41,458 nucleotides of DNA, from NCBI RefSeq assembly GCF_030373545.1, contig NZ_JAUDCO010000012.1:1-41458 (forward strand). The letters run 5' to 3'. The position numbers were made by a program, and so were the translations under genes. The notes beneath the pieces are model-generated. The model was not told the origin of the DNA and ran no database searches. It saw nothing but the letters and a program-made list of their open reading frames with translations. This DNA is from Collinsella tanakaei (GTDB lineage: Bacteria > Actinomycetota > Coriobacteriia > Coriobacteriales > Coriobacteriaceae). Every line of letters starts with the position of its first letter. Position 1 is the stretch's first letter. Below, piece after piece: positions 1-41,458 of the stretch.

Positions 1-19
1 AGATGTGTATAAGAGACAG
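1..19 (+). other. Nextera/Tn5 mosaic-end adapter remnant (artefact)
   Basis: The first 19 bases, AGATGTGTATAAGAGACAG, match the Tn5 mosaic end used in Nextera tagmentation libraries. They are not genomic. The window therefore starts at an assembly contig end with untrimmed adapter, and the bases immediately after it should be treated with caution. Confidence 0.95.
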
Positions 20-21
20 AT

Positions 22-80
22 CCAACCCATCGGGGGCAGACCCCCGATGGGTTGGATGGAACACGTCCCCATCTGACCCA
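22..80 (-). repeat. Family A palindromic repeat plus 15-bp hairpin
   Basis: Positions 22-36 and 41-55 form a perfect 15-bp inverted repeat around the loop CAGA. The right arm runs into a family A unit in minus orientation (about 46-80, core GGAACACGTCCCC, end TCTGACCCA). The same unit recurs after carA, before and inside purF, and before purM. It sits at the contig end beside adapter sequence, so the palindrome could in part reflect a library fold-back. Confidence 0.75.
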
Positions 81-259
81 CACCGCCCGCGAGCAGGCAT
101 CTTCACCAAATCGCGGCAACTCCTGAATAAAAGTGCACCATCTTTTCCGCTGCGTGAATACTTCTGCATCCCTGTCTCTTGCTCGCGAAAAAACGCCTAC
201 AATACGCCAAAGCATTTCCGACCTTTAAGCCGGTACCGAGAGACCGAAAAGGAGAGAAC

Positions 260-1690
260 ATGGAACTTGGCACCACGCTGAACACGACAGCGGGCGTCGG
301 CGCGCAGAAGGCTGCGCCGAGCGAGCTCGCGCAACGCATCATCCAACAGACAAGCAAAGGCTATCGCGGTCCCGCTATCCTCATGCTGGAGGACGGGACC
401 GTTTTTTACGGCCGCGCGTGCGGAGCGGCCGGCACCTCGACCGGCGAAGTTTGCTTCAACACCTCGCTGGAGGGCTACTTCGAGGTCCTGACCGACCCGA
501 GCTACGCCGGCCAGATCGTGACCATGACCTACCCGCAGATCGGCAACTACGGCATCGATCCCGCCGACGTGCAGAGCGCCTATCCCGGCAGTCCCGAGCG
601 CGCCGCGGACGCCCCGGCGCTGCGCGGCATGGTCGTGCACGACATGTGCGCGACGCCCTCCAACTGGCGCAGCAGTCTGAGCGTCCCCGCCTACCTCGAG
701 CAGCAGGGAATCGTGGCGATCGAGGGCGTGGACACGCGCGCGCTCGTGCGTCACCTGCGCGACCACGGTGCCCAGAAGGGCATCGTGTCCACCGAGGTCT
801 TCGAGCTGACCGAGCTCGCGGCGCTGCTCGAGGCCGCGCCGAGCCTGGTCGGCCAGAACCTCGTGCGCACCGTGAGCTGCGCCGAGCCGCATGCCTATAC
901 GGCTGCCGACCTGCCTGCGCAGCACGCGTTTGCTTCCGCCCCCGCGGCCGAGGCCGGGCGCTACCGCGTCGTCGCCTACGACTGCGGCATCAAGCGGGGC
1001 ATCCTGGAGGGGCTCGCCCGCGTCGGCTGCGACCTGACCGTGGTGCCGTGGGACACGCCAGCCGAGGATGTGCTCGCGCTTGAGCCCGACGGCGTCTTTC
1101 TCTCCAACGGCCCGGGCGACCCGGATGCGGTCGACAAGACCTACTCCCAGGTGGAGAAGCTTATCGGGCGCGTGCCGCTGTTCGGCATCTGCCTGGGGCA
1201 CCAGATGATCAGCCTCGCGTGCGGCGCCACGATGGAAAAGCTCAAGTTTGGCCACCGCGGCGGCAACCAGCCGGTCATGAACCTGCTGTCGCGCCGCGTG
1301 GAGATCACCGCGCAAAATCACGGCTTCGGCCTGGTGTTCCCGACGCTCGGCGAGCTCGTCCCCGAGCTCTCGGGCGGCGTCGCCGAGCATCCCGCCGACG
1401 GCGACCTGCGCTTCTGGGTCGAGCGCGGCATCGCACCCGTCGTGTCCAACGAGCGCTTCGGCCGCATTCGCCTCACGCACGTGAACCTCAACGACGGCAC
1501 GGCCGAGGGCATTCAGCTGCTCGACAAGCCGGCCTTCAGCGTGCAGTACCATCCCGAGGCCGCGCCCGGCCCCACCGACGCGCACTACCTGTTCACGGCC
1601 TTCGCGCGTCTCATGGATGGCGAGCCGGACTACCTGAACATCGACATCGCCACCGACCGCCTCGCCGGCTGGGTTTTCGCCAGCGAGTAA
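260..1690 (+). CDS. carA: Carbamoyl phosphate synthase small (glutaminase) subunit
   Basis: This is the amidotransferase subunit that hydrolyses glutamine and passes ammonia to CarB, making carbamoyl phosphate for pyrimidine and arginine synthesis. The class I amidotransferase domain is clear. The nucleophile Cys is at about residue 311 in FGICLGHQ, and the His and Glu of the triad are at about 431 and 433 in QYHPEAAPGP. The N-terminal CPSase domain begins near residue 40 (ILMLEDGTVFYG). The start at 260 is chosen because AGGAGAG lies just upstream. An upstream in-frame ATG at 179 has no such site. The protein is 476 aa, longer than the usual 360-390, mainly from a 35-40 residue N-terminal extension. 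carB follows after 298 bp. The stop codon abuts a family A repeat. Confidence 0.97.
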   Translation: MELGTTLNTTAGVGAQKAAPSELAQRIIQQTSKGYRGPAILMLEDGTVFYGRACGAAGTSTGEVCFNTSLEGYFEVLTDPSYAGQIVTMTYPQIGNYGIDPADVQSAYPGSPERAADAPALRGMVVHDMCATPSNWRSSLSVPAYLEQQGIVAIEGVDTRALVRHLRDHGAQKGIVSTEVFELTELAALLEAAPSLVGQNLVRTVSCAEPHAYTAADLPAQHAFASAPAAEAGRYRVVAYDCGIKRGILEGLARVGCDLTVVPWDTPAEDVLALEPDGVFLSNGPGDPDAVDKTYSQVEKLIGRVPLFGICLGHQMISLACGATMEKLKFGHRGGNQPVMNLLSRRVEITAQNHGFGLVFPTLGELVPELSGGVAEHPADGDLRFWVERGIAPVVSNERFGRIRLTHVNLNDGTAEGIQLLDKPAFSVQYHPEAAPGPTDAHYLFTAFARLMDGEPDYLNIDIATDRLAGWVFASE

Positions 1691-1849
1691 TGGGTCAGAT
1701 GGGGACGTGTTCGTTCCAACCCCTTTTGCCTGTGCGGGGGGAGGGGAGCGGGCACGTCGCCCAGGGGCCGGGACGAATCCGTCCCCAACCAACCCAAAAG
1801 GGGTTGGAAGGAACACGTCCCCAATCAACCCACGTCCCCAATCAACCCA
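1691..1849. repeat. Inverted pair of family A palindromic repeats between carA and carB
   Basis: This occupies most of the carA-carB gap. A plus-oriented unit (TGGGTCAGATGGGGACGTGT, from 1691) starts directly at the carA stop codon. A minus-oriented unit follows at about 1799-1831, and a partial third copy (CGTCCCCAATCAACCCA) at 1833-1849. The head-to-head arrangement resembles BIME composites of REP elements. The copies probably form mRNA hairpins within the carAB transcript. No promoter was convincing here, so carB is probably read from upstream of carA. Confidence 0.85.
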
Positions 1850-1988
1850 CCCAACCAACGGAGACGGCCTGCCTGCGTGCCGAAGACCGGCACGAACGAG
1901 GAGGAAGCCCGCATAGCGCGCGGCGACCGACGAGCAAGCGCCGAGATTCGGCACTTGAGCAGGCCGAAGGGATAGAGAAGAGGTTCCC

Positions 1989-5279
<3,291 letters not shown>

Positions 5280-5302
5280 CACGGGCGACAACCTGGCGAC
5301 AC

Positions 5303-5345
5303 GCGGCGCGCTGCGGGGCACGTTCCCGCAGCGCGCCGCTTTTTT
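5303..5345 (+). terminator. Rho-independent terminator of carAB
   Basis: A perfect 15-bp stem (5303-5317 with 5325-5339) around a 7-nt loop is followed by six T residues. It lies 23 bp after the carB stop codon. This is one of the clearest intrinsic terminators in the window. Confidence 0.93.
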
Positions 5346-5370
5346 GGCTGCCGCGCCAGCGGCGCCGGAC

Positions 5371-5423
5371 GTGAAATGAGGGCAGGTGTCTTTTCCGTCA
5401 GCGGCGCGTTTCCGCCGAAAGAC
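5371..5423 (+). repeat. Family D repeat copy 1
   Basis: The segment opens with GTGAAATGAGGGCAG. The reverse complement of 18494-18508 reads nearly the same (GTGAAATTAGGGCAG). Internally GTCTTTTC (5388-5395) faces GAAAGAC (5417-5423), giving a hairpin. Like the second copy it lies close to a family B element. With only two copies visible, its limits are uncertain. Confidence 0.5.
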
Positions 5424-5438
5424 GTTCGCAAAAAACGG

Positions 5439-5577
5439 TACCCCCGTTTAGGGGACGGTTCTGAGCCGGCCACTCGAGTAGAGCCTGAAACGGCAAGCTT
5501 TCTACCTGCTGATTTTCTGATGCTCAGGGCACCGGTACTTGAGGACCCTTCGCAAAACCGTCTTCTAAACGGGGGTA
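5439..5577. mobile_element. Family B MITE-like element, copy 1 (about 139 bp)
   Basis: Inverted ends of about 25 bp (TACCCCCGTTTAGGGGACGG at the left; its complement with a few changes at the right, 5553-5577) enclose about 90 bp. A second copy lies at 18099-18238. Both share internal blocks CGAGTAG and CTACCTGCTG(A/G)TTTT at the same spacing. It encodes no protein. Size and structure fit a non-autonomous MITE or a composite REP element. The mobilising enzyme is not in the window. Confidence 0.75.
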
Positions 5578-5601
5578 GTGATTTCCGGCTCGTCTCGCGC
5601 C

Positions 5602-5657
5602 GGCGTTTTCACGGTCGCTCGGCTCGGAAACGGGGTCGCACCGAGGTGAAAAACGCC
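5602..5657. repeat. Imperfect inverted repeat upstream of the small membrane gene
   Basis: GGCGTTTTCAC at 5602-5612 faces GTGAAAAACGCC at 5646-5657, with one extra A in the right arm. No T-tract follows on either strand. Function unknown. It completes the 460-bp gene-free stretch after carB, which otherwise holds the terminator and the family D and B elements. Confidence 0.5.
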
Positions 5658-5740
5658 AGGCGCCATTTCGCGCTGTCGAGGGGCGTGCGTCGGGCCGTGT
5701 CCGGGTACACTCTTCGTGTATGCACATGAAAGGGGTTTCC

Positions 5741-5938
5741 ATGCAACAGGTGCTTCTTGCGATTCTGACGGTCCAGCAGCAGACTGGCTCGTCCAACCCG
5801 CTGATCTATTTGCTCGTTGTGGCGCTCGCGGCGTTTTTCGGCGCGGGGTTCTATGCAGTTCGTTCGCGCCGGGAGCAAGGTGGTTCCACCGGGCGGTCGA
5901 ACACGGCCCGCAAGAAGCGCCCGCATAAGAAGAAATAG
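5741..5938 (+). CDS. Small single-pass membrane protein, unknown function
   Basis: This 65-residue protein has one hydrophobic segment at about residues 18-38 (LIYLLVVALAAFFGAGFYAV) and a strongly basic C-terminal tail rich in Arg and Lys (RKKRPHKKK). That predicts an N-out, C-in membrane protein by the positive-inside rule. The start at 5741 is preferred because AAAGGGG lies 5-6 bp upstream; in-frame ATGs at 5720 and 5729 lack such a site. It stands alone before purE, 111 bp away. No family is recognised. Coding is supported by the ribosome binding site and the membrane-like composition only. Confidence 0.7.
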   Translation: MQQVLLAILTVQQQTGSSNPLIYLLVVALAAFFGAGFYAVRSRREQGGSTGRSNTARKKRPHKKK

Positions 5939-6049
5939 CCGATATCCTGCGCACACAGGACCGTGCCGTGCGGGCGCGGCTATACTGGGATAGTTCGTAG
6001 TTAAGGGACGGGCACTCCGCCCGCCGCCGCTCTCAACAGGAGGCACATC

Positions 6050-6523
6050 ATGGCAGATACCGCCGACAAGACCCCGCTTGTGGGCATCATCATGGGTTCC
6101 AAGTCCGACCTTCCCACCATGGAGGGCTGCACGGCTGAGCTCGAGCGCCTGGGCGTTCCCTACGAGCTGGTCATCGCCAGCGCCCACCGCACACCCGACA
6201 AGGTTCACGAGTGGGCCGGTTCCGCAGCCGAGCGCGGCATCAAGGTGATCGTCGCCGCCGCCGGCAAGGCCGCGCACCTGGGCGGTGTCGTCGCTGCGTT
6301 CACGCCGCTGCCGGTCATCGGCGTCCCCATGAAGACGAGTGACCTGGGCGGCTTGGATTCCCTGCTGTCCATGGTGCAGATGCCCTCCGGCGTGCCGGTG
6401 GCCTGCGTGGCCATCAACGGCGCCAAGAACGCGGCGATCTACGCCACGCAGATCCTGGGCGCCACCATGCCCGAGTACCGCGCGGTGGTCGAGGACCTCA
6501 AGCGCGAGATGGCCGAGGCGTAA
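6050..6523 (+). CDS. purE: N5-carboxyaminoimidazole ribonucleotide mutase
   Basis: PurE class I moves the carboxyl group of N5-CAIR to give CAIR in purine synthesis. The 157-aa length is typical. Visible motifs are GSKSDLPTM near residue 16, SAHRTPD near 45 (active-site His), GKAAHLGG near 74, and VQMPSGVPV near 109. An AGGAGG site lies just upstream of the ATG. No purK is adjacent; purF and purMN lie 10-12 kb downstream, so purine genes are scattered here. No guanine riboswitch or other leader structure is evident upstream. Confidence 0.96.
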
Positions 6524-6578
6524 CACCTCGTCAGCACACTGAGAACACGTTCGCTGAGCGCAGAGAAAGGCGACGACC

Positions 6579-8375
6579 ATGGGTCTAATGGACGGCCTCG
6601 ACATCTTGGACGACGCGCAGGGTGCATCCGGGTGCAACGCGTCTGCTGACGCGCCTGCGTCCACCCCTGCATCCGACGCCGCGGGTCGCGTTCCCACGCC
6701 GACGGCGGGCGCCGTTTCCGCTCCCGCATCTGCGCCGAAAACACGCATGGTTCCGGCCGGAAGCCATTTTGCCGGGGTTCGTGCGTCGCAGGCGTCCGAC
6801 CCCGTTGCCCGCCCCGCCGGTTCCCGCTTTGCGGGCCCTGCGCCTGCAACGGCCCCTGCAGCGGGGCGCCCGGCCGGTTCGCGCTTCGCCTCCGCAAACG
6901 CCGCGCATCCCGCTTCGATGCCGACTGCGCCGGCTGACTCCGCGACGCCCCAGGCGACGGCTCGCCCGGCGGGAAGGCGCTTCGCCTCCGCTTCGGCAGC
7001 CGGTCAGCCCGCTGCCGGCGCTGCGGCAGATGCCCGCCCCGCCGGTTCCCGCTTCGCGTCCGCCGGGGCGGCCGCTCCGGCCCGTCGCGCCGCTGCCTCG
7101 CCTATGACGACCGAGCAGTGGGTCGCCATCGCGAGCTCCTCCAAACGCAATGCGGGCTCGGCGGCAACCTCAGGTCCGCGTCCGTCCGCTGTTTCGGCCC
7201 GTACGCCGGCTTCGGCTCCGGCGGCATCCGCGGGCACCATGCCCGCGTATCGCACGGCGGCGCCCCAGGCCACCCCGGCCGTGCCCGCGTCTGCCCCCGC
7301 CGCGTCCGCGGTCCCGGCGCCCCAGGCCGCACCCGCCGCAACCGCGCCCACGCCCCAGGCGGTCTCGCGTACCTTCAGCCGCCGCATCCCCGCGCTCGAC
7401 AACCAGCCCGCCGATCCCGAGAACGACACCTCGGTGACCGCATCCATCCCGGTCTCCGCGCAGGCTGCCCGCACCGCACGGGCCGCCCGCACCGATCGCG
7501 CCGCAGCTTCCGACGCCGCGCGCTCCCATGCCGTCCAGAGCCCGGTCGCCGTAGGCGGCGAGCCTCCCCGCGGTCCGCGCGGCAAGCGCCGCTCCCGCGA
7601 TGACGGCGGCGAGCGTCGCGGCGGCTCGAAGCTCTCCATCGTTTTGATCGTGCTCGGCATTATCCTGCTTATCGTCGCCGCGGGCATCTTCGTGTCCGCC
7701 CAGATCGGCTACCGCCAGGCGCAGGAGGCCTACAGCGAGATCCAACAGTACGCGGTCTCCTCCGACGAGGGCGACGGCGTCCCGGACGTCGACTTTGACG
7801 CGCTTGCCGAGATCAATCCCGACGTTGTGGGCTGGCTGTATATCCCGGGCACCGTGGTCAACTACCCGGTCGTCCAGACCGATGACAACACCACGTACCT
7901 GACCACGCTGTTCGACCTGTCGGGCAACGGTTCGGGCACGATCTTCATGGACATGGACGACACCGCGCCGGGTATGGTCGACCAGCAGACCACGTTGTAC
8001 GGGCACCACATGTACGACGGCTCCATGCTGAAGGTCATCGACAACACCACCAACCAGGCCGACTTCGACAAGATCGGGAAGGTCTACTACATCACGCGCG
8101 ACGCGACCTACACCATGACGCCGCTGTTCACCGCGCAGGTCGAGGACACATACCTCGACGCGCGCACGCCTAACTTCACGGGTGAGGGCGAATCGCTCCA
8201 GGCCTACCTCGAGGACATCTATACCTACGCCAAGGCGCAGGCGCCCGACGCTCAGGAGCGAATCGGCTCGACCGACAAGGTCATGAGCCTGATCACCTGC
8301 GCGGGCGAGATCATCCCCCGCACGACGCGCGCCGTCATGGTGCTGTCTGTGGACGCCGAGACCGCGCGGCAGTAG
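6579..8375 (+). CDS. Class B sortase with long Ala/Pro-rich repetitive cytoplasmic N-terminus
   Basis: This is a membrane-anchored cysteine transpeptidase predicted to attach surface proteins or pilins to the cell wall. The C-terminal sortase domain (about 400-598) has the class B look (VGWLYIPGTVVNYPVVQ). It has candidate catalytic His 476/477 in TLYGHHM, Cys 574 in LITCAGE, and Arg 581/584. One membrane segment spans about 352-374. The first 350 residues are predicted cytoplasmic and disordered, rich in Ala and Pro. They hold five copies of a short motif close to RPAGSRFA at about 58, 78, 97, 129 and 153. Usual class B sortases are about 220-260 aa, so the N-terminus is exceptional. No LPXTG-type substrate gene is adjacent. 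A GAGAAAGG site precedes the ATG. Confidence 0.9.
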   Translation: MGLMDGLDILDDAQGASGCNASADAPASTPASDAAGRVPTPTAGAVSAPASAPKTRMVPAGSHFAGVRASQASDPVARPAGSRFAGPAPATAPAAGRPAGSRFASANAAHPASMPTAPADSATPQATARPAGRRFASASAAGQPAAGAAADARPAGSRFASAGAAAPARRAAASPMTTEQWVAIASSSKRNAGSAATSGPRPSAVSARTPASAPAASAGTMPAYRTAAPQATPAVPASAPAASAVPAPQAAPAATAPTPQAVSRTFSRRIPALDNQPADPENDTSVTASIPVSAQAARTARAARTDRAAASDAARSHAVQSPVAVGGEPPRGPRGKRRSRDDGGERRGGSKLSIVLIVLGIILLIVAAGIFVSAQIGYRQAQEAYSEIQQYAVSSDEGDGVPDVDFDALAEINPDVVGWLYIPGTVVNYPVVQTDDNTTYLTTLFDLSGNGSGTIFMDMDDTAPGMVDQQTTLYGHHMYDGSMLKVIDNTTNQADFDKIGKVYYITRDATYTMTPLFTAQVEDTYLDARTPNFTGEGESLQAYLEDIYTYAKAQAPDAQERIGSTDKVMSLITCAGEIIPRTTRAVMVLSVDAETARQ

Positions 8376-8522
8376 GCCGGGCGCCCGAGCTCCGCGCAGC
8401 GAAGGGCACGCTCGTCCGACAGCGCGAACCCAAGGCGGGTCGGTCGGACCTGCCTGGCCCGTGGCACTGCGCCGCGCCGCGCCCGCGAAACCGCCTGGCT
8501 ATCCTTACGGCTCCGCCGACCG

Positions 8523-9353
8523 CTATCTGGGCAGCGTGCCCTCGTAGCGGCGCTTGAGCGTGCGAAGCCGTTCAAGTTCGTCGGTCGCCGTCCCGTCGAG
8601 ATGGGCCGCGACGGCGACGACGAGTGCGTCGACCAACGCGATGGCGCTGGTCATGGAATGGTATTCGAGCGGTTCGCCCCGGTACACGACAAGCTCGATG
8701 TCAGCGTGGGCGTTGGCCTCGCGCAGCGCCCTGCTGGTAAAAAGCACCGAAGTCGCGCCGACGGCGTTCGCATGCTCGATGGCTACGCGGCTTTCGGCAG
8801 GCAACCGTGAGAACCCGAAGGTCACCAGCGCGCTGTCCCGACGCGCGTGCACGAGCCCCTCGAACAGTTCAGATCCTCCCGCCGGCAGCATCTCGACGCG
8901 CTTCCCGAAGCGCGCCAAGCGAAAGCGCAGCAGCTCGGCGCAGGCAACGGCAGCGCCCTTGCCATGGATGAGCACGAGCTTTGCATCTGCCAGCGCGCGT
9001 GCGGCGCGTCCGAACGCATCGGCGTCGAGGCGTTGCGCCGTGATGTCGAGGTATCCCTGCTGCCCCTTCAAAAAAGCCGCAGCGGATGACGTCCCGCCCT
9101 CGATGCTTGCCGCGATCTTCTCTGCCGGCCCCAACGTACTTGCCGCAACTGCCCCCTTGAGCTCTTTAAAATCCCGAAAGCCGGCGTGCCGTGCAAACCG
9201 GGAGACCGTGGCATCAGATACGCCCAGGCGTGCGGCAAGCTGCTGGATGGGCATGACCAAAAACTCGGTGGGGTTGGACGAGATGAAGTCGATGATGGCG
9301 TGTTCTGCCTGGGTATAGGCAATTCCTTGCTTGAACAACGATATCGGCGACAT
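8523..9353 (-). CDS. MurR/RpiR-family transcriptional regulator
   Basis: The protein has an N-terminal RpiR-type helix-turn-helix (about residues 1-75, with VSDATVSRFARHAGF as the recognition part) and a C-terminal SIS sugar-phosphate binding domain (about 105-245). At 276 aa the length is normal. Members of this family sense phosphorylated sugars and usually control adjacent catabolic or uptake genes. It is the last gene on the minus strand of the ECF transporter-PHP cluster, 125 bp after the PHP gene. The likely regulon is therefore that cluster. The ligand cannot be read from the sequence. Confidence 0.92.
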   Translation of the reverse strand: MSPISLFKQGIAYTQAEHAIIDFISSNPTEFLVMPIQQLAARLGVSDATVSRFARHAGFRDFKELKGAVAASTLGPAEKIAASIEGGTSSAAAFLKGQQGYLDITAQRLDADAFGRAARALADAKLVLIHGKGAAVACAELLRFRLARFGKRVEMLPAGGSELFEGLVHARRDSALVTFGFSRLPAESRVAIEHANAVGATSVLFTSRALREANAHADIELVVYRGEPLEYHSMTSAIALVDALVVAVAAHLDGTATDELERLRTLKRRYEGTLPR

Positions 9354-9423
9354 ACGGGTCCTTTCATGGGAAGGGCAGATGAGCGCTGGCCGCTCGGCTC
9401 GGCGGCGACGGCGGGGCCGGTAG

Positions 9424-9490
9424 CCCTATGCGACGGCGGAGCCGGCGGCCCTATGCGGCGACGTCGGCGTCAGCGATCCTATGCGGCAGG
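9424..9490 (-). repeat. Three short direct repeats spanning the PHP gene stop codon
   Basis: On the minus strand the bases encoding the last Ala codon and stop of the PHP gene (GCCGCATAG) recur twice more just downstream, at intervals of about 28 and 25 bp (GCCGCATAGGG, GTCGCATAGGG). This fills the PHP-rpiR spacer. It probably arose by local duplication. No function is evident. Confidence 0.6.
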
Positions 9491-10276
9491 GCCGGCGAGA
9501 ATCGTCTCCACGTAGCTGCCGCCCAAGCGGTCGATCTCCTTGAGCGCGCGCTTGAGGGTGGCCGCCGTAAGGACGCGGAACTCAAGGTCCTCGGCGAACT
9601 CGATCTGATAGGCGCGCTCGTGCACCTGCTCGAACAGCTCATCAAACGTCGAGCAGGGGTGCGCCATGCGCGTGACGACGCAGCCGTACTGGAACGCCTG
9701 GTGCGTGTCCGACCCCGAGACAACGGGAACACCGCCTATGCGCTGGGCGAAGGCGTAGGTCCGCTCGACGGTGCGCGTGCGGTCGTGGCTCAGGTCCTTA
9801 CCGTTCAGGTCGACAAACTCAAAGCGACGCAGCTGGTCGCAGGTGAGCTCGGGGATGCGCCCCGGGGCGCGGAAGGGGTGGCCTGCCCCAAAGTGCAGCC
9901 CGCGGCGCTCCACCTCATCGGCCAGCTCATCGAAGGGCAGGAACGCATCCTTCGCTTTATGCGGTTCAAGCGCGCGGTTAAACGCCAGGATGTCCTCCAT
10001 GGGGCCAAGCACGAGGGTGTGGCCGCGCTCAGCGATGTCGACCTCCATGCCGGGAAACACCAACAGGCCGTTGACGTCAAAGGCGTCGCCCACGCGCGGA
10101 TAGCGCGACGAGATATCGGCGTACACCTGCTGGAAGCCCTGGGTGTTGAAATGCTCGGTGAGGCAAAGAGCGTCCAGCCCGGCACGCTTTGCCGAGGCGA
10201 ACAGCCAGTCGGTGTAGTCGGGCGAGAAGGCGAGGTACTTGGCGAGTTTGCCGTGGGTATGGAAATCGATGATCAC
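9479..10276 (-). CDS. PHP-domain metal-dependent hydrolase/phosphoesterase
   Basis: This 265-aa protein has the PHP metal-binding motifs in order: DFHTHGK at the N-terminus, TEHF near residue 43, GAGHPF near 130, and SGSDTH near 190. PHP proteins hydrolyse phosphoesters using two or three metal ions. The GTG at 10276 is chosen because GGAGG lies 7 bp upstream and because GTGA overlaps the stop of the preceding EcfT gene. A start upstream of this would reach into that gene. The 4-bp overlap implies translational coupling, so the enzyme may act on what the transporter imports. Substrate unknown. Confidence 0.88.
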   Translation of the reverse strand: MIIDFHTHGKLAKYLAFSPDYTDWLFASAKRAGLDALCLTEHFNTQGFQQVYADISSRYPRVGDAFDVNGLLVFPGMEVDIAERGHTLVLGPMEDILAFNRALEPHKAKDAFLPFDELADEVERRGLHFGAGHPFRAPGRIPELTCDQLRRFEFVDLNGKDLSHDRTRTVERTYAFAQRIGGVPVVSGSDTHQAFQYGCVVTRMAHPCSTFDELFEQVHERAYQIEFAEDLEFRVLTAATLKRALKEIDRLGGSYVETILAGPAA

Positions 10277-11112
10277 GAGAGAACCTCCAGGATGCGGGGT
10301 GCGGCGAAGCAGAGCGCGACCCATAGCGCGCTAACGGTTGCGAAGATGGCCTCCCGACGTCCGGCGTGTAGCGACGAGAGCTTGATCTTGAGCACCTTCA
10401 TGTTGGTCGCGGCGTAGCGATACCCCTTGAGCTCAAGCGCCTCGACGGTGGTGCGGGAGCGCTTGGCGGTGTTGAGCATGAGCGGATAGAACGACTGCAC
10501 GATGGTCTTCACCTGGTAGATAATCCAACGCACCTTTCCACCGAGCGTCTCGTGCGCGGGCGCGCGCCCGCGCAGGCGGAAGGAAAGCAGGATGTTTTGC
10601 AGCTCCTCCATGAGGATGGGCAGGATGCGGTAGGCAAAACCGATCGAGAAGGACAGGCGCTCGGGGCACCCGAACCACAGCAGGCCGTTCGAGAGCTTGT
10701 CGGGATCGAGCCCCGAAAACACCGTGATGCTTGCAAGCGAGACCGTGGCGACTTTGAGCGTCAGCACGAGCAGCGGGATGAGCGTCGACAGATTGCCGCC
10801 GAAGAACAGCGACACGATGAACATATAGCCCGTCTGCGAGAAGACGCCGAGCGCGAAGACGAACAGCACGAGCGGCGCCACGCGCGCCAGACGCGTCGTG
10901 GCGGCGGTGAACAGGAACATCCCCAGCAAGATGGCGACATCGCTTATGAACCACGGCGCCAGGCCGAAAAAGAGGTACCACAGCAGAAGGACGCGCGGAT
11001 CGAGCTTGGCGATGGGCGTGTCATCGTTGCCGTAGGCGTTTTTAAGCACCTGGTCGCGCAAAAAGTCGATGGAAACCTTATCCATGACGTTTTCAGAGAG
11101 CTTTTCGATCAT
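10273..11112 (-). CDS. ECF transporter transmembrane (T) component
   Basis: EcfT couples ATP hydrolysis in the cytoplasm to movement of the substrate-binding S component. The 279-aa protein has several hydrophobic helices in the first 150 residues. Two cytoplasmic coupling motifs of the EcfT type follow: SFRLRGRAP near 175 and EALELKGYR near 230. Its ATG overlaps the ATPase gene stop (ATGA), and its own stop overlaps the PHP start codon. It belongs to a four-gene coupled operon S-A-T-PHP. Specificity lies in the S component and is not predictable from this subunit. Confidence 0.9.
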   Translation of the reverse strand: MIEKLSENVMDKVSIDFLRDQVLKNAYGNDDTPIAKLDPRVLLLWYLFFGLAPWFISDVAILLGMFLFTAATTRLARVAPLVLFVFALGVFSQTGYMFIVSLFFGGNLSTLIPLLVLTLKVATVSLASITVFSGLDPDKLSNGLLWFGCPERLSFSIGFAYRILPILMEELQNILLSFRLRGRAPAHETLGGKVRWIIYQVKTIVQSFYPLMLNTAKRSRTTVEALELKGYRYAATNMKVLKIKLSSLHAGRREAIFATVSALWVALCFAAPRILEVLS

Positions 11113-12848
11113 GCGTCATCACCTTCCCGTCTGCCCGCCTGCCGCTCGCGCCATGCGGGGAAGCAGGCAAGGAAGTCATTTAGGGTATAGCAGGCCGCGC
11201 TGCAGTCGAGCGCCTGCCCCATCGCGAAGATCTCGGGTGGGCGGATGCCCGAGCGGGCGACCACCGCGGCGTCCATGAAGATCTCGTCGGGCGTGCCGTC
11301 GCCGATGACCTCGCCGTCGCACAGCACGATGATGCGGTCGGCAAACTGGCATACGAGCTGCATGTCATGGGTGGCGATGACGACGGTGTCCGTCACGCCG
11401 CGCAGGTCCGCCACGAGCCCGATGATCTCCTGACGCGTTCCGATGTCGAGGTTGGCGGTCGGCTCATCCAACAGCAGCACAGGCGGGTCGAGCGCAATGC
11501 CGATGGCGAGCGAGGCGCGTCGCATCTGGCCTCCGGACATCAGGCGGCCATCGCGGTCCGCGAGCTCAGCCAGGCGGAAGCGCGCGAGCAGCTCCTCCGC
11601 GCGCTGCCGCGCGTCCGCGACACCGCGTGCGCGCATGGCGAACTCGATATCGGCGCGGATCGAGTCCTTGATAAACATCTGCTCGGGATTTTGATAGACA
11701 AGCGAGATGGTCTCGGAGAGCTCGTCGGGCCCTAAGTCGCGCGTCGGCGTGCCGTTGAGCAGCACTTCGCCTGTCTGCGGTTTGACCAGGCCGCACATGA
11801 GCTTCATGAGCGTGGATTTTCCGGCGCCGTTGGAGCCGACGAGTGCGATCTTCTCACCCTGGCGGATGTCAAGGTCAAGGCCGCGGAAGACGTTTCGGGG
11901 TTCGCCCTTGACGCTGCGGTAGCTCACATCGACGCCGCGAAAGGACACCGCCGGAACGCTTGAGGCTTCCACCTGCTTCTTGCAATCCGCGCTATGGGGC
12001 GGCACGAACGGGACATTCGCAAACGCAGCGAAGCCCTCCTCGACGGTCGTGGGGAGCGGCGCATGCTCGGCGAGCGCCCCGACGCGCTGAAGCTCACGGC
12101 CGGCGAGGGCGATCTGCGGCGGGTGCACGTCGCTCGCCTCCAGGTCCTCGATTCGCTGGAGCGCCTCGTGCGCGGGAAGGGTCCAAGCGATGGCGCCGTC
12201 GTGCATGAGCGCAGCCGACGAGCAGTACTCGGCGATGAAGTCGGTATGGTGCTCGATGACGATGATCGTCTTGCCGTGGTTTTCGTTGAGATCGCGCAGG
12301 ACCTCGTACGTCTGGCGTGCGTGGTAGGGGTCGAGCTGGGCGACCGGCTCGTCAAGCACGATGATGTCGGGGCCGAGTGCGATGGCGCCCGCAAGCGCGA
12401 GGAGGTGCTTTTGGCCTCCGGACAGCTGCCAGATGTAGGAGTCCGCGCGCTCGGCGAGGCCGCACAGCTCGAGTGCGCGCATGCCGCGCTCGAGATAGTC
12501 GTCAAACGCGTAGTTCAGGCAGGCGAAGGACGCCTCGTCCAAGACGGTAGGGCGCACGAGCTGGTTTTCGAAGTCCTGGTAGACGTATCCGATGCGCTGC
12601 GCGAGCTCGCCGATTTGCGCGGTGGCGGCATCCGTGCCACACACCGTGATGGACCCGGTGAGGTCGCCGACGATGAACTGGGGAATGAGGCCGTTCATCG
12701 TCTTGCAGAGCGTGGACTTTCCGCAGCCGTTCGCGCCCATGATGGCGAGAAAATCGCCCTCCGGCACGTCGAGGTCGACATGCCGGAGGGTCGGGGCTGC
12801 TGCTCCGGGATAGGTGAAGGTGACATCCGTCAGGGTTACAGCAGACAC
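11109..12848 (-). CDS. ECF transporter ATPase, fused double ABC domain
   Basis: Two ABC ATPase domains sit in one 579-aa chain, equivalent to EcfA1 plus EcfA2. Domain 1 (about 1-235) has Walker A GANGCGKST, signature LSGGQ and Walker B IIVLDEP. Domain 2 (about 300-540) has GSNGAGKST, MSGGQ and VLLLDEP. Both domains appear catalytically complete. The start is a GTG at 12848 with GAGGAG upstream, 12 bp after the S-component gene. The linker of about 65 residues is less conserved. This fused form is common for ECF transporters with dedicated S components. Confidence 0.93.
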   Translation of the reverse strand: MSAVTLTDVTFTYPGAAAPTLRHVDLDVPEGDFLAIMGANGCGKSTLCKTMNGLIPQFIVGDLTGSITVCGTDAATAQIGELAQRIGYVYQDFENQLVRPTVLDEASFACLNYAFDDYLERGMRALELCGLAERADSYIWQLSGGQKHLLALAGAIALGPDIIVLDEPVAQLDPYHARQTYEVLRDLNENHGKTIIVIEHHTDFIAEYCSSAALMHDGAIAWTLPAHEALQRIEDLEASDVHPPQIALAGRELQRVGALAEHAPLPTTVEEGFAAFANVPFVPPHSADCKKQVEASSVPAVSFRGVDVSYRSVKGEPRNVFRGLDLDIRQGEKIALVGSNGAGKSTLMKLMCGLVKPQTGEVLLNGTPTRDLGPDELSETISLVYQNPEQMFIKDSIRADIEFAMRARGVADARQRAEELLARFRLAELADRDGRLMSGGQMRRASLAIGIALDPPVLLLDEPTANLDIGTRQEIIGLVADLRGVTDTVVIATHDMQLVCQFADRIIVLCDGEVIGDGTPDEIFMDAAVVARSGIRPPEIFAMGQALDCSAACYTLNDFLACFPAWRERQAGRREGDDA

Positions 12849-12860
12849 GCGTCGGCTCCT

Positions 12861-13703
12861 CTACGCGTTCTTAAGCTGAGCGGAGCGACGTGCCCAGAAG
12901 GCGGCGACGAGTGCGACGACGGCCGCCACGGCGATGCCGGCGAAGATGGCCGTCTGGCTTTCGGCCCACTCAGCTTCCCACTCGATGATGGACATGCCGG
13001 CCTTGGAGACGCAGGCGACCACGATGGCGACGATGAAGCCCACGACCGACCAGCCGATGACACGGCCGCTCAGGGCAGGAGCCGCATCGTTGTCAGCCGT
13101 GCGCGGCTTGCAGCCCAGCAGCGGCTCGATCTTGCCGTACAGGCGCGGCACCAAAAATAGGGTGGGCAGCAGGCAGAACAGGATACCCGAGAAGCACAGA
13201 TCGTTCAGGAACGCGAAGCCCTCGGTGGCAAAGACCGACTCAGGGAGGCCTGCGACGGCTTCGAAGTCGTCCACGGCGACCTGGACCTTCACGATGTCGA
13301 CCACCGCGCTCATGGCGAGCTGGATGGCCGGACCGGTGATAGCGGCGATGGCGACCTGCTTGACGCTCTTGGGGTTGCGAACCATGAGGCCGGCGATGTA
13401 GACGCCGATGGTCACGGTCAGGAACTTCTCGAGCTCGCCCAAGCCGCCGAACTGGCCAAGCATGATCTCGGAAAACACAAGCTCACCGGTCGCGGCGCCT
13501 AGGGCAGCGGACAGCGGGTCGAAGAGCATGGCCAAGGTGAGCGGGATAAACAGGAAGAACTCGACGGACAGCTCGACGATGCCGATCTGAATCGACGGAA
13601 TGAGCTCGGAGATGAGCGTGGCCAAACCGTACAGGGACATGGATAGGACGAAGACCATCAGCTTCTGGGGCTGCGTGGCCCCACGTTCGGCGATAGATGA
13701 CAT
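12861..13703 (-). CDS. ECF transporter substrate-binding (S) component, unknown substrate
   Basis: The 280-aa membrane protein has about six hydrophobic segments, the last near residues 250-270 (FAGIAVAAVVALVAAFWA). The first gene of the operon, it is placed to be the S component that binds the substrate at the membrane. The ATG at 13703 has AGAGGGG upstream; longer in-frame upstream starts lack support. The ATPase gene starts 12 bp after its stop. I cannot match it to a vitamin S family such as RibU, ThiT or BioY. The adjacent RpiR regulator and PHP hydrolase suggest a phosphorylated or sugar-like ligand, which is inference only. Confidence 0.8.
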   Translation of the reverse strand: MSSIAERGATQPQKLMVFVLSMSLYGLATLISELIPSIQIGIVELSVEFFLFIPLTLAMLFDPLSAALGAATGELVFSEIMLGQFGGLGELEKFLTVTIGVYIAGLMVRNPKSVKQVAIAAITGPAIQLAMSAVVDIVKVQVAVDDFEAVAGLPESVFATEGFAFLNDLCFSGILFCLLPTLFLVPRLYGKIEPLLGCKPRTADNDAAPALSGRVIGWSVVGFIVAIVVACVSKAGMSIIEWEAEWAESQTAIFAGIAVAAVVALVAAFWARRSAQLKNA

Positions 13704-13750
13704 AGCGGTTCCCCTCTTTCGTGGAATGCGGTGCATTGCCGGCATGCTCA

Positions 13751-13781
13751 AGATTAGGGGTCTACCTGCCAAAATTGTTAA
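13751..13781 (-). promoter_or_regulatory. Possible promoter of the ECF-PHP operon
   Basis: On the minus strand TTAACA (13781-13776) and TAATCT (13756-13751) are spaced 19 bp apart, about 50 bp before the S-component start. Just upstream the bases ATGAAAATAA occur twice (13794-13803 and 13823-13832), and GAAAATAAGCTTTC (13796-13809) is a small inverted repeat that could be an operator. The rest of the 320-bp divergent gap holds a TACAAT (13941-13946) facing the MoaE-like gene. Confidence 0.35.
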
Positions 13782-14024
13782 ACGCTTCGTAAGATGAAAA
13801 TAAGCTTTCGCGGGACGCGTGCATGAAAATAAAGAGGTCGTGGCGCGACGGGCGGTGCGCCTACGTGGGGTCAGTCGTGCAAATGAACGATGTGACGTCT
13901 TTACGGATGGTTTACAAAGCGGACGCGGAGTCTTCGGCGGTACAATCGGGCCGTTCTGTGTGGCGGCGCGGCGCGGGCGCGTCCGGGCGTGCTGCCAGCG
14001 GTAAATCGACCGAAAGGTGCTCCT

Positions 14025-14435
14025 GTGGCAACCATGCCCTCTATCGACTCCTGGCTCGCCGAGGCCAAAGCCGACCCGTCGGCGGATTCGTGCGGTATGT
14101 ACCTTGTCCACAACGGAACGGTGCGCGCGACGCCTAAATCCGAGGTGCGCGGCAGCGAGGCGCCACCGTGCGGGCTGCGCCCGGGCGAGCGCGTCGCAGG
14201 CATGCGCTTCTCCTACGATGCGGATGCGGTCGATGCCGCGGTGGCCGCGGCGCGCGCAATGCCTGGCATCGGCTACGTGCGCGTCTGGCTCAACGAGGGC
14301 GAGCTTGCCGTGGGCGACGACATCATGCTCGTGCTTATCGGCGGCGACATCCGCCCGCATGTGGTCGAAGCCCTCCAGGCGCTCGTCTGCCGGCTCAAAG
14401 ACGAGTGCGTCACCGAGGTCGAGCTGCCGGCATAG
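14025..14435 (+). CDS. MoaE-like protein, probably not a functional molybdopterin synthase subunit
   Basis: The 136-aa protein resembles the large (catalytic) subunit of molybdopterin synthase. The clearest match is VRVWLNEGELAVGDDIMLVLIGGDIRPHVVEA, shown here as short pieces: YVRVWLNEGELAVGDD followed by RPHVVEALQ. The family His-Arg pair reads Ile-Arg, and the C-terminal Lys-x-Glu region (WKxE in E. coli) is missing because the protein ends just after RLKDECVTEVELPA. It may have another role. The GTG at 14025 is preferred because GAAAGGTG lies just upstream; the in-frame ATG at 13989 has no site. No other moa genes are near. Confidence 0.65.
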   Translation: MATMPSIDSWLAEAKADPSADSCGMYLVHNGTVRATPKSEVRGSEAPPCGLRPGERVAGMRFSYDADAVDAAVAAARAMPGIGYVRVWLNEGELAVGDDIMLVLIGGDIRPHVVEALQALVCRLKDECVTEVELPA

Positions 14436-14680
14436 CGCCTGCGCCGTCGGCGTGGCGATTGCGGTGCCGCAGGGCACCGCGCTGCTGGCATAACGCTTGC
14501 GCAGCAGGCGTCCACACCTCGACGACGCGGCGCACATGTTCCTTCTGGTCCTTCGGGGCACCCTCATCCCTTCGCCTACCGGCGATCATGCCCCAATTTT
14601 CTCCTGGCCCCTTTTGGGACACGCTGGCCCCTCGGGGCGCCGATCATACGCCTCTTTTTCCACGCCCCCATTTGGGACGT
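14436..14680. other. Gene-free gap between convergent genes with degenerate repeats
   Basis: No gene is seen. The bases around the stop codon of the MoaE-like gene (CCGGCATAGCGCCTGCGC, 14428-14445) recur in altered form at 14486-14503 (TGGCATAACGCTTGCGC), where CTGCTGG and CAGCAGG flank them as a hairpin. On the minus strand GTCCCAAATGGGGGC and GTCCCAAAAGGGGCC are two degenerate copies of one motif (about 14623-14680). These may be worn palindromic repeats or termination signals for the convergent genes. Confidence 0.45.
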
Positions 14681-15982
14681 CTACGCCTTCGGCGCGACGG
14701 AGCCGGTGTCCATACGGCCGGAGTTGTCCGGATGGATGGTCATGCTCTGGAACCGGTGCTCCATGTAGCTGTTGTCAAAGTGGCTGGCATAGAACTCCTC
14801 GACCGGCGAGGAGGGGGCGATGTCGCTGACGCGCTCGAACCAGCAGTCCAGCGCCTGCAGCGTCATGACGGCGTTGACCAGCATGAGCACGGCGCACAGC
14901 GAGGTGAGGGAGTAGCGCGCCTTCCAGGGGATGAGGTTGATGAGCTTGAGCAGACGCGGAAGCAGCAGTTTGATCCACACGAGACCCAGGATGCCCCAGA
15001 TGCTCGCGAACATGGTCGAGGTGCGCCCGCCGCACAGGGCGGCGATGGGATCGGGAATCACCCCGAAGATCATCGCGCCGGTGTAATCCCAGGCCACGGC
15101 ACCAAAGGCCGTCTGCATGAACCAGCTGACCGCGTACTCGAACGCGCCGCCGATCGCGGCGCTCACCAAGAAGATGATGAGCACGTTTTTGCGGTAGAAG
15201 CGGTTGAGGGCGGTGGTCATGAGCACGGCGCCCACGCCGTAAATGGGGGAGAAGGGGCCGAACAGCAGGCCCGCGCGGTCCTGGTATACGCCGGGGTCGA
15301 CCACCGTCATGTGCCAGATGACCTCGAGCACGAGCCCGATGACGCTACAGACCATGAAAACCCAGAACAGGTTGAAGAAGTTGAGCTTGATGTAGCCCTC
15401 GCCGGTCGTATCGCGGCCGAGCATGCCCTCCTCGGCAGCTTCGCGGTCCTGCATGTCCTGCAGACGTTTCTGCAGCTCGCGCTCCTGGCGAAGCGAGGGG
15501 TCGATTGTGACCGAGATGACGAGCAGGATGACGAGTTGGATTGCAGGTTGGATGAGCTGGTAGCCGATACCGTCGAGCATGATGGAGATGATGATCTGCG
15601 CGAAGGTGATGGCGATGAGCACCTCCGACCAGATGGCGGCATTGCGGCGACGGTTCTTGAGCAGCGAGTAGCCGAAGCGGACGAGCAGCGCGGAGCCGGC
15701 GAGCGAGAGCAGCACGTTCAACGAGGTCACGACGATGGTGAGCGTCGGGTCGCGGGCTACGCTGAGCAGGCTGGGGTCGCGCACGAGGACGAGCGTCACG
15801 AGCACGATGAGGATGACGCCCAGCGCGAGCGTGGCCAGGCCGCTCAGCAGGCACAGGATGCCGTAGACCTTGATGAGGCGGGGTATGCGCTTGCGCTCCT
15901 CGGGCGTCTCGACCTTGGGGTCGAGGTCGTTGCCGGGAAGTCCCATGTCTTGGCGCGGGGCGGTGTCGGTTGTCGTGCTCAC
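14681..15982 (-). CDS. CmpB/DUF1113-family multi-pass membrane protein
   Basis: The C-terminal half (about 200-400 of 433) matches the putative ABC-transporter permease family CmpB (PF06541). Features include YGVGAVLMT, FLVSAAIGGAFEYAVSWFM and WDYTG. The N-terminal half adds three or four membrane segments and a charged cytoplasmic stretch (RQERELQKRLQDMQDREAAEE) likely to be helical. The GTG at 15982 is chosen because AAGGAG lies 9 bp upstream; an ATG at 16045 has no site. Despite the family name no ATPase is adjacent, and its real function is unknown. Confidence 0.8.
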   Translation of the reverse strand: MSTTTDTAPRQDMGLPGNDLDPKVETPEERKRIPRLIKVYGILCLLSGLATLALGVILIVLVTLVLVRDPSLLSVARDPTLTIVVTSLNVLLSLAGSALLVRFGYSLLKNRRRNAAIWSEVLIAITFAQIIISIMLDGIGYQLIQPAIQLVILLVISVTIDPSLRQERELQKRLQDMQDREAAEEGMLGRDTTGEGYIKLNFFNLFWVFMVCSVIGLVLEVIWHMTVVDPGVYQDRAGLLFGPFSPIYGVGAVLMTTALNRFYRKNVLIIFLVSAAIGGAFEYAVSWFMQTAFGAVAWDYTGAMIFGVIPDPIAALCGGRTSTMFASIWGILGLVWIKLLLPRLLKLINLIPWKARYSLTSLCAVLMLVNAVMTLQALDCWFERVSDIAPSSPVEEFYASHFDNSYMEHRFQSMTIHPDNSGRMDTGSVAPKA

Positions 15983-16106
15983 GGGTTCGCGCTCCTTATC
16001 AGCGGTGTGCGCTGCATCATACCCCACCGCACCCGTCTCATTCACGGGACCCGCGACATGACGGGCGCGCGGAACCAGGGCGGGTGGGGGCGTAATTGCT
16101 CGGCGG

Positions 16107-16141
16107 ATGGGTCAGATGGGGACGTGTTCCATCTGACCCAT
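16107..16141 (+). repeat. Family A palindromic repeat, most symmetric copy
   Basis: ATGGGTCAGAT (16107-16117) and ATCTGACCCAT (16131-16141) form a perfect 11-bp inverted repeat around the family core GGGGACGTGTTCC. It lies 9 bp before the long perfect hairpin and upstream of purF. Confidence 0.88.
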
Positions 16142-16150
16142 TCCCGCCCT

Positions 16151-16239
16151 GGGCGTAATTTCACCCTAGGGATTTTGTTGCATCGGGCAGCCTTCGGGGC
16201 TGCCCGATGCAACAAAATCCCTAGGGTGAAATTACGCCC
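16151..16239. repeat. Perfect long hairpin, 42-bp arms with 5-base loop
   Basis: The arms 16151-16192 and 16198-16239 are exact reverse complements separated by TTCGG. Each arm contains CCCTAGGG, itself a palindrome, and TTTTGTTGCATCGGGCAGCC. GGGGGCGTAATT also occurs at 16086-16097, on the other side of the family A unit, so an older element may have been split. It lies about 140 bp before purF and opposite the CmpB gene start. No T-tract follows, so a standard terminator is unlikely. Together with the family A unit it accounts for the roughly 400-bp gap between the CmpB gene and purF. Confidence 0.9.
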
Positions 16240-16380
16240 CCCATCTGCAAAAACCTGCACTCTAGTCCCGCGCCGCCATACCGCTGCGTTAAGAATCCGC
16301 TGCAAGGCCCGACGTCGCGTCGGTGTGCATGCAGCGCGTGCCATAATGTGCGTGTTGTCGACAGGAAGGCGGAGAAATCC

Positions 16381-18027
16381 ATGGCAGACGCGATGCTCAA
16401 CGATGATGTCCTGCACGAGGAATGCGGCGTCTTCGGCGTGTGGGCCCCGGGGCGCGATGTTGCGCGCATCACGTATTTTGGCCTCAAGGCCCTTCAGCAC
16501 CGCGGTCAGGAATCCGCCGGTATCGCCGTCGGCGACGGCGGGACGGTCATGGTCCGCAAGGATCTTGGCCTGATCGACCAGGTGTTCTCCGATGCGGACC
16601 TATCGTCGCTTCCCGGCCAGCTCGCCGTCGGCCACGTGCGCTACGGCACGGCGGGCGCCAAGAGCTGGGAGGCTGCGCAGCCCCACCTCTCCACGATCGG
16701 CGACGTCATCACCGCGCTCGCGCATAACGGGACCCTCGTCAACACCGATGAGCTGCGCCGTCAGCTCATCGAGCTCGGCGTCCCCTTCCTGTCCAATTCG
16801 GATTCCGAGGTGGCCACCAAGCTCATCGGCTATTTCACCCAGCGCTCGCATCACCTGCGCGAGGGCATCCGCAAGACCATGGAGCTCATTCGCGGCGGCT
16901 ACGCCATGACGCTCATCAACGAGCAGGCGCTCTATGCGTTCCGTGATCCGCACGGCATCCGTCCCCTCGTGCTCGGCAAGATCCTAGCAGGCGATGGGTC
17001 AGATGGGGACGTGTTCCATTCAACCCATTCTGGGTCAGATGGGGACGTGTTCCATCCAACCCATTTCTGTCCTGACGGCTCCGCCGCCGGCTGGGTTGTC
17101 GCGTCCGAGACCTGCGCCCTCGACATCGTCGGCGCCCATTACGTGCGCGATATCCGGCCCGGCGAGATCCTGCGCATCTCGGCCGACGGGCTCGTCTCGG
17201 AGCAGGGCGTCCCCGCGGCGCCGGAGAGCGCCGAGTGCATCTTCGAGCAGGTCTACTTCGCGCGCCCCGATTCCATCATGGGCGGCAAGTCCGTCTACGC
17301 GTGCCGCTACGACATGGGCCGCCGCCTGGCGATCGAGGCGCCCGTCGACGCCGACATGGTCATCGGCGTGCCGGATTCGGGCATGCCGCCGGCCGAGGGC
17401 TACGCGCGCGAGAGCGGCATCCCGTTCGGCGAGGGCCTGATCAAGAACCGCTACGTTGCGAGGACGTTCATCCAGCCCACCCAGGAGCTGCGCGCGATGG
17501 GCGTGCGCATGAAGCTCAACCCCTTGCGCGACAACATCGCCGGCAAGCGCCTGGTGGTGATCGACGACTCCATCGTCCGCGGCACGACGATGGTGCAACT
17601 GGTCAAGATGCTGCGCGATGCGGGCGCGGCCGAGGTGCACGTGCGCATCAACTCGCCCGAGGTCGTGTGGCCCTGCTTTTACGGCATCGATACCGACGTG
17701 CAGGCGCAGCTCATCAGCGCCAATCGGTCGGTCGAGGAGATTCGCGCCTTTATCGGCGCCGACTCGCTGGCGTTCTTGTCCGTCCAGGGGCTGCTCGCCT
17801 GCGTTCCCGCCCTCGGTGTCCAAGTGGGGGAGGATGGTCCTGCGCGGGGCTACTGCACGGCGTGCTTTACCGGGGTCTATCCGGTGGCCATCCCCGAGAG
17901 CTTCGGTCGCGACAAGTTCATGCCCGGCTACGATCCCTGCAATCTGACCGAAAACCCCGTGCTTCCCCGCGACGTCGTCGTCGAGAAGCGCTTCGATCAC
18001 AGCTGGGAGGCGGAGCACGAGGCGTAG
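16381..18027 (+). CDS. purF: Amidophosphoribosyltransferase with repeat-derived insertion
   Basis: This enzyme catalyses the first step of purine synthesis, turning PRPP and glutamine into phosphoribosylamine. It has an N-terminal class II glutamine amidotransferase domain; Cys15 in EECGVFG becomes the N-terminal nucleophile after propeptide cleavage. The C-terminal phosphoribosyltransferase domain has VVIDDSIVRGTT. It is the Bacillus type with likely Fe-S ligands in ECIFE, PCFYGID and YCTAC. The ATG at 16381 has GGCGGAG upstream. Residues 206-229 (GSDGDVFHSTHS then GSDGDVFHPTHF) are a tandem family A repeat translated in frame, between RPLVLGKILAG and WVVASETCAL, where relatives have a short loop. 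The frame stays open, so function is plausible. Confidence 0.95.
   Translation: MADAMLNDDVLHEECGVFGVWAPGRDVARITYFGLKALQHRGQESAGIAVGDGGTVMVRKDLGLIDQVFSDADLSSLPGQLAVGHVRYGTAGAKSWEAAQPHLSTIGDVITALAHNGTLVNTDELRRQLIELGVPFLSNSDSEVATKLIGYFTQRSHHLREGIRKTMELIRGGYAMTLINEQALYAFRDPHGIRPLVLGKILAGDGSDGDVFHSTHSGSDGDVFHPTHFCPDGSAAGWVVASETCALDIVGAHYVRDIRPGEILRISADGLVSEQGVPAAPESAECIFEQVYFARPDSIMGGKSVYACRYDMGRRLAIEAPVDADMVIGVPDSGMPPAEGYARESGIPFGEGLIKNRYVARTFIQPTQELRAMGVRMKLNPLRDNIAGKRLVVIDDSIVRGTTMVQLVKMLRDAGAAEVHVRINSPEVVWPCFYGIDTDVQAQLISANRSVEEIRAFIGADSLAFLSVQGLLACVPALGVQVGEDGPARGYCTACFTGVYPVAIPESFGRDKFMPGYDPCNLTENPVLPRDVVVEKRFDHSWEAEHEA
16995..17065 (+). repeat. Tandem pair of family A repeats inside purF
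   Basis: Two copies begin at 16995 and 17031 (TGGGTCAGATGGGGACGTGT), exactly 36 bp apart. The period is therefore 12 codons and the purF frame is kept. Each copy matches the intergenic family A units at 1691, 16107 and 18246 almost base for base, which indicates recent insertion rather than coding ancestry. Confidence 0.92.
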
Positions 18028-18098
18028 CCTCCCGTACACGAGAGTGCGACAGGGCCGGACGGCCCCTTTTTCGCCGCCCGGAACGTCCACATTTGCGG

Positions 18099-18238
18099 TA
18101 CCCCCGTTTAGGGGACGGTTTTGCGTCGGGGTCCCGAGTAGGCCGAATTCGCGCACCTCATCTACCTGCTGGTTTTACAGGGCGAGGGCGCCGTCTACCC
18201 GAAGGGCCCCTCCAAAACCGTCCCCTAAACGGGGGGTA
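18099..18238. mobile_element. Family B MITE-like element, copy 2 (140 bp)
   Basis: Inverted ends of 25 bp (18099-18123 and about 18213-18238) match copy 1 at 5439-5577. In this copy both ends keep the intact GTTTAGGGGACGGTTTTG form. The flanks ATTTGC and GCAAAT extend the symmetry. It lies about 70 bp after the purF stop and 6 bp before a family A pair, as part of a 558-bp gene-free stretch made almost entirely of repeats. Confidence 0.8.
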
Positions 18239-18243
18239 GTGCA

Positions 18244-18385
18244 AATGGGTCGGTTGGGGACGTGTTCCGTTCAACCCATTCTGCAGAAAAGCGCGCTGCC
18301 CCCTCTGCAAAAAACGGGGCCAGGAGGCGCGGGCGAAGGAGGCCCGCAAATGAGTTGGACGGAACACGTCCCCAACCGACCCATT
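18244..18385. repeat. Head-to-head pair of family A repeats (BIME-like)
   Basis: A plus-oriented unit (18244-18280) and a minus-oriented unit (18350-18385) have outer arms that are exact complements over 25 bp (AATGGGTCGGTTGGGGACGT onward). Inner CTGCAGAAAA and CTGCAAAAAA blocks border a roughly 50-bp spacer. The matched variant bases (GTCGGTT instead of GTCAGAT) show that the pair changes together. Confidence 0.87.
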
Positions 18386-18433
18386 TCTGCACCGCTCGAC
18401 CCCTTGGCATCGCGCAGCCAGCCCTTCGTGCAC

Positions 18434-18508
18434 GTGAAATGAGGAGAGGGGCGACGACACCTTTGCGCCCCACACCTCGTTGGCGAAAAACGTCTGCCCT
18501 AATTTCAC
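18434..18508. repeat. Family D repeat copy 2
   Basis: GTGAAATGAGGAGAG at 18434-18448 faces CTGCCCTAATTTCAC at 18494-18508, an imperfect inverted repeat bounding 75 bp. The right end read in reverse matches the start of copy 1 at 5371. It is the last element before the purM promoter area; TATCAT at 18544-18549 is a possible -10 box for purM. Confidence 0.5.
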
Positions 18509-18585
18509 ACGCTGTGCGCGGCTGCTGGCGTGAGCGAGCCTGCTATCATGGGGTGCAGGTTGAGCCTTCTTTCGAAAGGATTCGC

Positions 18586-19689
18586 ATGAGCGAGAACACC
18601 AAGCATGTGACCTACGAGGACGCCGGCGTCGACACCGCCGAGGGCGGGCGCGCGGTCGACGCGATCAAGCAGATGGTGGCCGAGACCAACCGGCCTGAGG
18701 TCATCGGCGGTATCGGCGGCTTCGGGGGCCTGTTCTCCGCTGCGGCGCTGAAGGACATGGAGGACCCCATCCTCATCTCGGGCACCGACGGCGTGGGCAC
18801 CAAGCTCGTCCTCGCCCAGATCCTCGACCGCCACGAGACCGTGGGCCAGGACCTGGTCGCCATGTGCGTGAACGACATTCTCGCCTCGGGCGCCGAGCCC
18901 CTGTTCTTCCTCGACTACATCGCCATCGGCCACATCGAGGCCGAGCATATGGCCAAGATCGTGCGCGGCGTCGCCGACGGCTGCAAGCTCGCGGGCTGCG
19001 CGCTCGTGGGCGGCGAGATGGCCGAGCACCCCGGCGTCATGCGCCCCGATGACTACGACCTGGCCGGTTTCGCGGTGGGCGTCGTCGACCGCCCCAAGAT
19101 GCTCGATCCGGCAAACGTCCGTCCCGGTGACGTCATTTTGGGCCTGCCCTCCACCGGCGTTCACTCCAACGGCTACTCCCTCGTGCGCAAGGTAATCGGC
19201 GTCGACGGCGTCGTGCCCGGCACGCCCGAGGCCGCGGCCAAGAAGGCCGAGCTCGAGGCAATCGAGGTCGCCGACGGCCTGTCGCTTGCCGACGCGCTGC
19301 TCGCGCCCACGCGCATCTACGTGAAGCCTATCCTCGATCTGCTGCGCGGTGGCGCCCCGGTCCATGCGCTTGCCCACATCACGGGCGGCGGCATCACCGA
19401 GAACCTCAACCGCGCGCTGGCCGACGACGTCGATGCCGTGGTGACGCGCAACGGCGCCGAGATGGGCTGGGACGTGCCGCCCGTCATCACCTACATCTCC
19501 AACCAGGCCGAGCTCGCCCCCAACGAGGCGTGCAAGACCTTCAACATGGGTGTCGGCCTGTGCATCATCTGCGCGCCCGAGGACGAGGCCGCCGTCACCG
19601 TCGCCCTCGAAGAGCTGGGCGAGCATCCGTTCCGCGTAGGCGCCTGCGTGCCCGGCACCGGCAAGGTGGTGTACTCCGATGAGCAGTAG
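18586..19689 (+). CDS. purM: Phosphoribosylformylglycinamidine cyclo-ligase
   Basis: PurM (AIR synthetase) closes FGAM to aminoimidazole ribonucleotide using ATP. The 367-aa protein shows the family pattern: GGFGGLF near residue 46, the ATP/Mg signature SGTDGVGTKL near 65, DLVAMCVNDIL near 90, GGEMAEHPG near 145, STGVHSNGYSLVR near 195, and HITGGGI near 265. AAAGGA lies 5 bp before the ATG. purN starts 11 bp before its stop, so the two are translationally coupled. The purF gene upstream is separated by 558 bp of repeats. Confidence 0.97.
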   Translation: MSENTKHVTYEDAGVDTAEGGRAVDAIKQMVAETNRPEVIGGIGGFGGLFSAAALKDMEDPILISGTDGVGTKLVLAQILDRHETVGQDLVAMCVNDILASGAEPLFFLDYIAIGHIEAEHMAKIVRGVADGCKLAGCALVGGEMAEHPGVMRPDDYDLAGFAVGVVDRPKMLDPANVRPGDVILGLPSTGVHSNGYSLVRKVIGVDGVVPGTPEAAAKKAELEAIEVADGLSLADALLAPTRIYVKPILDLLRGGAPVHALAHITGGGITENLNRALADDVDAVVTRNGAEMGWDVPPVITYISNQAELAPNEACKTFNMGVGLCIICAPEDEAAVTVALEELGEHPFRVGACVPGTGKVVYSDEQ

Positions 19690-20512
19690 CGACGAGTATC
19701 GCCGTCTGGTCGAGGAGGCGGGTCTGCCGCCCGAGGCCCTGCCGAGCGACGCGTTTTTCAGCGCGAACGTCGACGGCGAGCTGGCCCGTGCGGTGAAGGA
19801 CTCCCTGGAGTCGCTGGAGCCGGTCGACGAGGAGCCCCACGTCATCGACAGCAACGAGATCCAGGCCGCCCGCGCCGCTGCGCGCACGTCGGGCGAGCTC
19901 GAGCCGCTCAAGATCGGCGTGCTCATCTCGGGCTCCGGCACCAACCTGCAGGCGCTCATCGACCGCATCGCCGACGGGTCGCTGAACGCTACGGTCGAGC
20001 TCGTGGTGTCGAGCCGCCCCTCCGCCTTCGGCCTCAAGCGCGCCGAGGAGGCGGGCATCCAGACGCTCACCCTCTCCAAGGAGATCTACGCCGATCCCAT
20101 CGCGGCCGACGAGGTGATTGCTCACGAGCTGCTGGCGCATGGCGTCGAGTACGTCATCATGGCGGGCTACATGCGCATGGTGCGCGCCCCGCTGCTGGCG
20201 TCGTTCCCCAACCGCATCGTGAACCTGCATCCGGCGCTGCTGCCGAGCTTCCCGGGCGCGCATGCCATCGACGACGCGTATCAGCGCGGCGTGAAGGTCA
20301 CGGGCGTGACGGTGCACTTTGCCAACGCCGCCTATGATGCGGGCCCCATCATCGCGCAGCGCGCGCTGCCGGTCGAGGAGGGCTGGGATGTCGAGGAGCT
20401 CGAGGCCCACATTCACGAGATCGAGCACGAGCTGTACCCGCATGTGGTCCAGCTGCTTGCCGACGGTCGCGTCCAGGTCCGTGACGATCTGACTGTCGCC
20501 GTTTTGGCCTGA
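19679..20512 (+). CDS. purN: Phosphoribosylglycinamide formyltransferase with N-terminal extension
   Basis: PurN transfers a formyl group from 10-formyl-THF to GAR. The catalytic core begins near residue 77 (KIGVLISGSGTNLQAL). It contains NLHPALLPSFPGAHA (active-site Asn and His) and DAGPIIAQ (active-site Asp). The 277 aa exceed the usual 190-215 because about 75 acidic residues precede the core. The start at 19679 overlaps the purM stop by 11 bp and has GGTGG upstream, which supports the long form. No other start with a good site was seen at the core boundary. A strong terminator follows. The extension has no family I recognise. Confidence 0.93.
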   Translation: MSSSDEYRRLVEEAGLPPEALPSDAFFSANVDGELARAVKDSLESLEPVDEEPHVIDSNEIQAARAAARTSGELEPLKIGVLISGSGTNLQALIDRIADGSLNATVELVVSSRPSAFGLKRAEEAGIQTLTLSKEIYADPIAADEVIAHELLAHGVEYVIMAGYMRMVRAPLLASFPNRIVNLHPALLPSFPGAHAIDDAYQRGVKVTGVTVHFANAAYDAGPIIAQRALPVEEGWDVEELEAHIHEIEHELYPHVVQLLADGRVQVRDDLTVAVLA

Positions 20513-20578
20513 TAGGTGGAGCGCGGTGCCGCCTGATCGGCGCCGTCGCTTCTGAGTCGCCTCCCATTTTGGGCACAT

Positions 20579-20632
20579 GCCTCCCATTTCTTGGACATGG
20601 AAAAAGACGTCCGAGAGATGGGAGGCTTTTTT
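20579..20632 (+). terminator. Rho-independent terminator of purMN
   Basis: GCCTCCCAT (20579-20587) pairs with ATGGGAGGC (20618-20626). The inner GGAC/GTCC extends the stem, and six T residues follow. A near-copy of its left arm (CCTCCCATTTTGGGCACATG) sits just upstream, perhaps a partial duplication. The remaining bases up to prmC hold a small CAGCTC-TTTT-GAGCTG hairpin (20706-20721) and a possible TATAGAAT -10 box (20768-20775). Confidence 0.88.
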
Positions 20633-20812
20633 GTGGGGAGCGACCGGGCATCTCCGTGTCGTGGTCGGACGGGGAAGGGGATGTTGTCGGGTCGCGTGGC
20701 GTGCGCAGCTCTTTTGAGCTGAAAGAACTGCAATTTGGGGTTGCGGGCCGCCGGCGGCGAGCGGTGCTATAGAATCGCTTGGAAACGACGGCCTGTGGAG
20801 ACGGAGCGGACC

Positions 20813-21979
20813 ATGGAGGAGACCTGGACTGTCAAGCGTTGCCTTGACTGGACGAACGGATACCTTGAATCCAAGGGAATCGAGAACCCGAGGATCTCTG
20901 CCGAATGGCTGCTGAGCTCGGTGACGGGACTGAAGCGCATACAGCTGTATACGGATTTCGCCAAGCCGCTTTCGCCCGATGAGCTTTCCCGGATGCACGA
21001 GGCCGTCGTCCGCCGTGCCAAGGGCGAGCCGCTCCAGTACATCGTGGGGAACACCGCGTTTCGCGCCATCGAGGTCGCCTGCGAGCCGGGCGTGCTGATT
21101 CCCCGTCCCGAGACCGAGATGCTGGTCGAGGAGGTCCTGACCTATCTTGATCGCGAGGTGATCGGGGAGATGGGGCGCCCCGGGGCTGTGAAGCGCGCGC
21201 CGCTGCCGTGGAACGCCGAGGTCGAGGCGGCGCGCGAGGCCGAGCGGGCGGCGGCTGCCGAGGCGGCCCGCGCCGCGGCGAGCGAAGCGGGCGATGTCGC
21301 GTCTGCCGACGCTGAGACGGGCGAGGGCGCTGACGCCGCCGACGAGACCGAGGCGCCCGAGGCTGAGAGCGATGATAAAAAGGCTCCCGAGCCCGACGCC
21401 GAGCCGCGCGTCTCGCATGTGCTCGAGGTGGGCTGCGGCACGGGCTGCATCTCGCTGTCGCTCGCCCTCGAGCGCCCGGGGCGCGTGACGTGCATCGCGA
21501 CGGATATCGAGCCGCGTGCCGTCGCCTTGGCGATCCGCAATCGCGATGCGCTCGGCATTGCGCCCGAAGTGGTGGATTTCCGAGAGGGCAACCTGGTCGC
21601 CCCGCTCGATCGCCAAACCGAGTGGGGGACGTTTGACGTGCTCGTGTCCAACCCGCCCTACATCCCGACCTCGGTCATGCGCATCCTGCCCGACGAGGTT
21701 GCGCGCTTCGAGCCGCATCTTGCCCTCGAGGGCGGTGAGGACGGCCTGGATATCTTCCGGCGCCTGGTCAACGCGGCGCCGAGCATGCTGCGGGCAGGAG
21801 GTCTTCTGGCCTGCGAGCTCCACGAGACGACGCTCGACGCGGCGGCCGACATCTGCCGTGCGGCGGGCTTCGAGGACGTGCGCATCGCGCGCGACCTGCC
21901 CGGTCGCCCGCGCTTCATCTTGGCTCGCGTTCCCGAGGCGGTGGTCGCTGCCGCTCGCGCCCGCTTCGCGCAACGCTGA
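20813..21979 (+). CDS. prmC: Peptide chain release factor N5-glutamine methyltransferase with acidic insertion
   Basis: PrmC methylates the GGQ glutamine of release factors RF1 and RF2. The helical N-terminal domain (1-100) ends at IPRPETEML. The SAM-binding domain starts at about 202 (HVLEVGCGTGCISL), and the signature VSNPPYIP is present near 280. At 388 aa it is about 100 residues longer than usual. The excess is an Ala/Glu/Asp-rich, low-complexity insert at about 117-199, where homologues have about ten residues. The insert reads open and in codon style like the gene. The ATG at 20813 has GGAG upstream. tsaC follows, as in many bacteria. Confidence 0.95.
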   Translation: MEETWTVKRCLDWTNGYLESKGIENPRISAEWLLSSVTGLKRIQLYTDFAKPLSPDELSRMHEAVVRRAKGEPLQYIVGNTAFRAIEVACEPGVLIPRPETEMLVEEVLTYLDREVIGEMGRPGAVKRAPLPWNAEVEAAREAERAAAAEAARAAASEAGDVASADAETGEGADAADETEAPEAESDDKKAPEPDAEPRVSHVLEVGCGTGCISLSLALERPGRVTCIATDIEPRAVALAIRNRDALGIAPEVVDFREGNLVAPLDRQTEWGTFDVLVSNPPYIPTSVMRILPDEVARFEPHLALEGGEDGLDIFRRLVNAAPSMLRAGGLLACELHETTLDAAADICRAAGFEDVRIARDLPGRPRFILARVPEAVVAAARARFAQR

Positions 21980-22098
21980 GCGGTCGAGATCGCGCGCTCG
22001 CACTCGCTCGGCACCCTTTGCCGAACGCTGTTTCCCGTTTATCCGGTGGGTTTGAGATGCGGCCGCATGAGGCGCCGTCGCGTGAGACAATGCTTCGA

Positions 22099-22135
22099 AC
22101 CGCCGCTGTCGCACGTCGGCGGTAAAACGTTTTTG
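22099..22135 (+). terminator. Possible terminator between prmC and tsaC
   Basis: ACCGCCG (22099-22105) and CGGCGGT (22117-22123) form a 7-bp stem with an 11-nt loop. AAAACG and five T residues come after it. The T-run is displaced, so termination may be partial. A tsaC start lies 23 bp beyond. Confidence 0.4.
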
Positions 22136-22157
22136 TCATGCGATGAGGGAGGCCGCC

Positions 22158-22835
22158 ATGCAGCGGATATATAGAGTGGCAGGCGATGCGTGCCCTCACC
22201 CGCTCGCTGCATGTGACGCGGCCATGATGCTGCGCGCGGGCGCGCTGGCGCTCGTGCCGACCGAGACCGTCTACGGCGTCGGCGTCTCGGTGGCGGCGTA
22301 TGCGCAGTCCGACGAGCTGCCCGCCGAGGGCAGCGGCTACCGCAGGATCTTCTCACTCAAGCGGCGCGACATCGAGCAGACCGTGCCGTGGCTCGTCGGC
22401 GGTCCCGAGGCGCTCGACGAGTACGGTGTGGACGTCTCCGACGAGACGCGGGCGCTGGCGCAGGCGTTTTGGCCCGGCGCGCTCACGCTGATCGTGCGGT
22501 CGGCTCCGAACGTGCCCGCGTTCATGCAGGCGGCGGACGGGACGGTCGCCTTGCGCGCATCGGCCTCGCCGGTGGTGCGCGCACTTGTTCACATGTGCAA
22601 ATCCCCGCTCGCGGTGACGAGCGCGAACACGCACGGCGCGCCTGCGCCCACCTCGTTTGACGAGGTGGAGCCGCGCATTCTCGCCGGTGTGGACGTCGCG
22701 CTGGACGCCGGCGCGACGACGTGTCGCGATGCCTCGACCATCGTCTCATTCGTGCACGGGAAGCTCGAGATCGTGCGCCACGGCGCCCTTTCCGACGAAC
22801 GCATCCATGCGGCCCTCGAATCCGCTCAGCGCTGA
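22158..22835 (+). CDS. tsaC: Sua5/YrdC-family threonylcarbamoyl-AMP synthase
   Basis: The protein makes threonylcarbamoyl-AMP from threonine, bicarbonate and ATP for t6A37 modification of tRNAs. The YrdC fold motifs are visible: LVPTETVYGVGV near residue 33, SLKRRD (family KxR) near 67, WPGALTLIV near 104, VALRASASP near 133, and SPLAVTSANTHGAPAP near 155. At 225 aa it is the short TsaC form without the Sua5 domain. The start at 22158 is chosen over 22143 because GGGAGG sits directly upstream of it. glpK starts 12 bp downstream. The prmC-tsaC pairing is widely conserved. Confidence 0.92.
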   Translation: MQRIYRVAGDACPHPLAACDAAMMLRAGALALVPTETVYGVGVSVAAYAQSDELPAEGSGYRRIFSLKRRDIEQTVPWLVGGPEALDEYGVDVSDETRALAQAFWPGALTLIVRSAPNVPAFMQAADGTVALRASASPVVRALVHMCKSPLAVTSANTHGAPAPTSFDEVEPRILAGVDVALDAGATTCRDASTIVSFVHGKLEIVRHGALSDERIHAALESAQR

Positions 22836-22847
22836 AGGGAGCGCCCG

Positions 22848-24392
22848 ATGTCTTTCAACCTCGCCGAACTCAACCTCGCCGACCACGCGTTCACGGTGCC
22901 GGGCAGCAGCTACATCATGGCGCTCGATTCGGGCACGACGTCGGTGAGGGCCCTGATCGTCGACGAGTACGACGACATCGTCGCCCAGGCGTCCAAGCCG
23001 ATTTCGGTCTCCTATCCCGCATCGGGCTGGGTCGAGCAGGATCCCATGGAGATCCTCGCGTCGCAGATCGCGGTCATGGCGGAGGTGCAGTTCAAAAGCG
23101 GCATCCACTCCGACCGCATCGCGGCGATCGGCATCTCCAACCAGCGCGAGACCTGCGTGGTCTGGGATCGCGACAGCGGTCAGCCCATCTACAACGCCAT
23201 CGGCTGGCAGTGCCGCCGCACCGCCCCCATCGTCGAGGGGCTCGTCGAGGCGGGGTACGAGGAGATGATCCGCGAGAAGACGGGCCTCAAGCTCGACCCG
23301 TACTTCTCGGCGACCAAGATCAAGTGGATCTTGGACAACGTCAGCGGGGCGCGCGAGGCGGCCGAGGCCGGCGAGCTCATGTTCGGCACGGTCGACACCT
23401 GGCTGATCTACAACCTGACCGGCGGGACGGTGTACGCGACGGATTACACCAACGCGAGCCGCACCATGCTGTTCAACATCCATACGCTCGACTGGGACGA
23501 CGAGCTGCTCGCCATGCTCGACATCCCGCGCTCCATGCTGCCCGAGGTGCGCTGGAGCTCGGGCGATTTCGGCCATGTCTCGAGCGAGGTCATGACCCAC
23601 ATGCCGCCCATCACCGGCGTCGCGGGCGACCAGCAGGCGTCGTTTTTCGGCCATTGCTGCTTTGAGCGCGGCGACACGAAGAACACCTACGGCACCGGCT
23701 GCTTCATGCTCATGAATACCGGCGACGAGGTGGTGCGCTCGGACAACGGCCTCATCGCGACGATCGGCATCGCCGAGGGCGGCAAGGTGTCCTACGCCCT
23801 GGAGGGGTCGATCTTCCATGCGGGCTCGGTGATCCAGTGGCTGCGCGACAAGCTCGCCATCATCACGGACGCCGCCGAGACGGCCGATATCGCGCGCTCG
23901 CTGTCCGACAACGCCGGCTGCTACCTGGTGCCGGCCTTCAGCGGCCTGGGCTCGCCCTGGTGGGACCCGACGGCGCGCGGCATCATCGCGGGACTCACGG
24001 CCGCATCCGACCGCGCGACGATCGTGCGCGCAGCCTGCGAATCCATGGCCTACCAGAGCTATGACGTCCTGCACGCCATGGAGGCGGACGCCGGTGTGAA
24101 GCTCGAGAGCCTGTCGGTGGACGGCGCCGCGTCGCGCAACGAGTTCATCATGCAGTTCCAGTCCGATCTGCTCGGCATCCCGGTCGTTCAGAGCGAGTCC
24201 GTCGAGACGACGGCGCTCGGCGCGGCCTATCTCGCCGGCCTTGCCGTCGGGTATTGGGAGGACCGCGAGGAGCTTGCGCAGAACCACGCACGCGGCAGGC
24301 GTTTCGAGCCGCAGGGCGACGCGGAGGATACCGCTCGCTACCTCGCAGGCTGGCACGACGCCGTAGCGCGGACCCGAACCGTGATAGAGTGA
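22848..24392 (+). CDS. glpK: Glycerol kinase
   Basis: This FGGY-family kinase phosphorylates glycerol to glycerol 3-phosphate. Motifs match glycerol kinase closely: ALDSGTTSVRA (phosphate 1) near residue 25, GWVEQDPMEI near 60, ISNQRET near 100, GVAGDQQASFFGHCC near 260, and YGTGCFMLMNTG near 282. The C-terminal GAASRNEFIMQFQSD and ETTALGAAYLAGLAVGYW are also present. The 514 aa are close to the usual 495-505. It is 12 bp after tsaC and precedes rpiB by 53 bp. No glpF or glpD is adjacent, and its place within the prmC-rpiB-upp synteny is unusual. Confidence 0.94.
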   Translation: MSFNLAELNLADHAFTVPGSSYIMALDSGTTSVRALIVDEYDDIVAQASKPISVSYPASGWVEQDPMEILASQIAVMAEVQFKSGIHSDRIAAIGISNQRETCVVWDRDSGQPIYNAIGWQCRRTAPIVEGLVEAGYEEMIREKTGLKLDPYFSATKIKWILDNVSGAREAAEAGELMFGTVDTWLIYNLTGGTVYATDYTNASRTMLFNIHTLDWDDELLAMLDIPRSMLPEVRWSSGDFGHVSSEVMTHMPPITGVAGDQQASFFGHCCFERGDTKNTYGTGCFMLMNTGDEVVRSDNGLIATIGIAEGGKVSYALEGSIFHAGSVIQWLRDKLAIITDAAETADIARSLSDNAGCYLVPAFSGLGSPWWDPTARGIIAGLTAASDRATIVRAACESMAYQSYDVLHAMEADAGVKLESLSVDGAASRNEFIMQFQSDLLGIPVVQSESVETTALGAAYLAGLAVGYWEDREELAQNHARGRRFEPQGDAEDTARYLAGWHDAVARTRTVIE

Positions 24393-24445
24393 GATGAGGG
24401 CGCCTGGCGCGCCCGTCACGCCGTCGAATCGAAAGGACACCTGCC

Positions 24446-24883
24446 ATGCGCGTAGCGATCGCCTCAGACCATGCCGGATTCGAACAAAAGCAGGTCCTTG
24501 TCGCCTTCCTCGTAGGTGAGCCTGAGGTCGAGGTCATGGATATGGGCCCCGACTCCGACGATCGCGTCGACTATTCCGACTATGCGGTGAAGGTGGCCGA
24601 GGCGGTTGCATCGGGTACCGCCGACCGCGGCATCCTCGTGTGCGGCACGGGTATCGGCATGGCGCTCGCCGCCGACAAGGTCGCCGGCATCCGCGCCTCC
24701 TCGATCACGACGCCTGAGTTCGCCGACCTGTTCCGTCGCCACAACGACGGCAACGTCTTGTGCCTGTCGGGCCGTTTCGTCGAGCCCGAGGTCAACGAGG
24801 AGATCATCCGCGTGTTTCTGACCGCGCCGTTTGAGGGCGGCCGTCATGCGGACCGCGTCGCGAAGGTCATGGCGCTGGACTAG
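24446..24883 (+). CDS. rpiB: Ribose 5-phosphate isomerase B
   Basis: RpiB interconverts ribose 5-phosphate and ribulose 5-phosphate, supplying PRPP synthesis. The 145-aa length and motifs are typical: ASDHAGFE near residue 7, CGTGIGMALAADKVAGIRA near 66 (active-site Cys in the first part), and RRHNDGNVLCLSGR near 97. GAAAGGAC precedes the ATG. LacAB/RpiB relatives that act on allose or galactose 6-phosphates cannot be excluded, but the syntenic place before upp and the atp operon favours RpiB. Confidence 0.93.
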   Translation: MRVAIASDHAGFEQKQVLVAFLVGEPEVEVMDMGPDSDDRVDYSDYAVKVAEAVASGTADRGILVCGTGIGMALAADKVAGIRASSITTPEFADLFRRHNDGNVLCLSGRFVEPEVNEEIIRVFLTAPFEGGRHADRVAKVMALD

Positions 24884-24913
24884 GCGATGCCGGCGCTTAA
24901 GCGATGATGTTTT

Positions 24914-24950
24914 GACGCCCGGGCTCGCCGATCGGCAGGACCCGGGCGTC
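24914..24950 (+). promoter_or_regulatory. Hairpin upstream of upp
   Basis: GACGCCCGGG (24914-24923) and CCCGGGCGTC (24941-24950) pair perfectly. The loop contains its own palindrome GCCGATCGGC. No T-tract follows, and the upp start is 20 bp on. It could be an actinobacterial-type terminator of rpiB or a leader structure. A very similar CCCGGG hairpin precedes murA. Confidence 0.55.
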
Positions 24951-24970
24951 TCGTATAGAAAGGCTTTGGT

Positions 24971-25624
24971 ATGGCATGTGATTTCGACTCCTCGCGCGTG
25001 ACGGTGGTCGACCACCCGCTCGTGCAGCACAAGCTCTCCATCCTGCGCGACCGCACGACGGGCACCAAGCAGTTCCGCGACCTGGTGCGCGAGCTCGCGC
25101 GCTTGGAGTGCTACGAGGCGACGCGCGACCTGCCGCTTGCCGACGTGCAGATCGAGACCCCTATCTGCCCGACGACCGCCCGCTGCGTCGCCGGGCGCAA
25201 GCTCGCCGTCATCCCCATCCTGCGCGCGGGTCTAGGCATGGTCGACGGCGTGCTCGACCTGGTGCCCGCCGCGCGCGTGGGCCACGTGGGCATGTACCGC
25301 GACGAGGTGACGCACGAGCCCCACGAGTACTACGCCAAGCTGCCCGGAGATATCGCCGAGCGCCTGTGCCTGGTTGTCGACCCCATGCTCGCCACCGGCG
25401 GGTCGGCCTCGGCCGCCCTGCAGTATCTGCGTTCCCAGGGTGCGACGGACATCCGCTTCTTGAGCATCGTGGCGGCGCCCGAAGGGCTCGCGGCCGTGCT
25501 CGAGGCGGATCCGGACGTGCACATCTACACCTGCTCGGTGGACGAGGGCCTCAACGACGACGCCTATATCGTTCCGGGCCTGGGCGATGCCGGCGACCGC
25601 ATCTTCGGCACGCTGGACAGGTGA
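24971..25624 (+). CDS. upp: Uracil phosphoribosyltransferase
   Basis: Upp salvages uracil with PRPP to give UMP. The 217-aa protein is nearly full-family in length and motifs: [19 protein letters not shown] near the N-terminus, [13 protein letters not shown] near 76, the PRPP loop [15 protein letters not shown] near 135, and the C-terminal uracil-binding [12 protein letters not shown] near 197. GAAAGGC precedes the ATG. It sits between rpiB and the atp operon, as in Bacillus. Confidence 0.96.
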
Positions 25625-25678
25625 GATGGCCGGCGCGAGCCCGCTGCTTTTCCAATGTGTCCGCTTCGTTTACGCACA

Positions 25679-25706
25679 TTGAATTTTCGAATTCCTTGCC
25701 TATACT
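25679..25706 (+). promoter_or_regulatory. Promoter of the ATP synthase operon
   Basis: TTGAAT (25679-25684) and TATACT (25701-25706) are separated by 16 bp, in an AT-rich island that stands out from the GC-rich surroundings. The first gene of the operon starts about 55 bp after the expected transcription start. This is the best sigma-70-type promoter in the window. Confidence 0.72.
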
Positions 25707-25766
25707 AGTCACACGACGTATGCGCACCCTGTTTTTCAGGGGGCACAGCGCCAAGAAGGGAGCCCG

Positions 25767-26084
25767 ATGTCCGAGTTCGACCCTGCGCTCGCATTCGATC
25801 TTGCCGCGCACGGACCGGCGCTCGCCGTCGGCGTCCTTCTTAGCCTGTTCGCGTTCGTCCCGCTGTTTTTGGCCGTCGTGCCCGTACTGCGCCGCGTGAG
25901 CGACGCGAGCATGACCAAAGGCATGGTGGGCGTAGGGGCCTCGTTCGTCATCCTGTTCGTGGGTGTCGTCGTGGTTCACCTGCTCGCACCGGGGGCGCTC
26001 GTCGCATTCGTCGCAGGCGAGCTGATCGGCTTTTTCATCGGCTGGATCGGCCTCGCCATCGCGGTCCTCGCGAAGACCGATTAG
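25767..26084 (+). CDS. Small AtpI-like membrane protein at head of atp operon
   Basis: The 105-aa protein has three hydrophobic segments: about 18-40 (ALAVGVLLSLFAFVPLFLAVV), 53-75 and 78-100. Its place, first gene after the atp promoter and 43 bp before atpB, matches the position of AtpI/UncI accessory proteins involved in c-ring assembly or ion supply. Sequence similarity to AtpI cannot be confirmed by eye; family AtpI usually has four segments. GAAGGGAG precedes the ATG. Confidence 0.75.
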   Translation: MSEFDPALAFDLAAHGPALAVGVLLSLFAFVPLFLAVVPVLRRVSDASMTKGMVGVGASFVILFVGVVVVHLLAPGALVAFVAGELIGFFIGWIGLAIAVLAKTD

Positions 26085-26127
26085 TCGTGGGCGCCGGCGC
26101 AGCCGACGGCCAAAGAAAGGTGGAATC

Positions 26128-26925
26128 TTGGACGCGTTTTCCAAGCTGCCCGAAGAGATCAACCATCTGGTCTCCGAGTTCTCCTCCATGCCCGTGGTGG
26201 GCGATCTGGGGGCAGGCCTCACGCAGTACTCGGTGTGGTTGCTCATCGCCGCCATCGTGTTCGCGGCGATCATCCTGACGTTTGCCAAGCGCCAGGCGCT
26301 CGTACCCAAGGGCGTGTTCGTCAACGGTGTCGAGTATCTGATCGAGTACGTCGAGAACGACGTCGCGAAGGGCGTGGTGGGCACCGAGTGGCGCCGCCAC
26401 TTCCCGTTCTTGGCGACGATCTTCTTCTTCATCCTGGTCAACAACTTCATCGGCCTGATTCCCGGCTGCAAACCCGGAACCGGCGCCATCGGCTGCACCG
26501 CCGCGCTCGCGCTCGTCACGTTTCTTTACTTCGTGTACTACGGGTGCAAGAAGCACGGCGTGATCGGCTACATCAAGAGCCTGGCGCCCGCGGGCGTGAT
26601 GTTCCCCATGAACGTGTTCGTGTGGGTCATCGAGGTCTTCTCGCTGCTGCTGCGCCCCATCACGCTGGCCATCCGTCTGTTCTGCAACATGTTCGCCGGC
26701 CACATCGTCATGGGCTCGTTCTCCATCATGGCCACGCTGTTCGCCGAGCCGCTGCTCGAGCACTTCAGCGCTATGAACGCGCTGGGCGCGCTGCCGAGCG
26801 TGGCGTGGCTCGCCATCCTGCTCATCATCTACGCGGTCGAGCTCATCGTCGCGTTCGTCCAGGCCTACGTCTTCACGGTCCTCGCCGCGGTCTATATCCA
26901 GATCGCCGAGGCCGAGGGGCACTAA
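26128..26925 (+). CDS. atpB: F0F1 ATP synthase subunit a
   Basis: Subunit a forms the ion channels next to the c-ring in the membrane. The 265-aa protein has five to six membrane helices. It carries the conserved LAIRLFCNMFAGH, which contains the essential Arg, near residue 185, and LIIYAVELIVAFVQAYVFTVL near 230 with the Glu and Gln of the exit channel. The start is a TTG at 26128, chosen because GAAAGGTGG lies 5 bp upstream. The operon continues with atpE after 93 bp, with a hairpin in the gap. Confidence 0.96.
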   Translation: MDAFSKLPEEINHLVSEFSSMPVVGDLGAGLTQYSVWLLIAAIVFAAIILTFAKRQALVPKGVFVNGVEYLIEYVENDVAKGVVGTEWRRHFPFLATIFFFILVNNFIGLIPGCKPGTGAIGCTAALALVTFLYFVYYGCKKHGVIGYIKSLAPAGVMFPMNVFVWVIEVFSLLLRPITLAIRLFCNMFAGHIVMGSFSIMATLFAEPLLEHFSAMNALGALPSVAWLAILLIIYAVELIVAFVQAYVFTVLAAVYIQIAEAEGH

Positions 26926-26941
26926 TCGGGCATATCGCTTG

Positions 26942-26970
26942 TTGACGCGGGCCGCAGTCGCGGCCCTGTC
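26942..26970 (+). promoter_or_regulatory. Intercistronic hairpin between atpB and atpE
   Basis: TGAC...GGGCCGC (26942-26954) pairs with GCGGCCC...GTCA (26959-26970) around the loop AGTC. It lies in the 93-bp gap before atpE with no T-tract. It may stabilise or space the mRNA so that atpE is made in the excess needed for the c-ring; this role is inference. Confidence 0.5.
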
Positions 26971-27018
26971 AGATATTTGGGTATCCTGCGCCGGTAGGCG
27001 CACGACAAAGGAGGAATT

Positions 27019-27210
27019 GTGGGAGTTATCGGTTACGGTCTCGGTGTTATCGGTGCCGGTCTGGCCATCGGCCTCGCGGCGTTTGGCGCCACGAGCGCTA
27101 TGGCTCGCCAGCCCGAGGTCCAGGGTCGCGCGTTCACCGTCTTCATTCTGGCGTCCGCGTTCACCGAGGCGCTCGGCCTCATCGGCTTCGTCGTCACGCT
27201 GATCTCCTAA
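27019..27210 (+). CDS. atpE: F0F1 ATP synthase subunit c
   Basis: Subunit c forms the rotating ring. The 63-aa protein has two helices joined by the conserved polar loop ARQPE (about 29-33). The ion-binding Glu is in FTEALGLIGF near residue 49. The Na+-specific Gln in helix 1 and the Ser after Glu seen in Na+-ATP synthases are absent (Ile and Ala here), so proton use is likely. The GTG start follows an excellent AGGAGG. At 63 aa it is shorter than the usual 70-85, but both helices are intact. Confidence 0.94.
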   Translation: MGVIGYGLGVIGAGLAIGLAAFGATSAMARQPEVQGRAFTVFILASAFTEALGLIGFVVTLIS

Positions 27211-27242
27211 CGCTCGCGCACGTGTCGAGTAAGGAGAGGAAC

Positions 27243-27845
27243 ATGAAGCTTACAAACCGCGCTGCCGGTGCAGCCGCCTCCATCGCCGCGGTGGCGCTCG
27301 TCGCCCCGAATCCGGCGTTTGCCGAGGGCTCTGCCGGCGGTCCGTCGATTCTGATCCCCAACATGGCGGAGTTCATCCCCGCGCTCATCGCCTTTCTCAT
27401 CATCTGGGTCGTGCTGGCCAAGATCGCTTGGCCCAAGGTCCTGACGATGATGGACGAGCGCAGCCGCCGCATCGAGGAGAGCCTCGAGGAGGCCGAGCGC
27501 ACCAAGCAGAAGGCGCTCGACGACCGCAAGACGTCCGACGAGCTCGTCGCCGACGCGCGTCGCCAGGCCGCCGAGATCGTGCTCGCCGCGCGTCAGGACG
27601 CCGAGCACGAGCGCGCCCGCATCCTCGCCGCCGCGCACACCGAGGCCGAGGACATCATCTCCAAGGCGCGTGCGAACGCCGAGGAGGAGCGCCGCTCGCT
27701 GTACTCCGAAGCTGCCGGCACCATCGCCGACCTCTCGGTCTCCGTGGCCTCCAAGATCGTGGAGAAGTCTCTGGACGAGGACGGCGAGCAGCGCCGCCTC
27801 ATCGAGCGCTACATCAAAGAGGTAGGTAGCCTGAATGCCAACTAG
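27243..27845 (+). CDS. atpF: F0F1 ATP synthase subunit b
   Basis: Subunit b is the peripheral stalk that joins F1 to Fo. The 200-aa protein has a long charged coiled coil (about 65-180). Its membrane helix is at about 38-60 (FIPALIAFLIIWVVLAKIAW). In front of it lies a second hydrophobic stretch ending in NPAFA-EG, which looks like a cleavable signal peptide (residues 1-27). That places the short segment between them outside the cell. The ATG at 27243 has AAGGAGAGG upstream; an ATG at 27222 lacks a site. atpH overlaps its end by 11 bp. Confidence 0.93.
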   Translation: MKLTNRAAGAAASIAAVALVAPNPAFAEGSAGGPSILIPNMAEFIPALIAFLIIWVVLAKIAWPKVLTMMDERSRRIEESLEEAERTKQKALDDRKTSDELVADARRQAAEIVLAARQDAEHERARILAAAHTEAEDIISKARANAEEERRSLYSEAAGTIADLSVSVASKIVEKSLDEDGEQRRLIERYIKEVGSLNAN

Positions 27846-28320
27846 CCGTAGGGAGAACAGGGTCCTCGAGACCTATGCCCGCGCCCTGCTCGAGGCTGCG
27901 AAGGCGGAGGGTCGCGTCTTTACCGACCTGGACGCCCTCGGCGCTCTTTCCCAGGCGAGCCCCGAGATCCTCGCGGTCGTCAAGACCATGGTCGAGCGCG
28001 ACCAGCTCGACCTGTTGCCGCAGGTCGCCGAGGCCTATCGCGCCATGACCGAGGACGATGAGGACGTCGTGGGCGTGACCGTCACGACCGCCGTCGAGCT
28101 CGACGACGAGCTGCGCGCGCAGATCGTCGCGATGTGCGAGGAGCAGCTCGGCAGCCGCGTGTCGCTCATCGAGCGCGTCGACCCGTCCATCATCGGCGGC
28201 ATCGTGCTCGAGGCTCGCGGCCAGCGCCGCGACATCTCGGTCAAGACCCAGCTGCGCGCCGCGCGCAAGACGCTCGGCGAAGCCCAGCTCACTTTAGGAG
28301 GTGAGGCCAGCAATGGCTGA
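27835..28320 (+). CDS. atpH: F1 ATP synthase subunit delta
   Basis: Delta attaches the b stalk to the top of F1. The 161-aa protein opens with the family pattern of a helical N-terminal domain ([21 protein letters not shown]). It has the C-terminal signature [21 protein letters not shown] near 120. It is somewhat shorter than the usual 175-180. The start overlaps atpF by 11 bp, and its last 8 bases overlap atpA, which indicates tight translational coupling. Confidence 0.93.
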
Positions 28321-29923
28321 GATCATTAACGCCCAGACCATAGCCCAGGCCCTCGCGAAGAAACTCGATTCGCTCAACGCGGTCGTCGACACGCAGGAGG
28401 TCTCCCTCGTCGATGAGGTGGGAGACGGCATCGCCCGCGTCTCGGGCCTGCGCAGCGCCATGGCCGGCGAGCTGCTTGAGTTTAAGAGCAGCGAGACGGG
28501 GGAGACGGTGTTCGGTCTCGCCCAGAACCTTGAGCGCGACGAGGTCGGCGCCGTTCTGTTCGGCAACGTCTCCGTCATCAAGGAGGGCGACGAGTGCCGC
28601 ACCACCGGCCACATCATGGACATCCCCGTGGGCCGCGGCATGCTCGGCCGCGTCGTGAACCCGCTCGGCGAGCCCATCGACGGCCTCGGCGAGATCCGCA
28701 CGACCCACTATCGCCCCATCGAGTTCAAGGCGCCCGGCGTCATCGACCGCACCCCGGTGTGCGAGCCCGTCCAGACCGGCCTGCTCGCCATCGACTCGAT
28801 GATCCCCATCGGCCGCGGCCAGCGCGAGCTCATCATCGGCGACCGCAAGGTCGGCAAGACGGCCATCGCCATCGACGCCATCATCAACCAGCGCGGCAAG
28901 GGCATGGTCTGCATCTACGTGGCCATCGGCCAGAAGGCCTCCACGGTCGCCAACATCCGCGCCACGCTCGAGGAGCATCACGCGCTCGACTACACGGTCA
29001 TCGTCTCGGCCACCGCAGCCGAGTCGGCGCCCATGCAGTACATCGCGCCCATGGCCGGCGCCGCGATCGGTGAGTTCTTCATGTACAACGGTGTGGACGG
29101 CAAGCCCGCGAGCGCCGAGAACCCCGGCGGCCACGTGCTCGTCATCTACGATGACCTGTCCAAGCAGGCCGTCGCCTACCGTCAGATGTCGCTGACGCTG
29201 CGCCGTCCGCCCGGACGCGAGGCCTACCCCGGCGACATCTTCTACCTGCATTCGCGCCTGCTGGAGCGTGCCTGCAAGCTCTCCGAGGCCAACGGCTCGG
29301 GCTCTATGACCGCGCTGCCCCTCATCGAGACGCAGGACGGCGACGTGTCGGCCTACATTCCGACGAACGTCATCTCCATTACCGATGGTCAGATCTACCT
29401 GCAGAGCGACCTGTTCTTCCAGGGACAGCGCCCCGCGGTCGACGTCGGCATCTCCGTGTCGCGCGTCGGCGGCGCCGCGCAGATCAAGTCCATGAAGCAG
29501 GTGGCCGGCAACCTGCGCCTTGACCTGGCTTCCTACCAGGAGCTTTCGGGCTTCGCGCAGTTCGGCAGCGACCTCGACGCGGCCACGCAGCAGCAGCTGA
29601 CTCACGGCTCGCGCATGACGGAGCTGCTCAAGCAGTCGCGCTTCAAGCCGTTCGACGTGGCCGAGCAGGTCCTCGTGCTGTTCGCCGGCAACAAGGGCTT
29701 CTTGGACGATCTGCCCCTGTCGCAGGTGCTCGAGTTCCGCGATGGGCTCGTCAGCTACGCGAACAGCAGCTACGGGCGACTCCTCGAGCGCGTGCGCTCC
29801 GAGAAGATCGCCGGCGACCTGGACGAGCAGCTCATGCAGATGATTTCCGACTACAAGGCGGATTTCGTCGGCAAGCATGCCGCCCAGGTCGTCGAGGACG
29901 GCTCTGATTCCGAGGAGAACTAA
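28313..29923 (+). CDS. atpA: F1 ATP synthase subunit alpha
   Basis: Alpha carries the non-catalytic nucleotide sites of the F1 hexamer. The 536-aa protein has the Walker A loop GDRKVGKT (usual GDRQTGKT) near residue 176 and the signature [21 protein letters not shown] near 300. It also has the ATPase alpha/beta motif [15 protein letters not shown] near 370. The ATG at 28313 is chosen because AGGAGGTG sits 9 bp before it; the GTG at 28301 overlaps that site. It overlaps atpH by 8 bp and precedes atpG by 5 bp. Confidence 0.98.
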
Positions 29924-29928
29924 GCTCC

Positions 29929-32288
<2,360 letters not shown>

Positions 32289-32291
32289 CAC

Positions 32292-32699
32292 ATGGCCATG
32301 CAGCTGCGGATCGTCTGCCCCGAAACCAGCGCCTACGAGGGCGAGGCGGCGTTTGTCGCCCTGCCGTCGACCGACGGCGAGCTCGGCGTGGCCGCGCGCC
32401 ATGCGAGCGAGATCTGCACGCTCGGTTCCGGCTACATCCGCGTGAGCGATACCGCCATGGGGACGATCGACCACCGCTTCGCGGTGAGCGGCGGCTATGC
32501 CCAGATCGCCGATGACGAGGTCATCGTGCTCGCTGAACGCGCCGCCGACGTGGACGCGGTCGACGTCGCTCGGGTTCAAGCTAAACTTCAAGGTTTTGAA
32601 GACCAGTTGAGCGTTTTGTCAGAGAACGATGCACGCCGTGCGTACCTTTATAATGAAATCGCATGGTGCAGGCTGCTGCTCGACGCGCAGACGTCATAG
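32292..32699 (+). CDS. atpC: F1 ATP synthase subunit epsilon
   Basis: Epsilon contacts the c-ring and can inhibit ATP hydrolysis. The 135-aa protein has the N-terminal beta sandwich (MQLRIVCPETSAYEGEAAFVALPSTDGELGV) and a shorter C-terminal helical pair (about 88-130). An in-frame ATG at 32298 is an equally possible start. It is the last gene of the operon. A CCCGGG hairpin follows before murA. Confidence 0.95.
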   Translation: MAMQLRIVCPETSAYEGEAAFVALPSTDGELGVAARHASEICTLGSGYIRVSDTAMGTIDHRFAVSGGYAQIADDEVIVLAERAADVDAVDVARVQAKLQGFEDQLSVLSENDARRAYLYNEIAWCRLLLDAQTS

Positions 32700-32727
32700 C
32701 GCGCGGAGGCGGTCACAAGGCTTTCAT

Positions 32728-32758
32728 CATGCCCGGGGATGCACAGTTCCCGGGCATG
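32728..32758 (+). terminator. Hairpin after atpC, before murA
   Basis: CATGCCCGGG (32728-32737) pairs with CCCGGGCATG (32749-32758) around an 11-nt loop. Only two T residues follow. It could end atp transcription in the manner of U-less actinobacterial terminators, or fold in a murA leader. The murA start is 22 bp on, the same layout as the hairpin before upp. Confidence 0.5.
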
Positions 32759-32780
32759 TTCATATCGAAGGGGATCACGC

Positions 32781-34064
32781 TTGGATATCATTCGCGTTGA
32801 AGGTGGACATGCCCTCGCCGGCAGCGTCTGCGTATCGGGCGCCAAGAACTCCGCGCTCAAGTTGATGGCCGCGACCCTGCTGGCCCCGGGCGTCACGACG
32901 CTCCAGAACGTGCCCAACATCTCCGACGTGCACGTCATGGGCAAGGTGCTCAAGCGCATGGGCGCGACCATCGAGGTCGCCGACGAGCACAGCCTGGTGA
33001 TCGACACCTCCAACGTCGACTCCTGGGAGGCTCCCTACGAGCTCGTTGCCAAGATGCGCGCCTCGACGGCGGTCATGGGTCCGCTGCTCGGCCGCTTCGG
33101 CCGCGCGAAGATCGCCATGCCCGGTGGCTGCAACCTCGGCGCCCGCAAGATCGACATGCATATCCTGGGCCTCGAGGCCCTCGGCGTGAAGTTCGACACC
33201 GACCACGGCTACATCCATGCCGACGCCTCCGAGGGCCTGATCGGCGCCAACGTCACGCTCGAGTTCGCGAGTGTCGGCGCCACCGAGAACCTCATCATGG
33301 CGGCCGTGCGCGCCCGCGGGACCACAGTGATCGACAACGCCGCCCGCGAGCCCGAGATCGTCGATTTGGCGAATATGCTCAATTCGATGGGCGCCAAGAT
33401 CGTCGGAGCCGGAACCCCGGTCGTGCAGATCGAGGGCGTCAAGGAGCTCCACCCCACGACGCACCGCGTCATCGGCGACCGCATCGAGGCGGGCACCTTC
33501 ATCGTCGCCGGTGCGCTCGCGGCCGGCGAGGACGGTATCGAGGTGCGCGGCTTCAACTCTAACCACCTGGGCATGGTCATCAAGAAGTTCGAGCTCATGG
33601 GCATCGATATCGAGCACATCGAGGGCGGTGTGCGCGTGAGGCGCGCCGAGCGCATCCTGCCGGTCGATATCCAGACGCTGCCCTTCCCGGGCTTCCCGAC
33701 CGATATGCAGGCTCAGGCCATGGTGCTGTCCGCGCTCGCGGACGGCAGCTCGGTCATCACCGAGAACATATTCGAGAACCGTTTCATGTTCGCCTCTGAG
33801 CTGGTCCGCATGGGCGCGGACATCCGCATCGAGAGCCACCACGCCATGATCCACGGCGTCAAGGGCTTCTCGGGCGCCCAGGTGGTCTCGCCTGACCTGC
33901 GCGGTGGCGCGGCCCTCGTGGTCGCCGGCCTCGTGGCCGACGGCTACACCGAGGTCTCCGCCATCCATCACATCGACCGCGGCTACGAGCACTTCGTCAA
34001 GAAGCTCGAGGACCTCGGCGCTTGCGTGCAGCGCGCGACCATCCCCGACCCCACGGACGAATAG
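32781..34064 (+). CDS. murA: UDP-N-acetylglucosamine 1-carboxyvinyltransferase
   Basis: MurA starts peptidoglycan synthesis by adding enolpyruvate from PEP to UDP-GlcNAc. The 427-aa protein is normal in length. Asn in SGAKNSALKL near residue 20 and the active-site Cys 117 in MPGGCNLGARKID are present, so it should be fosfomycin-sensitive. FPTDMQAQ near 305 and the C-terminal RGGAALVVAGLVADG are also typical. The TTG start at 32781 has GAAGGGG 7 bp upstream; upstream in-frame codons add residues unlike the family. Position directly after atpC is a conserved synteny. Confidence 0.96.
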   Translation: MDIIRVEGGHALAGSVCVSGAKNSALKLMAATLLAPGVTTLQNVPNISDVHVMGKVLKRMGATIEVADEHSLVIDTSNVDSWEAPYELVAKMRASTAVMGPLLGRFGRAKIAMPGGCNLGARKIDMHILGLEALGVKFDTDHGYIHADASEGLIGANVTLEFASVGATENLIMAAVRARGTTVIDNAAREPEIVDLANMLNSMGAKIVGAGTPVVQIEGVKELHPTTHRVIGDRIEAGTFIVAGALAAGEDGIEVRGFNSNHLGMVIKKFELMGIDIEHIEGGVRVRRAERILPVDIQTLPFPGFPTDMQAQAMVLSALADGSSVITENIFENRFMFASELVRMGADIRIESHHAMIHGVKGFSGAQVVSPDLRGGAALVVAGLVADGYTEVSAIHHIDRGYEHFVKKLEDLGACVQRATIPDPTDE

Positions 34065-34076
34065 GGCAGGTACCCC

Positions 34077-35279
34077 ATGAGAAACAAACCCGTACAGGAT
34101 TCCCGGCGCCCGAGTACCGGCGCCGCGAGCCGCATCTATAGCCGCGACAACGTCGCGCGCTACTCCGAGCGCGCGCGTCAGCGTCGGCGCGGCAAGCGCA
34201 TCCGCCGCGTGATCCTGGTGACCGTGCTGGGCCTGCTGGCCTGCGTGGGCACCGCCGCCGGCCTGTGGGTAAGCCGCATCGCCGGCAACCTCAACAACTC
34301 GTCGGTCATCACGAACAACCTGCTGATGACCCTGGTCGACACGGACGTCGCGCGCGATCCCTTCTACATGCTGCTGCTCGGCACCGACGGGCGCCCCGGC
34401 GAGGAGACCTATCGTTCGGACTCCATCATCCTGGCGCGTATCGACCCGACCGAGAAGAAGGTGGCGCTCGTCTCGATTCCGCGCGACACGCGCGTCGAGT
34501 ACAACGGTTCGACCATGAAGATCAACGCCACGCACGCCTACGATGGCGCCGAGGGCGTCGTCAAGGCCGTCAACGAGCTGTGCGGCATCGAGATCTCGCA
34601 CTACGCCGAGATCAACTTCGAGGGCATGGAGGCGCTCATCGACGCCGTGGGCGGTATAGACATCAACGCGACCGACGGCGTGGACGACCCCGCTCACCTG
34701 GACATCGTCATCGAGCCGGGCTATCAGCACATGGACGGTGCGACGGCGCTCACCTATGCGCGCGCCCGCTACCAGTACATCGACGGCGACTACACGCGCA
34801 TGCGCCATCAGCGCCAGGTGCTCTCGGCACTTGCCAACAAGATGCTCAACGAGATGGACGTCACCAACATCGTCGACATCATCGATTCGCTTTCCAACAT
34901 GGTGATCACCGACCTGAGCATCCAGGATATCGTCACGCTCGTGAACGCGATGCGCGGCATGGACACCGACGAGATCTGGTCGGCCAACCTGCCGTCGTGG
35001 GCGGGCGAGGACACCTACGTGGACGGCCAGAGCTACGTGTTCGTGCACGAGGAAGCGCTCGCCGAGATGATGGAGCGCATGGACGACGGCAAGGATCCGC
35101 AGGGCCCGCAGTCCATGGGCACCGGCGGCGAGGGCTCCACGACGACCGGCGACCTTGCCAACAACTCGTCCGAGGACTGGGTGTACGGCGAGGCCACGAC
35201 CAGCTCGGACTTAGAGGACGAGTCCGAGGGGACCGAAAGCGAGAGCGACGTCGGGGAATCCTCGCTCGAGACCGAATAG
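34077..35279 (+). CDS. LytR-CpsA-Psr family cell-wall polymer ligase
   Basis: LCP enzymes transfer lipid-linked wall polymers (teichoic-acid or polysaccharide type) to peptidoglycan. The 400-aa protein has a basic cytoplasmic N-terminus, one membrane helix at about 45-66, and the LCP domain (about 96-260). That domain contains LLLGTDGRPGEETYRSDS, SIPRDTRV (conserved Arg) and YARARYQYIDGDYTRMRHQR. The last 60 residues are acidic, Ser/Thr/Gly-rich and probably disordered outside the cell. It is 12 bp after murA, so both envelope genes probably share a transcript, ended by a clear terminator. Confidence 0.93.
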   Translation: MRNKPVQDSRRPSTGAASRIYSRDNVARYSERARQRRRGKRIRRVILVTVLGLLACVGTAAGLWVSRIAGNLNNSSVITNNLLMTLVDTDVARDPFYMLLLGTDGRPGEETYRSDSIILARIDPTEKKVALVSIPRDTRVEYNGSTMKINATHAYDGAEGVVKAVNELCGIEISHYAEINFEGMEALIDAVGGIDINATDGVDDPAHLDIVIEPGYQHMDGATALTYARARYQYIDGDYTRMRHQRQVLSALANKMLNEMDVTNIVDIIDSLSNMVITDLSIQDIVTLVNAMRGMDTDEIWSANLPSWAGEDTYVDGQSYVFVHEEALAEMMERMDDGKDPQGPQSMGTGGEGSTTTGDLANNSSEDWVYGEATTSSDLEDESEGTESESDVGESSLETE

Positions 35280-35284
35280 CCACC

Positions 35285-35318
35285 GGGCTGACAAGGGCCG
35301 CCTTGTCAGCCCGCTTTT
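35285..35318 (+). terminator. Rho-independent terminator of murA-LCP
   Basis: A perfect 12-bp stem GGGCTGACAAGG/CCTTGTCAGCCC with the four-base loop GCCG is followed by GCTTTT. It lies 6 bp after the LCP stop. Confidence 0.85.
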
Positions 35319-35387
35319 ATGCTGTACGGAGGGCGCGCTGCTTTGCGGTGCCGCTTCTGCTCTTCGCGGAAACGCCCTGAAACGACA

Positions 35388-35443
35388 AAGGGGACGCACC
35401 GCCTTGCCGGAGACGTTGGGCCCGCAAGGAGGTGCGCCCCCTT
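35388..35443 (-). terminator. Rho-independent terminator of pepT
   Basis: A 20-bp stem with two mismatches (35388-35407 with 35424-35443) lies just after the pepT stop on the minus strand. It is followed there by TTTGTCGTTT. On the plus strand it has no T-run, so it serves pepT. Confidence 0.75.
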
Positions 35444-35466
35444 CGCCATGGGTGGATAAGGATCGG

Positions 35467-36711
<1,245 letters not shown>

Positions 36712-36766
36712 GGGAAGCTCCTTAGAAGATCGTCGCCGATATAAAATCCGCCTACAGCGTAGCACG

Positions 36767-36798
36767 CGACAAGATGGTGCCAGGTACAAACTTGTCGG
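36767..36798 (+). repeat. Family C palindromic repeat, copy 1
   Basis: CGACAAG...CTTGTCGG with GATGGTGCCAGGTACAAA between. The ends pair over 7 bp and GTGCC/GGTAC sits in the centre, a layout typical of REP sequences. It lies between the divergent pepT and GNAT genes. TTGTCG in its right end could act as a -35 box for the GNAT gene (TATGAA at 36813), but spacing is 15 bp. Confidence 0.85.
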
Positions 36799-36849
36799 CT
36801 ACGATTGCATGCTATGAAGTCGCTGTGCAGATACCGATGGAGGTTGGAG

Positions 36850-37395
36850 ATGCTGGAAACCGATCGCTTGCTGTTGCGCTCTTGGCGCGAAGACGATGCC
36901 GATGCCCTATTTGAGCTCGCGCGCGACCCGAGGGTCGGTCCGGCGGCGGGCTGGCCTCCCCATCGCAGTGTGGAGGAGAGCGCCGGGATCATTCACAATG
37001 TCTTGATGATGCCCGACAGCTTTGCCATCGTCGAGCGGACCACGGGGGCGCTTGTGGGAGCCATCGCCCTTAAACACGAGGACGCTTCGGAGATGGCGGG
37101 TATCGATGAGGCGGAACTCGGTTACTGGATTGGCGCAACGCACTGGGGCCTTGGCTATGCCACGGAGGCGGCGCGGGCCGTGGTGGCATACGGCTTTGAT
37201 GAGCTCGGGCTTATCTCGATCTGGGCGGGATACTATGGGGGCAACGAGCGCTCGCGCCGCGTGCAGGAGAAGCTCGGCTTTGTGTTCCAATACCGAGTCG
37301 AACGCGAGGTGGAGCTGCTGGGTGAACGTCGCGTCGAATACTGCCAACGCCTCCTGTCGCGACAAGATGGTGCCGGGTGCAAACTTGTCGGCTAG
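36850..37395 (+). CDS. GNAT-family N-acetyltransferase (RimJ/RimL type) with repeat-encoded C-terminus
   Basis: The protein transfers acetyl from acetyl-CoA, probably to an amino group of a protein or small molecule; the substrate is not evident. Family features are ETDRLLLRSWREDDADALFELA at the start, ELGYWIGATHWGLGYATEAARAVVAYGFDELGL (acetyl-CoA motif A, about 95-130), and NERSRRVQEKLGFVFQ near 143. The ATG at 36850 has GGAGGTTGGAG just upstream. The last twelve residues (SRQDGAGCKLVG) and the stop codon come from a family C repeat. The gene lies between two copies of that repeat in the same orientation. Confidence 0.88.
   Translation: MLETDRLLLRSWREDDADALFELARDPRVGPAAGWPPHRSVEESAGIIHNVLMMPDSFAIVERTTGALVGAIALKHEDASEMAGIDEAELGYWIGATHWGLGYATEAARAVVAYGFDELGLISIWAGYYGGNERSRRVQEKLGFVFQYRVEREVELLGERRVEYCQRLLSRQDGAGCKLVG
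37360..37391 (+). repeat. Family C palindromic repeat, copy 2, inside the GNAT gene end
   Basis: CGACAAGATGGTGCCGGGTG continues to CTTGTCGGC. It matches copy 1 except for two or three bases and lies in the same orientation. The GNAT reading frame runs through it and stops at TAG just after. Confidence 0.88.
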
Positions 37396-37400
37396 GGCCG

Positions 37401-37778
37401 CTACAGCTTCAAGCCATGGTCAGCGGCGTATCGCCTGCAAAACGCCTCGAGTTTCGGGAAATCATCCGATACCGCGCTCCAAACGATTGAACGGTCGAGT
37501 TTCCCGTAATCATGCGCAAATATGTTTCTCATGCCGTGGATGGCTTTCCAAGGTATGTCAGGATACGCTTCTTTTGCGCGGCTCGACATGTTTCCCGCCT
37601 CTTCGGCAACGCGAAAGACGCACATGAAGATGCCGTCGGCGTTCATGCGGCCCTGTGCGGATTCGTCGGAAACGAAAACGTCTTTTGTCAGATTGAGCTC
37701 GCGGACCCTCTCGTTCGTTTCCCGTATGACACGGTATATTTCAGCCACGCGTGCATCATCGCTGTTCCTCGCGCTCAT
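37401..37778 (-). CDS. hepT: HepT-like ribonuclease toxin (DUF86 family)
   Basis: HepT toxins are HEPN RNases kept inactive by the MNT partner. The 125-aa, mostly helical protein has the exact active-site motif R-x4-H-x-Y (Arg84, His89, Tyr91 in MRNIFAHDYG). Tyr is the residue adenylylated by MntA in studied pairs. The ATG at 37778 overlaps the antitoxin gene by 23 bp, and GAAGGGG precedes it. Codon use and GC are lower than in the neighbouring core genes, which suggests transfer. Confidence 0.87.
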   Translation of the reverse strand: MSARNSDDARVAEIYRVIRETNERVRELNLTKDVFVSDESAQGRMNADGIFMCVFRVAEEAGNMSSRAKEAYPDIPWKAIHGMRNIFAHDYGKLDRSIVWSAVSDDFPKLEAFCRRYAADHGLKL

Positions 37779-38262
37779 AAAGAATCACCCCTTCGCGTTC
37801 GATGGCATGTGCGAACTCGTCATTACCTAGATCCGCTCTTGATACGATGTCGACATGTTTCCCCGTGCGTTCGCGAATCGCTTCTGAAAACGCCGACAGC
37901 TCCAGAAGACTGAGCTCACCGTCGTCGTAAACGATGCGCAAATCGATGTCGCTTTGCGGCGTCGCCTCGCCTCGCGCGTATGAGCCGAACAGCACGACGG
38001 CGGATATGCCGGCGCAGCGTCGGGCCTCTTCCTCGACAATGCTTTTGATGGCAGAAAGGCTCAAGATCGATTGGAGGGGCGCTCTTCGGGTCTGCTGATC
38101 ATCGGACAGGCCGATTGTAAAGGGGATGCGACCCTCGCGGAGCGTCTGCTTGGCGAATAGGTTGATGGCGGTCGAGACGCTCATGCCGACTTCGTTGCAG
38201 AAGGCTGCAAATTGAGCTTTGGTTTCGCTGTCCATGCGGACGCTCAAAATCGATTGTGCCAT
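37756..38262 (-). CDS. MntA-type nucleotidyltransferase antitoxin with RelB/DinJ-like N-terminus
   Basis: The 168-aa protein joins two antitoxin domains. Residues 1-55 look like a RelB/DinJ ribbon-helix-helix domain (SVRMDSETKAQFAAFC, GMSVSTAINLFAKQTLREG, RIPF). Residues 70-168 are a minimal nucleotidyltransferase with the exact GS-x10-D-x-D motif (Gly93, Ser94, Asp105, Asp107) and a third Asp at 138 (KHVDIV). MNT antitoxins add AMP to the HepT tyrosine and are usually about 100-140 aa without a DNA-binding part. Here the N-terminus may repress its own promoter. It precedes and overlaps the toxin gene. An earlier ATG is not available in frame. Confidence 0.85.
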   Translation of the reverse strand: MAQSILSVRMDSETKAQFAAFCNEVGMSVSTAINLFAKQTLREGRIPFTIGLSDDQQTRRAPLQSILSLSAIKSIVEEEARRCAGISAVVLFGSYARGEATPQSDIDLRIVYDDGELSLLELSAFSEAIRERTGKHVDIVSRADLGNDEFAHAIEREGVILYEREEQR

Positions 38263-38282
38263 AGGGGCTCCCCAGTTTGTTG

Positions 38283-38308
38283 TATGACAATGTAAATCAT
38301 AGTGCTAT
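38283..38308 (-). promoter_or_regulatory. Candidate operator/promoter of the toxin-antitoxin pair
   Basis: TATGA (38283-38287) and TCATA (38297-38301) form an inverted repeat with a 9-bp spacer, and ATAGTGCTAT (38299-38308) is a second palindrome overlapping it. They lie 20-45 bp before the antitoxin start in an AT-rich patch. On the minus strand TATGAT within it could be a -10 box. Ribbon-helix-helix antitoxins bind such sites, so autoregulation is plausible but unproven. Confidence 0.4.
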
Positions 38309-38334
38309 ATACCCGTAAAAACCAGATGTAGCGC

Positions 38335-38366
38335 CGACAAGATGACGCCGGGCACAAACTTGTCGG
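38335..38366 (+). repeat. Family C palindromic repeat, copy 3
   Basis: CGACAAGATGACGCCGGGCA continues to CTTGTCGG. It has the same orientation as copies 1 and 2. Copies 2 and 3 bracket the toxin-antitoxin pair, and copies 1 and 2 bracket the GNAT gene. Confidence 0.85.
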
Positions 38367-38466
38367 CTGCAGCCGCGCGGATTCGCTCCGTTCCCCTTTG
38401 GAACCATGCCTGCGCCCCGGCGATGCGCTACACTGAGACGCGATATGCGATGGAGAGGACGACCAT

Positions 38467-38892
38467 ATGGACACCACCGACATTTCCCGCGAGCTGCATC
38501 TGACCGTGGCAAACGAGGACTATCTCGAGTGCATGGTTCGCCTTGAGCGCGAGGGCGCGCTCGGCGAGGGGATCCGCTCGGTCGACATCGCCCAGCAGCT
38601 CGGCGTCTCCAAGGCGTCGGTCAACAAGGCGGTCACCGTCCTGAAGGAGCAGGGCCTGGTGGAGCAGTCCCACTACGGCAAGGTCATCCTTACCGATGCC
38701 GGCCGCGAGCTCGGCAGCGCCGTGTGGAACCGCCATCGCCTGATTCGCACCTTCCTCGTCCAAGAGCTGGGTGTCGAGTTCGAGCGTGCGGACGCCGAGG
38801 CGTGCATGATGGAACACGCCCTGTCCGAGGACACCATGCAGCGTTGGATGTCCTACCTCGAGCAGCAGGGCATCACGGTCGGCGAGGAGTAG
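38467..38892 (+). CDS. DtxR/MntR-family metal-dependent regulator
   Basis: The 141-aa protein has an N-terminal winged helix (LTVANEDYLECMVRLE, then SVDIAQQLGVSKASVNKAVTVLKEQGLV). The DtxR dimerisation/metal domain follows, with RHRLIRTFLVQELG and DAEACMMEHALSEDTMQRW carrying the usual Glu, Cys and His ligands. No SH3 domain is present, as in MntR. Such proteins repress metal-uptake genes when bound to Fe2+ or Mn2+. The next gene starts 3 bp after its stop. TACACT at 38429-38434 could be its -10 box. Confidence 0.9.
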   Translation: MDTTDISRELHLTVANEDYLECMVRLEREGALGEGIRSVDIAQQLGVSKASVNKAVTVLKEQGLVEQSHYGKVILTDAGRELGSAVWNRHRLIRTFLVQELGVEFERADAEACMMEHALSEDTMQRWMSYLEQQGITVGEE

Positions 38893-38895
38893 CCC

Positions 38896-39837
38896 ATGTC
38901 GGGCCGCGCCGCATATTCGGCGCTCGCGTCGCTTGACGATTCCCGATACGATCGGCTCGGCGCCTCGTGGCTTGGCGAGCGTCTTGGCAGCGAGGTGCTG
39001 CTCATGCAGGGGCCCATGGGTACCGAGCTGATGCGCCAGACAGGCGGCGGGGACATCCCGACGGCGTACTGGAACGTGGCCGACCCGCAGGAAGTCATTC
39101 GTCTGCACAGCCTGTATCGCGCCGTCGGGGCCGATCTCATGCTGACCAACACCTTCCAGGCGAGCGCGCCGGCCCTGCAACGGGACGGGGTGGACGCGCC
39201 GATGGAGCGCGTGAACGAGCGCGCTGTTGAGTGCGCGCGCCGCCCGGGCGCCCCCTGTGTCGCGGGCTCGATCGGCCCGTGTGGACTCACCTGGGAACAG
39301 ACGGATACTCCTGAGTACCGGGCGGTGCGCGCTGCGTACCGCGAACAGGCGCATGTCCTGCTCGATGCGGGGGCTCATGCTCTTATGCTCGAGACGTTTA
39401 CGTCGCTTCACGATGCCGAGCCCGCGCTTGTCGGCGCACTCGATGTGGCCTGCGGCATGCCCGTGCTCATGAGCTTTGCGGTGGATGATGCCTGCAACCT
39501 GTACAGCGATGGCGCTTCGATCGAGGACGCCTGCCGCCTCGCGGCCAAGATGGGCGCCTCGTCGGTCGGCGTCAATTGCTGCTCGCTCGCCGCAGCAGCC
39601 GAGGCGGTCGGTCGCATGGTCGCGGTGACGTCGCTGCCGGTCTCGGTGCGCCCCAACGCCGGCGATCCGCGGCGCAACGAGGACGGAGAGCTTGTCTGGC
39701 CCGTCGGGGCGGATGAGTTCGTCGAGGCCTGTGCGCAGTGGGTGCGCGCTGGCGCGACAATCGTCGGGCCGTGCTGCGGCGGTGACCCCCTGACCGTTTG
39801 CGCCCTTTCGGGTTATCTCGAGGAATGCGTGCGATAG
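38896..39837 (+). CDS. Homocysteine S-methyltransferase family protein
   Basis: This Zn-dependent methyltransferase fold (Hcy-binding domain, as in MmuM or the N-terminus of MetH) makes methionine from homocysteine. The 313-aa protein has QGPMGTELM near residue 37, TNTFQASA near 77, and the zinc ligands in VNCCS near 224 and VGPCCGGDP near 292. It lacks the folate and cobalamin modules, so a methyl donor such as S-methylmethionine, or a separate partner protein, would be needed. The ribosome binding site GAGGAG lies in the end of the DtxR-like gene, so the two are co-transcribed. Confidence 0.88.
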   Translation: MSGRAAYSALASLDDSRYDRLGASWLGERLGSEVLLMQGPMGTELMRQTGGGDIPTAYWNVADPQEVIRLHSLYRAVGADLMLTNTFQASAPALQRDGVDAPMERVNERAVECARRPGAPCVAGSIGPCGLTWEQTDTPEYRAVRAAYREQAHVLLDAGAHALMLETFTSLHDAEPALVGALDVACGMPVLMSFAVDDACNLYSDGASIEDACRLAAKMGASSVGVNCCSLAAAAEAVGRMVAVTSLPVSVRPNAGDPRRNEDGELVWPVGADEFVEACAQWVRAGATIVGPCCGGDPLTVCALSGYLEECVR

Positions 39838-39856
39838 CGCCGACCCCCTGCGTTGC

Positions 39857-39886
39857 CGTGACTGCATACGAAAGGGATGGGTATAA
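39857..39886 (+). promoter_or_regulatory. Possible promoter of the phosphohexomutase gene
   Basis: GTGACT (39857-39862) and TATAAA (39881-39886) are 18 bp apart in a locally AT-rich stretch of the 106-bp gap before the start codon. Confidence 0.4.
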
Positions 39887-39943
39887 AACCTATTCGTTAT
39901 ACCGCCCTAGTAATATATATGGAGCACGGGAGCGATACAGACC

Positions 39944-41341
39944 ATGAGCGCCATGATTCGTTTTGGAACCGACGGATGGCGAGCTCGTCGCGACGGCGAG
40001 TTCAACGAGGAGAACGTGATACGCGTTGCCGACGCCGCGGGCACGCTGTGGGCGCAGACCGCGCCCGGTGCCATCGTCTATGTCGGATACGATACGCGTC
40101 CCGGCGCTGAATCCTTCGCCCGTCTCGCCGCCCGCGTCGTCGCGGGTCACGGCTTGGTCGTCAGGCTTTCGGACCGCTACGTGCCCACACCCGCACTTTC
40201 GTGGGCAATCGCGCGCGATGCGCGCTCCTGCGGCGGCCTCATGGTGACGGGGTCGCATCATCCCGAGGACTATCTGGGCATCAAGTTCCGTACTTCCGAC
40301 GGCGGGGCGGGCTCGTTTGAGTTTGCCGCCGAGGTCGAGCGGGAGATTGACGGCGACCCGACGGACGCGCGCGGACCCATCGAGATCAAGGATTTTGCGA
40401 CGCCGTATCTGGAGGACCTGAAGGGCCTCGTCGATGGCGAGGCAATCGCCCGCGCCGGCCTGCATGTCGTATACGACCCGATGTACGGAGCCGGCCGCGG
40501 CTACTTGGCTGACATCCTGCGCAGTCTGGGCGTCACGGTCGACGAGATTCACGGTGTCGATGACGAGGGAATGCGCGACATGCGCCCCGAGCCCATCGAG
40601 CCGTGGGTAGACGATTGCGAGCAGGCGGTTGTCGAGCTGGGCGCCAGCGTCGGACTGATCAACGACGGCGACGCCGATCGCATCGGTGCGGTCGATGAGC
40701 ACGGTCGCTTCGTCAACGCGCACAAGCTGTTCTCGCTGATCTTGGGCCATCTGGTCAAGCATCGCGGCATGAGCGGGCGCGTCGTGCTCGGCCTGTCCTC
40801 ATCGGTTCTCACCCGCCGTGTGGCGCATGCCCTCGGCTGCCGCTATGCCATCAAACCGGTTGGCTTCAGATATATATATGAGGAGATGCGCAAGGGCGGC
40901 GTGCTGATGGGCGGCGAGGAGACGGGCGGCTTCGGCATCCCGGAGCACTTCCCCGAGCGCGACGGCCTGCTGATGGCGCTGCTCCTCTGCGAGCTTATGG
41001 CCATGACGGGCAAGACCTTGGCCGAGCTTGTGAGCGAGTTTGAGGAAGCGTTCGGCGAGACGAGCTACGCCCGTCGCGACCTTCGCCTGCAAAACGAACA
41101 GATCGAGGTATTGCGGACGATGCTGCCCGGCATCAACCCCAAGCGGATTGCCGGTCGCGAGCCGGTTCGCGTGAGCCATATGGATGGCCTGCGCCTTGAG
41201 TTTGCAGACGAGTCCTGGTTGCTGCTGAGGCCAAGTGGAACAGAAGCGCTTGTCCGTGTGTACGCCGAGGCGCCGACTGTAGAGCTGCGCGATGATTTGC
41301 TCGATGCTGGAAGCGACGTAGCAAGGGGAGAGCTCTCCTAG
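39944..41341 (+). CDS. Phosphoglucomutase/phosphomannomutase family protein
   Basis: An alpha-D-phosphohexomutase that interconverts 1- and 6-phosphates of hexoses (glucose, mannose or glucosamine). The 465-aa protein has all four domains: RFGTDGWRA at the start, the phosphoserine loop TGSHHPEDYLG near residue 102, the Mg site DGDADRIGA near 243, GGEETGGFG near 322, and the phosphate-binding RPSGTEALVRVYAE near 428. Which sugar it prefers cannot be told from sequence by eye. An in-frame ATG at 39953 is an alternative start. The 117 bp after the stop, up to the window end, hold no clear feature. Confidence 0.92.
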   Translation: MSAMIRFGTDGWRARRDGEFNEENVIRVADAAGTLWAQTAPGAIVYVGYDTRPGAESFARLAARVVAGHGLVVRLSDRYVPTPALSWAIARDARSCGGLMVTGSHHPEDYLGIKFRTSDGGAGSFEFAAEVEREIDGDPTDARGPIEIKDFATPYLEDLKGLVDGEAIARAGLHVVYDPMYGAGRGYLADILRSLGVTVDEIHGVDDEGMRDMRPEPIEPWVDDCEQAVVELGASVGLINDGDADRIGAVDEHGRFVNAHKLFSLILGHLVKHRGMSGRVVLGLSSSVLTRRVAHALGCRYAIKPVGFRYIYEEMRKGGVLMGGEETGGFGIPEHFPERDGLLMALLLCELMAMTGKTLAELVSEFEEAFGETSYARRDLRLQNEQIEVLRTMLPGINPKRIAGREPVRVSHMDGLRLEFADESWLLLRPSGTEALVRVYAEAPTVELRDDLLDAGSDVARGELS

Positions 41342-41458
41342 CTCCAAAGCCCGGCAAAAGGTAGCTATGGCGCGGTAAGCGTCTGAAAACACAAGATATA
41401 GTGCAACAATCAGTGAAAAACAGACGAATTGTGAAGACCCCGTGGAGCGCGGGATTCC

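Follow-up and report, generated by a model that had tools for sequence, protein, structure and literature searches.

Organization of the locus

The window analyzed here is a 41,458-nucleotide stretch of Collinsella tanakaei DNA. At positions 8523-13703, on the minus strand, five genes follow one another in the order S component, fused EcfA-A' ATPase, EcfT, PHP-domain metallohydrolase and RpiR-family regulator, with a paired operator candidate ahead of them:

13823-13832, no strand: further half-site ATGAAAATAA, spaced 29 bp from the first half-site
13796-13809, no strand: main operator candidate, palindrome GAAAATAAGCTTTC; its pattern GAAANNTWANTWNCA is conserved upstream of the S gene
12861-13703, minus strand: S component, 280 aa; unassigned by sequence, an S core of six helices followed at the C-terminus by two more
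11109-12848, minus strand: fused EcfA-EcfA' ATPase, 579 aa; PF00005 twice, TIGR04520 and TIGR04521
10273-11112, minus strand: EcfT, 279 aa; PF02361 (CbiQ)
9479-10276, minus strand: PHP-domain metallohydrolase, 265 aa, GTG start; metal-ligand motifs, structural model and solved relatives
8523-9353, minus strand: RpiR-family regulator, 276 aa; HTH_6 and SIS above cut-off, altered SIS loop

The genes are tightly packed: 12 bp separate the S gene from the ATPase gene, EcfA and EcfT overlap in an ATGA (11109-11112), EcfT and PHP overlap in a GTGA (10273-10276), and RpiR lies downstream of PHP after a gap of 125 bp. The PHP start is most likely the GTG at 10276; the mechanical ORF list puts it at an ATG at 10324. 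The gene set, order and overlaps described in an earlier, sequence-only reading are borne out by the coordinates and by Pfam and NCBIfam matches.

An ECF importer with an unassigned S component

The fused ATPase matched Pfam ABC_tran (PF00005) in two stretches and exceeded the NCBIfam cut-offs of both TIGR04520 (348.9 bits, cut-off 315) and TIGR04521 (341.3 bits, cut-off 330), and EcfT matched PF02361 (48.6 bits, cut-off 25). The S component had no NCBIfam match at E up to 1 and a single Pfam match at chance level (10.9 bits), and no Pfam S-component family was among the matches of 54 S members; a match to a known vitamin family, which would have spoken against the sequence-only reading, was not found. 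Its AlphaFold model (pLDDT 70.9) was compared with solved structures using VIA-align, and the 18 best entries (Z 10.7-15.7, rmsd 2.9-4.2) comprised 17 titled ECF or S-component and one, 4huq, titled just 'a transporter', with the first unrelated fold at Z 7.6. As modeled, the protein has an ECF S-component fold, and it matches no named Pfam or NCBIfam S-component family. With a modeled S fold, an EcfT and a pair of ECF-type ATPase domains, the locus encodes the constituents of an ECF transporter. All known ECF systems work as importers, and by extension from them the direction of transport would be inward.

The cassette resembles the ECF transporters whose S components have been solved (ThiT, FolT, RibU, PanT and BioY) in S fold, two ATPase domains and EcfT. 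It differs from them in that its S component is unassigned by sequence and carries two additional C-terminal helices, and in having an operon-fixed hydrolase and a regulator whose operator is paired; upstream, no riboswitch was matched in Rfam. In the open-access literature searched, no report of an ECF S component joined with a PHP domain was found, and the few papers listed that join ECF transporters with RpiR, sugar phosphate or inositol phosphate seemed off-topic.

Conservation of the cassette as a unit

Related loci were taken as the best 80 of 204 S relatives of one query, two of which (L039 and L042) share one genome. Left out of the counts were G108 (L030; an S-like protein accompanied by a fused ATPase, where PHP was looked for and not found), G691 (L130; weak S match, E 1e-4, different neighbors) and G494 (L129; partial S match of about 105 aa). 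The S-A-T-PHP series is complete in 77 of these 80 loci, and the other three fall short because the contig ends there. PHP was accordingly found at every locus whose contig reaches so far, so the neighborhood survey proposed earlier bears out the conservation of PHP with the transporter. In six genomes of the genus the cassette lies between SrtB and MoaE, which adjoin in 24 examined cassette-free loci; judging from these occupied and empty sites, the five-gene unit is cleanly inserted or lost as a discrete block.

The PHP metallohydrolase

The window PHP falls just under the Pfam cut-offs (PHP 24.1 bits, cut-off 26.4; PHP_C 21.1 bits, cut-off 21.3). One relative, L228, exceeds both (32.0 and 24.6 bits), and another, L109, exceeds that of PHP_C (23.8 bits). 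Nine residues (H6, H8, E41, H42, E78, H86, H133, D190 and H192) are invariant in 53 PHP sequences, and the metal-ligand motifs HxH, EH, E78, H86, H133 and DxH are intact. The relatives L183-L189 sit among other neighbors. Structure prediction, suggested in the sequence-only reading, gave a model with pLDDT 96.1; among the solved structures listed, PsfC and endonuclease Q come nearest to it, at Z 27.2 and 21.0, respectively. Both share the fold and most metal-ligand motifs, at 22% identity for PsfC of the Pseudomonas fosfomycin pathway (sequence match E 3e-12) and 17% for endonuclease Q; His86 is shared with endonuclease Q and replaced by Asn in PsfC, and the cassette PHP is linked to importers, unlike these two enzymes. 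CehA/McbA metallohydrolases (NF038032) provide the best NCBIfam match, yet with 50.1 bits under the curated cut-off of 80. The PHP and HAD superfamilies include non-phosphatases too.

Regulator and operator

The regulator belongs to the RpiR family by its Pfam matches (HTH_6 47.8 bits, cut-off 28.3; SIS 33.6 bits, cut-off 25). The SxSGxT loop of the SIS domain serves as phosphosugar holder. It is absent from the consensus of 68 RpiR relatives, which reads lFgF...E instead; the family assignment stands, but the sugar-phosphate sensing suggested in the sequence-only reading is not supported as it was worded. RpiR orientation varies among the best 80 of 204 loci (39 on the same strand, 30 opposite), and the gene is absent at four of them (L053, L074, L077 and L110) although the contig has room.

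The palindrome and two repeats proposed as operator candidates are present, with copies of ATGAAAATAA at 13794-13803 and 13823-13832, and footprinting upstream of S showed them to be conserved beyond shuffled sequences. The pattern GAAANNTWANTWNCA occurs there in 13 of 14 Coriobacteriia loci (0.0 in shuffles) and in 28 of 69 Bacillota-labelled loci (0.1 in shuffles). A second half-site lies exactly 29 bp off in all 13 Coriobacteriia (mean of 0.02 loci for each other offset) and 29 or 30 bp off in 18 of the 28 Bacillota-labelled main sites (mean of 0.44). Like RpiR/MurR regulators, the cassette RpiR combines HTH_6 and SIS with a TGAAA...TTTCA-type operator, and it differs from them in the altered phosphosugar loop and in the two sites 29 bp apart. 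Through the paired operator before S, to which we infer that it binds, RpiR would govern the cassette.

A wider regulon was considered and rejected, as the strain's own genome holds no second credible operator: TGAAAATAAGCTTTC, a 15-mer, is matched exactly just once, upstream of S, and once more with two mismatches, at a position that overlaps an ORF at its end. Riboswitch control was likewise rejected, since an Rfam search of positions 8000-16500 gave no match upstream of S; its seven sub-threshold microRNA matches all fall on a hairpin at 16145-16246.

Replacement and addition of cassette parts

In another class of the phylum, a tandem HAD hydrolase accompanies S-A-T at nine of nine loci, with no PHP and no RpiR; the catalytic motifs of its first domain are kept in all nine, and a LacI regulator is present in eight. 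Elsewhere an enzyme is added: a gene of the inositol-monophosphatase family (PF00459; the two genes tested score 210 and 217 bits) joins PHP in 11 of the best 80 of 204 loci and is absent in 69. The inositol-monophosphatase family works on phosphate esters.

The importer is replaced in its turn. In one Bacillota family, the cassette-type PHP is carried by 50 of 148 genomes. In 34 of these, S lies on the same contig within 4 kb of PHP; in 15, an unrelated binding-protein importer directly precedes PHP-RpiR; and in one, an ECF remnant is found. No case of S without PHP occurs among the 148 genomes. The alternative importer matches 2-aminoethylphosphonate families far under cut-off: its binding protein weakly in all 12 aligned members (36.5 bits, cut-off 310; L246-L248 were left out of the 15), the permease as PhnU2 (133 bits, cut-off 593) and the ATPase as PhnT2 (323 bits, cut-off 458). 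It resembles the hexose-phosphate importer AfuABC in binding-protein class, with a weak single-sequence match to AfuA (6e-4), and differs from it in having its own PHP and RpiR; the binding-protein profile puts iron-type binding proteins (5e-6) ahead of AfuA (3e-4), and no AfuA family model was among the curated matches.

Nature of the cargo

Since the importer is kept where the enzyme is swapped, and the enzyme is kept where the importer is swapped, the system probably carries a phosphorylated nutrient outside those known for ECF transporters. The tandem HAD swap, the added inositol-monophosphatase-family gene and the importer swap together point to such a cargo. In the mechanism proposed, the ECF importer with its new S family would take up a small phosphate-bearing organic compound, which PHP, from the same overlapping operon, would hydrolyze in the cytoplasm. 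The account that we consider somewhat favored is one in which a phosphorylated sugar or polyol, or a phosphodiester of one, is imported and then hydrolyzed inside the cell, under RpiR control. It agrees with the import and cleavage of a phosphorylated compound suggested in the sequence-only reading, to which the three exchanges and additions lend support; the substrate itself is predicted, as is the role of PHP. Several observations count against a phosphorylated cargo, namely the acidic-rich, base-poor conserved charges of S, the altered RpiR loop, the binding-protein profile, the 69 loci lacking the inositol-monophosphatase-family gene, and the presence of non-phosphatases in the HAD and PHP superfamilies.

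The cargo could instead be a micronutrient that bears no phosphate, or else a conjugate (ester, amide or carbamate), with PHP as another, CehA/McbA-like hydrolase, which we regard as unlikely but worth keeping in view. The best NCBIfam match of PHP fits this and counts against phosphate-ester hydrolysis; the acidic-rich S would fit a cargo that is cationic or polar, and vitamins and metals make up most of the known ECF cargos. Against it speak the tandem HAD in the place of PHP, the phosphate-ester-type gene that joins PHP, and an S component that matches no vitamin family.

Less probable still is a phosphonate cargo that PHP transforms in a PsfC-like manner, with no hydrolysis of a phosphate ester. 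Most cassette carriers are gut anaerobes, whereas PsfC-type oxidation is probably oxygen-dependent. To our knowledge, neither the inositol-monophosphatase family nor the HAD motif set is a phosphonate-cleaving type, no phosphonate genes were recognized beside the cassette in the loci inspected, and invariant His86 aligns to Asn in PsfC. What recommends a phosphonate is the set of sub-threshold 2-aminoethylphosphonate matches of the alternative importer and the closeness of PHP to PsfC, which also counts against the phosphate-ester reading: as described in PMC12871164, PsfC is no phosphatase but uses non-heme iron to convert a phosphonate, 2-phosphonomethylmalate.

That PHP and RpiR are chance neighbors of an ordinary vitamin importer, as the inconstant presence and orientation of RpiR might suggest, is scarcely credible with PHP at all 77 loci that reach so far and with 50 of 50 PHP genes of the Bacillota family adjoining either an importer or its remnant.

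The chances seem evenly balanced that this is the first ECF family to serve a phosphorylated nutrient, which the dedicated enzyme would hydrolyze at once, with both slots of the cassette refilled by three unrelated phosphohydrolase folds (PHP, inositol-monophosphatase and tandem HAD) and two unrelated importers (ECF and binding-protein ABC). Phytate-derived inositol phosphates were considered as a candidate cargo in view of poultry and soil sources and the inositol-monophosphatase-family gene. An expression study of chicken anaerobes (PMC11204068) makes no mention of ECF, inositol, phytate or phosphatase.

Biological significance

Poultry labels appear in the record titles of 47 of the best 80 of 204 related loci (a hand count of codes and names, without a baseline), and An7 and An100 are chicken caecum isolates according to PMC6069880. 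With this poultry-labelled majority, the cassette may therefore bear on nutrition in the avian caecum, the count being one without a baseline over the nearest relatives of one query. More broadly, the cassette is conserved yet patchy in its horizontal spread, and its coupling of a hydrolase with an S family that has no assignment points to a nutrient class unexpected for ECF transporters. The part swaps narrow the range of testable cargos, and the soluble binding protein of the alternative importer could quickly reveal the ligand.

A new S family with a predicted S-component fold

The cassette comprises five genes, in which the ATGA and GTGA overlaps described in the sequence-only reading are present:

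12861-13703, minus strand, S component (S)
11109-12848, minus strand, fused EcfA-A' ATPase (A)
10273-11112, minus strand, EcfT (T)
9479-10276, minus strand, PHP hydrolase
8523-9353, minus strand, RpiR regulator

The genome contains four CbiQ-family genes, the cassette EcfT among them. Adjoining the cassette is a class B sortase-like protein (6579-8375) with a long Ala/Pro-rich N-terminal half, which scores 133 bits against TIGR03064, below the cut-off of 153.75.

The window's S has no NCBIfam match and a single chance match in Pfam (10.9 bits), none of 54 S members matches any Pfam S-component family, and no PDB chain was found at E up to 10, either by single sequence or by profile. In a structural comparison of its AlphaFold model, which is of medium quality (pLDDT 70.9), the best 18 entries are all S components of ECF transporters (Z 10.7-15.7; 17 named S component or ECF in the title, and 4huq titled just 'a transporter'), followed at rank 19 by the vitamin B12 protein BtuM (Z 8.6); the first unrelated fold has Z 7.6. 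Foldseek on the same model gave E-values >0.1 and S-component probabilities of 0.51-0.99. Two extra helices (213-247 and 251-279) are predicted with low confidence C-terminal to the core. By sequence, then, S forms a new family, and its model places it in a known fold.

Distribution and conservation of the cassette

Counting the window's own genome, S was found in 6 of 58 genomes searched, these six all belonging to the window's genus; across the phylum, 8 of 396 genomes carry it. A MoaE-like neighbour gene occurs in 30 of 39 genomes of the genus, and comparison of all 30 loci revealed that S adjoins it in six; at the remaining 24, SrtB lies within 1.5 kb of MoaE on the cassette side, with no cassette genes within the 1.5 kb examined. 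The cassette is a discrete unit, gained or lost as a whole.

Scanning named genomes yielded 204 S relatives, the best 80 of which were analysed. S-A-T-PHP is complete in 77 of these 80 loci, and in the other three (L039, L090, L099) the contig ends at the gap. RpiR is present in 69 of the 80 (39 on the same strand, 30 on the opposite one) and missing in 11, seven of them at contig ends and four elsewhere. Median identities of Bacillota-labelled loci to the window proteins are 68.8% for S (n=68), 69.5% for T (n=63), 57.8% for A (n=65), 54.5% for PHP (n=64) and 42.1% for RpiR (n=57). S is conserved about as well as T and better than the ATPase. This pattern is compatible with a strong ligand constraint, with horizontal transfer, or with a combination of the two. 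Poultry labels appear on 47 of the 80 record titles (L031-L110, the best 80 of 204), from Coriobacteriia and Bacillota, a count without a baseline.

The PHP enzyme

All 53 sequences compared keep the PHP ligand motifs unchanged. The PHP model is good (pLDDT 96.1); structurally it comes closest to PsfC (Z 27.2), followed by endonuclease Q (Z 21.0) and, after these, predicted phosphoesterases. A preprint (PMC12871164) describes PsfC as a dinuclear non-heme iron enzyme with 2-phosphonomethylmalate as its substrate; the PHP fold alone is therefore no proof of hydrolysis. His86 is invariant in the cassette PHP family, and the aligned residue is Asn in PsfC and His in endonuclease Q, a pattern that leans towards a hydrolase. 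Shorter and remoter PHP relatives (23-27% identity) lie away from ECF genes in other Bacillota (loci L184-L187).

Replacement of the hydrolase and of the importer

In another class of the phylum, which we take to be the actinomycetes, S occurs in 9 of 345 genomes, including two distant ones from the 396-genome search. All nine loci combine S-A-T with a tandem HAD hydrolase (Pfam run on two), eight carry a LacI regulator, and PHP or RpiR is found in none of the nine. HAD domain 1 retains DFGG, SNAHSG, KPHP and GDT-DRD in all nine sequences. Among the 80 named loci, 11 have an inositol-monophosphatase-family gene, located between PHP and RpiR in nine and detected by tblastn only in L040 and L063; two of the 11 were run in Pfam and score 210 and 217 bits for PF00459. 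The hydrolase slot of the cassette is refilled.

The slot for the importer has been refilled as well. When 329 Bacillota genomes were searched for the cassette PHP, 12 were found at E up to 1e-10. One of them, G554, lacks S, and its PHP-RpiR pair follows genes for a binding protein, for a fused permease and for an ATPase. Across 148 genomes of the family of G554, perhaps Paenibacillus-like, PHP occurs in 50 and S in 34, all among the 50 (S without PHP, 0 of 148), with 2.9-3.8 kb between S and PHP start positions; 17 ECF-type loci (L126-L128, L226-L239) were inspected directly. S is missing from 16 of the 50 PHP genomes: 15 have the binding-protein importer, and the remaining one (L245) holds an ECF remnant with S absent and the PHP frame broken. 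In L229 and L235, PHP is present in two copies on either side of S-A-T, one per strand.

The alternative binding protein matches 2-aminoethylphosphonate families far below cut-off in all 12 members scanned. Its best PDB match by single-sequence search is the hexose-phosphate protein AfuA (6e-4), and a profile search places iron-type binding proteins first (5e-6) and AfuA later (3e-4). These matches hint that the ligand may be anionic, perhaps phosphorylated.

The operator and other repeats

The operator candidates proposed in the sequence-only reading are real. Upstream of S, the main-site pattern GAAANNTWANTWNCA (13796-13809 in the window) recurs in 13 of 14 Coriobacteriia, against 0.0 in dinucleotide shuffles, and in 28 of 69 Bacillota-labelled loci (shuffles, 0.1; exact match absent in 41); it occurs in none of seven HAD/LacI-type loci. 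All 13 Coriobacteriia sites have a second half-site (13823-13832 in the window) at a distance of exactly 29 bp (mean per other offset 0.02 loci), and 18 of the 28 Bacillota-labelled main sites have one at 29 or 30 bp (0.44 loci). None of these counts is independent, since the genomes are related. We infer that RpiR binds this operator.

Elsewhere, a perfect inverted repeat (16151-16239; 42 nt, 5-nt gap), situated between a CmpB-like gene (14681-16045) and the ORF that follows it, gave sub-threshold microRNA matches in Rfam. A 44-nt repeat has three copies (16108-16151, 16995-17038, 17031-17074), two of them in tandem within ORF 16348-18027, which looks like an amidophosphoribosyltransferase, where they add in-frame repeated residues. 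Allowing one mismatch at most, the window contains eight copies of the repeat core GGGACGTGTTCC (0.27 expected), among them those at 58, 1702, 1810, 18257 and 18361.

Proposed function

The fold and the modules of the cassette are known already; in a limited open literature, no account was found of this S family, of the hydrolase tied to it, of the enzymes that replace that hydrolase or of the exchange of importers. RpiR and LacI families usually respond to sugars, and the SIS loop of the cassette RpiR is altered. Charged residues conserved in S are mainly acidic, which speaks against a simple phosphate pocket. A sugar phosphate is still compatible, because AfuA binds the ring via His, Asp and Glu, and uses Ser and Thr to hold the phosphate (PMC4546632).

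Most likely, a phosphate-bearing small molecule would be imported by the S-A-T complex and cut by PHP in the cytoplasm, and the inositol-monophosphatase-family enzyme, where encoded, would strip a further phosphate, with expression adjusted by RpiR, or by LacI in other loci. It is somewhat probable that the cargo of this family is phosphorylated and hydrolysed intracellularly.
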